From Williamsia sp. DF01-3 (GTDB lineage Bacteria; Actinomycetota; Actinomycetes; Mycobacteriales; Mycobacteriaceae): DNA of 64,000 nt. A model generated the notes under the pieces. It saw only the letters and a list, made by a program, of their open reading frames with translations, ran no database searches and was not told where the DNA came from. Positions 1 to 64,000 of the stretch are shown piece by piece. A program made the translations under genes and the position numbers. Location of the stretch: positions 2,311,733 to 2,375,732 of the forward strand of contig NZ_JALKFS010000005.1 of NCBI RefSeq assembly GCF_023051145.1. The letters are read 5' to 3'. Every line of letters starts with the position of its first letter. The stretch's first letter is position 1.

Positions 1-293
1 TTGCAGGTGAGTGTGGGATGTCAGGGCGGATCCGCAGGTGAGACGATCGACGAGCAGTGCCGGGTCGCGGTGGGTGCGGTGCGGATAGGAACGCCATGAC
101 GTTCGAGTCCGTGGCACGGCCCGTGCCGGTCGGCGGCGTTTTGACCTGTCGACGGCCCGGCCGGTACTGTTGATCGTTGGTGCGCGACCGCCTGTAGCCA
201 GGTGTAGTCGAGGCCCGGGTCCCCACTGGTCGCCGGGAACTACCTCTGCCGCGTTCCTGACCAGCTCCAGATCACCAGACATGAGGACTATCT
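1..293 (+). other. Non-coding region upstream of rplM with leader
   Basis: No convincing protein-coding gene was seen here on either strand. In M. tuberculosis the ESX-4 genes esxT and esxU lie just upstream of rplM, so the window probably begins just after that locus, although no ESX-4 gene is visible. The segment from about 177 to 293 would be the transcribed leader of rplM-rpsI if the promoter at 141-170 is used. It is GC-rich and could hold a ribosomal-protein autoregulatory leader, but I could not match it to a known one. Confidence 0.5.
141..170 (+). promoter_or_regulatory. Candidate housekeeping promoter for rplM-rpsI
   Basis: TTGACC at 141-146 and TACTGT at 165-170 are separated by 18 bases. 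This fits a primary-sigma -35/-10 pair and places the start of transcription near 177, about 117 bases before the rplM start codon. It is based on hexamer match and spacing only. Confidence 0.5.
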
Positions 294-733
294 GTGCCTA
301 CTTACACCCCGAAGGCCGGTGACATCACCCGTACGTGGCATGTCATCGACGCCACCGACGTGGTGCTCGGCCGCCTCGCTGTGCAGAGCGCGACGCTCCT
401 GCGCGGCAAGCACAAGCCGACCTACGCACCCCACATGGACGGTGGCGACTTCGTCGTCATCATCAACGCCGAGAAGGTTGCCGTCAGCGGAAACAAGCTC
501 GACGACAAGCTCCTCTACCGCCACTCCGGCCACCCGGGCGGCCTGAAGTCCCGCACTGTCGGTGAGACACTGGCAACCCATCCGGAACGCCTCGTCGAGA
601 AGGCGATCGTCGGGATGCTCCCGAAGACCAAGCTCGGGCGGGCCATGGCCTCCAAGCTGAAGGTCTACGCAGGCCCCAACCATCCCCACACGGCGCAGCA
701 GCCCGTGCCCTTCGAGATCACCCAGGTTGCCCA

Positions 734-737
<4 letters not shown>
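294..737 (+). CDS. rplM: 50S ribosomal protein L13
   Basis: This encodes ribosomal protein uL13 of the large subunit, 147 aa, the usual length. The N-terminus [20 protein letters not shown] and the downstream GRLA and [19 protein letters not shown] blocks are typical of actinobacterial L13. The start is GTG at 294. The stop codon overlaps the GTG start of rpsI by four bases (GTGA), so translation of the two genes is probably coupled, as is usual for the L13-S9 pair. It is placed at the head of an operon with rpsI; a hairpin after rpsI separates it from glmM. Confidence 0.98.
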
Positions 738-1282
<545 letters not shown>

Positions 1283-1320
1283 TTCTTTCAGCCCGCAAGA
1301 AACACCAAGTCGAACTTGGC

Positions 1321-1357
1321 ACAGGCAGGCGTTCAGTTTCACTGGACGCCTGCCTGT
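1321..1357 (+). terminator. Hairpin terminator after rpsI
   Basis: Arms 1321-1336 and 1342-1357 form a 16-bp stem with one wobble pair around the loop TTTCA. Only a short T-rich tract follows, so it is an L-shaped, actinobacterial-type terminator rather than a classical U-tract one. It separates the L13-S9 operon from glmM. Confidence 0.7.
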
Positions 1358-1379
1358 GTATTTAGAGCGAAGGATGTCG

Positions 1380-2738
1380 ATGGGGCACCTGTTCGGTACC
1401 GATGGCGTACGTGGTCTGGCAAATGCCGACCTGACACCCGAGTTGGCGCTGTCGCTGTCGCAGGCAGCGGCACGTGTACTGCCTCAGGATCGGTCCGGGT
1501 CCGGCCGCCCCACAGCGCCGGCCTCTGGCCGTCCCATAGCAATCGTGGGCCGGGATACGCGGGCGTCGGGGGAGATGCTCGAAGCCGCGGTCTGTGCCGG
1601 TCTGACCGCGGCGGGTGTCGACGCGCTGCGAGTCGGCGTCGTTCCCACCCCGGCTGTTGCGTACCTGACGGACTTCTACGACGCCGCCTTCGGCGTGATG
1701 ATCTCGGCCTCGCATAATCCCATGCCCGACAACGGGATCAAGTTCTTCGCGGCTGGTGGGCACAAACTCGCCGACGCCGCCGAGGACGCGATCGAGTCCG
1801 CGCTGGAGACCGTGTTCGACCGGCCGACCGGTGCAGATGTCGGCCGCGTTCGGGATGCGCACGACGGACTCGACGCGTACCTGACCCATCTGTCCGCAGC
1901 TGTGGACGTCAACGTGAAGTCGGTGACCGTGGTGGTCGATTGTGCCCATGGCGCCGCCTATGCGGCTGCGCCACGTGCCTATCGCGCTGCCGGTGCCACC
2001 GTGATCGCGATCAGCGCGGACCCCGATGGCGAGAACATCAACAAGGATTGCGGCTCAACACATCTCGACCGGGTTCAAGCAGCAGTTCTGGAATACGGAG
2101 CCGACCTCGGACTCGCTCACGACGGCGACGCGGACCGCTGCCTCGCCGTCGATGCCGCGGGACAGGTCGTCGACGGCGACGCCATCATGGCCGTTTTGGC
2201 CAGTGCCATGAAAGATGCCGGCCGCCTCAAGGACAACACGCTCGTCGCCACGGTGATGAGCAACCTCGGGTTGCATCTGGCGATGACCGATGCCGGGATC
2301 ACCGTGCGTACCACCGCTGTCGGTGACCGTTACGTCCTCGAGGAGCTCCGTGCCGGCGGATTCTCGCTCGGTGGTGAACAGTCGGGACACGTGGTGATCC
2401 CTTCGCACGGCACCACGGGGGACGGCATCCTGACCGGGCTTGCGTTGATGGGCCGGATGGCCGAGACCGGTAGGTCGCTGGCCGATCTGGCATCCATCAT
2501 GAGTGCGTTGCCGCAAGTTCTTCTCAACGTGCGGGTTGCCGACAAAAACGTTGTGGCCGAAGCAGCTTCGGTCAAGCAGGCAGTGGCCGACGGTGAGGCC
2601 GAACTCGGCGCCACCGGACGAGTGCTCCTCCGGCCCTCCGGCACCGAGCAACTCGTGCGTGTCATGGTGGAGGCAGCCACCACAGAGCAGGCGCAATCGG
2701 TGGCCACCAAGATCGCGGCCGCTGTCGAGTCTGCCTGA
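1380..2738 (+). CDS. glmM: Phosphoglucosamine mutase
   Basis: GlmM interconverts glucosamine-6-phosphate and glucosamine-1-phosphate, the second step towards UDP-GlcNAc for peptidoglycan and lipid-linker synthesis. The protein begins [15 protein letters not shown], has the phosphoserine loop [17 protein letters not shown] (active-site serine in SASHNP), the Mg-binding DGDADRC and the sugar-binding GGEQSGH, and ends with the phosphate-binding [12 protein letters not shown]. At 452 aa it has the usual length. I chose ATG 1380 because the family starts with MGxLFGTDG and GAAGG lies six bases upstream; an ATG at 1374 would add two residues. The enzyme that makes its substrate, glmS, lies about 9.5 kb downstream. 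Confidence 0.97.
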
Positions 2739-2749
2739 CATCGGCACCC

Positions 2750-3430
2750 GTGAACGCCGTCCTGTTCGACTTCTCGGGCACCCTTTTCCGGTTCACCGAA
2801 CGGTCCGAGTGGTTCACGCGCCTACGCCGGGAATCCGGGGAAGAGTTCGAAGGAGAGGCGCAGTCCGAGATCATCCGACGGATGACCGCTCCGGTCGGGA
2901 TGCCGCCGGGTCTGCCCACCGAAGACGAATTCGCTTGGCAACGAAGAGATCTGGACCCACTACTGCACCGTAGGGCTTATCTGTCGGTTCTGAGGGCATC
3001 CGGACTCACGTTGCCAGGTCATGCGGAACTGTTGTACGAGCGGGTGGTCGATCCGTTGTCGTGGGAACCGTATCCGGACACCGGAGACTGTTTGCGGCGA
3101 CTCCGGGAACGAGGAATCAAGGTGGGAGTCGTCAGCAACATCGCGTTCGATGTCCGCGCGGCGTTCGACATACATGACATGGCCGGACTCGTCGACGACT
3201 TCACCCTGTCCTATGAGGTCGGTGTCACCAAACCCGATCCGCGAATCTTCACTCTCGCTGCGGGTCACCTGGGTGTTGACCCCGTCGATGTGTTGATGGT
3301 GGGTGACAGCGAAGAGGCTGACGGTGGGGCACGGGCAGTGGGATACCGGTTCGCGCTGGTTGAACCCACGCCTGTCGAACAGCGGCCACACGCGCTCCTC
3401 GACGCGGTGTCCGGCTTGCTCGCGCAATAG
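2750..3430 (+). CDS. HAD-superfamily hydrolase, variant motif I
   Basis: This is a 226-aa haloacid-dehalogenase-superfamily protein with a cap domain between motifs I and II. Motif I is DFSGT at residues 7-11, motif II is in GVVSNIAFD, motif III is the lysine of TKPDPRIF, and motif IV is VLMVGDSEEAD. The nucleophile Asp7 is present. The second aspartate of the phosphatase signature DxD is replaced by serine, so a simple phosphatase role is doubtful; dehalogenase-like members also lack that residue. It starts 12 bases after glmM and is probably cotranscribed with it. The substrate is unknown. Confidence 0.85.
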   Translation: MNAVLFDFSGTLFRFTERSEWFTRLRRESGEEFEGEAQSEIIRRMTAPVGMPPGLPTEDEFAWQRRDLDPLLHRRAYLSVLRASGLTLPGHAELLYERVVDPLSWEPYPDTGDCLRRLRERGIKVGVVSNIAFDVRAAFDIHDMAGLVDDFTLSYEVGVTKPDPRIFTLAAGHLGVDPVDVLMVGDSEEADGGARAVGYRFALVEPTPVEQRPHALLDAVSGLLAQ

Positions 3431-3477
3431 AACGGAACCTCTCCATGCCCCGCAGCGTCTGACTTCGGGGAGGCATC

Positions 3478-3804
3478 ATGAGCGAGCAGACGTGGATGGA
3501 CACATCCGCAGTACAAGGGGTCGGCGAGGTATTCCGGAGTGGTGCCCGGGCGGTCGAGGTCGCTGCGGGTGCTGTCGCCGACTGCTCGTTCGGCTCACAT
3601 GCGGGAACGCGGTACGCGGCCCACGGCGAGCACTACGCGGCTGGACTGCTTGCGGTGGTGTCATCGGTGGACCGCTTCGTCGAGTCGTCGCGGAGCATCG
3701 CCGGGGGACTCTTCGATGCAGCCGCAACGCTGACAGGCGAGGACGTGGTGAATGCGGCGACGTTCGGCGCCGCGACCACCCGGGATGGCGGCCTCCATGG
3801 GTGA
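3478..3804 (+). CDS. Small type VII secretion-associated protein (DUF2580/EspC-like)
   Basis: This 108-aa protein has no signal peptide or membrane segment. It has an N-terminal WMDTSAVQGVGEVF block followed by an Ala/Ser-rich predicted helical hairpin, the style of the DUF2580/EspC-like proteins that accompany type VII secretion substrates. Its position after glmM matches Rv3440c in M. tuberculosis. Its stop codon overlaps the start of the next gene (ATGGGTGA), and a third gene follows with a four-base overlap, so the three form one translationally coupled unit. Family assignment is by pattern and synteny; secretion is an inference. Confidence 0.65.
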   Translation: MSEQTWMDTSAVQGVGEVFRSGARAVEVAAGAVADCSFGSHAGTRYAAHGEHYAAGLLAVVSSVDRFVESSRSIAGGLFDAAATLTGEDVVNAATFGAATTRDGGLHG

Positions 3805-5401
3805 GACGCCGGGTCTCGCACAACAACTGGCGGACCAACGATCGGCGGCGGAGAACAGCGTCCGCTTCTTCGACAACGTCGGCCCCCTGGCGCGGCGGCT
3901 GGGGATGGAAAACGTTCCCTCCGGTGACGTGTGCCGGAACCGCCTGCTCGAGACCGAGGACCTGGACACCGACAGGCTGCGAGCCGACGGTCGCACCGTG
4001 TTGGGACTTCAGGCCGTCGCGGCGGCCGAACTGCAGAACCAGACCGGCCAGGACGCCGTACTGGGAACCTGTTGGCCTACGGGGTCCGGCATTGTCGCCC
4101 GCACTCGCCTTCAGGACGCGCACATCCCGCGCGCAACGGTTGATGTGGCGGCGTTGGCAGACATCGGCTCTGGGATGTTGGTGGCTGCCGATGCCATCGA
4201 GGCGGCACGGTTGGCCAAGTTCTGGTGCGTCGCCGCCATCACACCCGACACTCTGCTCGGGACCCCGATCAGTTCATGGCTGACACTGATCACCACCCCG
4301 GGTTCGCCGGCCGCCGAACTGACAGCCGCGATCGACAGCACGGTCGGGTTGTTCAACGCCGCCGTTGCCTTGAGCGACGACGCCATCGATGCGGTTCTCA
4401 CCGGGCTGTGTACGGCGATGGCCAAGGTGGACGTCTCGGACTACGCAGGCGGCGACTGTGGGAGGGAACAGCTGGTGTCCTCGGACGAGACACTGGTGCG
4501 ATGCGCCGCTCACAACTCTGAACCGATCGCCTCCGAGCGCGATTGCCACGCTGCGGTAGACGTTTCTGGACCAGGCGACGGGGTTCGCGAATCCTCGGGC
4601 ATCACAACGCTGTCCGCTCCGGCACCGGACTCCGGGCCGGCGATCTCGACCTCGGTGTGCGAACCGGGGGCGCAGCCCGTGAAGACCACTCAGCCCGCGA
4701 CGACCACGCACCCCGTGATGACGACGCAGCCGGTGATGACGGCACAGTCGGGGGTGGCGAGCCCGTTGACGCCCATGGTGGGTGGTGCCGATCTCTCAGC
4801 AGTGCTCGGATCCGTCGCTGTGGCAGTCGGTTCGGCTGTGGCAGGCTCGATCACAGGTGTGATCGAGATGGTGGCGAACGCAAGCGGCGCAGTGATGCTG
4901 CCTCCGGCGAGCCCGGACGGCGCCGAGCATGCCGCAGATGCGGGCGGTGTGACAGATGAACCGCCGGCACCGACCCCGTTGGGGGACAAGAGGTTTGATT
5001 TGAACGGGTCATCTGGCTCGGGCGCGCCCGACTGTCCGGCCCCTCTGGTCTCCTTGGGGCCACCGGATGCCGTCGCGACGGACGAGCAAGCGTGCGAGAC
5101 CACCACCGCGGACGGCCAGAGCGAGATCGGTGACGACCTGACTTTCGAGGAGCAACCGCCGGTACCGGCGACTCCCGGTGACCCCGAACCGCCGGACGCG
5201 CCCGAGACGGATCGAGACCCTCTCGAGCAATGTCCGACTCCCGGTTCGCCGGGGATCCAAGCTCCGAGAAGCAACGATGATGTCGATACCCCCGGCACTC
5301 CTGGCAATCTCGATGCGACACCGGTGACACCGCAGGCATCTGAGCGCGACGCGGTGGCACCGCCCGACGACGGACTCCTGGCTTTGGCCGGTGAGCAATG
5401 A
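3797..5401 (+). CDS. Ala/Pro-rich hypothetical protein, Rv3439c-like
   Basis: This protein of about 534 aa is not assigned a function. The first ~250 residues are predicted helical and Ala-rich. They are followed by a Thr/Pro/Met repeat with HPVMTTQPVMTAQ and PATTTHP elements, a glycine/alanine-rich hydrophobic segment around AVLGSVAVAVGSAVAGSI, and a long Pro/Asp-rich low-complexity tail. This layout resembles mycobacterial Ala/Pro-rich proteins at the same chromosomal place (Rv3439c) and some large ESX-associated proteins. ATG 3797 is chosen because it overlaps the preceding stop codon; ATG 3785 is an in-frame alternative. A role as partner or substrate of a type VII system is inference. 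Confidence 0.7.
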   Translation: MGETPGLAQQLADQRSAAENSVRFFDNVGPLARRLGMENVPSGDVCRNRLLETEDLDTDRLRADGRTVLGLQAVAAAELQNQTGQDAVLGTCWPTGSGIVARTRLQDAHIPRATVDVAALADIGSGMLVAADAIEAARLAKFWCVAAITPDTLLGTPISSWLTLITTPGSPAAELTAAIDSTVGLFNAAVALSDDAIDAVLTGLCTAMAKVDVSDYAGGDCGREQLVSSDETLVRCAAHNSEPIASERDCHAAVDVSGPGDGVRESSGITTLSAPAPDSGPAISTSVCEPGAQPVKTTQPATTTHPVMTTQPVMTAQSGVASPLTPMVGGADLSAVLGSVAVAVGSAVAGSITGVIEMVANASGAVMLPPASPDGAEHAADAGGVTDEPPAPTPLGDKRFDLNGSSGSGAPDCPAPLVSLGPPDAVATDEQACETTTADGQSEIGDDLTFEEQPPVPATPGDPEPPDAPETDRDPLEQCPTPGSPGIQAPRSNDDVDTPGTPGNLDATPVTPQASERDAVAPPDDGLLALAGEQ

Positions 5402-5784
5402 GCCTGTCCGACCTGTTCGACAACATCGCCGCCAGAGTCGGTACGCACAGTGCCGAGGCCGTGGCCGGCTACCGCAAAAGCCAGCAAACACTCGGTGAGA
5501 AGGTCCGGACGAGTGCCGAGAACGCAACGCACGGTCGCGGTGTCACACGGGCATCGGTGGCTGCGGGCGGCGCAATCCTGCTCCCTGCGAACGACATCGA
5601 CCTCAGTCCCCACACCCCGTACCCAGCCCCGGGTGAGTCAGCGGACAACCCGACGATCGGGGCGAAGGCAACTCCGGGCACCGATGCGAAGGACTCCTCG
5701 ACGCCGCTCCCTGGTCAGTCCGGCGTAGAGGACTGTCAGGACAGCGGGTTCTCGTACACATCCGGTTGGCTGTCCGACCGCTGA
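5398..5784 (+). CDS. Hypothetical protein, third gene of the T7SS-like set
   Basis: This 128-aa protein is not recognised. An N-terminal helix-prone part (MSLSDLFDNIAARVGTHSAE) is followed by an Ala/Gly-rich stretch and a Pro/Ser/Asp-rich tail ending YTSGWLSDR. There is one cysteine near the C-terminus and no membrane segment. ATG 5398 overlaps the preceding stop codon by four bases (ATGA), so it is coupled to the Ala/Pro-rich gene. The context suggests these three proteins act together. Confidence 0.65.
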   Translation: MSLSDLFDNIAARVGTHSAEAVAGYRKSQQTLGEKVRTSAENATHGRGVTRASVAAGGAILLPANDIDLSPHTPYPAPGESADNPTIGAKATPGTDAKDSSTPLPGQSGVEDCQDSGFSYTSGWLSDR

Positions 5785-5845
5785 ACGCCGGAGCTCGTTG
5801 TGGCGTAAGCCCGAGAGTAATAGCGCTAGACCTCGAGCGACCGCG

Positions 5846-6697
5846 CTAGCCCTTGAGCAACTTGGTGAGCGGATCGACGATCTCCTCCATGCCAGGCGCG
5901 AGTGCATCGGGGTCGATCGTCATCAGCTTGCCGAGCTCGGCTGCCGGGTCACTGAATGCGGCGTACGTGACGTCGCCCGTCAGTTGGTGCAACAGGAATC
6001 CGGTGAGTACCGCGCGCGTCTGCTTCTGCGTCTTCTTGTCGTTGCCCCCGGCACCCAGCCTGCCCCGAACACTGAAACCTTCGGCCAGTCCACGGTTGTC
6101 GGCTTTGGGGACCAGGCGCAACACCGACTGTCCGGCCAGGGCACGACGCAGCGCAAGCGCATTGGACGTCATCGATTCGAGTTCGCCGGGCGCGGCAAGG
6201 ATCAGCGCGGACTGCCGGACGTCCGCGGCAGCGGGGAGCACGGCAGAACTGGTCGGCGCCGGGTAGAGGGCGGCGAGTGCCTTGGCCTTGCTGCTCCGTG
6301 ACGCGGCCAACGTCGCGGCCGATGCGCCGAAGCCGTGCCCGGCGACCGCCAGACGCTGTTTGTGCACGGTGATGTCGCCGGCACCGAGGCGGACCTCGGT
6401 GATGATCGACAGGGTGGTCTCGAGATCTGCGGCCAGTCCCTGATCAGAACCGAGCATGCCCTTCTCGGTGGTGGGCGCCGCGGCGACGATGCCCCACGAG
6501 GCCAGGTGCGCGAGGGTCTTGTTGTACTGCTTGGCGCCCGTGAGCCAGCCATGACCGAACGCCACCCCGGGCAGGTCCTTCCCGCCGGCGGGCGCATAGA
6601 CGGTGCCCGGCAATCCGACAATCGCCATATCGCCGCGCAAGACCTTGTGCGGTCCCGTCTTGGACAGCTGCGAGAGAAGCTTCTTGGGGTTGGCCAC
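5846..6697 (-). CDS. Alpha/beta-hydrolase-fold protein lacking the nucleophile serine
   Basis: This 283-aa cytosolic protein resembles dienelactone-hydrolase-type alpha/beta hydrolases and, as I recall, M. tuberculosis Rv3438. The oxyanion region is GVAFGHGWLTG. The nucleophile elbow reads GHGFGAS at residues 120-126, so glycine sits where GxSxG should have serine. The nearby Ser126 is two residues past the elbow. Either it is a pseudo-enzyme or it uses another residue. It is convergent with the T7SS-like set, and the ~120 bp upstream separate it from the AlaRS-like gene, which is divergent. Confidence 0.75.
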   Translation of the reverse strand: MANPKKLLSQLSKTGPHKVLRGDMAIVGLPGTVYAPAGGKDLPGVAFGHGWLTGAKQYNKTLAHLASWGIVAAAPTTEKGMLGSDQGLAADLETTLSIITEVRLGAGDITVHKQRLAVAGHGFGASAATLAASRSSKAKALAALYPAPTSSAVLPAAADVRQSALILAAPGELESMTSNALALRRALAGQSVLRLVPKADNRGLAEGFSVRGRLGAGGNDKKTQKQTRAVLTGFLLHQLTGDVTYAAFSDPAAELGKLMTIDPDALAPGMEEIVDPLTKLLKG

Positions 6698-6819
6698 GAA
6701 CTGACTCTAAGCGATCGTGTTGCCTGCCGACATCACCCGTTGCCCGTATCGGAGACAATTTTCAGGCCAACGCGCCGATTCGGCGCGCACACCGGCCGTG
6801 ATCTTGGGACAGTTACCGG

Positions 6820-8232
6820 ATGGATGCCAATGAAATCCGCAGCGCCTACCTCTCGCTGATGCAGGAGCGCGGCCACGCCCTCATCAACAGGGCCCCGCTG
6901 GTGCCGAAGGACGACCCCACCACACTCTTCACCGGCAGCGGGATGCAGCCGTTGCTGAGATACCTGTTGGGCGCCGAACATCCGGACGGCAACCGGCTCG
7001 CCGACTCGCAGACCTGCCTTCGGTCGCAGGACATCGAGGAAGTCGGCGACAACCGGCACACCACCTTTTTCGAGATGCTCGGCAACTGGAGCCTGGGCGA
7101 CTACTTCAAGTCCGAGCAGATCCCGCTGTTCTGGCATTTCCTGACCGAGATCGTCGGACTTGATCCGAACAGAATCTACGTGACGGTGTTCTCGGGGGAC
7201 CCCGAACACGGCATCCCCCGCGACGACGAGAGCGCGGACATCTGGACCGAGTTGTTCACCAAGGCCGGTGTCTCGTCGGACAGAGTGGTGCTGCTGACCG
7301 AAGAACAGGGCAACGAGCAAGGAAACCAGGGCGCGCGGATCGCCTATTACAGCGACAAGAACTGGTGGTCGCGGTCCGGTGGTCCGGACACGATGCCCGT
7401 CGGCGACCCCGGCGGACCGGACAGCGAGGTCTTCTACTACTTCCCACAGGTGGAGCACGACACGGCTTTCGGCAAGTATCCGCATCAGAACTCCGATGGC
7501 GGTCAGTACATGGAGATCGGCAATTCGGTGTTCATGCAGTACTGCAAGACCGACGACGGGTTTGCGCTGCTTCCCAAGCAGAACGTCGACTACGGCGGCG
7601 GTCTCGAGCGGATCGCCGCGGCATCCATCGACAGTCCCGATGTGTACCGCATCAGCCTCCTCTGGCCGATCGTCCAGAAGATCGAGGAGCTCTCGGGTGT
7701 GAGCTACGACGACAACACGGTTGCGATGCGAGTGATCGCCGACCACATCCGCGGTGCGGTGTTCCTTGCGGTGGACGGTGTGGTGCCGTCCAACAAGGAA
7801 CAGGGTTATGTGATGCGACGGCTCGTCCGGCGGGCGATCCGTTTCGCCCATCAACTCGGTGTTCAACAGAACCTGCTGACGGAGTTGGTCCCAGTTGTCG
7901 CAGGTCTGTACGCCGAGGCCTACCCGGAGGTGGCCGATCGGCGCGACGTGGTGATCGCCGTGCTCGAGAAGGAGGAACGGGCCTTCCGGCGCACCCTCGG
8001 CAAGGGCTTGCGAGAGTTGAAGCGACTGGGCAAGACCGGTGACACCGTCAACGGTGACGACCTCTTCAAGCTCTACGACACATTCGGATTCCCGGTGGAG
8101 CTGTCCACCGAAGAGGCCGTCAACCGAGAGCTTCCGCTGACCGAGAACTGGCGAGCAGAGTTCGATGCTGCCATCGAGGTGCAGCGGCAGCGGTCGCAGG
8201 CCTCGACCAAACTAGGTGCCGGGACCGCCTGA
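6820..8232 (+). CDS. Stand-alone alanyl-tRNA synthetase catalytic core (AlaRS paralog)
   Basis: This 470-aa protein contains only the class II catalytic and tRNA-acceptor part of AlaRS. Motif 1 lies near residues 19-45 (LFTGSGMQP), motif 2 is RSQDIEEVGDNRHTTFFEML at 68-87, and motif 3 is DYGGGLER at 257-264. Residues matching those that read the G3:U70 pair are kept: Asn325 in VPSNKEQGYVMRRL and Asp420 in KLYDTFGFP. The protein stops just after this domain, so the editing domain and the C-Ala domain (another ~400 aa in full AlaRS) are absent. The wording of the motifs resembles the AlaRS type I recall from candidate-phyla-radiation bacteria more than actinobacterial AlaS, suggesting transfer. 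It converges on an MprF-type synthase gene and may supply Ala-tRNA to it (inference). Confidence 0.88.
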   Translation: MDANEIRSAYLSLMQERGHALINRAPLVPKDDPTTLFTGSGMQPLLRYLLGAEHPDGNRLADSQTCLRSQDIEEVGDNRHTTFFEMLGNWSLGDYFKSEQIPLFWHFLTEIVGLDPNRIYVTVFSGDPEHGIPRDDESADIWTELFTKAGVSSDRVVLLTEEQGNEQGNQGARIAYYSDKNWWSRSGGPDTMPVGDPGGPDSEVFYYFPQVEHDTAFGKYPHQNSDGGQYMEIGNSVFMQYCKTDDGFALLPKQNVDYGGGLERIAAASIDSPDVYRISLLWPIVQKIEELSGVSYDDNTVAMRVIADHIRGAVFLAVDGVVPSNKEQGYVMRRLVRRAIRFAHQLGVQQNLLTELVPVVAGLYAEAYPEVADRRDVVIAVLEKEERAFRRTLGKGLRELKRLGKTGDTVNGDDLFKLYDTFGFPVELSTEEAVNRELPLTENWRAEFDAAIEVQRQRSQASTKLGAGTA

Positions 8233-8251
8233 CCCAATAGAACTATTGGTC

Positions 8252-8283
8252 AGCCCCGTCGGTGTGTATCCACCGACGGGGCT
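8252..8283. terminator. Bidirectional terminator between AlaRS-like and MprF-like genes
   Basis: Arms 8252-8264 and 8271-8283 form a perfect 13-bp GC-rich stem around a six-base loop. It lies in the 73-bp gap between two convergent genes and can serve both. Confidence 0.8.
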
Positions 8284-8305
8284 GGCCTCTGTTCGACTGA
8301 TGCCG

Positions 8306-10435
8306 TTACTCCCTTGTGGTGGCCAGCTTCAACATCTGGCCAGGGGTGGCATTGGGCAGGTACGCCCTGGTGAGCGCCAGTCCGATCCGTGGCAGATCGC
8401 CTTCATCGCGGAAGCACATGTACACCGGCTCGTATCGCGGCTGAAACTTCATCTTGAAAGCGTGCAATGAGCGGAAACCGTAGAACGGTTCCATTGCTGC
8501 TCCCAGCATGTCCAGCAGGCGATCCATGGCTTCCACCTCGCCGGTCTCGTCGGCGGCACGGGCGAGCGGAGCGCCCGAGAGTGAGAGGATCTGCGCGCCT
8601 TCGGCTTTGAAAGCCAACGCAGAGCTCGCGATGAGGAATTCGATGACCGGGCGGAAACCGTCGTCGCGTCGGCGCATCACGTCGAGCGTCCAGCCCTTCA
8701 CCTGATCATCTCCACCGAACACCGGCAGCCATGACAAGACTCCGTGCACCGAACCCGTCTCGTCGATGGCAAGCGCCACACGGACTTCCGGGTCGAGGGC
8801 CTCCTCGACGCTGCCGAGGGTGAAACCCATTTCCGGCAGGCCCTTGTCGCCGACCCATTCCTCGGAGATCGCCCGCACCTGGGCGAGTACGGCGAACGGC
8901 TCGTCCTTCAGTGTTGTCAGTTTGAAGTTGATGCCTTCCTTCTTCGCCCTGTTGATCGCCGATCGGATGTCCTGCCACGGTTTGCCTTTGAAGGCCAGTG
9001 TGGGCAGGTCGATGATGGTGTCCTCGGCGATCTGCAAAGTGCGCCAGCCCATCTCGCGGGCGATCTCGGCGGTTGCCTCACTGACCGAGAACCAGCAGGG
9101 GATGCGCGCGCTGCTCTCGGCCATGTCGGTGAACTCGCGGATCGTCTCGGCCAGTTTCTCCGGAGCGCAGACGGGGTCCGCAAGGGCGATGACGGTGCCG
9201 GCCGGTCGCTGGTAGCCGATGACGCCTTCGCCGTCCTTGGTGAACGCGTACTGGTTGTTCTCCCAGGTGATCATCCAGCTCATGGTGCTGCCCCCATATT
9301 TCTTGAGGAGGCTGCGTACCTGTTCGGCCGGATTGGATCCGCCCATGCCGGCCATGGCTTTCCGGCTACGAAGCGGGACGTTGAACGCATACCGCCCGGC
9401 GAACAGCAACGATAGTTCGACGATCCACAACAGACCGGTACCGACCGTGACCGCGCCCTGACCCTTGAAGTCGGAGGTGATCACCGCGACCAACACGAAA
9501 ACGAGCAGGACGACGTACAACAGCCCGTAGATCACGGTGATCCACCATGCCCAGCGCCGTCCGCGCCGCAACTGGTCGGCGATCAGCAGCACGATCAGAA
9601 CACTGACGATCGATCCCCAGCTGAGGCTGTCGTCGGAATCGGTGGGACCGAAGGGCCCGTCGCCGGGAAACACGGCGACGGCGATGTTGACGATCCCGAT
9701 GAGGACCAGGCCGAGGAAGCTGATCATCCGGATCTCTTGCCGCGTTCGCGGCATCACACCGGATTCACCTCGACTGAAGAATTTTTCGCCGACCACGAGC
9801 ATCACCACCGCAGCGATGAGGTGGGTGACGTCGTGCAGCGAGCCCTCGAACAGAAAAGAAACGGCAACGTAGGCAAGGAGAATCGCCCGCACCCGCAGTC
9901 GCCACGGCGAGCGGAGTCTGGCACTTGCCGCCGCCACGGCAGCCACGATGGCGGTGGAATGGCCCACGTCCTGGACGTCGGCGAGATGGTCGACCCATTC
10001 CCAGCTGGTCGGCCGGAACACAGCGATGAACGCGACGGCACCGAGCTCGCCGATCAGTTGCCCCGCAATGGTGACAACGGCGACCCTGACCGTGCCCAGC
10101 AACCACTCGCACCATCCGACCACAACGGCGAAGATGACGATGAGGGCGATGTAGTGAGCAGGTGTCAGCCCGAAGAGGGTGCCCGACAACGGAGTCCACC
10201 ACTTACCGTCGGTGAGCGGGGGATAGCCATAGGCGACATCACCGAACCAGGACCGGTTCTCCACCGTCTCCCACAACGCTCCGGTGACGATGCCGAGAAC
10301 AATTGTCACCGCGACCACGGTCGAGGTGAAGGGGACCTTGCGGATGGTCCAGGCCACCGGACCGAGCACCTTGTCGGCCCGCGACGGTGTCGGCTCGGCC
10401 GGGGGTGCCTCGGCAGTGGTGTCGGTCGTGCTCAT
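8306..10435 (-). CDS. MprF-type aminoacyl-phosphatidylglycerol synthase (DUF2156) membrane protein
   Basis: This 709-aa protein has about 350 N-terminal residues with many hydrophobic membrane segments, including a rhomboid-like stretch with a GWCEWLLG motif, and then a cytosolic DUF2156/MprF C-terminal domain. Typical C-terminal blocks are visible: GVIGYQRPAGTVIALADPV, the DIRSAINRAKKEGINF segment, GVLSWLPVFGG, and FKMKFQPRYEPVYM. MprF enzymes move an amino acid from aminoacyl-tRNA onto phosphatidylglycerol or diacylglycerol, lowering surface charge and aiding resistance to cationic peptides. In mycobacterial LysX a LysRS is fused to such a domain. Here there is no fused synthetase, but an AlaRS core is adjacent, so alanine is the likely amino acid. 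It starts 113 bp after the esterase gene, with GAAAGG before its ATG. Confidence 0.8.
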   Translation of the reverse strand: MSTTDTTAEAPPAEPTPSRADKVLGPVAWTIRKVPFTSTVVAVTIVLGIVTGALWETVENRSWFGDVAYGYPPLTDGKWWTPLSGTLFGLTPAHYIALIVIFAVVVGWCEWLLGTVRVAVVTIAGQLIGELGAVAFIAVFRPTSWEWVDHLADVQDVGHSTAIVAAVAAASARLRSPWRLRVRAILLAYVAVSFLFEGSLHDVTHLIAAVVMLVVGEKFFSRGESGVMPRTRQEIRMISFLGLVLIGIVNIAVAVFPGDGPFGPTDSDDSLSWGSIVSVLIVLLIADQLRRGRRWAWWITVIYGLLYVVLLVFVLVAVITSDFKGQGAVTVGTGLLWIVELSLLFAGRYAFNVPLRSRKAMAGMGGSNPAEQVRSLLKKYGGSTMSWMITWENNQYAFTKDGEGVIGYQRPAGTVIALADPVCAPEKLAETIREFTDMAESSARIPCWFSVSEATAEIAREMGWRTLQIAEDTIIDLPTLAFKGKPWQDIRSAINRAKKEGINFKLTTLKDEPFAVLAQVRAISEEWVGDKGLPEMGFTLGSVEEALDPEVRVALAIDETGSVHGVLSWLPVFGGDDQVKGWTLDVMRRRDDGFRPVIEFLIASSALAFKAEGAQILSLSGAPLARAADETGEVEAMDRLLDMLGAAMEPFYGFRSLHAFKMKFQPRYEPVYMCFRDEGDLPRIGLALTRAYLPNATPGQMLKLATTRE

Positions 10436-10548
10436 CGGCGCCTTTCGAGTTGTGGAGCCGGTCGCGCCGGCCGAACGGACGGGCCCGTGCCCGCCGCTGG
10501 TGGTCGAGATGTGTGCAGAGTCGCTCTCGGAGGGGATTATTCCCTAGA

Positions 10549-11835
10549 TCACGGCAATCCCAGGCGCTTACCGAGCCATGGCATCTCCAATTTCAAGCCT
10601 GCCGACCACACGGCGAACGAATGTCCGCCCGGGACGATGTCGAAGTGGACGTCCATGCCGGCAGCCTGTGTGGCTTGGTAGACCTGCTGCAGACCGGGCC
10701 GGTATTCCGCATCGTCCTTGCCCACGACAAAGGCGCCGGCCACCTGGGGGTACTTCTTCGACTTCATCAGGTCCATCGGATTGACCGCGGTGAACTTGGC
10801 CGCGTCGCCGCCGAATGCCTGGTCGATGGTTCGTTTGCGGTCACCGAGGCTGGGCTCGAGTTGACCCGACATGTCGAGGAACGTCGGATACACCTCTGGG
10901 TGATTGGTGGTCATCTGCAATGAGCAGGTACCGCCGTACGACAACCCGCCGATAGCCCATCCGGACGGGTCGGTCTCGACCTGCAAGGTGTTCTTCACCC
11001 AGGTGGGCACATCAACCGACAGGTAGGTCGAGACGTTGCCGAGGTTGGAATCCATGCACAGTGGGTTGGCGAGTTCGTCGCCGGTGGCATCGGCGACCAC
11101 CACAACGGGGGACAGTCCTTCGTTGGCGGCAGCGTATTGATCCATCGTCTGCGTCAACCGGCCGCCGACGAGCCAGTCTTCCGGTGACCCCGGTTGGCCG
11201 GCCATCAGCACCAGTACCGGTAGCAACGGACGGGGTTCGGCGAAGTAGGCGGGCGGTAGATAGACCTTGGCCGGCCGTGCGTTGAACTTCGAGACCTCAC
11301 CCGGGATGGACGAGGTGATCACGCCGCCCTGCGACGGCAGGCCCGCGGGCTTGCGCCACTTGTCCACCTCCACGGTCTTGATGTCGGTGCTGCGGGCCTC
11401 ATCGATGGACACCGTCCTGACGTTGTTGATCCCGAAGACGGAGCCAACGGTCGGGTATTCGTCGAAGTGGTCATTGATCTGTGCGAGAGCCATCACCACC
11501 GCGAACACCGTCGCCAGAACCGTGATGATCCGGCCGGCCACACCACGGCCACGGATCAGCCTCGGAATGAACAGCACAAGTGCGAACACCGCTGCGCCAC
11601 CCCAGATGTAGTTGGACGCCGGGATGGGGTCCGAGAACAGTTTCCAGACGTCTTCGATGAGCCACTTCGTGACGAACACCAGTAGGAAGCTGACAACCGC
11701 GGCAATCGGTACGACAACAAGAAGGTAGGTCTTCTGGGGCAGCAGGATCAGCCACAACAGCCCTAGGGCGCCGAGGAGGAGGATGGCCCACGGCAGTGGT
11801 CCGTCGAGCACCGATATGTCCCACAGCCAGTCCAT
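10549..11835 (-). CDS. Membrane-anchored esterase (esterase D/mycolyltransferase-like fold)
   Basis: In this 428-aa protein about four hydrophobic segments within residues 12-120 anchor a C-terminal extracytoplasmic alpha/beta-hydrolase domain. The nucleophile elbow is GGLSYGG with Ser299, and a late GGHSF is the probable catalytic histidine. The domain resembles esterase D and antigen-85-type folds, but the membrane anchor argues against a secreted mycolyltransferase. It is the first gene of a two-gene operon with the MprF-type synthase. Esterases linked to aminoacyl-lipid synthases are known to remove the amino acid again, so an Ala-lipid hydrolase role is plausible but not shown. A GAAGGA element precedes the ATG. 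Confidence 0.78.
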   Translation of the reverse strand: MDWLWDISVLDGPLPWAILLLGALGLLWLILLPQKTYLLVVVPIAAVVSFLLVFVTKWLIEDVWKLFSDPIPASNYIWGGAAVFALVLFIPRLIRGRGVAGRIITVLATVFAVVMALAQINDHFDEYPTVGSVFGINNVRTVSIDEARSTDIKTVEVDKWRKPAGLPSQGGVITSSIPGEVSKFNARPAKVYLPPAYFAEPRPLLPVLVLMAGQPGSPEDWLVGGRLTQTMDQYAAANEGLSPVVVVADATGDELANPLCMDSNLGNVSTYLSVDVPTWVKNTLQVETDPSGWAIGGLSYGGTCSLQMTTNHPEVYPTFLDMSGQLEPSLGDRKRTIDQAFGGDAAKFTAVNPMDLMKSKKYPQVAGAFVVGKDDAEYRPGLQQVYQATQAAGMDVHFDIVPGGHSFAVWSAGLKLEMPWLGKRLGLP

Positions 11836-12214
11836 GTACGTCCTTCAGGAGGATGGACCCGAAAGTGGAGCCCGCATCGAAACCTACAGCGAAATGCGAG
11901 GTGTCACGTGTGTACGAGCCAAAAAAGCGTGTTTGCAGATCGAACCGTGACCAGACGGATTCGCTACAGGATTTTCACGTGGATCGCGGTAGAGAAGTGG
12001 GGCTTGACCCCGGTGGTGGAGGACATACGGATCGAACGTATCAAAGGCGTCCCAACCGACGCATCCCCCTCGACTCCTTGAGCTTGACGCTCGAGAACTG
12101 CAAGAGTTCGCACAGCGTAACCCATAACTTCACCTGTTGTCAGTGCGAACGCAAGAATCGGCACTTCACCAGCGACTTCTGTGTAACCGCGCCCGGCAAG
12201 TACCCTGTAGCACT
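11836..12214. other. Intergenic region between esterase and glmS; candidate glmS -10 box
   Basis: These 379 bp between divergent genes hold no convincing gene. The left end carries the esterase ribosome site. Near the right end TACCCT at 12201-12206 is followed by eight bases and the glmS ATG, which would give a leaderless or nearly leaderless glmS transcript. I see no glmS ribozyme-like element. Confidence 0.4.
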
Positions 12215-14077
12215 ATGTGTGGAATCGTCGGATACGTGGGCAGACGCGACGCCCTCGAGGTTGTCGTGGAAGCCCTGCGCCGGATGGAATACCGCGGGTA
12301 CGACTCCGCGGGTGTGGCAATCCTCGACGGCGCCGGACATGCCGCAGTCGAGAAGAAGGCCGGGCGGCTGGAGAACCTCGACAAGGAGCTGGCCACCATC
12401 GGCCGCGAAGCATTCGCGGGCTCGACCGGTATGGGCCATACGCGCTGGGCCACCCACGGGCGGCCGACCGACCGAAATGCGCACCCGCACACCAGCCTCG
12501 ACGGCAAGATCGCCGTCGTCCACAACGGCATCATCGAGAACTTCGCGGTCCTGCGGGAAGAGGTGGAAAAGGCCGGCATCGAGTTCTCGTCCGACACGGA
12601 CACCGAGACCGCCGTCCACCTGATGGCTCTGCAGTACGCCAGTGGTTCGACAGCGGGGAACTTCGTCGACAGCGCATATGCGGTGCTGGGCCGGCTCGAG
12701 GGTGCGTTCACGCTCGTGTTCACACACGCGGACCACCCCGACACCATCGTGGCCGCGCGCCGGTCCACTCCACTGGTGGTGGGTGTGGGCGAAGGCGAGA
12801 TGTTCGTCGGCTCCGATGTCGCGGCATTCATCGAACACACCCGTGAGGCTGTCGAACTCGGTCAGGACCAGGTGGTCGTGATCACCGCCGACGACTACAC
12901 GATCACCGATTTCGAAGGCAACGAAGAATCCGGCAAGCCCTTCCACATCGACTGGGATCTGGCGGCGGCGGAAAAGGGCGGGCACGACTTCTTCATGCTC
13001 AAGGAGATCGCCGAGCAGCCACAGGCTCTCGCCGACACCCTGCTCGGGCACTTCGAGAACGGCCGGATCATCCTCGACGAGCAGCGACTCACCGACGACG
13101 ACCTGCGCGACATCGACAAGGTGTTCGTGGTCGCCTGCGGTACCGCTTACCATGCGGGGTTGCTCGCGAAGTACGCGATCGAACACTGGACGCGTCTGCC
13201 GGTCGAGGTCGAGTTGGCCAGCGAATTCCGCTACCGCGACCCGGTTCTCGATCGTTCCACCCTTGTGGTTGCCATCTCGCAGTCGGGCGAGACCGCCGAC
13301 ACGTTGGAGGCGGTCCGGCACGCCAAGGAACAGAAGGCCCGGGTCTTGGCCATCTGCAACACCAATGGCGCGCAGATCCCCCGAGAATCCGACGCCGTGC
13401 TCTACACCCACGCCGGGCCGGAGATCGGGGTGGCGTCCACCAAGTGTTTCCTCGCCCAGATCGCAGCAACATACTTGGTGGGTCTGGCGCTCGCACAGGC
13501 CAGGGGTACGAAGTATCCCGATGAGGTGGCACGCGAATACGCTGCGCTCGAAGCGATGCCGGCCGCGGTCGCCACAGTGCTCGAGACGGTCGAGCCGGTG
13601 CGTGCGCTGGCCCGCGACCTGGCCGACCGGGGGACCGTCCTGTTCCTCGGGCGCCACGTCGGATACCCCGTCGCGCTCGAGGGCGCACTCAAACTCAAAG
13701 AACTCGCGTACATGCACGCCGAGGGTTTTGCTGCCGGTGAACTCAAGCACGGGCCGATCGCACTGATCGAAGACGGCGTTCCGGTCATCATCGTGATGCC
13801 CTCACCGACGGGGCGGGCATTGCTGCACTCGAAGATGGTCAGCAACATCCGGGAAATCCAGGCGCGTGGCGCCACCACCATCGTCATCGCGGAGGAAGGT
13901 GACGAGTCGGCACGGGGCGTCGCCGACCATCTGATCGTGATCCCGCAGACGCCCACGTTGCTACAGCCACTGGTTTCGACTGTGCCCCTACAGGTCTTCG
14001 CTGCGGCTGTCGCTCAGGCGCGCGGGTACGACGTGGACAAGCCGCGCAACCTGGCCAAGTCCGTCACCGTCGAATAG
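12215..14077 (+). CDS. glmS: Glutamine-fructose-6-phosphate aminotransferase (isomerizing)
   Basis: GlmS makes glucosamine-6-phosphate from fructose-6-phosphate and glutamine, the first committed step of amino-sugar synthesis. At 620 aa it has the usual length. The N-terminal glutaminase domain begins MCGIVGYVGRRDAL (catalytic Cys2 after Met removal) and contains GHTRWATHG. Two SIS domains follow, with CGTAYHAG, SQSGETADTL and the C-terminal KPRNLAKSVTVE signature. ATG 12215 is chosen because the family starts MCGIVGY; an upstream in-frame TTG would add 26 unrelated residues. It pairs functionally with glmM in the same window. Confidence 0.97.
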   Translation: MCGIVGYVGRRDALEVVVEALRRMEYRGYDSAGVAILDGAGHAAVEKKAGRLENLDKELATIGREAFAGSTGMGHTRWATHGRPTDRNAHPHTSLDGKIAVVHNGIIENFAVLREEVEKAGIEFSSDTDTETAVHLMALQYASGSTAGNFVDSAYAVLGRLEGAFTLVFTHADHPDTIVAARRSTPLVVGVGEGEMFVGSDVAAFIEHTREAVELGQDQVVVITADDYTITDFEGNEESGKPFHIDWDLAAAEKGGHDFFMLKEIAEQPQALADTLLGHFENGRIILDEQRLTDDDLRDIDKVFVVACGTAYHAGLLAKYAIEHWTRLPVEVELASEFRYRDPVLDRSTLVVAISQSGETADTLEAVRHAKEQKARVLAICNTNGAQIPRESDAVLYTHAGPEIGVASTKCFLAQIAATYLVGLALAQARGTKYPDEVAREYAALEAMPAAVATVLETVEPVRALARDLADRGTVLFLGRHVGYPVALEGALKLKELAYMHAEGFAAGELKHGPIALIEDGVPVIIVMPSPTGRALLHSKMVSNIREIQARGATTIVIAEEGDESARGVADHLIVIPQTPTLLQPLVSTVPLQVFAAAVAQARGYDVDKPRNLAKSVTVE

Positions 14078-14090
14078 GCCGCGCGGGGCG

Positions 14091-15551
14091 ATGATCGACT
14101 ACTTCACCGCCGACTCGATCCGGGCCGCCGAGGTGGCGACCGGAGATCTGTTGGTGCGCGGGGTGTTGATGGGTCGTGCGGCTCGCGCTGTCGCGGATGT
14201 GGTTGCGGCGGAACTGGTGTCACGATCGGGTGGTTGTTACGGACGCAAGGTCGGTGTGCTTGCGGGAGCCGGCGACAATGGGGCGGACGCTCTGTTCGCG
14301 GGCGCGCTACTACGCCGGCGGGGCGTCGACGTACGGACTGTCCTGCTGGCCGGCGACCGCACTCACGCAAGCGGTCTCGCCGCTTTCCGCGGCGCCGGCG
14401 GGCGTATCACCGACAGCTTCTCGCGCGACGTCGATGTGGTGATCGACGGCATCGTGGGGCTGAGCGGTTCGGGACCGCTGCGCCCGGAAGCGGCTCGGAT
14501 CGTCGGTGAGCTCACCGCGCCCATCGTGGCGGTGGACATCCCGTCAGGGGTCGATGCGGACACCGGGCAGGTCAATGACCCGGCCGTGCGGGCCGCGGTG
14601 ACAGTGACATTCGGTGAGTACCGGGTGGCTCACGTGCTCGCCGCACCCCAGTGTGGCCGGATCGTGTTGGCCGACATCGGCATCGAGGCTCACCGCCCGG
14701 CCTTGCGGCAGTTGAGCAACGCCGAGGTGGCCGCGATGTGGCCGGTGCCCGGACCGTCGGACGACAAATACAGCCAGGGAGTGGTCGGTGTCGTCGCGGG
14801 CTCGGCGCGCTATCCAGGAGCTGGCGTGTTGTGCAGCGGGGCAGCCGTGGCGGCCACCTCAGGAATGGTCCGGTACGTCGGAACGGCAGCGCCGCAGGTG
14901 CTTTCGCATTTCCCCGAGGTTGTCGCCAGTGATGAGCCGGAGAAGACGGGCAAGGTGCAGGCGTGGGTGATCGGGCCAGGCGCAGGAACCGATGACACCG
15001 GGATCAGGCGACTGCGACACGTGTTGGACACCGACCTGCCCGTGCTTGTCGACGCCGATGGACTCACACTGTTGGCCACCCACCGTGAGCTGCTGACCAC
15101 CCGCACCGCACCCACCTTGATCACCCCGCACGCCGGCGAGTTCGCCCGGATCACCGGACAGCCCCCCGGCGTCGACCGGATCGCGGCCGTGAAGGATCTC
15201 GCGGCAGAACTGGGTGCGACGGTGCTCCTCAAGGGGCGGGCGACACTGATCGCGGATCCCTCCGGGCAGGTACTGGTGAACGACGCAGGATCGTCGTGGG
15301 CTGCCACGGCCGGCGCCGGCGACGTGTTGTCGGGCATCGCAGGCAGTCTGTTGGCCGCAGGTCTGGAACCGTCCTTTGCCGCGGCTGCGGCAGCGCGAGT
15401 ACACGCGCTGGCGGCGACCGCAGCGTCTGCGGGAGGGCCGAACCACGGTGGCGGGAACGCCCCGATCGGTGCGTCGGCATTGCTGGCGGCGGTGTCGCCC
15501 ACCTTGCGTGCCCTCCTCGGTGGTCTCGAGTGCGACAATGGTGGGCGATGA
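14091..15551 (+). CDS. nnrD: Bifunctional NAD(P)H-hydrate epimerase / ADP-dependent dehydratase
   Basis: The enzyme repairs hydrated NADH and NADPH. In this 486-aa protein the N-terminal YjeF/NnrE epimerase domain spans about residues 1-210, with GAGDNGADALFAGALL and VDIPSGVDADTG. The C-terminal NnrD ribokinase-like dehydratase domain follows, with DADGLTLL, TPHAGEFARITG and the ATP-binding AATAGAGDVLSGIAGSLLAA. The stop codon overlaps the alr start by four bases (ATGA). This is the first gene of a long, tightly packed operon running to tsaD. Rv3433c occupies the corresponding place in M. tuberculosis. Confidence 0.95.
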   Translation: MIDYFTADSIRAAEVATGDLLVRGVLMGRAARAVADVVAAELVSRSGGCYGRKVGVLAGAGDNGADALFAGALLRRRGVDVRTVLLAGDRTHASGLAAFRGAGGRITDSFSRDVDVVIDGIVGLSGSGPLRPEAARIVGELTAPIVAVDIPSGVDADTGQVNDPAVRAAVTVTFGEYRVAHVLAAPQCGRIVLADIGIEAHRPALRQLSNAEVAAMWPVPGPSDDKYSQGVVGVVAGSARYPGAGVLCSGAAVAATSGMVRYVGTAAPQVLSHFPEVVASDEPEKTGKVQAWVIGPGAGTDDTGIRRLRHVLDTDLPVLVDADGLTLLATHRELLTTRTAPTLITPHAGEFARITGQPPGVDRIAAVKDLAAELGATVLLKGRATLIADPSGQVLVNDAGSSWAATAGAGDVLSGIAGSLLAAGLEPSFAAAAAARVHALAATAASAGGPNHGGGNAPIGASALLAAVSPTLRALLGGLECDNGGR

Positions 15552-16723
15552 ATTCTCCGGCGCTCGAGGCCCGCATCGACTTGTCGGCGGTTGCCCACAA
15601 CATCGAGGTCCTACAGGCACACACCACCGCTGCGCTGATGCCCGTCCTCAAAGCGGACGCGTACGGTCACGGCGCCGTGCAGGTCGCTGCGGCGGTGATG
15701 AGCGCTGGGGCGGCCGAGATCGGGGTCGCGACCATCGACGAAGCGCTGGCGTTGCGCCGGGGCGGGATCGACGCGCCTCTGCTGGCCTGGCTGCACGGCA
15801 GTTCGACGGACTTCGGTGCTGCCATCGAGGCCGATGTGCAGATCGGTGTCTCCTCGCCCCGCGAGCTGACCGCGGTCGTCGAGGCGGCTCGCACGGCGGG
15901 TCGTACCGCGTCGGTCACCGTGAAGGTCGACACCGGCCTGGCCCGTAACGGGGTGGCGGCAGATGAGTGGGACGAGCTGCGGGACGCCGTCGCAACTGCC
16001 TCGGCGGAGCAATCGGTCGTGCTACGCGGAGTGATGTCCCACCTCGTGCGCGGGGACGAACCCGGCCATCCACTCAACAGCCTGCAAGGTGAACGCCTCG
16101 ATGAGGCCGTGGCCGACCTGCGCCGCATCGGCGTGGATCCGGAGGTTGTGCACATCGCCAATTCGGCGGCCACGCTCACCAGGCCCGACCTGAGCCGAGA
16201 TCTCGCCAGGCCCGGCATCGCCGTGTACGGCCGATCGCCTGCCCCCGACCTGGGCGACTTCGGGTTGATCCCGGTGATGACTCTTTCGGCCGAGGTCTTG
16301 TCGGTCAAGAAGATCCCGGCAGGTCAAGGTGTTTCGTACAGTCACACGTGGACTGCGCCGAGCGACACCACCGTTGCGTTGCTGCCGGCAGGCTACGCGG
16401 ACGGGGTTCCGCGACTGCTGTCGAACACCCTGCGGGTGCACATCAATGGCCGGAGCTTTCCGAATGTCGGACGTGTCTGTATGGACCAGATGGTCGTCGA
16501 CCTCGGCGCGGACGGCGGTGGTGTCGACGTGGGCGATCGCGCGGTGCTGTTCGGGACGGGGGAGCATGGTGGACCCACCGCTCTCGAGTGGGCCGAGGCC
16601 ATCGGCACCATCGACTACGAGATCGTCTCCGGAATCCGTGGGCGGGTGGTGCGGACGTATGTCGGTGCGCCAGCGCCGATTCCGAACGACCGCCACACAC
16701 CCGTCGCGACGGGGCCCGGCTGA
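15548..16723 (+). CDS. alr: Alanine racemase
   Basis: This PLP enzyme interconverts L- and D-alanine for peptidoglycan. It is 391 aa, fold type III. The PLP lysine is in MPVLKADAYGHGA, the second catalytic base tyrosine in GVSYSHTW, and the C-terminal domain carries VCMDQMVVDLG and YEIVSGIRGRVVRTYVG. The start ATG 15548 overlaps the nnrD stop codon and the stop codon overlaps the next start (TGATG), so translation is coupled on both sides. Unlike in M. tuberculosis, no glutamate decarboxylase gene separates nnrD from alr. Confidence 0.97.
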   Translation: MNSPALEARIDLSAVAHNIEVLQAHTTAALMPVLKADAYGHGAVQVAAAVMSAGAAEIGVATIDEALALRRGGIDAPLLAWLHGSSTDFGAAIEADVQIGVSSPRELTAVVEAARTAGRTASVTVKVDTGLARNGVAADEWDELRDAVATASAEQSVVLRGVMSHLVRGDEPGHPLNSLQGERLDEAVADLRRIGVDPEVVHIANSAATLTRPDLSRDLARPGIAVYGRSPAPDLGDFGLIPVMTLSAEVLSVKKIPAGQGVSYSHTWTAPSDTTVALLPAGYADGVPRLLSNTLRVHINGRSFPNVGRVCMDQMVVDLGADGGGVDVGDRAVLFGTGEHGGPTALEWAEAIGTIDYEIVSGIRGRVVRTYVGAPAPIPNDRHTPVATGPG

Positions 16724-17769
16724 TGGAGCGCACCGGACGCTGGGAGATCTTGGCCGGTACCGCCGGCATCGCGACTCTGGGCGCTCTCGCTGTGGGGGCG
16801 GCAGCGCGTTCGCTGACGCGGCGGCACCCCACCAGCGACCCCAACTCCATTGAGGACTTCGGGTCGATCTACAACGATCGCCCGAGCATCGTGGTCGCCG
16901 ATGATGGTGTGCCGCTGGCTGTTCGGGAAGTCGGTCCGGGAGACGCGCCGCTCACCGTCGTTTTTGTCCACGGCTTCTGCCTGCGCATGTCCACGTGGCA
17001 CTTCCAGCGCCGGGATCTCGCGCAGACGTGGGGTGACGACGTCCGCATGGTCTTCTTCGATCACCGGGGGCACGGTGAGTCTGCGCAGGCGGCCGCGGGC
17101 TCGTGCACCATCACTCAGATGGCCGCGGACCTCGAAACCGTTCTGCGCGTAGTTGTTCCGAATGGGCCCGTGGTGCTGGTGGGGCACTCGATGGGTGGCA
17201 TGGCGATCATGGCGTTGGCCAGCAGACGGCCGGAACTGTTCGGGTCGAAAGTGGTCGGTGTCGGGTTCGTGGCGAGCGCAGCCCACGGGATCACGCAGGC
17301 CGGGTTGGGACGTGGACTGCAGAATCCACTGGTCGACGCCTTCAGGCTGTCCGTCCGGCAGGCCCCGCGAGCGGTGGAGGCAGGCCGGGGCGTGACGAGG
17401 ATGCTGATGGCCCCGGTGCTGACCGCGGGCAGTTTTGGCTCTGCATACCATTCACCCGCCGTGATCGAGTTCACCGAATCGGTCATCCAGAACACCAGGA
17501 TCGACACGGTCGTCAACTTTCTGCGTGCTCTCGAGGAGCACGACGAGACCTCCGGGCTCCCGGTGCTCTCCGCGATCCCGACGGCCGTCGTGTGCGGGTA
17601 CGAAGACAAGGTCACGCCGGTGGCGAACTCGGTGGAACTGCACAACCGTCTGGGCAAGAACTGCGAACTGCTCGGCGTTGCCGAGTGCGGCCACATGGTG
17701 ATGATGGAGAACCCGCAGGCAGTCAACGACGCGATCAGCGGGCTCGTCGGGCGGGTACAGCGACCGTGA
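16723..17769 (+). CDS. Alpha/beta hydrolase
   Basis: In this 348-aa protein a hydrophobic N-terminal segment (about residues 8-28) suggests a membrane anchor or uncleaved signal. The hydrolase core has the oxyanion motif VFVHGFCLRMS, DHRGHGES, the nucleophile elbow GHSMGG with Ser156, the acid in CGYEDKVTP and the histidine in ECGHMVMME. All catalytic residues are in place, unlike in the hydrolase at 5846-6697. It sits between alr and tsaE with overlapping starts and stops, a position occupied by a similar hydrolase in other Mycobacteriales as I recall. The substrate is not known. Confidence 0.9.
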   Translation: MERTGRWEILAGTAGIATLGALAVGAAARSLTRRHPTSDPNSIEDFGSIYNDRPSIVVADDGVPLAVREVGPGDAPLTVVFVHGFCLRMSTWHFQRRDLAQTWGDDVRMVFFDHRGHGESAQAAAGSCTITQMAADLETVLRVVVPNGPVVLVGHSMGGMAIMALASRRPELFGSKVVGVGFVASAAHGITQAGLGRGLQNPLVDAFRLSVRQAPRAVEAGRGVTRMLMAPVLTAGSFGSAYHSPAVIEFTESVIQNTRIDTVVNFLRALEEHDETSGLPVLSAIPTAVVCGYEDKVTPVANSVELHNRLGKNCELLGVAECGHMVMMENPQAVNDAISGLVGRVQRP

Positions 17770-18226
17770 CATCTGACGACCAGGCAGACTTCGAGCAGGA
17801 GATCCTGCCGACGGTGCAGGACACCGAGGCGTTCGGACGTACCCTGGCCGCCGGCCTGGGCGCGGGAGATCTGGTGATCCTCGACGGGCCACTCGGAGCG
17901 GGCAAGACCGCTCTGGCACGGGGGATCGGGGCAGGTCTCGGCGTGCAGGGTCGCGTCACCTCACCGACGTTCATCATCGCGCGGGAACACCGGCCGGGGC
18001 CAGGAGGTGGACCGGCGATGGTTCACGTCGACGCCTATCGGCTGGGTGGTCTGGAGGAACTCGACGCCCTCGACCTCGACACCGACCTCACCGACTCCGT
18101 GGTCGTCGTCGAATGGGGGAGGGGGTGGCGGAACGGCTGAGTGGACGTCATCTGCTCGTTCGCCTGCGCCGTGACCTCGACACCGACGAGCGCACCGTCG
18201 ACTACGGCTGGGTGACCCGCGGCTGA
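17766..18226 (+). pseudogene. tsaE: tRNA t6A synthesis ATPase TsaE, frameshifted near its C-terminus
   Basis: TsaE is the P-loop partner of TsaB-TsaD in making N6-threonylcarbamoyladenosine in ANN-decoding tRNAs. The Walker A loop GPLGAGKTALARG, SPTFIIAREH, HVDAYRL and the VVVVEWG block are present. After EWG the frame as given ends at 18140 (124 aa). If one G is added to either G5 run (18115-18119 or 18121-18125) the protein continues ...VAERLSGRHLLVRL... and ends DYGWVTRG at 18226, a normal family C-terminus of about 153 aa. The GTG start overlaps the preceding stop codon. Since tsaE is generally essential and the rest is intact, a sequencing deletion is more likely than a true loss. Confidence 0.85.
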
Positions 18227-18272
18227 CGCAGTCGGCGACGTCCGCTCGCCACGGCGCGTCGGCCGTCACGGG

Positions 18273-18286
18273 TAGGCTGGCTGATC
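18273..18286 (+). promoter_or_regulatory. Candidate leaderless promoter for tsaB
   Basis: TAGGCT at 18273-18278 is followed by eight bases and the GTG start of tsaB. This spacing fits an actinobacterial -10 box driving a leaderless transcript, so tsaB-rimI-tsaD may be expressed apart from the upstream operon. Hexamer and spacing only. Confidence 0.4.
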
Positions 18287-18988
18287 GTGCTTGTCCTCGC
18301 AGTCGATACCGCAACGCCCGAGGTCGTGACCGGGATCGTGGAACTCGATACCGGCACGGCCGGATCACCGCCCGGCCGGCTCGCCGTGCGGTCCGAACGT
18401 GTGGAGACCACCACGCGGGGCCACGCGGAGATCCTCACCACCCGCATCCTGGAATGCCTCGAAGAGGCGGGCGTCGCGAGGGCTGACCTGGACGCAGTTG
18501 TGGTGGGGCAAGGTCCCGGACCGTTCACCGGATTGCGTGTCGGGCTCGCCACCGGCGCTGCCTTCGCCGATGCGCTGGGTGTCGATGTCCACGGCGTGTG
18601 CTCGCTGGACGCGATCGCGGTCGCGGCGAGCGACGTCGACTCCCTTCTTGTTGTCACCGACGCCCGCCGTCGGGAGGTCTACTGGGCGCGGTACACCCGT
18701 GGCGCCCGTACCGACGGTCCCGACGTCAAGGCTCCCGCCGATCTCGCTGCCGCGCTCGAGCGCGCAGAGGCGACCTCGCCGGGCTCGGCGGCCATCGACG
18801 CGATTGCCGGGTCTCCCGCTCATACCGCGCTTTTCGACTACCCGGTGCTCGCCACTACGGCTCCCACGGCGATCGGACTGGTTCAGGCGGCGTTGCCAGG
18901 ACTCCTGTCGAGGACACCACCCGCGCCGTTGACGCCGCTGTACCTTCGTCGACCGGATGCCGTGGAACTCAAGGACCGCAAGAAATGA
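18287..18988 (+). CDS. tsaB: tRNA t6A synthesis scaffold protein TsaB
   Basis: This 233-aa ASKHA-fold protein dimerises with TsaD and bridges it to TsaE in t6A synthesis. It begins MLVLAVDTATPEVVTGIVEL and has the family block VVGQGPGPFTGLRVGLATG; it lacks TsaD's metal-binding histidines, as expected. GTG 18287 is the start. The stop codon overlaps the rimI start (ATGA). The neighbours tsaE, rimI and tsaD form the standard actinobacterial cluster. Confidence 0.95.
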   Translation: MLVLAVDTATPEVVTGIVELDTGTAGSPPGRLAVRSERVETTTRGHAEILTTRILECLEEAGVARADLDAVVVGQGPGPFTGLRVGLATGAAFADALGVDVHGVCSLDAIAVAASDVDSLLVVTDARRREVYWARYTRGARTDGPDVKAPADLAAALERAEATSPGSAAIDAIAGSPAHTALFDYPVLATTAPTAIGLVQAALPGLLSRTPPAPLTPLYLRRPDAVELKDRKK

Positions 18989-19479
18989 CCTCGTCGAAAG
19001 TGGAGATCGGACCACTACTCCCTCGCGACGCGGCCCGTTGCGCGGCCATCGAGAGCCTGCTGTTCGCGGGGGACTCGCCGTGGCCCGCGCAAGCATTTCG
19101 TGCCGAGATCTCGACGCCACACAACCACTACTTCGCGGCCCGTGACGGCGACGACCTGGTCGGCTATGCGGGTATTTCCGTGCTCGGACCGGAGGGCGGC
19201 CACGAGTGTGAGATCCACACGATCGCGGTCGCCCCGGAGCATCAGGGACACGGTCACGGACGGGGGCTTCTCGCCGCACTGCTCGAGATCGCGGACACGC
19301 GTCGGGCGCCGGTGTTCCTCGAGGTGCGTACCGACAACGAGGCGGCCATCGACTTGTACCGTCGCAACGGTTTTGAGATCGTGGGAACCCGGAAGGGCTA
19401 CTACCAGCCCAGCGGGGCAGACGCGTACACGATGCGGCGTGAGCATAGATCAGCCCCGCCCGAGGGAGGCCGACCATGA
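18985..19479 (+). CDS. rimI: Ribosomal-protein-alanine N-acetyltransferase (GNAT)
   Basis: RimI-type GNAT enzymes acetylate protein N-termini, classically ribosomal S18. In this 164-aa protein the acetyl-CoA binding segment [20 protein letters not shown] is present, preceded by HECEIHT and followed by [21 protein letters not shown] and a Tyr-Tyr pair in [16 protein letters not shown] 18985 overlaps the tsaB stop codon and the stop codon overlaps tsaD by four bases. The target in this organism is inferred from family and context. Confidence 0.93.
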
Positions 19480-20507
19480 TCGTCCTGGGTATCGAGAGTT
19501 CCTGTGACGAAACAGGTGTGGGAATCGTCCGGTGGAATGCCGACCGTACGACCACACTGCTGGCCGATGAGGTGGCCTCCAGTGTCGATGAGCATGCCCG
19601 ATATGGGGGAGTGGTCCCCGAAGTCGCCTCCCGCGCACATCTGGAAGCCATCGTCCCGACCCTGCGGCGTGCGCTCGCGACGGCAGACATCCGAGTGCCC
19701 GATGCCGTGGCGGTGACCATCGGCCCGGGACTTGCCGGTGCGTTGCTCGTCGGGGTTGCGGCAGCGAAAGCCTATGCGGCTGCGTGGGATGTACCGCTGT
19801 ACGCGGTGAACCACCTCGGCGGTCACGTTGCGGTCGACACCCTCGAACACGGCCCGATGCCGCCCTGTGTGGCGCTGTTGGTGTCGGGCGGGCACACACA
19901 CCTGTTGCACGTCGACGACCTCGGTGCGCCCATCGTGGAGTTGGGTACGACGGTCGACGACGCCGCCGGTGAAGCGTTCGACAAGGTCGCCCGCTTGCTG
20001 GGCCTCGGTTTCCCCGGCGGCCCGGCACTCGATGCGGCTGCAGCACAGGGCGATCCGAACGCCATCCGGTTTCCCAGGGGCATGACCGGTCCACGAGATG
20101 CGCGGCACGACTTCTCGTTCAGCGGTCTCAAGACTGCGGTTGCCCGATACGTGGAGCAATGCCGCCGTGATGGTGTCGAGCCACCCGTCGCGGATATTGC
20201 GGCGTCTTTCCAGGAAGCGGTGGCCGACGTACTGACCATGAAGGCCGTGCGGGCATGCAGAGACGTCGGTGTGGACACCTTGGTGCTCGGCGGCGGCGCG
20301 ACCGCGAACTCGAGAATCCGGTCGCTCGCGCGAGAACGCTGTGAGAACGCCGGGATCACGCTGAGGGTTCCGAAGCCGCGGTTGTGCACCGACAACGGCG
20401 TGATGATCGCGACCCTGGGTGCCCACGTGATCGCCGGTGGGGCAGCCCCGTCAGATCTGACGGTGGCCACCGACCCGGGTCTGTCGGTGCAGGTCAGCAA
20501 CTACTGA
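19476..20507 (+). CDS. tsaD: tRNA N6-adenosine threonylcarbamoyltransferase TsaD
   Basis: TsaD transfers the threonylcarbamoyl group to A37 of tRNA, the last step of t6A synthesis. At 343 aa it has the usual length. It begins [18 protein letters not shown], has the iron-binding histidines His113 and His117 in NHLGGHV, the nucleotide motif [27 protein letters not shown], and [14 protein letters not shown] with a late [12 protein letters not shown] 19476 overlaps the rimI stop codon. It is the last gene of the operon; a MarR gene faces it. Confidence 0.97.
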
Positions 20508-20514
20508 TCTGCGT

Positions 20515-20955
20515 TCAGCTATGTGGGCCTTGGTTCACTTCGATCGCGCCGCAGATCGAACCGGATGAATGGCATTCGGCTTCGGCACGGAGGATGGCGC
20601 GCTGAACGGGCTTGGCCGCCTCGTACCTGGCTCGCCCCTCGTCGGTGAGCTGCGTGAAGACGGAACGGCGGTCTTGCGGACACATGGATCGGCATGCCAA
20701 TCCGTCTTTCTCGAGCCCGGCCACGAGACGGGACAGGGCGCTCTGACTCAGGTGGACTGATCCGGCGAGCTCGCTCATCCGGAGTTTGCAGTCGTCCGCG
20801 GCCGAGAGGAGCTCGAGAACCTCGAACTCGCTGTTCGAGATCTGTTGTGCCGCTTGCAATTCCCGGTCCAGGTCGCACTGGAGGCGGTGGTATCGCACCG
20901 ACAGCGAATGCCAGGCCTGGGCCAGGTCATCGTCGCTTCGGCGCGGGGTGGACAT
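20515..20955 (-). CDS. MarR-family transcriptional regulator
   Basis: This 146-aa protein has the MarR winged-helix layout: an N-terminal dimerisation helix, a helix-turn-helix in MSELAGSVHLSQSALSRLV, and a wing with CPQDRRSVFTQLTDEGRARY. It is divergent from an MFS exporter gene with an 86-bp AT-rich spacer containing inverted repeats, the standard arrangement in which a MarR repressor controls itself and an efflux pump. The three cysteines (residues near 56, 91 and 134) could allow redox sensing, but this is speculative. Confidence 0.9.
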   Translation of the reverse strand: MSTPRRSDDDLAQAWHSLSVRYHRLQCDLDRELQAAQQISNSEFEVLELLSAADDCKLRMSELAGSVHLSQSALSRLVAGLEKDGLACRSMCPQDRRSVFTQLTDEGRARYEAAKPVQRAILRAEAECHSSGSICGAIEVNQGPHS

Positions 20956-21041
20956 GAGGGCATCGTATCAGATGCAACCACATTATGTTCGACTGCATTT
21001 TATGTAGACACATTAGATGCAAATGCATATAGTTTTGGACC
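20956..21041. promoter_or_regulatory. Divergent promoter/operator region of marR and MFS genes
   Basis: This 86-bp spacer is far more AT-rich than its surroundings. It holds the inverted repeat ATGCA-AA-TGCAT (21017-21028) and a wider pair ATGCA (20972-20976) and TGCAT (20994-20998), plus repeated CATTA/TTATG elements. These are likely MarR operators over both promoters. Site assignment is by symmetry only. Confidence 0.55.
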
Positions 21042-22568
21042 ATGACGGTTGAAACCACACCCGAAGATCCGAAGATCCGAGAACCCAGAACGAAAGACGA
21101 GAAGGAGTTGATGGCCGGCGACGCGCCGGCCACCGAGCACGTCACGTCTGCCGGCGGATGGACCGGCAAGACCTGGTTGTTGCTGGTGGTTCTTGCCGGC
21201 GCGCTGTTCCTCGACGGGCTGGACGTCTCGATGGTGGGGGTCGCGCTCCCTTCGATGGGCTCCGAACTCGCCATGGACCAGGCGCAGCTGCAGTGGATCG
21301 TCAGCGGATACGTCCTCGGCTACGGCGGCCTGCTGCTACTGGGAGGTAGAGCCAGCGATCTACTCGGTCGTCGCAGGGTGTTCCTCACGGCACTGGCAGT
21401 GTTCGGCGTCGCCTCCGTCGTCAGCGCGGCGACCGAGATCGACACCCTGATCATCGCGCTGCGCTTCGTCAAAGGCGTGGCCGCGGCCTTCACGGTGCCC
21501 GCAGGCCTGTCGATCATCACCACGACCTTCGCCGAGGGGCCGGCCCGCAACAAAGCACTGTCGATCTACACCGTGTGCGGCGCCAGCGGGTTCTCCCTGG
21601 GCCTCGTCTTCGGTGGGCTGCTCACCGAACTGTCATGGCGCGCAACACTGATCTTCCCCGGCCCCGTTGCGCTGCTGCTACTCGTGGTGGGTGCCCGGGT
21701 GATCGTGAAGTCGCCACGCGCGGCGTTCAACTGGTCGCACTTCGACGTCATCGGCGCGGTCACGAGTACATCTGCGCTGTTGATCCTCGTGTTCGCCGTG
21801 GTGCAGGCGCCTGAGGTCGGCTGGGCAGCGACGTCGACCATCGTCCTGTTTGTGATCGCAGGTCTACTCGCTGCAGCCTTCATCGCGGTGGAGGTGCGGC
21901 ACAAACACCCCCTGCTCCGACTGGGGATCCTGAGGTCGATCACGCTCGTGCACGCCAACCTGTCGGCCGCGGCGATGTTCGGTGGCTATGTGGCCTTCCA
22001 GTTCGTCGTCACGCTGTACCTGCAGAACTCCCTGGGATGGTCGCCGATCGAGATGGCACTCGGGTTCCTGCCCGCCGGTGTGCTCGTGGTGGCCAGTGCG
22101 TTCTTCATGGACCGGGTGCTCGACCGCGTGAGCACCAAGCTGCTCATCGCGGGCGGTTTCGTGGCGTTCCTCATCGGATACCTGTGGTTCCTCCGCGTGG
22201 AACCGGGTATGAACTACTTCGTCTTCCTGCTACCGACCATCCTGTTCCTCGGCATCGGGTTCGCGGCTACGTTCCCCTCGGTCAACTCCCAGGCCACCGC
22301 CGGTGTGTCGGACGACGAGCAGGGGCTGGCCTCAGGGCTCGTCAACACCAGCATCCAGATCGGCGGCGCGCTGATGATGGCGGTGATCACCGCCATCCTC
22401 GGCAGCGCCGAACCCGGGCGTCCCGGGGAGTTGATCGGCGGCATGGTCCCGGCCATCACGGTGATCGCAGTGCTGACCGTGGTCGCCCTCGTGTCGACGC
22501 TTGGCCTGATCGGATGGGAACGTCGTCGCGACCGCGCCGTCGCGACGACGGTATCGCTCCCGGAATGA
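21042..22568 (+). CDS. MFS exporter, DHA2 family
   Basis: This 508-aa inner-membrane drug:proton antiporter-type protein has many hydrophobic segments, probably 14. After a ~45-residue charged N-terminus the first segment carries LDGLDVSMVGVALPSMG, followed by WIVSGYVLGYGGLLLLGGRASDLLGRR (motif A type) and the GASGFSLGLVFGGLL segment typical of motif C in DHA2 transporters. The substrate cannot be read from the sequence. It is paired with a divergent MarR regulator, which suggests induction by a small toxic compound. Confidence 0.9.
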   Translation: MTVETTPEDPKIREPRTKDEKELMAGDAPATEHVTSAGGWTGKTWLLLVVLAGALFLDGLDVSMVGVALPSMGSELAMDQAQLQWIVSGYVLGYGGLLLLGGRASDLLGRRRVFLTALAVFGVASVVSAATEIDTLIIALRFVKGVAAAFTVPAGLSIITTTFAEGPARNKALSIYTVCGASGFSLGLVFGGLLTELSWRATLIFPGPVALLLLVVGARVIVKSPRAAFNWSHFDVIGAVTSTSALLILVFAVVQAPEVGWAATSTIVLFVIAGLLAAAFIAVEVRHKHPLLRLGILRSITLVHANLSAAAMFGGYVAFQFVVTLYLQNSLGWSPIEMALGFLPAGVLVVASAFFMDRVLDRVSTKLLIAGGFVAFLIGYLWFLRVEPGMNYFVFLLPTILFLGIGFAATFPSVNSQATAGVSDDEQGLASGLVNTSIQIGGALMMAVITAILGSAEPGRPGELIGGMVPAITVIAVLTVVALVSTLGLIGWERRRDRAVATTVSLPE

Positions 22569-22595
22569 GAACTTCGCACACTCTCACCTTGAGTG

Positions 22596-22622
22596 CTGGC
22601 ACTCGCATGTATAGAGTGCTAG
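22596..22622. promoter_or_regulatory. CIRCE element (HrcA operator) of groES-groEL1
   Basis: CTGGCACTC, nine bases, GAGTGCTAG gives the 9-9-9 inverted repeat of CIRCE, about 125 bp before groES. Known biology: HrcA binds CIRCE and represses groE until heat shock. A partly overlapping palindrome GAGTGC-TG-GCACTC (22591-22604) may extend the site. Confidence 0.93.
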
Positions 22623-22747
22623 TCGGCACCCAGTGAGGTTCCGGCACCCGCGACGACGGGACCGATCCAGGCGCCGTATACGTTCCGAACAGCTAACAGG
22701 GCCCGGTCTTCGGGCCCGAACTACCCCGAAAGTGGAGGGCTCACATC

Positions 22748-23047
22748 GTGGCGAGCGTGAACATCAAGCCGCTCGAGGACAAGATCCTCGTTCAGGCCAA
22801 TGAGGCCGAGACGACGACCGCGTCCGGCCTGGTCATCCCCGACACGGCCAAGGAAAAGCCGCAAGAGGGCACCGTCGTCGCCGTTGGCGAAGGACGCGTG
22901 AACGAGCAGGGCAACCGGATCCCGGTCGACGTCAAAGAAGGCGACACCGTCATCTACAGCAAGTACGGCGGCACCGAGATCAAGTACTCCGGCGAGGAGT
23001 ACCTGATCCTGTCGGCGCGTGACGTGCTGGCAGTCATCTCCAAGTAA
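22748..23047 (+). CDS. groES: Co-chaperonin GroES
   Basis: This 10-kDa chaperonin, 99 aa, caps the GroEL cavity. It begins [21 protein letters not shown] and contains the mobile loop [19 protein letters not shown] and the [16 protein letters not shown] segment. The GTG start follows a GGAGGG-type site by several bases. A CIRCE element lies upstream, and groEL1 follows after a hairpin. Confidence 0.98.
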
Positions 23048-23060
23048 CTCTGGTTCGACA

Positions 23061-24767
<1,707 letters not shown>

Positions 24768-24784
24768 TTGTTGCCCGACCTCGA

Positions 24785-24810
24785 ACGCCCCGGCCCCACG
24801 GCCGGGGCGT
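24785..24810 (+). terminator. Terminator after groEL1
   Basis: ACGCCCCGGCC and GGCCGGGGCGT form an 11-bp perfect stem around CCAC, followed by TTGT. It lies 18 bp after the groEL1 stop codon. Confidence 0.85.
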
Positions 24811-24859
24811 TTGTCGTTCACCGGTTGTTCGGGTGTTGTTTCTCGTATTTGTCTTGACA

Positions 24860-24899
24860 ACAAAAGCGAGGAGCCGATATCAGGCGTCCTCGCTTTTGT
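24860..24899. terminator. Bidirectional terminator between groEL1 and whiB3
   Basis: ACAAAAGCGAGGA (24860-24872) is exactly complementary to TCCTCGCTTTTGT (24887-24899), with a 14-base loop. The A-run on one arm and the T-run on the other make it a classical intrinsic terminator in both directions for the converging groEL1 and whiB3 transcripts. Confidence 0.85.
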
Positions 24900-24975
24900 G
24901 AAGATTCAATTTGTTGAGATTGAAATCCAATTCTGTTTTGTTTCTTTGCGTTGGATTTCGTGGAGTTGCAAAGGG

Positions 24976-25272
24976 TCAGCTCGCGATGCGGCGCCCGACC
25001 CCGCGCTTCATGAGCATTCCACGCTCGGACTCGGACAGGCCGCCCCAAATGCCGTATGGCTCAGCGACCGCCAGTGCGTGTTCGCGGCATTGAGCTACCA
25101 CGGGGCACTGGTGGCACAGTTCTTTCGCGCGACGTTCCCGCTGGGCCCGGGCACGGCCACGCTCGCCGTCCGGATGGAAGAACATTGATGAGTCGACACC
25201 GCGGCACAAGCCTTTCATCTGCCAATCCCAGATGTCGGCATTCGGTCCGGGAAGGTGGTTCGGCTGAGGCAT
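24976..25272 (-). CDS. whiB3: Redox-sensing iron-sulfur regulator WhiB3
   Basis: This 98-aa protein is nearly colinear with M. tuberculosis WhiB3: MPQPNHLPGPNADIWDWQ, then GLCRGVDSSMFFHPDGERGR. The four cluster ligands are Cys23, Cys53, Cys56 and Cys62 (C...CxxC...C), followed by the turn GIWGGLSESER and a basic C-terminus for DNA contact. WhiB3 carries a [4Fe-4S] cluster sensitive to O2 and NO, binds the sigma factor and controls redox and lipid metabolism. ATG 25272 is chosen by homology and a GAGGAG site; longer in-frame starts add unrelated residues. Confidence 0.95.
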   Translation of the reverse strand: MPQPNHLPGPNADIWDWQMKGLCRGVDSSMFFHPDGERGRARAQRERRAKELCHQCPVVAQCREHALAVAEPYGIWGGLSESERGMLMKRGVGRRIAS

Positions 25273-25711
25273 CTGCGTGCTCCTCTGTGACGTGCCGGTG
25301 AGGCGTAATTGTGACTGACTGGTCGAGACCGCGTTGTTTTCGACGTCCAGCACACCGTATGCAAAGCGAGGAAATGGAGTCAACAGGCCCCGATTCCGCC
25401 AATTGAAGACGCGAACTTCGGGCGATGTTAACCATTTGTTTATCGACGCCCTGTTGTTTTGTGATGACGACTGGCGTCGGGGCATGGCGAAGGCAGGCGG
25501 CGTATGCGCATGTCAGGGGCCATTCGAGTGCTGTCGCCCGAGGTCGCGATGGTTTGAGAACCGCGTATGGAGGGAAAACGCAGAAGAGCTGCAATTTACC
25601 CGCAGGAAATGTTCCGGTGACCTCAGATTGACGTCGAGGCGACTTTTGAGCCGGTTTCAGTAAGTTAAATTCACGCTAACTTGGTTACCGTGCCGTGATG
25701 TGAGGAGGGCG
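25273..25711. other. Long intergenic region between whiB3 and the Rv3415c-like gene
   Basis: These 439 bp between divergent genes contain no convincing coding sequence. The region is richer in A and T than its neighbours, especially 25420-25470 and 25610-25690. An inverted repeat AAGTTA-N9-TAACTT lies at 25662-25682, 30 bp before the downstream start, and may be a regulator site. The size fits a long, regulated whiB3 leader or promoter region. Confidence 0.45.
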
Positions 25712-26542
25712 ATGCAGGTCACACTACCCGCGATCGCCTTCGGCGGCAGTGCGGGCGAGTACCCACTTCCCGTGGCTGTTGACGGCTGGGACAGGTGGTT
25801 TCGCGCCGTCGCGTTGGGAGGTAGCGGCCACTACGCCGCGGCGGCCACGGAGTTGCACCGGATCGCCATCACCAGCACCGACGTCGTTCTCCGATCCCTC
25901 GCCGCGAGTACGCGCGCCGCGCATCTGCGCCAGGGTGGAGAGCACTTTCGCGCGGTTTACCATGACGCACACGCACTGGCCCTGCTCGCCACCCCGGTGG
26001 CAGGGTCCGATTCGGCCACGATCGCCGGACCCCGGGTGTCTGCTTGGTGCGACGCGCTCACCGGTCTGGCCGCCGATGATCTCGGGCGCGGGATGTTCGG
26101 CGCCGCCGCGCGACTGCTGGACCGGGTCGACGCCCTGCTGATCGACTCGCATGAACGCATCGAGGGCAGCAGCGAATGGGTGTGGCATGGCCGACCGGCC
26201 CTGCGCTCACTGTGGGTCCGGGCCGAACTCGCGATGTACAGCGGTGACCCCGAGACCGCAGAAGAACGCGCGGCGGCAGCCCTTGTAGTGGCCCGAAGGT
26301 GTCCTTCGCAGCGCCATCTCATCAAGACCGAACTGATCGCTGCTGCGGCCGCGGCGAGCGCGGGGGAGACGACGCGCGCCATCGAAGGAGCCCAGCGAGT
26401 TGGTGATGCGGCAGCATTCGCTGGTCAACTGCCGCTGTGGTGGGCATCGGCCATGTTGCTCGAAGCGCTCGGCGCCGGCGGATCGCCGAGTGCGGCCGAT
26501 CTGAGGCACGAACTGGCAGCTCGCGGCGGTGCGATGCGCTAG
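25712..26542 (+). CDS. Conserved hypothetical protein, Rv3415c-like
   Basis: This 276-aa, mostly helical, Ala-rich protein has a repeat-like pattern of paired helices, such as GHYAAAATELHRIAI and FGAAARLLDRVDALL, reminiscent of TPR-type folds. Conserved-looking aromatic patches include GWDRWFRAVALGG and SSEWVWHGRPALRSLWVRAELA. It has no signal peptide or membrane segment. A gene of the same size stands between whiB3 and sigD in M. tuberculosis. ATG 25712 is chosen because GAGGAGGG lies just upstream. It may be functionally linked to sigD, which follows 115 bp later; the function is unknown. Confidence 0.75.
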   Translation: MQVTLPAIAFGGSAGEYPLPVAVDGWDRWFRAVALGGSGHYAAAATELHRIAITSTDVVLRSLAASTRAAHLRQGGEHFRAVYHDAHALALLATPVAGSDSATIAGPRVSAWCDALTGLAADDLGRGMFGAAARLLDRVDALLIDSHERIEGSSEWVWHGRPALRSLWVRAELAMYSGDPETAEERAAAALVVARRCPSQRHLIKTELIAAAAAASAGETTRAIEGAQRVGDAAAFAGQLPLWWASAMLLEALGAGGSPSAADLRHELAARGGAMR

Positions 26543-26657
26543 CGGCGAGAACGCGAGGCCGTTCGCTGGCTAAGCTACTAGCGACTTACCGCCGGGGGTA
26601 TGGCCTCCGCGCGGCCGGCACCAATCGGCGAAGGTAACGCGGAGACGTCTACGAGCG

Positions 26658-27224
26658 ATGATTTTTACAGGTGAAGAGTTGGACCGGGTTGTCTCTGCCG
26701 CAGCGCAGGGCGACCGATCGGCTCTCTCCGACGTACTCGAAAGTGTCCGCCCCCTGGTTGTGCGCTATTGCAGGGCCAGGGTCGGAGGTGGTGAGCGGCA
26801 TTCGCTCTCCGCCGACGACGTAGCGCAGGAGGTCTGCATGGCCGTCATGACAGCTCTGCCCCGGTATCAAGACCAGGGCAGACCGTTCATGGCGTTCGTC
26901 TACGGCATCGCCGCCCACAAGGTTGCCGATGCTCATCGAGCGGCCGGTCGTAACAAGGCCGAGCCGGTGGATGAGATGCCCGAGCGGATGGCCGTCGACG
27001 ACGGACCCGAACAGAGGGCGCTGGACTCCGACGCGGGCCGTCGGATGAACGAACTGTTGTCGACGCTCCCGGACAAGCAGCGTGAGGTGCTGGTGCTCCG
27101 ACTCGTTGTCGGGCTGTCGGCCGAAGAGACCGCGTCCGCTGTGGGTAGTACGGCGGGAGCGGTGCGGGTGGCTCAACACAGGGCACTCGCGAAATTGAAG
27201 ACCGAGATCGAGAAGGGTAGGTGA
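26658..27224 (+). CDS. sigD: ECF-type RNA polymerase sigma factor SigD
   Basis: This 188-aa sigma factor has region 2 around LVVRYCRARVG...SADDVAQEVCMAVMTALPRYQDQGRPFMAFVYGIAAHKVADAHRA (here abbreviated) and region 4 around LPDKQREVLVLRLVVGLSAEETASAVG with a helix-turn-helix. Order and length match mycobacterial SigD, which controls stationary-phase and ribosomal genes. The stop codon overlaps the anti-sigma start (GTGA), so the two are made together. An AT-poor 115-bp spacer precedes it. Confidence 0.93.
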   Translation: MIFTGEELDRVVSAAAQGDRSALSDVLESVRPLVVRYCRARVGGGERHSLSADDVAQEVCMAVMTALPRYQDQGRPFMAFVYGIAAHKVADAHRAAGRNKAEPVDEMPERMAVDDGPEQRALDSDAGRRMNELLSTLPDKQREVLVLRLVVGLSAEETASAVGSTAGAVRVAQHRALAKLKTEIEKGR

Positions 27225-28138
27225 GGGCGATGGGTGACAGGCGCGATCGACGTGGTGGCAAGGGGTTCGGTGATGAATCCGACGAGCGTTTCCAGAGCGT
27301 GCCCTCATCGGCATCCGAGGCGATCGATGAAGACTCCATCCCGGTGAACCTGGGCGCGGTTCGTGCCGACGACGAGTTCATCGACGCTCTGGTGTCCCAG
27401 CGTGGCGTGCCTGCGCAATCGCCCGTAGATCACGAACTGGCGGCGCTGCTGTCCAACTGGCGTGCCGAGGTGACGGCCGCTCCGATGCCTGCAAACCCGA
27501 CCCTCGAAGAGGTCGAGGCGGGCATCGCCACACAGCGAAGAACCGCGACCCGTCGCCGGTCCCTGACCGTGGCCCGCTACACGGCCGGCGCCGCGGCAGC
27601 ATGTGCGATCGTGTTCGGCGGTTTGTCCGTGGTGGCTCATGACGCCTCGCCCGGTGACCCGCTCTGGGGTGTCAAAGAAGTGATGTTCGGAGCGGACGCT
27701 TCGGCAACGCTCGCAGTCGGCGACGTCGAGAACGATCTCGATCAGGCCGTCGACCTGTTGTCGACAGGTGACAGGTCTGCGGCCCAGACCTTGCTGAACC
27801 GGGCCGAGTCACAACTGGCCGATGTGACCGATACCGACAGGCGGGCCGAGCTCCAGGCAAAGATCGACCAGCTGCGTGGCCTGCTCACGTCGATCCTGCC
27901 GACCATCACCCTCCCGACGACCGTCACCCTCCCGCCGGTGGAGACGACGTTGCCGCAGCTGCAGTTGCCGGCGGTGACGATCACCGAAACTCAGCAGACG
28001 GTGACGGTGATCCCGTCCGAGACGACCTCGGTGTCCACACCACCGCCGACCACCGACGAGACCGTGGTCAGTGAGTCGCCGGTGACCCCGACGACCACCT
28101 CGACGACCAGCAGCGTCCCGCTACCGCCGCCGGGCTGA
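27221..28138 (+). CDS. rsdA: Anti-sigma-D factor RsdA
   Basis: In this 305-aa protein the N-terminal cytosolic part contains the sigma-binding element with DDEFIDALVSQRG and HELAALLSNWRAEV, similar to the RsdA anti-sigma domain. One membrane segment (TAGAAAACAIVFGGLSVVAH) follows, then an extracytoplasmic domain with GDPLWGVKEVMFG and a Thr/Val/Pro-rich tail. In M. tuberculosis RsdA is degraded by ClpXP1P2 through its N-terminus to free SigD; whether the same signal exists here is not clear. GTG 27221 overlaps the sigD stop codon; an ATG three codons later is possible. Confidence 0.88.
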   Translation: MRAMGDRRDRRGGKGFGDESDERFQSVPSSASEAIDEDSIPVNLGAVRADDEFIDALVSQRGVPAQSPVDHELAALLSNWRAEVTAAPMPANPTLEEVEAGIATQRRTATRRRSLTVARYTAGAAAACAIVFGGLSVVAHDASPGDPLWGVKEVMFGADASATLAVGDVENDLDQAVDLLSTGDRSAAQTLLNRAESQLADVTDTDRRAELQAKIDQLRGLLTSILPTITLPTTVTLPPVETTLPQLQLPAVTITETQQTVTVIPSETTSVSTPPPTTDETVVSESPVTPTTTSTTSSVPLPPPG

Positions 28139-28146
28139 TCAGCCCG
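28131..28146. terminator. Small hairpin at the rsdA stop codon
   Basis: CGGGCT-GATC-AGCCCG is a perfect 6-bp stem with a four-base loop spanning the rsdA stop codon. It lies 22 bp before the end of the convergent DUF5319 gene and may help terminate both. Confidence 0.4.
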
Positions 28147-28168
28147 ACGCCCGCGGTGGGGAAGAAAG

Positions 28169-28561
28169 TCAGTCCTCGTCTTTGGCGTGCATCGTCGCGT
28201 CGGCGTAGCCGCGGCAGTAATCCCAGGTGACGTACGCCTCGGGACTGGGGTCAACGGCCGGCTCATGCGGTCGTACCGTGCCCTCGACCAGGAGCTGCAG
28301 CAGGTTTGCGCGCAGCATGTCCCAGTCGTGATAGTGGTCGAGCTGGCAGTCGTCGCACACCACGACGAGACCGCGGATCCCCTGGCGGTGCAGAAGTGCC
28401 TCGTAGACAGCGAGATCGGCGAGGTCTTCCTCGATCGCCATGCGTTCGTTCGCGTCCAGTGGCTCACCGGGTGGGGCGGCGTCCAACGCCGCCGACGGGT
28501 CCCCTCGGGGATCGTCGGCGAACGGGTCCGGTGGCAGCCCCGGCGGCAGATGATCTCGCAC
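28169..28561 (-). CDS. DUF5319 family protein
   Basis: This 130-aa conserved actinobacterial protein begins MRDHLPPGLPPDPFADDP and is colinear with M. tuberculosis Rv3412. A CDDCQLDHYHDWD segment puts two cysteines and two histidines close together, a possible metal site, and the C-terminal YVTWDYCRGYADATM is well conserved. The GTG start at 28561 is chosen by homology; a much longer in-frame reading on this strand is only the antisense of guaB2 and guaB3. The function is unknown. It lies tail-to-tail with rsdA and head-to-head with guaB2. Confidence 0.88.
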   Translation of the reverse strand: MRDHLPPGLPPDPFADDPRGDPSAALDAAPPGEPLDANERMAIEEDLADLAVYEALLHRQGIRGLVVVCDDCQLDHYHDWDMLRANLLQLLVEGTVRPHEPAVDPSPEAYVTWDYCRGYADATMHAKDED

Positions 28562-28660
28562 GCTGACCACGGTAGTCAGCCTCACCCCACCGGCGCCAGT
28601 CTGTGCACCGCATGAATGAAAGATCGACGCCGGTTGGATGAACGATCCTCCTTCACATAG

Positions 28661-30385
<1,725 letters not shown>

Positions 30386-30499
30386 GTTCTCAAGGCGGCC
30401 GGCACCGATCCGATTCGGGCAGGTCGAGTCAGTTCGTGAACCGGTCTGTCGGTGCTCACCGATGCGGTTCTGTGTGCAGCAGTGACGAAAGGCACCCTC

Positions 30500-31642
30500 G
30501 TGCGTGATCATGTGGACATCGGGATGGGCCGTACGGCCCGTCGGACGTTCGAACTCAGCGACATCAACATCGTGCCGTCTCGGCGCACCCGCTCGTCGAA
30601 AGAGGTGTCGACCGCGTGGCAGCTCGATGCCTACCGGTTCGAGATCCCCATCTTGAGTCACCCCACGGACGCGCTCGTCTCGCCGCAGTCGGCTGTCGAA
30701 CTGGGTCGGCACGGGGGTCTCGGCGTCCTCAACGGTGAAGGTCTCTGGGCTCGCCACCGCGATGTCGAGGCCAAGATCGCCGAGGTGGTGCGGATCGCCG
30801 AGGACGAGATCGATCCGACCGCGGCAGTGCGCAAGCTGCAGGAACTCCATGCGGCGCCGATCGATCCTGACCTGCTCGGTCAGGCTGTCTCGTCGATTCG
30901 TGAGTCCGGCGTCACCACCGCGGTGCGGGTCAGCCCACAAAAGGCTGCCGAGCTCACGCCGGTGCTTGTGGCAGCAGGGGTGGAGCTCCTGGTCATCCAC
31001 GGCACGATCATTTCCGCCGAGCATGTCTCCCAAGGAGATTCCGAACCGCTGAACCTCAAGACGTTCATCGCCGAACTGGACGTACCGGTGATCGCCGGTG
31101 GCGTGCACGACCACCGCACCGCCCTGCACCTGATGCGTACCGGTGCTGCTGCGGTGATCGTCGGTTACGGCTCCACCGCCGGGGCCACCACCACCGGGGA
31201 AGTCCTCGGGATAGGGGTTCCGATGGCCACGGCCATCGCCGATGCCGCAGCGGCCCGTCGCGACTACCTCGATGAAACCGGCGGTCGCTACGTGCACGTG
31301 ATCGCCGACGGCGACATCCACAACTCCGGCGAGCTCGCCAAGGCGATTGCCTGCGGCGCCGACGCCGCCGTCCTGGGCACACCTCTGGCTGCGGCAGCCT
31401 CGGCGCCCGGCCGCGGTTATTACTGGTCCGCTGCCGCCGCGCATCCGTCGATGCCTCGTGGCGCACTGCTGGCCGTGGCCGAGGACGAAGGCAGGCCGGA
31501 TCTGCAGACGGTGTTGCACGGGCCCACCGACGACCCGTTCGGACATCTCAACATCGTTGGCGCATTGCGGCGTTCGATGGCCAAGGCCGGCTACTCCGAC
31601 CTCAAGGAGTTCCAGAAGGTCGGCCTGTCGGCCTGCGATTGA
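30500..31642 (+). CDS. guaB3: GuaB3 family IMP dehydrogenase-related protein
   Basis: This 380-aa IMPDH/GMP-reductase-superfamily barrel lacks CBS domains, typical of GuaB3 in actinobacteria. The core IGMGRTARRTFELSDINIVPSRRTRSSKEVSTAW is family-specific; HPTDALVSPQSA, GGVHDHRTALHLMRTGAAAVIVGYG and the C-terminal RRSMAKAGYSDLKEFQKV are also recognisable. The cysteine of the GuaB catalytic loop is not in its usual place, and the activity is not the same as that of GuaB2. GTG 30500 is preceded by GAAAGG seven bases upstream. Confidence 0.93.
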   Translation: MRDHVDIGMGRTARRTFELSDINIVPSRRTRSSKEVSTAWQLDAYRFEIPILSHPTDALVSPQSAVELGRHGGLGVLNGEGLWARHRDVEAKIAEVVRIAEDEIDPTAAVRKLQELHAAPIDPDLLGQAVSSIRESGVTTAVRVSPQKAAELTPVLVAAGVELLVIHGTIISAEHVSQGDSEPLNLKTFIAELDVPVIAGGVHDHRTALHLMRTGAAAVIVGYGSTAGATTTGEVLGIGVPMATAIADAAAARRDYLDETGGRYVHVIADGDIHNSGELAKAIACGADAAVLGTPLAAAASAPGRGYYWSAAAAHPSMPRGALLAVAEDEGRPDLQTVLHGPTDDPFGHLNIVGALRRSMAKAGYSDLKEFQKVGLSACD

Positions 31643-31684
31643 CCACTCGCTCCTGGCTCTTCTCACGCGAGAATTCGCCATACA

Positions 31685-31698
31685 TTACCGGCCGGTAA
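31685..31698. promoter_or_regulatory. Perfect palindrome before choD, candidate operator
   Basis: TTACCGGCCGGTAA is a perfect 14-bp palindrome ending seven bases before the first choD ATG. Its form resembles TetR-family operators of actinobacteria. Which regulator binds it is unknown. Confidence 0.5.
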
Positions 31699-31705
31699 CG
31701 TACCA

Positions 31706-33519
31706 ATGTACGATGGCGTGGTGTCTGTATCACGCGGTAACAGCTACTCCCAGCCCGAGCAGCCGGCCACTCGCGAGAAGCACGATTACGACGTATTGAT
31801 CGTCGGATCGGGCTTCGGCGGGAGTGTCAGCGCCTTACGGCTGGTCGAGAAGGGCTACAAGGTCGGTGTCGTCGAAGCGGGCCGGCGGTACGCCGACGAC
31901 CAGTTCGCCAAAACCAGTTGGCGACTGCACAAGTGGCTGTGGGCTCCCAAGCTCGGGATGTTCGGCATTCAACGCATTCATCTGCTCAAAGACGTGATGG
32001 TGATGGCCGGTGCGGGCGTCGGCGGTGGGTCGCTGAACTATGCCAACACACTCTACAAACCGCCGACACCGTTCTTCCGGGATCCACAGTGGGAGCACAT
32101 CACCGACTGGGAGAGCGAGCTGTCGCCGTACTACGACCAGGCCAGCCGCATGCTGGGTGTGGTCAGCACCCCTATCGTCACCCACGCCGACCGCGTCATG
32201 CGGCAGGTGGCCGACGAGATGGGGGTGGGGGACACCTTCGGGCCGACCCCCGTAGGCGTCTTCTTCGGTGAGAAGTCCGGTGGCACAGGAACTCCGGGTG
32301 AGCGGGTGGCCGATCCGTACTTCGGTGGCGCAGGCCCTGACCGGACAGTGTGTGTCGAGTGTGGCGCCTGCATGACCGGATGCCGGTACGGCGCGAAGAA
32401 CACCCTGCTGAAGAACTACCTCGGTCTTGCCGAATCACGCGGGGCGACGATTCTCGACCGCACCACGGTCACCGGGCTGGATCCGCAAGCAGACGGCAGC
32501 TGGAAGGTGCACACGGCTCGGTCGGCGGCCTGGGGCCGGATCGGTGCCCGCCGCCGGACCCTGACCGCGGGTCAGGTGATCGTCGCCGCAGGTACGTTCA
32601 ACACCCAGAAGATCATGCACCTGGCCAAGGACAGGGGTTCGCTGCCGGAACTTTCCGAAACGCTGGGTGTGCTGACCCGCACCAACTCCGAATCGATCTT
32701 GGGTGCGATGCGCCGTTCCTACGACCCGGCGCAGGATTTCTCCGAGGGCATCGCGATCACCTCGTCCTTCCACCCGTCGCCCGACACCCACATCGAACCA
32801 GTCCGATATGGCAAGGGATCCAACGCCATTGCGGCGCTGCAGACATTCCTCACCGACGACAAGCCGGGTCGGTCGAGGCGGCTCAGCTGCTCGACAAGGC
32901 CCGTGAAGAGGGCTGGCGGGGCGTTCTGCAGCTGATCTGGTTGCGGCGTTGGAGTCAGCGCACGGTGATCCTGCTGGTGATGCAGAACCGGAACAATTCG
33001 CTCACCACCTTCGTGAAGAAGTTTGGGCCGTGGCGTCTTGTCACCACCAAACAGGGCCATGGGGAGCCCAACCCCACGTGGATCCCGGCGGGTAACGAAG
33101 CCACCGAGCGCGCGGCGAAACAGTTCGACGGTCTGCCCGGCGGAACCTGGGGAGATGTGTTCAACATGCCGCTCACCGCTCACTACCTCGGCGGGTGTGT
33201 GATCTCTGACAGTCCCGACACCGGTGTGATCGACCCCTACCACCGGGTGTGGAATTACCCGACTTTGCACATCACCGACGGTGCGGCCATCTCGGCGAAC
33301 CTCGGGGTCAATCCCTCGCTGTCGATCTGTGCCCAGGCCGAGCGCGCAATTGCGTTGTGGCCCAACAAGGGTGAGCGCGACAACCGGCCGCCGCAGGGCG
33401 AGCCCTACGAGCGGATCTCGCCGACGCCGCCCAAGTCGCCGGTGGTTCCGGCGGATGCGCCCGGTGCGCTTCGGCTGCCACTGACGGTGATCACCAAGAC
33501 CGACGGTGTGAGCGCCTGA
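31706..33519 (+). pseudogene. choD: Cholesterol oxidase ChoD (GMC-type), frameshifted
   Basis: This flavin oxidoreductase is of the ChoD type, which converts cholesterol to cholest-4-en-3-one. The FAD-binding loop VLIVGSGFGGSVSALRL is followed by GAGVGGGSLNYANTLY, a cysteine-rich CVECGACMTGCRYGAKNT, and NSESILGAM. The frame from 31706 breaks after LTDDKPG and ends at 32935; the second part (VEAAQLLDKAREE... to HYLGGCVISDSPDTG and NPSLSICAQAERA) continues in another frame to 33519. Adding one G to GGG at 32866-32868 restores a 604-aa protein. No other defect is seen, so a sequencing error or a very recent mutation is likely. It lies between guaB3 and guaA, as in M. tuberculosis. Confidence 0.9.
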
Positions 33520-33570
33520 GTACCGACCTCGTCCGGTTGCCGGTGGGACGGGCCCGACCCCGGCCGGGTT

Positions 33571-33583
33571 TAGACTGACAGGC
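33571..33583 (+). promoter_or_regulatory. Candidate leaderless promoter for guaA
   Basis: TAGACT at 33571-33576 is followed by exactly seven bases and the GTG start of guaA. That is the spacing expected when transcription begins at the start codon, a common arrangement in this order. Confidence 0.5.
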
Positions 33584-35176
33584 GTGGCAGACAGCGAAGA
33601 TACAGGTGTGGAATCAGCGGCTCCGCGACCGGTTCTGGTGGTCGATTTCGGGGCGCAGTACGCCCAGCTGATCGCGCGTCGCGTGCGTGAGGCCCGGATC
33701 TACTCCGAGGTGATCCCCCATACCGCCGACCTGGACGAGATCAAGGCGAAGAATCCGGTCGCGCTGATCCTGTCCGGGGGACCTGCGTCGGTCTATGCGG
33801 ACGACGCCCCGGGAATCGACGGCGATCTGTTCGACCTCGGCGTTCCGGTGTTCGGGATCTGCTACGGCTACCAGGCCATGGCGAATGCGCTGGGCGGCGT
33901 GGTGGCCAACACCGGCGGGCGCGAGTTCGGTCGAACCACGATGACCACTGAGGGCGGCGTGCTGCACTCGGGCACCCCGGCCCAACAGCCGGTGTGGATG
34001 AGCCACAACGACGCGGTCCAGGAACCGCCGCCCGGGTTCGAGGTCACCGCGTCGACGGCGGGCGCTCCGGTCGCAGCGTTCGAGAGCATCGAACGTCAGA
34101 TGGCCGGTGTGCAGTATCACCCTGAGGTGATGCACACACCGCACGGGCAACAGATCCTGACCCGGTTCCTGCATGAGGTCGCGGACCTCAAGCCCACCTG
34201 GACCGCGGCGAACATCGCCGATGCGCTTGTGGAGCAGGTCCGACAACAGATCGGTGACGGCACCGCCATCTGCGGGCTGTCCGGCGGTGTCGACTCGGCG
34301 GTGGCTGCCGCGCTGGTACAGCGGGCCATCGGAGATCGTCTGACCTGCGTCTTCGTCGACCACGGATTGCTGCGGGCCGGGGAACGCGAGCAGGTTCAGC
34401 AGGACTTCGTGGCCGCTACCGGCGCTCGTCTGGTGACGGTTGATGCCGAGGAGACGTTCCTGCGTGAGTTGGCAGGCGTCAGTGATCCGGAGGCCAAACG
34501 TAAGATCATCGGCCGCGAATTCATCCGCGCCTTCGAAGGCGCGGTGAGCGATGTGCTCGGCGACCGGGCGGCCGAAGGGGAGAAGGTCGACTTCCTCGTG
34601 CAGGGCACCTTGTATCCCGACGTCGTGGAGTCGGGCGGCGGAACCGGTACGGCGAACATCAAGAGTCATCACAACGTCGGTGGCCTGCCAGAGGATCTCG
34701 AGTTCAGTTTGGTGGAGCCACTGCGCCTGCTGTTCAAAGACGAGGTCCGGGCTGTCGGGCGTGAGTTGGGTCTGCCGGAGGAGATCGTCGGACGCCAGCC
34801 CTTCCCGGGTCCGGGTCTGGCGATCCGAATTGTCGGCGAGGTCACCGCAGACCGTCTCGAACTCCTCAGAAAAGCTGATCTGATCACCCGTGAGGAACTG
34901 ACGTCCGCCGGTTTGGATCACCAGATCTGGCAGTGTCCGGTGGTTCTGCTCGCCGACGTGCGCAGTGTGGGTGTGCAGGGCGACGGCCGCACGTACGGCC
35001 ATCCGATCGTGTTGCGTCCGGTGTCGAGTGAAGATGCGATGACGGCCGACTGGACCCGCATCCCTTACGAGGTGCTCGAACAGATCTCGACACGGATCAC
35101 CAACGAGGTGCCTGAGGTGAATCGGGTGGTACTCGACGTCACCAGCAAGCCCCCGGGCACCATCGAATGGGAATAG
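33584..35176 (+). CDS. guaA: GMP synthase (glutamine-hydrolysing)
   Basis: GuaA makes GMP from XMP, ATP and glutamine. At 530 aa it has the usual length. The N-terminal class I amidotransferase has [20 protein letters not shown], the nucleophile in [11 protein letters not shown] and the histidine in [10 protein letters not shown]. The ATP pyrophosphatase has the P-loop [15 protein letters not shown], and the C-terminal dimer domain ends [16 protein letters not shown] 33584 is the start. Together with guaB2 it completes the IMP-to-GMP pathway in this window. Confidence 0.97.
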
Positions 35177-35568
35177 GTTCGCTGTCGTGCCTGTGGGCGC
35201 GGCGCGTTCCATTCGTCGGCGTGAATGAATAATTTCACTCCCGTATTGGCTTTATCCTTCCATTCGTTCTGAATCGGATGTCCGGCCATTGTTTCAGGCT
35301 GCGACCAGCACGCATTTCAATGTTTGATTTGTGTCTGCCTACTGTGAACATGCTGACCAATCATCAGAATGATCGCCGGGGCAAGCCTGAATCGTCTCCG
35401 TGCTACGTTGTAAAAGTAATGGTGAGTACGAGCGGGGTCGTATCACCGAATTGTCGAATCGGCCTCGTTCGTGAATTCGCCATTCGGGCAACAAGGTGAA
35501 GTACACGGTTCATATGTGGGACACAACACGTTTATGTTGTATCTCCGCGAACAGGTTGGGGGCATCAG
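35177..35568. other. Intergenic region after guaA
   Basis: These 392 bp contain no gene I can support. Base composition is clearly richer in A and T than the window average (for example 35220-35280 and 35490-35560). A weak hairpin GTGAA-N8-TTCAC near 35220-35237 could end guaA transcription. The shift in composition together with the methyltransferase that follows may mark an acquired segment. Confidence 0.4.
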
Positions 35569-36243
35569 GTGGCGATCATGAACGGCAACAATTCGGTCAA
35601 AGAACGTTGGTCTCTTCTTCGAATCGAAGACCATGACCACATCGCATCGGATTCGAGACACTGGAATTTCAACACCCATTACTACCCATTCATCGAGCGG
35701 TCGCTGCAAGGACGAGCAGAGTCGGTGCTCGACGTCGGATCGGGCGAGGGAATGCTGACCCGACTTCTACGCCGATCCATACCGCACGTGGTCGGGATCG
35801 ACTGCGATGAGGCGAGCGTCGACATGGCGGCGGCGAAGTCGGACGACATCGACTACATCTGTGGTGACGTCCTCAGCCATCCGTTCGAACCGGAGTCCTT
35901 CGATGCGGTCGTCTCGGTTGCGACACTGCATCACATGGATCCCCGTCAGGGCCTGCAGCGCATGGGGGAACTCATCCGTCCTGGCGGAACGCTGGTCGTG
36001 GTCGGCTGTGCGGGCAGCGTAGGCCTTCGCGATCGTGCGTTGGACTACGCATCCATCGTGGCCGCGGGCGCCACGGTGGCACGGCGGAACGTGTGGAAAC
36101 AGCCGTCGCCCATTGTGTGGCCGCCGCCGGTCTCGTATCGGGAAATGCGCACACATGCGTCCGAACTCCTGCCCGGATCACGGTTTCGACGCGAATTGCT
36201 CTTTCGCTACTCGATTACGTGGACAAAGCCGCTTTCGCGGTGA
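35569..36243 (+). CDS. Class I SAM-dependent methyltransferase
   Basis: This 224-aa methyltransferase has the SAM-binding motif I SVLDVGSGEGMLTRLL near residues 48-62, the acidic end of strand 2 in VVGIDCDEAS, motif II around FEPESFDAVVSVATLHHM, and RPGGTLVVVGC. The N-terminal VKERWSLLRIEDHDHIASDSRHWNFN is typical of a family of small-molecule methyltransferases. GTG 35569 is used because GGGGG lies six bases upstream; ATG 35578 is an alternative. The substrate is unknown. It stands alone between an AT-rich gap and a strong terminator. Confidence 0.85.
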   Translation: MAIMNGNNSVKERWSLLRIEDHDHIASDSRHWNFNTHYYPFIERSLQGRAESVLDVGSGEGMLTRLLRRSIPHVVGIDCDEASVDMAAAKSDDIDYICGDVLSHPFEPESFDAVVSVATLHHMDPRQGLQRMGELIRPGGTLVVVGCAGSVGLRDRALDYASIVAAGATVARRNVWKQPSPIVWPPPVSYREMRTHASELLPGSRFRRELLFRYSITWTKPLSR

Positions 36244-36248
36244 ATCAA

Positions 36249-36288
36249 CGCATCGATCCGGCCGCTGTTGCGCGGCCGGATCGATGCG
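36249..36288. terminator. Long bidirectional terminator
   Basis: Arms 36249-36265 and 36272-36288 are perfectly complementary over 17 bp with the loop TGTTGC. It lies between the convergent methyltransferase and small membrane protein genes. Confidence 0.85.
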
Positions 36289-36295
36289 AATATTG

Positions 36296-36511
36296 CTAGC
36301 TGGTCGTTTCGTGCTCGGGCACCCCGGGCAGCTTTTTCTTGTCTCTTCCTCCGCTGAAGATCAGGATGAGTCCCACCCCGACAGCAACGGCGAGCGCGAT
36401 CCACATCGTCGAATCCGAGCCGTTGAGTTCGGGGCCGCCCGCGATGGCCCACAAGGCCACCAATAGTCCGGCAATTCCGGTCACGGCTTGAAATGGTGCG
36501 AACTTAGTCAC
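36296..36511 (-). CDS. Small membrane protein with two transmembrane segments
   Basis: This protein is about 71 aa. Two hydrophobic segments (AVTGIAGLLVALWAIAGG and WIALAVAVGVGLILIFSGG) flank a short polar loop, and the basic tail GRDKKKLPG points to the cytosol. The GTG start overlaps the stop codon of the LiaF/PspC-type gene (GTGACTAA), so it is the second gene of that unit and probably part of the same envelope-stress module. No family was recognised. Confidence 0.7.
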   Translation of the reverse strand: MTKFAPFQAVTGIAGLLVALWAIAGGPELNGSDSTMWIALAVAVGVGLILIFSGGRDKKKLPGVPEHETTS

Positions 36512-37841
36512 GGATGACCTCCACATTTCCGATGTTCGAATGGGCGTCGATGGTCAGCACCGGACCTTGTGATCCATCAGGTCCGCCCTCGAGACCCTCG
36601 GGGCATTTGACCTCTCCGATGGCCACTTCACAATCGGCGCGCAGATTCATGTTCTCGGGCGCGATGATCTTGAAGTCGCCGACACCCATGTCGATCGTCA
36701 CCTTCTTGTCGGCGTCGAGTTCGATTGCGGTGAGGTCGAGTCGTGCCGAACCCATCGTCAGGGAGTACTCGTCCTGGAGATCGGTCACCGAGAGCGGCTT
36801 CCAATCGCGGTCGCCGATGCCGCCCTCGGGCAGGTTCACGTTGCCGATCACCGTGGCGATCACCACGAACCCGGCGAGGGGAATGGCGATCGGGATCAGG
36901 CCACCGCCCTTGCGCACGAATGCACCGATGACCAGTCCGCCGGCGACCACGGCCAACGCGATGGCCCCGACCCGTGCCGGACCGAACCAATCCACCTCCG
37001 TGCCGATCGCCGCCGCGACCGCTGCGACGATGACCGCGATACCGAGCACCACCGGGGTGAAGCGTGACGACGGCTTGCGTTCCACCGGCGACGACGGTTC
37101 CGGTAGATCCCAGGCGAAAGGCGCCGCACCCAGTGGGTCCCATGCAGGTGGGGTCGGGAGAGGCGGTTCGACATCGGAGTCCGCATCCTCACCATCAGTT
37201 TTCTGCGTCGCGTCGGCCGCCGTCGCCGGAGGGTCCTCCTTGAGCCAGGCGCGGGGAGTCCAGCTCTGGAAGTGCCCGCCCGCAGCAGGGGTGTGCACAC
37301 CTGTGGCGGTCTGCCACCACGAACCGCCTGCGGTGACCGGATCGCCGGCAGCCTGTTGCCCCAACGTGTCGGCGCTCGTACCGGGCTCGGGGACCGGTGT
37401 GCGCTGGTAGAGCAACCACCAGCCCAGCATCATCAGCGCCAGGCCGAAGAGACCACCACTGCTCCACGCGAGATGGGGCCCGGCGATCAGGGCCACTACG
37501 GCCACGACGGCCACCGCGACCACGGTCGGCGGGTGGGATGAGGCATGACGCATCCCATGCCCAAAGCGTTTGGGGCGCATAGCCGTTTCCGGAGATGACT
37601 GTGCAGGAGCGCCCTCGGGCAACACGATCCACGCAGCGATGTAGAGCAGGATGCCTGCACCGCCGAACAGAGCCGAGACGATGAACGCCACCTTCACGAG
37701 CGTGGGGTCGACCTTGTACCGGACACCGATCCCGGTGCACACGCCGCCGATCGTCGAACCCGACGCCGCGCGTGCCGGGCGCGTTCGCCACATGTTCTGC
37801 AGTACTTCGGCATTGATGGTGGGACTGGATGCAGCATTCAT
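36504..37841 (-). CDS. PspC/LiaF-type envelope-stress membrane protein
   Basis: In this 445-aa protein an N-terminal PspC domain (GSTIGGVCTGIGVRYKVDPTLVK with a following membrane segment) is followed by more hydrophobic segments. A Pro/Asp-rich cytosolic linker, further membrane segments and a C-terminal LiaF-like beta domain come next (SARLDLTAIELDADKKVTIDMGVGDFKIIAPENMNL). LiaF proteins inhibit a partner histidine kinase until the envelope is damaged. The gene is divergent from a histidine kinase with its own PspC domain and a LuxR regulator, so the three resemble a LiaFSR-like system. Confidence 0.85.
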   Translation of the reverse strand: MNAASSPTINAEVLQNMWRTRPARAASGSTIGGVCTGIGVRYKVDPTLVKVAFIVSALFGGAGILLYIAAWIVLPEGAPAQSSPETAMRPKRFGHGMRHASSHPPTVVAVAVVAVVALIAGPHLAWSSGGLFGLALMMLGWWLLYQRTPVPEPGTSADTLGQQAAGDPVTAGGSWWQTATGVHTPAAGGHFQSWTPRAWLKEDPPATAADATQKTDGEDADSDVEPPLPTPPAWDPLGAAPFAWDLPEPSSPVERKPSSRFTPVVLGIAVIVAAVAAAIGTEVDWFGPARVGAIALAVVAGGLVIGAFVRKGGGLIPIAIPLAGFVVIATVIGNVNLPEGGIGDRDWKPLSVTDLQDEYSLTMGSARLDLTAIELDADKKVTIDMGVGDFKIIAPENMNLRADCEVAIGEVKCPEGLEGGPDGSQGPVLTIDAHSNIGNVEVIRD

Positions 37842-38009
37842 GGTCGAGCTCCGCTTCGCTTCGTCTTCGGGACATCTCCGCTCATGTGTTCAATACTGAT
37901 CACGGGTCGGGCACCGCACCATCGGGATTCACCCTGATCTGCTCCCTGGAATCACATCTGGGGATTGTCCCTGATGTGTGCGACGGCGGGCGCGTGCCAC
38001 TATCGACTG

Positions 38010-39248
38010 GTGCCAACAGTCGAACGTGTCCACCGCCGCGATGGTGGCCGTGTCATCGGCGGGGTCGCCGGAGGCGTGGCCGACCACCTCGGAGTGGACG
38101 CCTTCCGGGTGCGCGTGGTGTTCGTCGTGCTCAGCGCACTGGCCGGGGCCGGCGTGTGCGCCTACGGTCTGCTCTGGTTCATGTGCCCGCCGGGTACCGA
38201 CACCGAACCGCCGACCTCCTCCGAACGGCGGCAGGGAATCGGCCTGGCGATCGTCGGCGTGGTCGCAGTGGTGTCGGTGGGGTTCGTGGCCTCAGGCACC
38301 CCCGCGCAGTTCCTCATCCCGCTGGTGGTGGTGGCGGTTGGCGCATCACTTGTCTGGCGCGAACTCGATTCGACATGGAGGCCCAGATCCGCGTCGGCCC
38401 GGGCGATCACCTGGACCCGAATCGCCGGTGGCGCAACGCTGGTGGTGATCGGCCTGGTGGTGGTGGTGCTGGCCGGGAACAACCGGATCGGCGGGTTGAG
38501 CACCACGTTGCTGGCCGTCGCCGCGACGGTACTGGGTGTGCTGCTGCTGACGATCCCGTTGTGGTTGCGGATGGCCCGGATGCTGGGTGCCGAACGCGCC
38601 GCACGCATCCGCAACGCCGAACGGGAAGAGATCGCCGCGCACCTCCACGATTCTGTGCTGCAGACCCTGGCACTGATCCAGAAGCGGTCGGGACATGCCG
38701 AAGAGGTGCAGCGCCTGGCGCGGAGTCAGGAACGCGAGCTGCGCCGCTACCTGTTCGAAGGTGAAGGGCAGCAGAGCGATTCGCTGACCACCGCACTCAA
38801 GGCCGTTGCCGCCGAGGTCGAAGACCACTACGGCGTCGAAGTCGAGGTGGTGACCGTCGGCGACGTCACGGCCGATGACCCCTCCTGGAGTGGCGATCAC
38901 CGTCGATGGGCTGCGCTGATCGCGGCGACGCGGGAGGCACTTGTCAACGCCGCCAAACACTCCGGGGAACGCTCGGTTGATGTGTACGCCGAGGTGGAGA
39001 GCTCCCAGGTGGAGGTGTTCGTCCGCGACCGTGGCGTCGGCTTCGACCCCGACCAGGTGCCAGAAGATCGCCGCGGGGTGTCGGGGTCGATCAAGGCGCG
39101 GGTACAGCGGCACGGCGGTAGCGTTGAGATCAAGTCGACCGCCGGTCGAGGGGTCGATGTCCGGATGTCGATGCCGCGTGGCGGCGAGACGCCGTTGGTC
39201 ACGGACCTCGGTGAGGACGCCGGTTCCGAATCGGACGCGGTGAATTGA
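38010..39248 (+). CDS. PspC-domain sensor histidine kinase
   Basis: In this protein of about 412 aa an N-terminal PspC domain (RVIGGVAGGVADHLGVDAFRVRVVFVVLSALAG) and several membrane segments precede a HisKA_3-type dimerisation domain, with the phosphorylated histidine in IAAHLHDSVLQTLALI. The ATPase domain has an N-box EALVNAAKHSG and a G-box DRGVGFDP. This is a NarL/LiaS-type kinase. GTG 38010 is chosen because the PspC domain begins soon after; an in-frame TTG at 37965 would add 15 residues. The response regulator gene follows 13 bp later. Confidence 0.9.
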   Translation: MPTVERVHRRDGGRVIGGVAGGVADHLGVDAFRVRVVFVVLSALAGAGVCAYGLLWFMCPPGTDTEPPTSSERRQGIGLAIVGVVAVVSVGFVASGTPAQFLIPLVVVAVGASLVWRELDSTWRPRSASARAITWTRIAGGATLVVIGLVVVVLAGNNRIGGLSTTLLAVAATVLGVLLLTIPLWLRMARMLGAERAARIRNAEREEIAAHLHDSVLQTLALIQKRSGHAEEVQRLARSQERELRRYLFEGEGQQSDSLTTALKAVAAEVEDHYGVEVEVVTVGDVTADDPSWSGDHRRWAALIAATREALVNAAKHSGERSVDVYAEVESSQVEVFVRDRGVGFDPDQVPEDRRGVSGSIKARVQRHGGSVEIKSTAGRGVDVRMSMPRGGETPLVTDLGEDAGSESDAVN

Positions 39249-39261
39249 GAGAGTTGGGGCG

Positions 39262-39933
39262 ATGACCGGCCGAAGTGAGCCATACCGGGTGTTTCTTGTG
39301 GACGACCACGGTGTCTTCCGCTCTGGCGTACGAGCGGAGTTGGCCTCGGAGACCGACATGGCCGTGGTCGGCGAGGCAGGCGCGGTCGCCGATGCGATCG
39401 CGGGCATCCTCCAGTCGTCACCGGACGTGGTGTTGCTCGATGTGCACATGCCTGCCGGTGGAGGGATCGCGGTGCTGCGAGGTGTCGCCGACGCCGCACC
39501 GCAGAAGTCACCCGTCTTCCTGGCGCTGAGTGTGTCCGACGCCGCCGAAGACGTCATCGCCACCATTCGCGCGGGTGCCCGCGGCTATGTCACCAAGACG
39601 ATCGGCGGCTCGGAGTTGGCCGATTCCGTGCGTCGGGTCGCAGATGGGGACGCCGTGTTCAGTCCGCGACTGGCCGGATTCGTGCTCGATTCGTTCACCG
39701 GGAAATCGCCCGTGCCGGAACCACATCTGGATCCCGAACTCGATTCGCTGACTCCACGCGAGATGGAGGTCCTGCGGCTGCTGGCCCGGGGGTTCACGTA
39801 TCGGGAGATCGCCGAAGACCTCGTGATCTCCATCAAGACTGTGGAGACCCACGCGTCCAATGTCTTGCGCAAGACCCAGCAGTCCAATCGCAACGCACTC
39901 ACCAGATGGGCCGCCAACCGGCACATCAGCTAG
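39262..39933 (+). CDS. LuxR/NarL-family response regulator
   Basis: In this 223-aa protein the receiver domain has the acidic pair in FLVDDHGVFRSG, the phosphorylated aspartate in VVLLDVHMPAGGG, and the lysine in GYVTKTIGG. The C-terminal helix-turn-helix is LTPREMEVLRLLARGFTYREIAEDLVISIKTVETHASNVLRK. It pairs with the PspC-kinase 13 bp upstream. The likely targets include the divergent LiaF/PspC operon (inference). Confidence 0.94.
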   Translation: MTGRSEPYRVFLVDDHGVFRSGVRAELASETDMAVVGEAGAVADAIAGILQSSPDVVLLDVHMPAGGGIAVLRGVADAAPQKSPVFLALSVSDAAEDVIATIRAGARGYVTKTIGGSELADSVRRVADGDAVFSPRLAGFVLDSFTGKSPVPEPHLDPELDSLTPREMEVLRLLARGFTYREIAEDLVISIKTVETHASNVLRKTQQSNRNALTRWAANRHIS

Positions 39934-40003
39934 TGCCCACGCGCGGCCGTGTGTGCGGCGCACTGATCCGAACCGGTGCGTAGGGCTCGAGGCGACGCGT
40001 GGT

Positions 40004-41184
40004 CTAGCGGAGCAGTGCGATGAGGGTGACCGCGATGGCAGCGAGCACCACGAATGCCAGGAACACCGCGGCGGCGAGAGCTGCGTGACGGGGCGGATCG
40101 GTCTTCTCGGGTTGATGGTCGAATCCGGAGAACGCCGGCCGTGAATGCTGGGTGACCTGCCAGGACTCGCCGACACCCGAGGTCGGGTGGGCCCGCCCGA
40201 CAGTGTTTGGTCCGGGAGCAGCCGGGAGGCCTGACTCGGTGGTGGTCGGGATGCGCCGGGTGGGTGGCCGAGGGGGAGGGGCGCGATTCGTCGATCCAGC
40301 GGACTGGTGAGGATCTGTGCGGTGTTGCCGGCATCGCCCGCGGCGATCTGGGCAAGCCGATCGCGGATCCCGGCCATCGTCGGCCGGCGGGCCGGACTCG
40401 GCTCGAGCATGGCGAGCAGAGCACCCTCGAGGGCTCCGGCCCGCTGGGGCCGGATGATCTCGCCGCGGGCGACCTTGTGCAGCAGCACCAGGGAGTTCTC
40501 GTCGAGCCCGAACGGCGGCTGACCTTCCACACAGGTGTAGAGGGTGGAGCCGAGCGAGTAGACGTCGGAGGCCTCCGTCGGATCTTCGCCGCGGGCGACC
40601 TCGGGTGCGAAGTACGCCGGGGTACCGGTGATCACACCGGTCTGGGTGAGCTGCACATCGTCCTTGGACCGCGAGATCCCGAAGTCGGTCAGCTTCACCA
40701 GCCCGGCGTTGCGTCCTTCTGCGATGAGGATGTTGCCCGGCTTGATGTCGCGGTGCATGATGCCTGCGTTGTGGGCCTCGGCCATGGCGTCGGCCACCTG
40801 GGCGCCGATCTGGGCCACCTGCTTGACGGGCATGGTGCCGGTTTGATGGAGGATCTCGGCGATGCTGCGCGAGGGCAGGTACTCCATCACCAACCAGGGC
40901 TCACCGGCGTCGAGTGCCACATCGTGCATGGCGATGGCGTTGCGATGACTCAGCCGGGCCGCGATCCGGCCCTCGCGCATGGCTCGCTGTCGCATCTCGG
41001 CCGCGGAGTCCTCGGTCATGCCGGCCACCGACAACACCTGCTTGATGGCGACCTGCCGGTCGAGGAGGGTGTCGTGTGCCAGCCAGACGGCGCCCATGCC
41101 ACCGCCACCGATCTTCGAGCGCAGACGGTACCGCCCAGCAACCAGATAATCGGGGCCGGGAACGCGGTAGGAAGAGGCGCTCAT
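40004..41184 (-). pseudogene. Ser/Thr protein kinase (PknB-like), frameshifted after the kinase domain
   Basis: The kinase domain is complete: the glycine loop KIGGGGMGAVWLA, VAIKQV lysine, catalytic HRDIKPGN, DFGISRS and the GTPAYFAPEVARGE activation segment. After the domain the frame continues to 39508 as an Arg/Ser/Pro-rich run that is clearly the wrong frame. Adding one base to the C-runs that are complementary to 40272-40281 gives a Pro/Thr-rich linker, HQPEKTDPPRH, a membrane segment (AALAAAVFLAFVVLAAIAVTL) and a stop codon at 40004, total ~393 aa. That is the normal layout of a membrane-bound kinase with almost no outer domain. A sequencing deletion is likely. Confidence 0.82.
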
Positions 41185-41308
41185 TGGTCTGACCTTAGTG
41201 GACTCCTGAGACTGGAGTGGGTGGTGTGCCGGGCGAGGACGACTCGCCCGGACGACGCGCCGAAGCGTATTGACGCTTGTCGGAGTGCTGACCTACATTC
41301 GAAAAGAA

Positions 41309-41324
41309 TCGAAAATGTGTTCGA
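41309..41324. promoter_or_regulatory. LexA (SOS) box before imuA'-imuB
   Basis: TCGAAAATGTGTTCGA matches the actinobacterial SOS consensus TCGAAC-N4-GTTCGA with one mismatch. It lies 68 bp before the imuA' start and shows that the cassette is DNA-damage inducible. Confidence 0.88.
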
Positions 41325-41391
41325 GTCAGACCGGTGGTTGCAACTTCCCTGCGCCACTTCCCCCTTGGTGGGGAGTATGGACAGGGGTGCG

Positions 41392-42192
41392 ATGCAGACC
41401 ATGGAGACAGCTCCGGACAAGGCGCAGAAGCTGGCGATGTTGCGGCAGACCCTCGCTGCTGCCACCACTCGATCAAAGCCCGAATCCGTTGTGCCACAAA
41501 GGCAGATGTCGGCGGTTGTCAATGAGCAGGAGAAGTACACCGACCGCGAGAGGCTGGCTGTCCCGCCGGCTCTCGAACGGGTGCTCCCCGGTGCCGGGCT
41601 GATCCGTGGTCAGGTGTTGGCCCTGGAGGGTGCACGGTCGCTGCTGTTGTCGCTGATCGCACAGGTCAGTGCCGATGGCGGTCATGTGGCTGTCATCGGG
41701 CAGCCGCAGCTGTGTCTGCTCGCGGCGGTCGAGATGGGGGCCGACCTGTCCCGGATCGCGGTGATACCCGACCCCGGGCCAGATCCGGTGGAGATCGCCG
41801 CGGTGCTGCTCGATGGACTCGACCTGGTGGTGGTGGGCCTCGGTGGTATCTCGGTGCCACCCTCGCGCAGCCGGGTGGTGATGGCCCGCGCTCGTAGCAA
41901 GGGCGCGGTGCTGGTGGTCACCGATGGCACGTGGTCGGGAGCGCATGTGAAGTTGCAGTCGCGGGTCTGTGCGTACCGGCATCAGCCCACCGCCCACCAG
42001 CCTTCCGCTGTGCGGCGTGGTTACGGCCGACTCGGAGGTGTCTCACTCGCGGTCCGTTCACACGGACGCGGATTCGCCGGAGCCGATACCCGGCTGGACG
42101 TGATGCATTGCGGCGACCGGGTGCAGCTCGTCGATGTGGTCGACTCCCAGAGCAATTCGTACGATGCTCCTTCGCTGCCGGTGGCGTTGTGA
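41392..42192 (+). CDS. imuA': ImuA' mutasome protein
   Basis: This 266-aa protein is the RecA-like fold partner of ImuB and DnaE2 in the mycobacterial-type mutasome (Rv3395c in M. tuberculosis). It contains AVPPALERVLPGAGLIRGQVLALEGARSLLLSLIAQ in the region of a degenerate P-loop, followed by GGHVAVIGQPQLCLLAAVEMGADLSRIAVI, similar to SulA/RecA-type ATPases but without a clean Walker A. ATG 41392 has AGGGG five bases upstream; ATG 41377 is an alternative. The stop codon overlaps the imuB start (TGATG). A LexA box lies upstream. Confidence 0.88.
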   Translation: MQTMETAPDKAQKLAMLRQTLAAATTRSKPESVVPQRQMSAVVNEQEKYTDRERLAVPPALERVLPGAGLIRGQVLALEGARSLLLSLIAQVSADGGHVAVIGQPQLCLLAAVEMGADLSRIAVIPDPGPDPVEIAAVLLDGLDLVVVGLGGISVPPSRSRVVMARARSKGAVLVVTDGTWSGAHVKLQSRVCAYRHQPTAHQPSAVRRGYGRLGGVSLAVRSHGRGFAGADTRLDVMHCGDRVQLVDVVDSQSNSYDAPSLPVAL

Positions 42193-43790
42193 TGAGTGAT
42201 CGGGTGTTCGGGGTCTGGTGTCCGGATTGGCCGGCCGTCGCCGCGGCGGCAGAGATGGATCTGTCGCCGGATCGTCCGGTTGCGGTACTGCGGTCCGGCC
42301 GCGTGATCGCCTGTTCTGCCGCGGCACGTGCGGTGGGAGTACGCCGGGAGATGCGCAAACGCGATGCCCAGGCGCGGTGCCCCCAGCTGACCGTGACAGA
42401 TGCGGACGAGGGACGTGATGCCCGGTTGTTCGAACCGGTGGCCGCCGCCGTCGCCGAACTGATCCCGATGGTCGAGGTGTTGCGACCGGGACTTCTCGTG
42501 CTGCCCGCCCGTGGGGTTGCGCGTTATTTCGGTGGTGAAGAGGCGGCGGCGGAGAAACTCACCGACGTGGTGTCTGCCTGTGGCATCGAATCCCAGGTGG
42601 GTATCGCCGACGAACTCTTCACGGCGATCATCGCTGCTCGGCACGGCAAGGTGGTACCTCCCGGCGAGGGTGCCGAGTTCCTTGCGCCCCTGCGTATCTC
42701 GCAATTGGCGGTGGAGCCCAGCATGTGTGCCGACGATCGACCTGCCCTGGTCGATCTGCTGTGGCGGATGGGGCTTCGAACCATCGGCGCCTTTGCCGAA
42801 CTGTCGTCCACCGATGTCGCCACCCGCTTCGGGGCGGACGCGATTTTCGCGCACCGCACCGCTCGGGCATTGCCGCAACGCCCGCCGTCGGGGCAGGCGC
42901 CACCACCGGACCTGGTCGTCGAACATCGCTGCGACCCACCGGTGGACCGCGTCGATGCCGCCGCCTTCATCGGCAGGCGACTGTCCGCCCAGCTGCACGA
43001 TGTGCTGGCCGCGGCGTCGGTGGCCTGCACGCGGCTCACCGTGCAGGCCACCACCGAGAGCGGTCGTGAGTACTCCCGCACCTGGCGCTGCGCGCAGCCG
43101 CTGACCCCCGATGCGACAGCTGACCGGATCCGCTGGCAATTGGAGGGGTGGCTTTCCGGCCGCAGCGCCGCCGACCGCCCTGATGGGCCGGTGGTGATGT
43201 TGCGTCTCGATCCGGTGGAGGTGATCGGCTCGGGTGCAATGCAACTCGGGCTCACGGGTGGGGGATTGGCCGGAGGAGACGGAGAAGTGGCCGAGCGGGT
43301 GCGCCGGGCACTGGTGCGGGTGCAGGGGTTGCTGGGAGGCGAACGCGTGCAGGTTCCGGTACGCAGTGGTGGCCGTGGGCCCGGGCAGCAGATCACCCTG
43401 GTACCCCTCGGGGACGAATTGGTGGCACAGGCCGACCCGGATGCCCCCTGGCCGGGGCAATTGCCGGGACCGTCGCCCTCGGTGCTGCCGATGGCACCGG
43501 TGACCCTTCTCGACGCCGAGGACTCCCCGGTGCAGGTCACTGCCCGAGGCAGTTTCAGTGCCGATCCGGCCAGTCTGACCTGGGGTCGGCGCAGTTGGTC
43601 GTTGAGCTGGTGGGCGGGGCCGTGGGCCACCGACGAACGGTGGTGGGCCGCAGGGCCGGGTGATGGTGGCGGTGGTGTCGATGTGCATGTCGGGACATAC
43701 GCCAGAGCGCAAGTGCTGCTGGAGGATTCACGAGCACTATTGCTGCACTATCAAGATGGGCAGTGGACCGTCGAAGGTGTGTACGAATGA
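42192..43790 (+). CDS. imuB: ImuB, catalytically dead Y-family polymerase of the mutasome
   Basis: This 532-aa protein has a Y-family polymerase fold (FGVWCPDWPAVAAA at the N-terminus, LLVLPARGVARYFGGEEAAAEKL, and a little-finger domain). The acidic residues of the polymerase site are missing, as known for ImuB. ImuB acts as a hub that links DnaE2 and ImuA' to the beta clamp. A C-terminal region rich in Trp (WGRRSWSLSWWAGPWATDERWW) is typical. It is coupled to imuA' by an overlapping start codon. Its partner dnaE2 is 4.7 kb downstream with its own LexA box. Confidence 0.92.
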   Translation: MSDRVFGVWCPDWPAVAAAAEMDLSPDRPVAVLRSGRVIACSAAARAVGVRREMRKRDAQARCPQLTVTDADEGRDARLFEPVAAAVAELIPMVEVLRPGLLVLPARGVARYFGGEEAAAEKLTDVVSACGIESQVGIADELFTAIIAARHGKVVPPGEGAEFLAPLRISQLAVEPSMCADDRPALVDLLWRMGLRTIGAFAELSSTDVATRFGADAIFAHRTARALPQRPPSGQAPPPDLVVEHRCDPPVDRVDAAAFIGRRLSAQLHDVLAAASVACTRLTVQATTESGREYSRTWRCAQPLTPDATADRIRWQLEGWLSGRSAADRPDGPVVMLRLDPVEVIGSGAMQLGLTGGGLAGGDGEVAERVRRALVRVQGLLGGERVQVPVRSGGRGPGQQITLVPLGDELVAQADPDAPWPGQLPGPSPSVLPMAPVTLLDAEDSPVQVTARGSFSADPASLTWGRRSWSLSWWAGPWATDERWWAAGPGDGGGGVDVHVGTYARAQVLLEDSRALLLHYQDGQWTVEGVYE

Positions 43791-43929
43791 CGCACGGTAC
43801 GCCGCGCGGCGGATGTGCGGTCTTGTTTCACCCAGGGTGACGAGAACACTTGGACAGTCCGTCGTTCCCGACTTCGATGGCAGCGAGCGCCTTCCGGCGC
43901 CCTCTCGACACCCGAAGGACCTGATACCG

Positions 43930-45303
43930 ATGAGTCGTCAACTGCACCTGGGCGGATTCCTGATCGCCTCGCCCGTCACCCATTCCCATGCCGCATGGAG
44001 GCATCCGGGCTCCACGACGGAATTCTTCTCGCCCGAGCACTATCACCGTGTCGGCCGCATTCTCGAGCGCGGCAAGTTCGACTTCGCGTTCTTCGCGGAT
44101 CTGCTGGCCGCCCCCTTGCGTTTCGGTGCCGATCAGTCCGAACCGCTGCGTCGTGGCACCCAGGCCGCCGCGACACTCGATCCGTCCGTTGTCGCCGCCA
44201 GCATCGCTGCGGTCACCAGCCATCTGGGCATCGCGATCACCAAGTCCACCACCTACTTCCACCCGTACGAACTCGCCCGGGTATTCGGCTCCCTCGACCA
44301 CATATCCCGCGGTCGGGTGGCATGGAACATCGTCACATCCCTGACCCAGGCCGAAGCGCTCAACTTCGGTTTCGACCAGCACGTGGCACACGACGAGCGG
44401 TATCTGCGAGCCGAGGAGTTCGTGCAGACCGCAGTGGAGTTGTGGTCGGCGTGGGACGAGGACGCCGTTGTCGCGGACAAGGCGAGCGGGGTGTGGGCCG
44501 ATGCGGACAAGGTTCGTCCGGTTGACCACGACGGCCGGTACTACCGCACCCGGGGCCCGCTGAACCAGCCGAGATCACCCCAGCATCGGCCGGTGCTCAT
44601 CCAGGCCGGATCATCCTCCACAGGAAGGGATTTTGCGGCCCGCTGGGCCGAAGCCATCTTCGAGATCGACCCGACACCGGAAGGGCGCCGGGCCTACTAC
44701 GACGACGTCAAGTCGCGTGTGGTCGACGTGGGCCGCAATCCCGACCATGTCAAGATCCTGCCCTCGTTCATCCCGTTCATCGGTGAGACCGAATCGATCG
44801 CCCGGGAGAAGCAGGCGTTCCACAACGAACTCGCAGATCCGATCTCGGGCCTGATCACACTGTCGGTGCACACCGACCACGACTTCTCGCAGTACGACCT
44901 CGACGCCCCACTGGAAGACATCTCCGTCTCCGGAACGCAGGGACTGTTCGATGTGGCGAGGCGTCTGAGTGAACGGGACAGCCTGACGCTCCGCGACATC
45001 GGCAAGCTCTACGCGCAGGGAGTGCTGCTGCCGCAATTCGTGGGTACCGCTTCGGATGTGGCCGATCAGATCGAGGCCGGGTTCAACGGAGGAGAAGCCG
45101 ATGGCTACATCGTCTCCACGGCCCAGACACCGGGAACGTTCAACGACTTCGTCGACTATGTGGTCCCCGAGCTCCAGCGTCGCGGTCTGTTCCGTACGGA
45201 ATACCAGGGCAGCACGTTGCGCGAAAACCTGGGGCTCGGGCATCCGGACGAAGACCTGCCCGCAGACATCCGCGAGCGGTCGCTGGTACCCGCTGCAGGC
45301 TGA
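43930..45303 (+). CDS. Flavin-dependent monooxygenase, NtaA/SnaA/DszA family
   Basis: This 457-aa member of the bacterial luciferase-like family uses reduced FMN. It begins MSRQLHLGGFLIASPVTHSHAAWRHPG, the usual NtaA-type start, with FDFAFFADLLA, RVAWNIVTSLTQAEALNFG, the long RYLRAEEFV...LW segment and VLIQAGSSSTGRDFAARWAEAIF. Relatives oxidise nitrilotriacetate, pristinamycin precursor, dibenzothiophene sulfone or other organosulfur compounds; the substrate here cannot be chosen. It requires a separate flavin reductase, which is not adjacent. It follows imuB after 139 bp and is not part of the SOS operon in any obvious way. Confidence 0.9.
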   Translation: MSRQLHLGGFLIASPVTHSHAAWRHPGSTTEFFSPEHYHRVGRILERGKFDFAFFADLLAAPLRFGADQSEPLRRGTQAAATLDPSVVAASIAAVTSHLGIAITKSTTYFHPYELARVFGSLDHISRGRVAWNIVTSLTQAEALNFGFDQHVAHDERYLRAEEFVQTAVELWSAWDEDAVVADKASGVWADADKVRPVDHDGRYYRTRGPLNQPRSPQHRPVLIQAGSSSTGRDFAARWAEAIFEIDPTPEGRRAYYDDVKSRVVDVGRNPDHVKILPSFIPFIGETESIAREKQAFHNELADPISGLITLSVHTDHDFSQYDLDAPLEDISVSGTQGLFDVARRLSERDSLTLRDIGKLYAQGVLLPQFVGTASDVADQIEAGFNGGEADGYIVSTAQTPGTFNDFVDYVVPELQRRGLFRTEYQGSTLRENLGLGHPDEDLPADIRERSLVPAAG

Positions 45304-45324
45304 CACCCTGCAGCGCACGGCAAT

Positions 45325-45870
45325 TCACTGCAGCTTACGTAAGGTGTTGAGGTTCCGGTTGGTGAGGAACCAGCCGGAATCCGACTTCTTCTTCGATCCG
45401 GTGCGTTTACCGATCACGCTGTCAAGGGTGTCGCCTTTTCGTACCTGCCAGTACAGCACCGATTCGCCAGCTTCGATCTGTTCCTGCTGCGGATCGAGTT
45501 CGTCCGCGATCGCGGCGACGAGGTCGACCTGAGCGGGGTCGGAGTAGAAGACGACATATGCGTGCCAGTCGTCTCGTTCGGGGAATGGGTAGGCGTCGAT
45601 GATCGCAGTGAGCCGGTCGGTGGGGATGACGACAACCCGTGCGGCATAGCCGAATCGCTCACCGAGGCCTTTCTCCAGCGCGGCCGTGATCCGGCCGATG
45701 TCGGTGCTCGGGGAACTCAAGAGTACGTTGCCGCTTGCGAGGACGGTCTTGACGTCTGTGAACCCGAGTTCTTCGATGCAGGTCTTGAGGTCAGCCATCT
45801 TGATACGGATTCCGCCGACGTTGATTCCGCGCAGCAGAGCGGCGTATCGACGTGGCGTCCGGGCGGCCAT
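45325..45870 (-). CDS. DUF1697 family protein
   Basis: This 181-aa protein has the DUF1697 signature YAALLRGINVGGIRIKMADLK near the N-terminus, followed by VKTVLASGNVLL and a C-terminal half with SVLYWQVRKGDTLDSVIGK and TNRNLNTLRKL. The function of the family is unknown. ATG 45870 overlaps the stop codon of the serpin gene (TGATG), so it is the last gene of a translationally coupled three-gene operon. Confidence 0.9.
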   Translation of the reverse strand: MAARTPRRYAALLRGINVGGIRIKMADLKTCIEELGFTDVKTVLASGNVLLSSPSTDIGRITAALEKGLGERFGYAARVVVIPTDRLTAIIDAYPFPERDDWHAYVVFYSDPAQVDLVAAIADELDPQQEQIEAGESVLYWQVRKGDTLDSVIGKRTGSKKKSDSGWFLTNRNLNTLRKLQ

Positions 45871-47141
45871 CACACCCGTCCCGGCTGGATGATGGTTCCG
45901 AGGAACAGGGGCAAACCCGTTGCGGTATCGATGATCTGGTACACAAATGGCCGGTCTGCGACGAACACGGGAATTTGCCCCGCAGGTGGCATCGCAGTCA
46001 CCCCGGCGTCGATCTGTGTTGCCGAGGCAGCAACGGTGCCCTTCTCGCCCACGGTGACGGTGCTGTCCTGAGCCGCGGCGGTGACGAGCAGTCCTGGGCT
46101 GATGCCGGTGAGATCGGCCGCGTCGGTGAACAGATCACGGACGCCCAGTTTTTCAAGTGCCACTTTCAAATCCAGATTAGTGGTGACATCCCACCGCGGT
46201 AGACCAACAGACACGGGTGACTGGGGGACACTACGAAGGTCCGTACCGGCCGTCGTCAGTCGCTGAGGGTCGAGGAACCCGTTCACGTTGTTCCCTTCAG
46301 AGGGCAGGAACACCTGCAGCGCGAATCCGTCCGAGTACGGCAACTGCAGGCCGGTCCATCCGGCACCGCGCAGAAAGCCTGCGGACACCGTCTGCTTCAT
46401 CATGTTGACGTCGCTGACCTTGCCGTTTGAATCGGTGAACTCGGCCGGTGAGGTTGCAGTTGCAGGAAACGGTTGTTGCCATGCAGCTGCGAGATAGACC
46501 GTCGAGAGCAGGCTGATGACCGTCTCCGGGCTGAAGTCGGTGGGGGTTTCGGAGATCTCACCTCCGGTGTTCACGGCCAGCCAATCCGTGATTGCCTTTT
46601 CGGTGTCCGCTGCGGAGAAATCGGTCGGATAGACCCCGGTGTCGAAACTCTCTCCGAGTATGTCGAGGTAGCCCGATTCCACAGACACGGATTCATCGAT
46701 GAAGAGTCCGGTCGCCTGATGAAACACCGGTGGGGTGGGTGGATTGTCCGCATCGACGGCGCCGGGATCACTGTCGAACCTGTCGAGTTGTCCGATGAGC
46801 GCGGCATGGACGTCTCGCCCGGGTGCCCCGATCGCCGACTCGAGTTGTGCCGCCGTGTTGCCCCGCGCGCCGACCCGCAGCATCTGGAGGGCAACCATTG
46901 CGCCCCAAGGCGACACGACCTTGTTGTCGGAGCTCTCGGTGTCGCGGATCAGGTTCGCTCCAAGTCCTGTGGTCTGGCGAACCATCACCGAGACGTCGCC
47001 GCGGACCTCGTCTATCCCGATGTCGTCGAAGCGAACCCCGGAGGCCTTGGTGAGTCGTGCCGTCGAGACAGGGTCTGACCCCTGTGCGCACGCGGTGAGG
47101 ACCAATCCCAAGACCAGGACCACGCTCGACAGGCGCTTCAC
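45870..47141 (-). CDS. Serpin-family lipoprotein
   Basis: This 423-aa protein has a lipoprotein signal peptide with lipobox LTAC (Cys18) after MKRLSSVVLVLGLV. The mature part is a serpin: SSDNKVVSPWGAMVALQMLRVGARGNTAAQLESAIG (shutter and helix B), MMKQTVSAGF, LQLPYSDGFALQVFLPSEG, and the hinge EKGTVAASATQ at about 366-376, followed by PVFVADRPFVYQIIDTATGLPLFLG. Inhibitory serpins trap serine or cysteine proteases through the reactive loop; the Ala/Ser/Thr hinge fits an inhibitory type. The start GTG 47141 overlaps the preceding stop codon and gives a clean signal peptide; a GTG ten codons upstream is possible. An outer-face protease inhibitor is unusual in this order. Confidence 0.88.
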   Translation of the reverse strand: MKRLSSVVLVLGLVLTACAQGSDPVSTARLTKASGVRFDDIGIDEVRGDVSVMVRQTTGLGANLIRDTESSDNKVVSPWGAMVALQMLRVGARGNTAAQLESAIGAPGRDVHAALIGQLDRFDSDPGAVDADNPPTPPVFHQATGLFIDESVSVESGYLDILGESFDTGVYPTDFSAADTEKAITDWLAVNTGGEISETPTDFSPETVISLLSTVYLAAAWQQPFPATATSPAEFTDSNGKVSDVNMMKQTVSAGFLRGAGWTGLQLPYSDGFALQVFLPSEGNNVNGFLDPQRLTTAGTDLRSVPQSPVSVGLPRWDVTTNLDLKVALEKLGVRDLFTDAADLTGISPGLLVTAAAQDSTVTVGEKGTVAASATQIDAGVTAMPPAGQIPVFVADRPFVYQIIDTATGLPLFLGTIIQPGRV

Positions 47142-48250
47142 GAGTTGGCTCCGCGCGCGCGTACTGGCCACGGCGTCACCTCACCCGCGAGGTCGACCAC
47201 CATCAGCTCGTTCGCGAGATTGACTGCGGCACAGACGTGATTGGGCGCCACCTGGACCCGGTCTCCCACCTCCGGCCGCGACTGCGAATTGGCGAAGTCG
47301 ACGGTGGCGTGGTGTTCGGACAGTGCGATGACACGTGCGTCGGGATAGGTCGGCAGACGGCCACCGCCGCTGGCCCACGCGGGCTGGTCCGCCCCCAGAA
47401 CCTTGCTGCCACAATCGAGCACCACTTTGCCTGCTTCGCGGTGGACGACCGTGGTGACCGCGGTGAGCGCCACCTGCGCAAACGTGCAGATTCCCAACTC
47501 CACCTGCTGGGCATCACCGAACACGTACACCCCCGGCCGGATCTCGGTGAGCACCGAAGGATCCGCCTCGCTCGCCGAGGGTGTCGAACCACCACTGCGG
47601 ATGACCGGATCGATACCACCGTTGCGCAGCGACTGGGCTGCCATGGCAAGGGCGCCGGACTCTTGCCTCGCCACCCCGGCGGGACGGCCGGGTTGGTAGC
47701 TGTGTCCGGGAAAAGTGAACGCGCCGAGCACTTTCAGGCCTGCCGCCACCGCACGGTGCCCCACATCGCCGGCGCGCTGGGGATGCACCCCGGTCCGGTG
47801 ATGGCCGCTGTCGATCTCGACGAGCACACGCGCTCCGGGCAAGTGCTGTGCCAACTGCCCGGCGCCTGCCGCCGAATCCACGGTCAGGAGCACCTCGGCC
47901 TGATCCATGACCCGGCGAAGTCGTTGCGCCTTGCTCTCGGTGACCCAGAGCGGATAGGCGATGAACAGATCGGTGATGCCCGCCGCCGCGAACACCTCGG
48001 CTTCGCCGATGGTGGCGACGGTCAGCCCGACCGCTCCATGCGCGATCTGACGGTGGGCGAGTTCGGTGCTCTTGTGGGTCTTGGCGTGCGGGCGCAGCGC
48101 AAGACCCGATCCGGCGGCGAACTCGGACATTCGTGCGAGGTTGGCGTCGAGAACGGCGTCGTCGACGGCGAGAAACGGGGTGTCCAGGGCTGCGGTGGCA
48201 GTGAGCACCCTGTTGTCGGGGCCTGAGTCGACACTGTCGGTGTGGGTCAC
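47138..48250 (-). CDS. PLP-dependent D-amino-acid enzyme (D-threonine aldolase / D-serine dehydratase type)
   Basis: This 370-aa fold type III PLP enzyme belongs to the alanine-racemase-like family that includes metal-dependent D-threonine aldolase and D-serine dehydratase. The PLP lysine lies in ALRPHAKTHKSTELA. The C-terminal metal ligands His and Cys are in APNHVCAAVNL, next to ALSEHHATVDF. The exact reaction cannot be fixed from sequence. It is the first gene of a coupled operon with the serpin (GTGA overlap) and DUF1697 genes, and is divergent from dnaE2. Confidence 0.85.
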   Translation of the reverse strand: MTHTDSVDSGPDNRVLTATAALDTPFLAVDDAVLDANLARMSEFAAGSGLALRPHAKTHKSTELAHRQIAHGAVGLTVATIGEAEVFAAAGITDLFIAYPLWVTESKAQRLRRVMDQAEVLLTVDSAAGAGQLAQHLPGARVLVEIDSGHHRTGVHPQRAGDVGHRAVAAGLKVLGAFTFPGHSYQPGRPAGVARQESGALAMAAQSLRNGGIDPVIRSGGSTPSASEADPSVLTEIRPGVYVFGDAQQVELGICTFAQVALTAVTTVVHREAGKVVLDCGSKVLGADQPAWASGGGRLPTYPDARVIALSEHHATVDFANSQSRPEVGDRVQVAPNHVCAAVNLANELMVVDLAGEVTPWPVRARGANS

Positions 48251-48457
48251 CGCGCCGTGCCGTTGAGGTGTGTGAGGGTGCGGCCGGCTGCTGTCGAGTG
48301 TGGCGAGGGGTGTTGTCTCCGGCCGCTCGGGCCACCGACATCGCGGTGCATCATGTGGGTCAACAATGCCAGAGTCGGGTGACCCGTGCCGACATAATCG
48401 GCTGTCCGGGCCGGTCCGTGGTGAGCGCTGAGAGCCGGCAACCGCCGGGCTTGTTCA

Positions 48458-48473
48458 TCGAAAACATGTTCGA
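48458..48473. promoter_or_regulatory. LexA (SOS) box before dnaE2
   Basis: TCGAAAACATGTTCGA matches TCGAAC-N4-GTTCGA with one mismatch and ends 11 bp before the dnaE2 start. TACGGT at 48474-48479 may be the -10 box. LexA bound here would block transcription until DNA damage. Confidence 0.9.
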
Positions 48474-48484
48474 TACGGTGAGGT

Positions 48485-51400
48485 GTGGGTTGGCACAACG
48501 GCCCTCCGACCTGGTCGGAGCTGGAACGGGTTCTTTCCGGGCGGCCGCATGTCGGCGGCCGATCCGGCGAGACCTTTGCCGGCGACGGTGGCGACAGTCC
48601 GGCGTGGTCGCGTAAACGCACGCCCTACGAGGCCGGCGAGTTACGACGAGGCACGTCGCAGGTCCGGTACGCCGAACTGCACGCCCACAGTTCCTACAGT
48701 TTTCTCGACGGAGCCAGCAGTCCCGAGGAGATGGCAGAGGAAGCGCATCGGCTGGGCCTCGAAGCCTTGGCGATCACCGACCACAACGGGTTCTACGGTG
48801 TGGTGCGTTTCGCCGAGGCAGCCCTGGAATGGAAGCTGCCCACCGTCTTCGGCTCCGAACCTCGCTGCTGCGTGATGCCCCTCGCACCGGTGTGGCCGAT
48901 CCGGACGGTTCACATCTGCTGGTCCTGGCCCGGGGCCAGGAGGGCTACCGCAGGCTGTCCCGGCAGATCGCCGCCGGACACATGGCAGCAGGCGAGAAGG
49001 GACTGCTGCGTTTTGACGTCGAGACGTTGGCAGGGGCCGCGGACGGGCACTGGCTGATACTCACCGGATGCCGAAAAGGCACTGTGCGCCAGGCATTGTC
49101 GTCGAGCGGGCCGGATGCCGCCGATGCTGCGCTCGGTGAGTTGATCGACCTGTTCGGCCGCGACAACGTGGCCGTGGAGCTGACCGCGCAGGGAATGGCC
49201 GATGACGACGAACGCAACGCGGTGCTCGCCGGGCTGGCCCGGCGCAATCGGGTGATGACGGTGGCGACCACGGGTGCCCATTTCTCGGCGCCACATCGCA
49301 GGCGGCTGGCGATGGCGATGGCCGCGGTGCGTGCTCGCCGCAGTCTGGATGAGATGGATGGCTGGCTCGCGCCCCTCGGGGGCGCCCACCTTCGCAGCGG
49401 AGACGAGATGGCGCGGCTCCTCAGTGCTCACCCCGATGCCATCGACAACGCCGCGATGCTGGCCGGCGAGCTCGCCTTCGGATTGCACCTGATCGCACCG
49501 CAGTTGCCGCCGTTCGACGTACCCGAAGGGCACACGGAGAGTTCGTGGCTGCGAGAACTGACCGCACGCGGGGCCACCGAGCGGTACGGCACGCCGCAGA
49601 GCCATCCCAAGGCGTATGAGCAGATCGAGCATGAACTCGATGTGATCGACACCCTCGGGTTCCCGGGTTATTTCCTGGTGGTCGAGGACATCGTCAGGTA
49701 TTGCCGCGACAACAACATCCTGTGCCAGGGCCGCGGCAGTGCAGCCAACTCGGCGGTGTGTTACGCACTGGGGATCACCGCGATCGACCCGGTCGGCAAC
49801 GATCTGCTGTTCGAACGATTCCTGTCACCTGCCCGCGATGGCCCACCCGACATCGACATCGACATCGAGTCGGATCTGCGAGAAGAGGCCATCCAGTACG
49901 TGTATCGGCGGTACGGGAGGCAGAACGCCGCTCAGGTCGCCAATGTGATCACCTATCGGGGCAAGTCGTCGGTGCGGGATATGGCTCGCGCACTGGGGTA
50001 TTCGGTGGGGCAGCAGGATGCCTGGAGCAAACAGGTGCATCGATACGATGCGGCGAAGGCCAACGAACACGACATCCCCGACGATGTGGTCGACCTCGCC
50101 AATCAGATCAACGGCATGCCGAGACATCTGGGAATCCATTCCGGCGGCATGGTGATCTGCGACCGGCCGATCGCCGACGTCTGTCCGACCGAATGGGCCA
50201 GGATGCCCAATCGCAGTGTGCTGCAATGGGACAAAGACGACTGCGCTGCCATCGGTCTGGTGAAGTTCGACATGCTGGGTCTGGGAATGCTCTCAGCCAT
50301 CCACTACGCCATCGACTTCCTCGAGCAGCACCGCGGCATCCATGTGGACCTGGCGAAGATCGATCTGACCGAGAAAGCCGTGTACGACATGTTGTGCAAA
50401 GCAGACACCGTCGGGGTGTTCCAAGTGGAATCGCGGGCGCAGATGGCAACGCTGCCACGGCTCAAGCCGCGCAAGTTCTACGACCTGGTGGTGGAGGTGG
50501 CGCTCATCCGCCCCGGGCCCATTCAAGGTGGGTCGGTGCACCCGTATATCCGGCGTCGCAACGGGTTGGAAGAGCCGACCTGTGAACACCCTTCGATGGA
50601 GGCGGCACTCGCGCGGACACTGGGAGTGCCGTTGTTCCAGGAACAGTTGATGCAGGTTGCGGTGGATGTGGCCGGGTTCAGTGCCGCGGAGGCCGACCAG
50701 TTGCGCCGTGCGATGGGGTCGAAGCGATCGCCGGAGAAGATGAACCGGCTACGCGGCCGGTTCTATCAGGGGATGGAGGATCTGCACGGCATCACCGGGG
50801 AGATGGCTGACCGCATCTTCGAGAAGATGGCAGCGTTCGCCAATTTCGGTTTCCCGGAGAGTCACTCGCAGAGTTTTGCGTCCCTGGTGTTCTATTCGTC
50901 CTGGCTCAAGCTGCACCACCCGGCGGCCTTCTGCGCGGCGTTGATCAAAGCGCAGCCCATGGGCTTCTATTCACCACAGACGCTGGTTGCCGACGCCCGG
51001 CGCCACGGCGTCGCCGTACATGGTCCTGACATCAACCTCTCGCAGGTGGACGCCGATCTGGAGAACGATGGACTCGACGTGCGACTCGGGCTGGCGTCGG
51101 TGCGGTCGATCGGTACCGAGTTGGCCGAGCAGATCGTCGAGCAGCGCTTGACCGGTGGTCCGTTCACGGGCGCAGCGGACCTGTCCCGGCGCACGGATGT
51201 GAGCACCAACCAGCTCGAGGCCTTGGCCACGGCCGGGGCATTCGACTGTTTCGGCATCAGCCGGCGGCAGGCGTTGTGGGATGCCGGTTCGGCAGCCCAG
51301 GAGAAGTCCGACCGGCTACCGCTGCATGAGAACAGTGCTGCGCCGGCGCTTCCGGGGATGAGTGAGGTGGAAATGGCGGCGTCGGACGTGTGGGCGACGG

Positions 51401-51771
51401 GGGTCAGCCCGGGCAGCTATCCCACCGAGTTCATCCGCCCCCAGCTCGACGCGCTGGGAGTGGTCGCGGCGGCGGACCTGTTGTCGGTGCCCGACGGTTC
51501 CCGCGTGCTGGTCGGCGGCGCGGTGACCCACCGGCAACGACCCGCCACGGCGGCGGGGGTGACGTTCGTGAACCTGGAAGACGAGACCGGGATGGTCAAT
51601 GTGGTGTGCTCGGTGGGTCTTTGGGCGAAATACCGCAAACTGGCTCAGACGGCGCCCGCCCTGCTGATCCGGGGGCGGGTGCAAAATGCCGAGGGGGCGG
51701 TGACGGTGGTTGCCGACCGCCTGCAGCGCATGGACCTCCGTGTCGGATCCCGATCTCGTGACTGGGCCTGA
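48485..51771 (+). pseudogene. dnaE2: Error-prone DNA polymerase III alpha subunit DnaE2, frameshifted near the N-terminus
   Basis: DnaE2 is the SOS-induced translesion polymerase that works with ImuA' and ImuB. It starts GTG 48485 (MGWHNGPPTWSELERVL). The PHP domain has YAELHAHSSYSFLDGAS. The frame breaks after TVFGSE near 48860; the rest continues one frame over from about 48861 (SLLRDAPRTGVADPDG) to 51771. Restoring one base between 48859 and 48862 gives a TVFGSELSL join, matching the family, and a ~1095-aa protein. Catalytic acids are in PPDIDIDIES and an OB domain (FVNLEDETGMVNVV) is present. All else is intact, so a sequence error is likely. A LexA box lies just upstream. Confidence 0.92.
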
Positions 51772-51841
51772 CCTGGCCTCGTGACCCACTCGGCGGGATC
51801 GGTGGGCCGTTTGATGGATCGCTGCGAGTACCGGCCGGCAC

Positions 51842-51847
51842 TAGCAT
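51842..51847 (+). promoter_or_regulatory. Candidate -10 box for the retron RNA
   Basis: TAGCAT ends five bases before the first base of the inferred a1 repeat (51853), which would place the start of transcription at or very near the 5' end of the msr-msd RNA. No good -35 element is seen. Confidence 0.4.
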
Positions 51848-51852
51848 GACGG

Positions 51853-52014
51853 GATGCGCGGTGGGCGGGGCGAGAGTGGGTTCACCGAACCCGTCTCAGG
51901 GGCAACCCCTGGGTGCATCTCACAGTTGGTATCAGCGTCCGACGCCGGCAGGCACGCTCCGCGTGCTACCCGGCGCCGCAGACGAGAGTTCTGGTCGCCC
52001 CGCCGCCGCGCATC
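51853..52014 (+). ncRNA. Candidate retron msr-msd RNA
   Basis: This 162-nt non-coding segment ends six bases before the reverse transcriptase ATG. Its ends are complementary: 51853-51873 (a1-like) and 51995-52014 (a2-like) pair over 19 positions as 9 bp plus 10 bp separated by a small internal loop. Inside, two small hairpins follow (GGGTTC-ACC-GAACCC at 51878-51892; AGGGG-CAA-CCCCT at 51898-51910), as in an msr. Then comes one long hairpin (CGCCGG 51943-51948 with CCGGCG 51970-51975, inner GCACGC-TCC-GCGTGC 51952-51966, outer CGTC/GACG), as in an msd. By analogy with Ec86, G51874 directly after a1 is the candidate branch G. The structure is seen; function is inferred. Confidence 0.75.
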
Positions 52015-52020
52015 TGCCTC

Positions 52021-53334
52021 ATGACCACCGACTCGACCGATCAAGGCGACTCCACCGACTCCGCACATCCTGACGATCTGGGTGGCCTCGGCCCTGGGAT
52101 CCGGATCCCGGCACGGTCGCTCGACCTGCTCATCAACCGGCTCGAGGTGGATCCGCGGTGGTCGGTCCATGCGCTGGGCGACATGCTGGCGGCCACGACG
52201 GCGCCTGCCACGGCCACGGCCCTGCTCGGCCTGCTGCTCGAGAGGTTCCCCGAAAGGCCCGAGCCGGAGGCCGTCCGCAGGGCACTCTGGTCGATGGTCA
52301 TCGAGAACCGCAGCCAGGTCTTCAATGAACCGCCGACGCCCGAGATGACGTTCGGTCTCACACCGCTGGCCGACGCCACCGATGTGGCGCGCTGGCTCGG
52401 CCTCACGGTGGGCGAACTGGAGTGGTTCGCCGATCGAGGTCACTGGCTACGCTCGAAAAAGACTGCGCTCGTCCATTATCGGTATGTCACGATCCCCAAA
52501 CGTGACGGCGTCAGGGTGATCGAGGCGCCAAAACCCCATCTACGCGAGATCCAGCGCCGGATACTCCGAGAGATGCTCGATCGCATCCCACCGCATCGCG
52601 CGGCGCAGGGATTTGTCGCGGGCCGGTCCACCGCGAGTTTCGGCTGGCCCCACTCCGACCGCAACGTGGTGTTGCGGGTCGATCTGAGGAACTGCTTCCC
52701 GACCATCACCTCGGCGCGGGTGCGCGCAGTTTTCGCAGCCGTCGGCTACCGGAGGACAGCCCGGCTCTTGTCCGAGATATGCACCACCGCAACACCTCCC
52801 GATGTCCTTCGAGGTCTCGACTTCGCCCACGCGTCACTACTGCGGGGGCGACATCTCCCGCAGGGTGCCCCGACCTCGCCGGCCCTGGCCAACCTGGTCA
52901 TGCGCACCATGGACCGCCGGATCTGGGCTTATGCCCGGCACAACAACCTTCACTACAGCCGTTACGGCGACGATCTGGCCATCTCGGGCGACGTCATGGA
53001 CGCCGGGAAGGTGCTCTGGACGGTGCTGCGCATCATCGCCGACGAAGGCTTCACCGTTCACCCGGACAAGACGAAGATCATGTACTCGCACCAGCGGCAG
53101 CAACTCGCGGGGCTGGTGGTCAACGACAGGCCCAGGGTCGGCCGGGTCGACTACGACAACCTCAGGGCATTGCTGCACAACGCCATTCGCACGGGGGCGC
53201 ACGCCCAGAACCGAGACGGCCATCCGCGTTTCCGCGAGCATGTGTACGGCAGGATCGCCTGGATCGCAGCCACCAGCCCAGCCCGGCGAAACACGTTGCT
53301 GGCCATGGCCGAACGGGTTGATTGGGATCGCTAG
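52021..53334 (+). CDS. Retron-type reverse transcriptase
   Basis: In this 437-aa protein the first ~120 residues are a variable helical extension; the RT begins near DVARWLGLTVGELEWFADRGH (121-141), a lead-in seen in retron RTs of the Myxococcus type. Palm motifs: YVTIPKRDGVRVIEAPK (155-171), HSDRNVVLRVDLRNCFP with Asp221, LPQGAPTSPALANLV (279-293), and YGDD (315-318) with both catalytic aspartates. The thumb segment reads LAGLVVN (362-368) where retron RTs often have VTGLVVN, a variant. ATG 52021 is chosen because it directly follows the a2-like repeat; a longer start at 51913 would run through the RNA hairpins. It copies part of the upstream RNA into msDNA if the system works. There is no obvious effector fused. 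Confidence 0.88.
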   Translation: MTTDSTDQGDSTDSAHPDDLGGLGPGIRIPARSLDLLINRLEVDPRWSVHALGDMLAATTAPATATALLGLLLERFPERPEPEAVRRALWSMVIENRSQVFNEPPTPEMTFGLTPLADATDVARWLGLTVGELEWFADRGHWLRSKKTALVHYRYVTIPKRDGVRVIEAPKPHLREIQRRILREMLDRIPPHRAAQGFVAGRSTASFGWPHSDRNVVLRVDLRNCFPTITSARVRAVFAAVGYRRTARLLSEICTTATPPDVLRGLDFAHASLLRGRHLPQGAPTSPALANLVMRTMDRRIWAYARHNNLHYSRYGDDLAISGDVMDAGKVLWTVLRIIADEGFTVHPDKTKIMYSHQRQQLAGLVVNDRPRVGRVDYDNLRALLHNAIRTGAHAQNRDGHPRFREHVYGRIAWIAATSPARRNTLLAMAERVDWDR

Positions 53335-53392
53335 CCCATGGCCGGCAGGGGTGGGCACGTTCGGCGGCCTGTCTTTACCGGCCCGCAGCGAC

Positions 53393-53404
53393 TAGCCTCG
53401 GTAG
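53393..53404 (+). promoter_or_regulatory. Candidate leaderless promoter for the 139-aa gene
   Basis: TAGCCT at 53393-53398 is followed by six bases and the ATG at 53405. This suggests the gene has its own leaderless transcript and need not be read from the retron promoter. Confidence 0.4.
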
Positions 53405-53824
53405 ATGACGCGCAGCAACTATTCGAACAATCTCGACCGCCAGACACCGGGCGCTGCCGAGACCACCGACAGCGAGAACTCGCTGGACACTCAGATCGCG
53501 ATTGTCTGGGCGCTCGAAGACGGGTGGCAGGGTGCTGACTCGCTGGCCCCGAGCCCGCAAGCCAAAGAGTTCTACGAGATCTACCGCGATGGTCTGCCCA
53601 GTTCTTACTGGAACGAGTCGGCGCCGAGCGCAACCGTCGACGGTGGTTTGCACCTCGGATGGGAACGCGGCGACCACATCTATTCCGCCGACATCCTGCC
53701 CGGCGGCGAACTGGTCTTACGGGTGACCGCACCTCATGAGTCGGACAACGCCGAACTCCGACTGGATCAGCCGACAGCGGGAATGCTCCGCCGTTTCGTG
53801 ATGCGTGGCCTGCCGATCGACTGA
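53405..53824 (+). CDS. Hypothetical protein downstream of the retron RT
   Basis: This 139-aa soluble protein has no signal. The pattern ALEDGWQGADSLAPSPQAKEF...WNESAPSATVDGGLHLGWERGD...LPGGELVLRV resembles a small family of uncharacterised bacterial proteins with GWdG...AP...DGG..LeW blocks, probably a beta-rich fold. It starts 70 bp after the RT stop codon on the same strand. It could be a retron accessory or effector, or an unrelated neighbour; its possible own promoter argues for some independence. I do not recognise a catalytic motif. Confidence 0.7.
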   Translation: MTRSNYSNNLDRQTPGAAETTDSENSLDTQIAIVWALEDGWQGADSLAPSPQAKEFYEIYRDGLPSSYWNESAPSATVDGGLHLGWERGDHIYSADILPGGELVLRVTAPHESDNAELRLDQPTAGMLRRFVMRGLPID

Positions 53825-53852
53825 CGTCGGACCAGCCCGACCGCCCCGATCG

Positions 53853-54317
53853 CTAAACCGCCCCGGCGAAACCGTGCTGTCGCCATGCCTCGTACACAAC
53901 GATGCTCGCCGCGTTCGCGAGGTTGAGGGAACGTCGGCCGGCCAGCATGGGGATGCGGACACGTTCGGTCACGTGCGGGTCGGACATCACCTCCTCCGAC
54001 AGCCCGGTGGGCTCTGGACCGAACAACAGAACGTCGCCGGGTTGATAGTGGATGTCGGTGTAGAACGTGTCGGCATGGGCGGTGAAGGCGAAAACCCGTT
54101 GTGGGGCAAGCGCACCCCAGGCAGCGAACAGGTCCTCGTGCACGGTCACCGACGCCATGTCGTGGTAGTCGAGCCCGGCACGCTTCACCTTGGGTTCGGA
54201 CAGGTCGAATCCCAGCGGTTCCACCAGGTGTAACTGACACCCGGTGTTGGCCGCCAACCGGATCGCGTTACCGGTGTTGGGGGGTATGCAGGGCTCGTGG
54301 AACAGCAGTCGGAACAC
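53853..54317 (-). CDS. trmL: tRNA (cytidine/uridine-2'-O)-methyltransferase TrmL
   Basis: This 154-aa SPOUT-family enzyme methylates the 2'-OH of the wobble nucleotide 34 in some leucine tRNAs. It begins MFRLLFHEPCIPPNTGNAIRLAANTGCQLHLVEPLGFDL, contains LLFGPEPTGLSEEV and ends with the knot motif IPMLAGRRSLNLANAASIVVYEAWRQ, with the SLNLA(N/V) signature. The start is GTG 54317. The corresponding gene is spoU (Rv3366) near dnaE2 in M. tuberculosis. The retron cassette and the 139-aa gene lie between it and dnaE2. Confidence 0.95.
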   Translation of the reverse strand: MFRLLFHEPCIPPNTGNAIRLAANTGCQLHLVEPLGFDLSEPKVKRAGLDYHDMASVTVHEDLFAAWGALAPQRVFAFTAHADTFYTDIHYQPGDVLLFGPEPTGLSEEVMSDPHVTERVRIPMLAGRRSLNLANAASIVVYEAWRQHGFAGAV

Positions 54318-54374
54318 TCGTCAAGCTTGACTCACCGCCATGGAGGACTCTTCGGCGGTGTCGCCGTGGCGGTG

Positions 54375-54387
54375 TAGACATGCACTC
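54375..54387 (+). promoter_or_regulatory. Candidate leaderless promoter for mfpA
   Basis: TAGACA at 54375-54380 is followed by exactly seven bases and the ATG of the pentapeptide-repeat gene, the spacing of a leaderless transcript. Confidence 0.45.
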
Positions 54388-54996
54388 ATGAGCGATGAGG
54401 CCACCGTGGACGAACGGTTCGATTTTGCCGACCATTCCGGCGAGGAATGGATCGGCCGACAGTTCGTCGGATGCAGTTTTGTCGAATGTGACCTCAGCGA
54501 GCTCTCCACGGAGGGCACAACATTCACCGATTGCGACTTCACCGGCGCGAGTCTCGCCCGCTCCCGGCATCGGTCGAGTGCCTTCCGGAACTGTCACTTC
54601 GAGCGCACCCATCTCAACAAGGTCGAGATGGCCGACTGCAGTCTGGTCGGCTCGGTCATCACCCACTCGCGGGTCCGGCCCCTGACGATGATCGACTGCG
54701 ACATGTCGCTGATGTCGATCGGCGGTCTGGACATGTCGGGCGTGGTGCTCCGGGGATGCCGCCTCCGGGAGGCGAACCTGACCGAGTCCATCTTGATCGG
54801 GGCGGATCTCTCCGGCTCAGATCTCACCGGGATCCGGGCTGTGGGTGTCAAACTCGGACAAGCGAACCTGCGCGGTGCGCGATGCGATCCGATGCTCTGG
54901 CTGCAGGCGTCGGTGACCGACGCCTCGGTCGATCCCGACCAGGCCATGGAGTTCGCGGTGGCACACGGTCTGCGGATCGGGGGAGGAGACTTGTGA
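54388..54996 (+). CDS. mfpA: Pentapeptide-repeat protein, MfpA-like gyrase-binding protein
   Basis: This 202-aa protein shows a run of A(D/N)LxX-type five-residue repeats (FVGCSFVECDLSELS, FTDCDFTGASLARS, SGVVLRGCRLREANLTES, LIGADLSGSDLTG, ANLRGARCDP). It is colinear with M. tuberculosis MfpA (Rv3361c), including FRNCHFERTHL and RVRPLTMIDCDMSLMSIGG. MfpA folds as a right-handed quadrilateral beta-helix that mimics DNA, binds DNA gyrase and lowers fluoroquinolone sensitivity. ATG 54388 is chosen over an upstream in-frame ATG because of homology and the -10 spacing. The next gene overlaps its stop codon (GTGA). Confidence 0.9.
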   Translation: MSDEATVDERFDFADHSGEEWIGRQFVGCSFVECDLSELSTEGTTFTDCDFTGASLARSRHRSSAFRNCHFERTHLNKVEMADCSLVGSVITHSRVRPLTMIDCDMSLMSIGGLDMSGVVLRGCRLREANLTESILIGADLSGSDLTGIRAVGVKLGQANLRGARCDPMLWLQASVTDASVDPDQAMEFAVAHGLRIGGGDL

Positions 54997-56096
54997 CCCA
55001 CACACCTGGTGAGGCCCGGAGGCCTGGCAACGAGCACAACAGTGCGCTGAAGAAGCCGGTCATCCACCCGGTGGCCTGGACGCCACCTCCGGTGAACACC
55101 GCGGGCTGGCCGGCTCCGCTCACCCCTGAAGTCACGGTGATCACCCTGGACGACGATTCACCCGAGGACGTCGTCGTGGACCGCGAGGGACGGATCTACA
55201 CCGGTGCCATCGGCGGCAACATCATCCGCATCGACCCGGTCGACCACTCGCGGCAGGTGGTGGCGAACACCGGTGGGCGCCCCCTGGGTATGGAGCTGCT
55301 CGGCGACCACCTGTTCATCTGCGACAGCGAGCGCGGCCTGTTGCACATGGACGTCCGGTCCGGACGCATCGACACCGTCGTCGACCAGGTCGATGGCGAA
55401 CGGCTGACGTTCTGTTCCAACGTGGTGGTCACCGCCGCCACCGACGGCCCCGATCCACGTCCACTCGAGCTCTACGTGACCCAGTCGACCACCCGCCATC
55501 CGTATGAGATGTACATGGCCGACATCTTCGAACACTCGGGCGCGGGCAGACTGCTGCGCGTGGTGCTGAACGATCCCGGTGATCCGGGCTCTCACGATTC
55601 ATCGACCTCACCCTGGTCGGGTACTGCCGACGTGGTCCTGACCGGTCTCCAGTTCGCCAACGGGCTGGTCCTGCACCAGGGTCGGCTGCTGATCGCCGAG
55701 ACCGGCGCCTACCGGTTACGGTCCTTTGATCTGGAGACGCGGACCGATTCGGTGGTTCTCGACGGGCTGCCCGCCTTTCCCGACAACAGTTCGCGGGCAC
55801 CGGATGGAGAGCACATGTGGCTCGCCCTCGTGGCCAACCGCAACGGCACACTCGACGCCCTGGCCGGCAGACCCGGTCTGCGCAAACTTCTCTGGCGGCT
55901 GCCGGATCGTCTGTTGCCGAAGCCGGTGGCACCGATGCGTCTGCTCAAGATCCATCTGGCCACCGTCCGGGTCGTCGCGGAGTACCGGGTCCCCGTCCCC
56001 GGGTTCGGTCAGAGCACGGGTGTGGTCGAACACAACGGGCGCGTCTGGGTCGGCGGGATCGAGGCACCCGCGGTGGCGTGGTTCGATCTCGAATGA
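54993..56096 (+). CDS. SMP-30/gluconolactonase/strictosidine synthase-like beta-propeller protein
   Basis: This 367-aa protein is predicted to form a six-bladed propeller. Blades show the usual [43 protein letters not shown], and the strictosidine-synthase-like block [27 protein letters not shown] with [22 protein letters not shown]. Related proteins hydrolyse lactones or phosphotriesters, but no substrate can be assigned. The start GTG 54993 overlaps the mfpA stop codon and has GGGAGGAG six bases upstream. It has no clear signal peptide. Confidence 0.87.
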
Positions 56097-56160
56097 CCGC
56101 TCATCGACCCCGCGCGTGCCCCTGGCACCAGGTATCACCGGCGCCTGGAACAATGGCACC

Positions 56161-57033
56161 GTGAGCGCAGCCGTACTGGATGGAAAAGCCACCCGCGACG
56201 AGGTCTTCACCGACCTCAAGGCCCGCGTGGACAAACTGCGGGCCGCGGGGGTCACCCCCGGACTCGGCACGGTCCTCGTCGGCGACGACCCGGGCTCGCA
56301 GGCCTACGTCCGCGGCAAACACAACGACTGCGCCAAACTCGGGATCGCCTCCATCCGCAAGGACCTGCCGGCCGACATCACCACCGAACAGCTCAACGAG
56401 GCCATCGACGACCTGAATGCAGACCCGGCCTGCACCGGATACATCGTGCAGCTGCCGCTGCCGAAGCACCTCGACGAGAACGCCGCCCTCGAGCGGATCG
56501 ACCCGGACAAGGACGCGGACGGTCTGCACCCGATCAACCTCGGCCGGCTGGTCCTCGACGGTTCCGGAACCTCGTCCGACGCGCCACTGCCGTGCACCCC
56601 GCGGGGCATCCTGCATCTGTTGCGGCGCTACGACATCCAGATCGCCGGTGCCCACGTGGTGGTGGTCGGCCGCGGAGTCACCGTCGGCCGCCCCATCGGG
56701 CTGTTGCTGACGCGGCGTAGCGACAACGCCACGGTGACCCTCTGTCACACCGGCACCCGGGATCTGGCTGCCGAGGTCCGGCGCGGCGACATCGTGATAG
56801 CCGCCGCAGGCGTGGCCGGGCTGATCACCGCCGACATGGTGAAGCCGGGCGCTGCCGTGATCGACGTGGGCGTGAGCCGCACCGATGCCGGTCTGGTGGG
56901 AGATGTCGCGGCAGATGTCTGGGACGTGGCAGGCCACGTATCTCCCAATCCGGGCGGTGTCGGTCCACTCACGAGGGCGTTCCTGATGGCCAACGTCGTG
57001 GAACGCGCAGAGTCCGCGCTTGCACAGCGTTGA
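56161..57033 (+). CDS. folD: Bifunctional methylenetetrahydrofolate dehydrogenase / methenyltetrahydrofolate cyclohydrolase
   Basis: FolD interconverts 5,10-methylene-, 5,10-methenyl- and 10-formyl-THF using NADP+. At 290 aa it has the usual length. The catalytic lysine-tyrosine region is [22 protein letters not shown], followed by [32 protein letters not shown], the nucleotide loop [17 protein letters not shown], and [23 protein letters not shown] 56161 is chosen because the family length and N-terminus agree. DUF3017 follows, as in M. tuberculosis (Rv3356c-Rv3355c). Confidence 0.96.
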
Positions 57034-57046
57034 TCGCCGACAGCAG

Positions 57047-57403
57047 ATGACGCCCAGATCGTCCGACACCCGAGGTGGGGCCGATCGTGCCGCACGGAAC
57101 CGTGCCCGGCGGCTGCACCAGGTGCGCAGGCTGCGGTGGGTTCTCGTGCAGATCCCATTCATGGCCGTCGTCGCACTCGTCGTGATCGCAGCGGTGTTCC
57201 TGGTGTTCGACCGCTGGCGTCGTGGAGCCTTTGTCTTCGGGTCCGCTGCCCTACTCGCAGCCCTCTTACGTGCGATTCTGCCCAGTTCAAGGGTCGGTCT
57301 CCTCGAGGTGCGCGGACGATTCGCCGACGTCGTGGCCATGTCCTTGGCCGGCGTCGCAATACTGTGGTTGGCTACCTCGATCGACCCTTTGGGCACAGAT
57401 TGA
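57047..57403 (+). CDS. DUF3017 family membrane protein
   Basis: This protein is about 118 aa. A basic N-terminus (ARNRARRLHQVRRLRW) precedes three hydrophobic segments: VLVQIPFMAVVALVVIAAVFLV, GAFVFGSAALLAALLRAIL and VVAMSLAGVAILWLAT. The family is found next to folD in Mycobacteriales. ATG 57047 is chosen; a TTG at 57020 overlapping folD would also be in frame. The function is unknown. Confidence 0.82.
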   Translation: MTPRSSDTRGGADRAARNRARRLHQVRRLRWVLVQIPFMAVVALVVIAAVFLVFDRWRRGAFVFGSAALLAALLRAILPSSRVGLLEVRGRFADVVAMSLAGVAILWLATSIDPLGTD

Positions 57404-57582
57404 TTACAATTGTGTCTGTTACTGCACCAGTCGGTTGACCTGAGCCGCGACGGTCGTTGTAGATCGTCGGCCAGGAGCCGGCCACGAAAGTGCTGGGGGG
57501 CACGCCAGGAGAGCTTGTCGCACGATGTGGAAGAACCGCATCCGCGCAGGCAGGCGACACATCAACAGTTCGGAAGAGAGCA

Positions 57583-59052
57583 ATGAACACCTCGCTGGGC
57601 CTGTCCGCAGGCAGTGGAATGGTCCACTGCGTTCTGCTGACGACCGACGAGAGTGGTCGTGTCGATGCTCTGGGCCGGGTGATCGACGTCGACCCCACCG
57701 ATGGACTGACCCGGGCAGGACGGATCAATTCCGGCATCGATCTGATGCTCACCCAGGCGCGAGAGCGCGGCGACCGCGTCGCCACCATCGGCGTCGCCTA
57801 CCGAACCGATGAGCATGCCCGGGAAATCGCGTCCAAGGGGACCGGCGCCAAACGTCAGATCCAGTTGGTCGCGGAGACCGAGGCCGTGGCGCACCAGCTG
57901 ATCAGTACGGGCGAGATCAGTCGCTTCAAACAGGTGGTGGTCGTCGACCTCGGCGACACCGGGATGGGCATGTACTGCCTCGAGCCGTCGAGTCGTCGCA
58001 TCACCGACTACCAACGCAGCGAATCGGTTGCCGGTATCGCGCTGGATTCGCTTATCGCCGATGACGTCATGGGTTCTGGCCGCTTACGCGGACGGCGCAA
58101 GTCCACGGTGCTGAGCGCCTGCCGTACCGCCAAAGAGGAACTGTCCAGCAAGGATTCGACGGCGCTGATGGTCGGCAATCGCGCCGACCCGGTGACCGTC
58201 ACCCGCACCTCGCTCGAACGGCTGACCGCTCCGATGGCCGAGCACGCCGCACGCGTGGTCGGCGATTACGTGAACGGGCCGCATGCCTCTGGGGCAGAAG
58301 CAGTAGTGCTCGTCGGCGGCATTGCGAACATCCCGATCTTCCGTGACCTGATCGTCGACGCCGCCGGTCTCGAGGCAGTTCTGCCCAAGGGGCCGGAGTC
58401 GGTGGCGGCCACCGGCGCCGCGAAGATCGCGGCGCGGGGACGTGGCGGTGCCGATCTCGCGTTCATCGGTGGCCGGCGCAGTCGCGACTGGCTCTCGGCT
58501 GCGCCGCTTGCCGTGTTCGGGGCCTTGCTTGCCGGCGCACTGATGACCGTGTACGCGGTGGGTTCGTCGTTGGCGGGCAATCCGAGTACTCCGGCGTCGC
58601 AGCCACCCACGTCGTCCACCACGACCACCACGGTGGCGCCCACGACCACCGTCGATGTCTCCGGTCCGCGCGTGAGCACACCGGACCGTCCACCCGCGCA
58701 ACCTCAGCCGGTGACGATCACCACCACTGTCGATCCGGCACCACCGGTCGCCGGTGGAGGTGGCGCCGGTGGCGCCGGAAACTCGGACCCGGGTTGGGCC
58801 ACAACCGAATTGCCGGCGGGTACCGGGCCGTCCCGGCCGTCGACGTCCACGTTGAGCCCGTCGCTGTGGCCGTTCCCGTTGCCGTCGCTCCCGTGGACCC
58901 CCACACTGGTTCCGCCGACAAGTAATCCGACCACACCGCCTCCGGGCAGCACGGCCATCGAGCCCCCGCCCGCCATGACACCGCCCGCCATGACTCCGAT
59001 CGCCCCGACGACGATCCCAGACGCCATCGCGCCTACGCCTCAAGCGCGCTGA
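57583..59052 (+). CDS. Hsp70/DnaK-like ATPase-domain protein with membrane segment and Pro/Thr-rich tail
   Basis: In this 489-aa protein an actin/Hsp70-type nucleotide-binding fold is visible: MNTSLGLSAGSGMVHCVLL (phosphate-1-like strand), VVVVDLGDTGMGMYCLE (phosphate-2), and AVVLVGGIANIPIFRDLIVDAAG (adenosine motif). The Hsp70 substrate-binding domain is absent. In its place are one membrane segment (APLAVFGALLAGALMTVYAVGSSL) and about 150 residues rich in Pro, Thr and Ser, probably outside the cell. Such proteins occur in several Mycobacteriales and their role is not known to me. ATG 57583 is preceded by GGAAGAG. Confidence 0.8.
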   Translation: MNTSLGLSAGSGMVHCVLLTTDESGRVDALGRVIDVDPTDGLTRAGRINSGIDLMLTQARERGDRVATIGVAYRTDEHAREIASKGTGAKRQIQLVAETEAVAHQLISTGEISRFKQVVVVDLGDTGMGMYCLEPSSRRITDYQRSESVAGIALDSLIADDVMGSGRLRGRRKSTVLSACRTAKEELSSKDSTALMVGNRADPVTVTRTSLERLTAPMAEHAARVVGDYVNGPHASGAEAVVLVGGIANIPIFRDLIVDAAGLEAVLPKGPESVAATGAAKIAARGRGGADLAFIGGRRSRDWLSAAPLAVFGALLAGALMTVYAVGSSLAGNPSTPASQPPTSSTTTTTVAPTTTVDVSGPRVSTPDRPPAQPQPVTITTTVDPAPPVAGGGGAGGAGNSDPGWATTELPAGTGPSRPSTSTLSPSLWPFPLPSLPWTPTLVPPTSNPTTPPPGSTAIEPPPAMTPPAMTPIAPTTIPDAIAPTPQAR

Positions 59053-59091
59053 TCACCTGACGGGAGTCCGGCAGGAAGGTGTAGGGCTGAG

Positions 59092-60258
59092 TCAGCGCCG
59101 CGCCAGATCGACGGTTTTCTTCAGAAGCTCTGAGACCGAATCGAATTCGGTCAAGAATCCGTCGTGGCCATTGGCCGAATGCACAACGTGCAAGCCGTCG
59201 ACGCATCCCGGCATCAGCTCGGCCAACTCGACCTGCTGACGGATCGGGTACAGACGGTCGGAGTCGATACCGCCGATGATCACCGGCACCGCACAGCTGC
59301 GCAGCGCTGCCTCGACGCCGCCGCGACCGCGGCCGACGTCGTGGTGGTTGAGGACCTGCGAGAGCACCACGTAGCTGCCGGGATCGAACCGCTGGACCAA
59401 CTTGTCGGCCTGGTGTTCGAGGTAGCTCTGGACGGCGTAACGGCCACCTTCGAGTGGATTCTCTTGTCCTTGCGGCGAATTCGCGAAGCGCTCGTCCAAC
59501 TCGAGTTCGTGGCGGTAGTACATGTGCGCAATGCGCCGCGCAACTCCCAATCCCGCGGTCGGCCTGCGGCCCGTGCCGTGATAGTCGCCGCCCTGCCAGT
59601 CGGGATCGGCTTGGATGGCGGCGATCTGGGTGGTCTGGGTGCCGATCTGGTCGGCTGAGGCCCGGGCGCCCACAGCCAAGATGAGTGCACTGCGCACTCG
59701 TTCGGGGTAGCCGATCACCCACTCGAGCGACCGCGCGCCGCCCATGGATCCACCGAGGACCGCTGCGACGGTGTCGATCTCGAGGGCGTCCATCAATGCG
59801 ACCTCGGCCCGGACCTGATCGAGCACGGTGATCTGCGGGAAGCGTGAACCCCACACGCGCCCTTCGGAATCGAGTGATGCCGGGCCGGTGGACCCCCGAC
59901 AACCGCCGAGGACGTTGGCCGACACCACGCACCATTCGTTCGTGTCGACGGCGGCGCCCGGACCGATCAGCCCATCCCACCAACCAGGGGAGGGCTGACC
60001 GGGTCCGGCCGGGCCGGTGACATGGGAGTCACCGGTGAGCGCGTGTAGTGCCAGCACCACGTTGTCGCGCGCTTTCGAGAGTGTGCCCCACCGCTGGAAG
60101 GCGAGTGTGACGTTCTCGATGCGTTCGCCGTTGTCGAGCTCGATGGGCCCCACCGACACACTGGTCAGCTTCCCGTCAGGCAGCGACTCCCAATCCGGGT
60201 GGATTCGCGGGGGCGTGTGCGGGTCGGTGCTCAATGTCGGCTTGGGGCTCGTCGTCAC
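59092..60258 (-). CDS. metX: Homoserine O-acetyltransferase
   Basis: MetX makes O-acetyl-homoserine for methionine synthesis by direct sulfhydrylation. This 388-aa alpha/beta hydrolase fold has [14 protein letters not shown] near the N-terminus, the nucleophile serine in [28 protein letters not shown], the aspartate in [11 protein letters not shown] and the histidine in SANGHDGFL. Its start overlaps the metY stop codon by four bases, so it is cotranslated with metY. Both are under the SAM-IV riboswitch upstream of metY. Confidence 0.96.
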
Positions 60259-61571
60259 TTGGCTGCGGCGAAGCCTGCGTCGAGGTCGGCGATGATGTCG
60301 GCGATGTTCTCGATGCCTACGGCCAACCGGACCAGCCCTGGGGCGACACCCGCGGCGAGCTGCTCTTCCGGCAGCAGCTGCGAGTGGGTGGTGGAGGCGG
60401 GGTGGATCACCAGCGAGCGAACGTCGCCGATGTTGGCGACATGGCTGTGCAGGGTGAGTCCCTCGACGAACCGTTTACCGGCATCGACGCCACCGGCGAT
60501 CTCGAAGCCGATGATGGCGCCCTGGCCGCGCGGGGCGAGTTCCTGACCCCGCTTGTACCAAGGCGACGATTCGAGGCCGGCGTACGCGACCAACTCGACC
60601 TGGGCGTGCTCGGAGAGATACTCGGCGACGGCCTGAGCGTTGGACACGTGCCGCTCCATCCGCAGGCTCAACGTCTCCAGACCCTGCGCGATGAGGAAGG
60701 CGTTGAACGGCGAGATCGCGGCGCCGGTGTCGCGCAGCCACTGGACCCGGGCCTTGAGCGCGTAGGCCGGTGCGCCGAGGTCTGCGAACACGGCACCGTG
60801 GTAGCTGGGGTCCGGGGTGGTGAAGCCCGGGAACAGGTCCTTGCCGTCGCGCTGTCCACGCCAGTCGAAGGTACCGCCGTCGACGATCACGCCGCCGATC
60901 GCTGTGCCGTGGCCGCCGAGGTACTTGGTGGCCGAGTGGACAACGATGTCGGCGCCGTGGGCGAGGGGATTGATCAGGTACGGGGTCGCGACGGTGTTGT
61001 CGACGATGAGGGGCAGGCCCGCCTCGTGCGCGACCGAGCTGATTCCCGGTAGATCAAGAATCTCATTGTTGGGGTTGGAGATGGTCTCACCGAAGAATGC
61101 GCGGGTGTTCGGCTTGATCGCCGCGCGCCAACTGTCGAGATCCTCGGGATCCTCGACGAAGCCCACCTCGATGCCCAGCTTGGGCAGTGTGTAGTGAAAG
61201 AGATTGTAGGTACCGCCGTAGAGCCGCGGGCTCGACACGACGTGCCCGCCGTTTTCGACGATGTTGAGGATGGCGTAGGTCTCGGCGGCCTGACCGGACG
61301 CGACCAGGAGAGCGGCGACGCCACCCTCGAGTGCCGCGATGCGCTGCTCGACGGCATCCTGCGTCGGGTTCATGATGCGCGTGTAGATGTTGCCGGGTTC
61401 GACGAGTCCGAAGAGGTTCGCTGCGTGCTCGGTGTCACGGAAGGTGTACGAGGTGGTTTGGTAGATCGGCAACGCCCGGGCCGAGGTCTGCGAATCGGGG
61501 CTCTGACCAACATGGACCTGCTTGGTCTCGAAGCTCCAGTTGTCGGCGGGATTGACGTCAGTGTCAGACAT
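60255..61571 (-). CDS. metY: O-acetylhomoserine sulfhydrylase (aminocarboxypropyltransferase)
   Basis: This PLP enzyme converts O-acetyl-homoserine and sulfide into homocysteine. It is 438 aa, of the Cys/Met metabolism family. Recognisable are [97 protein letters not shown] (PLP lysine in [10 protein letters not shown]) and [20 protein letters not shown] precedes ATG 61571. Gene order metY-metX behind a SAM-IV element matches other Mycobacteriales (Rv3340-Rv3341). Confidence 0.96.
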
Positions 61572-61626
61572 GGCGAACTTCTTCCTTCATGGTCGGTGGT
61601 GCATCCAACTGTTGGGTCCGACCTTC

Positions 61627-61741
61627 GGACCCGCGCTTGCCGCGGCGAAAAACCGCTGGCCTGGTCATCACCCGGAGCACCCCACCGCGGTTGGAGGGTT
61701 GCCGATCAGCGAGCCGGGGCTTGTCGCTGATACTCATGACC
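61627..61741 (-). promoter_or_regulatory. SAM-IV riboswitch of metY-metX
   Basis: On the minus strand the segment reads GGTCATGAG... GACAAGCCCCGGCT... CGGCAACCCTCCAACCGCGG TGGGGTGC... GGTGATGACC... and ends GGCAAGCGCGGGTCC, which matches the SAM-IV aptamer I know from upstream of metY in mycobacteria. GGTCAT near the 5' end closes with ATGACC (P1). Immediately after, GGGTCCGA-AGG-TCGGACCC (61615-61633) forms a hairpin that overlaps the 3' end of the aptamer, so ligand binding and hairpin formation would compete. High S-adenosylmethionine is expected to lower metYX expression. Confidence 0.92.
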
Positions 61742-62030
61742 TGGCGATAAGGATATAACACGCGTCACCCGGCCAAAAAAGCATCCTGCGCAGACTGATT
61801 CTGACCTTGCGTAACAGCACTTTTTGCCTGCTTGCCCGCGGTGATGCGGCGGGAGTCGACATCTTCGTGAAGAGGCGTCAAGGCCGCGCTCGGCAACGGC
61901 CGACGTCCATCGCCCGGCTGTGGGCGAGTTCACCCCACCGCAGGGAATCATCGCGGTGGCCACGCAGTTGATTCCTGGGTTGCCCGGCAGCGTCGCCGCC
62001 TCACCCCAAGCACCCTCGAGAGGATGAACC

Positions 62031-63299
62031 ATGTCTGCCGTCAGTACCCCTGTTTCCACTGCGAACCCGCAGGGATGGCGGGAATGGCGGGGAAGTCGTC
62101 GCAACGCAGTCCTGGCTCTTGCCCTGGGCGCTTTCGGGATCGGCACCACCGAGTTCGTGGCGATGGGACTGCTCCCGTCGATCGCGGACTCCCTCGGGAC
62201 CACCGAACCCACAGCAGGACACGTCATCTCCGCCTACGCCCTCGGTGTCGTCGTGGGTGCACCGCTGATCGCTGCGCTGACCGCCCGGATGTCCCGGCGC
62301 ACACTGCTGATCGCCTTGATGGTGGCCTTCACCATCGGCAACGCCGCCACAGTGCTCGCCCAGAGTTACGGCATGCTCATGGTGGCCCGCTTTGTCGCAG
62401 GCCTTCCCCACGGCGCCTACTTCGGGGTCGCGGCTCTGGTCGCCGCACACCTCGCCGGCCCGGATGCACGGGCCAAGGCGGTGGGGCAGGTGATGCTGGG
62501 CCTCAGCGTCGCCAACGTGATCGGCGTCCCTGCCGCCACCTGGCTCGGCAGCGCTCTGGGATGGCGCGCCGCATTTGTCGTGGTGGTGGTGATCGGGCTG
62601 CTGACGATCGGTGCCCTGTCGGTGTTCCTGCCCACGTTGTCCGGCATGAAGATCACCAACCCCATCACCGAACTGGGCGCTCTCACCCGGCCTCAGGTGT
62701 GGTTCACGCTGTTCATCGGCATCGTCGGATTCGGCGGGATGTTCGCGTTCTACACCTACATCAGCACCACGCTGACCAGCGTTTCCGGAGTGTCCGAGTC
62801 GTTCATCCCCATCGCACTGATGCTGTTCGGCCTCGGCATGGTCACCGGCAACATCGCCGGCGGTGCACTTGCCGATCGCGGTGTGGTCCGGGCCATCTTC
62901 ATCGGGCTGGTGGCGATCACGGTGGTACTCATCTTGTTCGCGTTGCTCGCCAGCAACCCGTGGGCCGCCCTGGTGCTCACATTCCTGATCGGTGTCAGCG
63001 GGACCGCGCTGACACCGGCGTTGCAGATCCGTCTGATGGATGTCGCCGAGGACGCGCAGACGCTCGCCGCTGCGCTGAACCACTCCGCACTCAACATCGC
63101 CAACGCCGGAGGGGCCTGGCTCGGCGGTCTGGTGATCGCGGCCGGGTACGGGTACCGTGCGCCGTCTCTGCTCGGCGCCGGGTTGGCAGTGGCGGGTCTG
63201 CTGGTCCTGGCTCTTGCCCTCGCGTATGCCCGGCGCGTCCGGGCCAAGGCTCCGGCCCTTCCGCAGACGGACGAACTGGTCACGGTCGACGCACGTTGA
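62031..63299 (+). CDS. MFS exporter, DHA1 family (AraJ/Cml-like)
   Basis: This 422-aa protein has about 12 membrane segments. It begins with a short hydrophilic N-terminus, then NAVLALALGAFGIGTTEFVAMGLLPSIADSLG, the first segment typical of the YdhP/AraJ/chloramphenicol-resistance group. ARMSRRTLLIAL (motif A area) and FVAGLPHGAYFGVAALVAAHL follow. The substrate is unknown. Its promoter would lie in the 289-bp spacer shared with the divergent metY leader; no linked regulator gene is seen. Confidence 0.88.
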   Translation: MSAVSTPVSTANPQGWREWRGSRRNAVLALALGAFGIGTTEFVAMGLLPSIADSLGTTEPTAGHVISAYALGVVVGAPLIAALTARMSRRTLLIALMVAFTIGNAATVLAQSYGMLMVARFVAGLPHGAYFGVAALVAAHLAGPDARAKAVGQVMLGLSVANVIGVPAATWLGSALGWRAAFVVVVVIGLLTIGALSVFLPTLSGMKITNPITELGALTRPQVWFTLFIGIVGFGGMFAFYTYISTTLTSVSGVSESFIPIALMLFGLGMVTGNIAGGALADRGVVRAIFIGLVAITVVLILFALLASNPWAALVLTFLIGVSGTALTPALQIRLMDVAEDAQTLAAALNHSALNIANAGGAWLGGLVIAAGYGYRAPSLLGAGLAVAGLLVLALALAYARRVRAKAPALPQTDELVTVDAR

Positions 63300-63363
63300 C
63301 CCGCGCGAGGAGTTCGCGGACCGCCGCCGGTGATGTCGTGGCCCGCACGTAGGGTCGTCGGAC

Positions 63364-64000
63364 GTGACGACAATCGTGACCACGATCAACGCAAACGGCA
63401 TCCGGGCGGCGGTGAAGCAACGCTCCGAGCGCAACCTGGGACTGTTGCCGTGGCTGCGCGACACCGACACCCACCACGTGCTGCTGCAGGAAACCCGGGC
63501 CACCGAAGAGCAGGTGGTCGAAGCACTCGCCCCCGCCCTCGCCGACGGGTGGCATCTCGCTCTGAACGAGTCGACGGTCAAGGGACACTCGGGTGTGGCA
63601 ATCTTGTCGCGCTCGGCTCCGGACCGCGTTCGTAAAGGTTTCGGCAGCAACGAGTTCGACAGCACCGGCCGGTACGTCGAGGCCGACTTCGGTGATCTGA
63701 CCGTGGCCAGTCTGTACCTGCCCAAGGGTGCTTCGGACGGCCCGAAGCGCGAGGAGAAGTTCCGGTTCCTCGATGAGTTCGCTGCCCATCTCGCGGCGTT
63801 GTCGCGCAAACGCCGCGACGTGGTCATCGGCGGCGACTGGAACATCGCACCTACCGAACTCGACCTGAAGAATGCGAAGGGAAACGTCAAGAACCCTGGC
63901 TTCCTGCCCGAGGAGCGGCAGTGGGTCGCCGGACTGCTCGAAGCCGGCTGGGTCGACGTCGCCCGCGAACTGGCGGGTGAGGTGTCTGGCCCGTACTCGT
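63364..64000 (+). CDS. xthA: Exodeoxyribonuclease III (partial, runs off the window)
   Basis: The first ~212 residues of an ExoIII-type AP endonuclease are present. The N-terminus TTINANGIRAAVKQRSERNLGLLPWL carries the metal-binding Asn, followed by HHVLLQETRATEEQVVEAL with the catalytic glutamate, GHSGVAILSR, SLYLPKGASDGPKREEKFRFLDEF and the DWN motif in VIGGDWNIAPTELDLKN. It repairs abasic sites and removes blocked 3' ends. GTG 63364 is the start. The C-terminal aspartate/histidine part is outside the window. Confidence 0.92.
   Translation, partial: MTTIVTTINANGIRAAVKQRSERNLGLLPWLRDTDTHHVLLQETRATEEQVVEALAPALADGWHLALNESTVKGHSGVAILSRSAPDRVRKGFGSNEFDSTGRYVEADFGDLTVASLYLPKGASDGPKREEKFRFLDEFAAHLAALSRKRRDVVIGGDWNIAPTELDLKNAKGNVKNPGFLPEERQWVAGLLEAGWVDVARELAGEVSGPYS

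Follow-up and report, generated by a model that had tools for sequence, protein, structure and literature searches.

The stretch of DNA analysed here (the window, 64,000 nucleotides from Williamsia sp. DF01-3) carries on its plus strand a structured RNA at 51852-52015, followed by a gene for a retron-type reverse transcriptase (RT) at 52021-53334. The initial annotation had placed this pair between dnaE2 and trmL, and both neighbors were recovered with NCBIfam, dnaE2 upstream scoring above and trmL downstream scoring below the cut-off. A further plus-strand ORF of 139 aa (53405-53824), absent from that annotation, lies between the RT and trmL. RT and RNA are each present in one copy in the host genome (5.59 Mb, six contigs). 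The features of the locus, with the evidence for each, are as follows:

51842-51847, plus strand: -10-like box TAGCAT, putative promoter of the non-coding RNA (ncRNA), from the conserved YANNNT 5' of a1
51852-51873, plus strand: a1, forming the 5' side of the terminal stem and carrying one bulged base, from the fold and a duplex test of own against other-genus partners
51874, plus strand: putative priming (branch) guanosine in the context GAGA, the first base after a1, from conservation and the position in known retrons
51878-51892, plus strand: msr hairpin 1, from the window fold and the family consensus
51895-51913 (core), plus strand: msr hairpin 2, CTCAGGGGNAACCCCTGGG, nearly invariant, from the alignment and the family consensus
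51935-51994, plus strand: putative msd template with predicted ends, from conservation of the junction and the far end
51940-51978, plus strand: long msd hairpin with a conserved GCACGCTNCGCGTGC tip, from the window fold, alignment, consensus and covariation
51995-52015, plus strand: a2, forming the 3' side of the terminal stem, from the fold and the same duplex test
52021-53334, plus strand: retron-type RT of 437 aa, of which the N-terminal ~110 aa form a rapidly evolving extension, from Pfam, NCBIfam, PADLOC and PDB

The RNA 5' of the RT has the retron plan that had been proposed for it, with an a1/a2 stem enclosing a pair of msr hairpins and a single long msd hairpin. Its complementary ends proved slightly longer than the ~19 bp first claimed, forming 21 pairs (G-U included) with one bulged base in the window sequence. 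As described, a2 ends just before the RT ATG, with a gap of five bases. The minimum free energy of 51850-52020 was -100.5 kcal/mol, compared to -78.7 (SD 4.1) for 200 shuffled sequences, none of which folded as low (z = -5.29); this fold contains two smaller helices that are absent from the family consensus. At gathering level, Rfam returned no match for the RT locus, nor did a search of 51750-52100 up to E 1. In three loci of genus g6 (L098, L099, L109), the RNA match is 203 bases long compared to ~170, with the extra bases located between the two msr hairpins.

The fold was supported by covariation. We aligned 36 homologous RNAs (the window and 35 others) and derived a consensus of 31 pairs with RNAalifold. 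Changes on both sides were seen in 17 of these pairs, compared to 6.0 in shuffled alignments and 2-7 when pairing partners were slid. With the structure fixed, paired cells amounted to 97.1%, compared to 89.6% after shuffling and 38-48% with slid partners, and none of five pairing measures was reached by any of 500 shuffles, a control that ignores relatedness and that tests a structure derived from the same alignment. Compensating changes were distributed over the a1/a2 stem (4 of 6 pairs), msr hairpin 1 (3 of 4) and the outer (6 of 7) and inner (2 of 5) helices of the msd. Seven of the eight pairs of msr hairpin 2 never vary in the alignment, so this element carries little evidence on pairing and much on sequence constraint. 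To compare a1 and a2 across the family, 32-34 bases of each were taken from 89 loci and every a1 was paired with its own a2 or with those of other genera. The own duplex was more stable than the mean with other-genus partners in all 89 loci (medians of -43.3 and -31.0 kcal/mol, respectively); no other-genus a2 equalled the own partner in 48 loci, and at least one did in the other 41. The initial annotation had named relatives keeping the RT without a covarying a1/a2 stem as a refuting outcome, and we found the opposite: the RNA is present at 89 of 90 RT loci and its stems covary. Judged from these alignments, covariation shows that a1 and a2 pair in the folded RNA.

The elements expected to start and prime the RNA are conserved as well. 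The TAGCAT reported just before a1 is present, and 88 of 89 loci have a -10-like box matching YANNNT between -38 and -26, counted from the inner end of a1. Its placement is narrow: 89 YANNNT occurrences fall in the slice from -35 to -30, compared to 2-11 in each of 15 other slices. An extended -10 element has TGn ahead of the box. At the box position, 66 of the 89 loci have GGCA, so that the box can be read as an extended -10 in those loci; the window does not have this arrangement and its box cannot be read that way. Given TAGCAT at 51842-51847, the RNA would be expected to start at ~51852-51855. When the RNAs are aligned to the covariance model described below, all 89 have an A followed by a G at the inner end of a1, which places a G in every RNA at the position from which priming would occur. 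In known retrons the priming G occupies the equivalent place, usually in the context TAGC and also in CAGA, CAGC or GAGC (as given in sections of PMC6868368). At the other end of the putative template, the junction with a2 reads GG then TC in 89 of 89 RNAs, and a GCGTCC-like block is conserved in the alignment at the template's far end. Under three assumed stops, the predicted msDNA is 55, 60 or 63 nt long. We also considered whether the msDNA tip might serve as a decoy for a genomic binding site. Allowing at most one mismatch, the genome contains 5 occurrences of GCACGCTNCGCGTGC, the tip's own copy included, compared to 11 of a reversed control pattern, and these counts give the idea no support.

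The RT was confirmed as a 437-aa ORF carrying the motifs first read in it, YGDD and QGAPTSP, and LAG in place of VTG. Its sole Pfam domain is RVT_1 (E 1.7e-20). The best NCBIfam model was retron_St85_RT (E 1.1e-49, 169.3 bits, under the cut-off of 235), and the best PADLOC models were RT_other (PDLC02949; E 5.4e-167, 554.8 bits) and RT_outgroup (PDLC03740, described as retron; E 7.3e-158, 524.1 bits), both matching from residue 42 almost to the end of the protein, with RT_XIII far behind (302.8 bits). RTs from Dietzia, Tsukamurella, Burkholderia and a second Williamsia had the same two best PADLOC matches. These labels apply to the RT; PADLOC also has its own msr-msd covariance models (mentioned in part of PMC9252829), which may already cover the Williamsia RNA. 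Among PDB entries, the best match was the RT of the E. coli retron Ec86 (structures 7v9u/7v9x; E 6e-30), over residues 148-389, so that the RT core matches and the match stops short of the N-terminal extension. Of 90 RTs from the family, 45 have YGDD at the active site and the other 45 have YADD. None of the 90 has VTG, the position being occupied by LAG (61), LTG (25), MTG (2), LGG (1) or MAG (1); among the retron RTs covered in PMC4244168, 47% have VTG, and variants are also described (sections of that paper). In the NAXXH motif of region X, the A is kept in 76 of 90 RTs, the H in all 90 and the N in none; this N is also replaced in Ec48 and Mx65 (sections of PMC6868368). Mean identity between genera was 23% for residues 21-105, compared to 57% for residues 151-390, and such rapid variation argues weakly against a conserved effector domain in the extension. 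The closest named relatives of the RT, 95-96% identical, are in two Williamsia muralis records and in a third record filed as Kitasatospora arboriphila, followed by four further Williamsia records at 69-71%.

RNA and RT occur together almost without exception. A covariance model, R1, built from 36 RNAs among 90 RT loci, recovered a full-length RNA at 89 of the 90, including 53 of 54 outside the building set, which are related sequences. The one miss (L119, genome G286) has an RT that is incomplete at its N-terminus. In this genome (region L151) a shortened RNA match (E 3.6e-9) lies ~10.5 kb from the incomplete RT, with transporter- and oxidase-like genes in the gap (ORFs read by eye); G286 contains a broken retron. 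Among 301 genomes sampled from the family, with thresholds of E 1e-60 for the RT and E 0.001 for the RNA, the RT was detected in 94 and the RNA in 95, and all 94 carry both; in the one extra RNA genome (G277), the RT runs off the end of a contig. In an even sample across the phylum (396 genomes), the RNA was found in 3, all from the same family, and the RT, at a threshold of E 1e-40, was detected in 5, of which two belong to other families. With filters off, more distant RNA matches appeared in a locus from another actinobacterial family (L135, E 5.4e-6) and in three Burkholderia records, where a full-length RNA lies just 5' of the RT (E 0.015, 0.016 and 0.041); the Burkholderia matches score weakly and depend on their position, and the RT start is annotated in L144 only. 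The weak Burkholderia matches carry msr hairpin 2 in the version GGGGCUACCCC. The folds of L135, L145 and L146 show a long terminal stem with hairpins inside, and that of L144 is less clear. Of two other distant RT relatives, L147 has no RNA at the RT start and L136 has a partial RNA match of 19 bases (E 0.18).

The pair appears to have been inherited mostly by descent. In a tree of 90 RT sequences, 14 label changes account for 13 genera, compared to a minimum of 12 and a mean of 60.5 with shuffled labels; the least tidy genera are g9 (4 changes) and g18 (3). Since the tree largely follows genera, descent dominates. The order dnaE2-retron-trmL is shared by 16 loci in four genera, namely eight in Williamsia, six in g18, one in g16 and one in g9, where dnaE2 is ~2.5 kb away. 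The initial annotation had called the locus an insertion into a conserved block, and this description is misleading given the number of loci and genera with this order and a tree that follows genera; on both counts, the retron has long resided at this site. The retron has also been relocated or transferred at times, as it sits in differing places within several genera: among 85 loci compared for synteny, g30, g24 and g2 each have one place, and there are four synteny groups among 6 loci in g4, six among 10 in g9, four among 22 in g6, four among 14 in g23 and two for the 2 loci in g15. That the RNA-RT unit can move is indicated by a Dietzia plasmid (L142, 2854-4298) on which RNA and RT adjoin merA. 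Within Williamsia, RT and RNA are present in 8 of 9 genomes. The ninth, G001, has neither; its dnaE2 and 139-aa ORF sit at the termini of two contigs with a common end sequence, and an IS110-like element (read by eye) and a small ORF lie between them. With eight of nine genomes carrying the retron, loss in G001 is likely, at a site that is not cleanly assembled.

We also considered, and rejected, the possibility that the locus is a phage or plasmid element. There were matches in 31 plasmid records, none over 80% of the query; the nearest are the Dietzia plasmid and a record from Tsukamurella that, given its polA and rpsA, may be chromosomal. Matches in 13 phage records were all below 60% identity, none covering over 80% of the query, and a scan of viral_contigs gave two weak relatives.

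Neighboring genes were compared by all-against-all clustering of ORFs from -3.5 to +5 kb around the 90 RT loci. Of the 60 largest clusters, apart from that of the RT itself, each was found near the RT in at most 4 of the 13 genera, and both clusters found in four genera look, by eye, like miscalled antisense frames. Neither these clusters nor the Pfam domains of the RT contained a linked or fused effector; the ORF caller is crude, based on third-position composition, so that short genes may escape it and an effector that is small or encoded elsewhere would go unseen. Polymerase genes were seen near the retron, perhaps by coincidence: besides dnaE2 in Williamsia, a DNA polymerase I gene precedes the RNA by ~0.7 kb in g30 (L113, read by eye) and by ~2.4 kb in a Tsukamurella record (L143, annotated). 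Two close relatives (L002, L004) have short CCGTCGACCGTGCCGAAACA-type repeats between dnaE2 and the RNA, which the window does not have there.

The 139-aa ORF was tried as a partner of the retron. Were it an effector, the locus would be a classical tripartite anti-phage retron, and its position fits that arrangement, since every one of the 8 retron-bearing Williamsia loci has it 3' of the RT and in the same orientation. However, it is near the RT in only 8 of 90 loci, all from Williamsia (tblastn, E 1e-8), G001 keeps it despite carrying no retron, and it has no match in Pfam, NCBIfam or PHROGs; we rejected it as a partner and regard a tripartite system built on it as very unlikely. The RNA could alternatively be a cis-regulatory leader controlling translation of the RT, with no msDNA made. 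It does lie directly 5' of the RT, five bases from the ATG, and in 84 of 89 relatives the gap to the start codon, chosen crudely, is 3-61 bases. Against a leader of this kind stand a long terminal stem, a G after a1, a hairpin template before a2 and conserved junctions, which together match retron anatomy, and an RT whose best matches are retron RT models; we consider it highly improbable. Even less credible, to the point of being almost negligible, is that the RT belongs to a group II intron or a diversity-generating retroelement: the group II maturase model TIGR04416 gives a weak match (E 1.4e-13, 50.7 bits, cut-off 300), far below the retron RT models, and the Rfam search of 51750-52100 gave no intron ribozyme match. 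We estimate a probability of roughly 0.93 that the locus is a genuine retron in anatomy and ancestry; the absence of VTG and of the region X asparagine from the RTs counts against this identity. In its best reading, the retron unit consists of the RT and the ncRNA only and is mostly vertically inherited.

As a retron, the locus would work as follows. A promoter just upstream of a1, suggested by the conserved -10-like box, would transcribe the ncRNA, which would fold with a1 and a2 paired and be recognized by the downstream RT, a step that we infer because the two co-occur nearly one to one. Primed on the 2'-OH of G51874, the RT would copy leftwards, starting at G51994 and passing through the long hairpin, and would stop near the conserved GCGTCC block (~51932-51940) to yield a branched msDNA of a predicted ~55-63 nt. 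The Williamsia retron very likely produces msDNA.

What such a product would do is less certain. No linked effector was found, so that if the retron functions in phage defense as other retrons do, a gene at another site or a host function must supply the effector. The likeliest role, held with modest confidence, is defense or stress sensing by an RT-msDNA particle with an unlinked partner. More tentatively, this could be a domesticated, mostly vertical retron with no dedicated effector and a standing cellular role rather than a mobile anti-phage module; that role might be, for example, genome maintenance or stress sensing, with a host factor reading the near-invariant msr hairpin and the msDNA tip.

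Retrons of this kind have precedent. Parts of a 2022 review (PMC8867640) state that retrons typically have effector genes nearby and that some do not, that bacterial retrons show both vertical inheritance and horizontal exchange, and that myxobacterial retrons share the codon usage of their hosts. Since effector-less retrons and vertically inherited myxobacterial retrons are both described, retrons of this kind are known already, and a vertical lineage lacking an effector is not without parallel. Several features recall the myxobacterial retrons as described in sections of PMC6868368 and PMC8867640: their vertical inheritance, as largely seen here, and, from PMC6868368, the extended RT N-terminus of Mx162, Mx65, Sa163 and Ne144, the Mx65 priming context GAGC, which resembles the GAGA of the Williamsia RNA, and the missing asparagine in region X of the Mx65 RT. 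The comparison is one of description, and the phylum differs, as does the msd, which is 162 nt in Mx162 compared to a predicted ~60 nt here. The initial assignment of the RT to a Myxococcus-like branch is therefore a weaker claim than the retron identity, the nearest labels being PADLOC RT_other and RT_outgroup. The Williamsia retron also differs from Ec86 in that no linked effector was found. Experimentally characterized retrons are listed, in the part of PMC8867640 that covers them, from Delta-, Gamma- and Alphaproteobacteria and Bacteroides only, and among the matches listed from the open-access literature, we recognized no description of this RNA. Our analysis adds an actinobacterial RNA family, a conserved -10-like box and a tight RNA-RT pairing.

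Within one actinobacterial family, 13 genera have kept the same RNA-RT pair together, in most cases through descent. As no conserved gene was found beside the pair, the role of effector-free retrons becomes directly testable by deletion. A high-GC retron with a covariance model and predicted msDNA ends might also be of use for making DNA in actinobacteria. Elsewhere in the window, a SAM-IV riboswitch was detected on the minus strand (61628-61741, 108.9 bits), ~1.4 kb upstream of a minus-strand ORF (59092-60258) that resembles homoserine acetyltransferase by eye.
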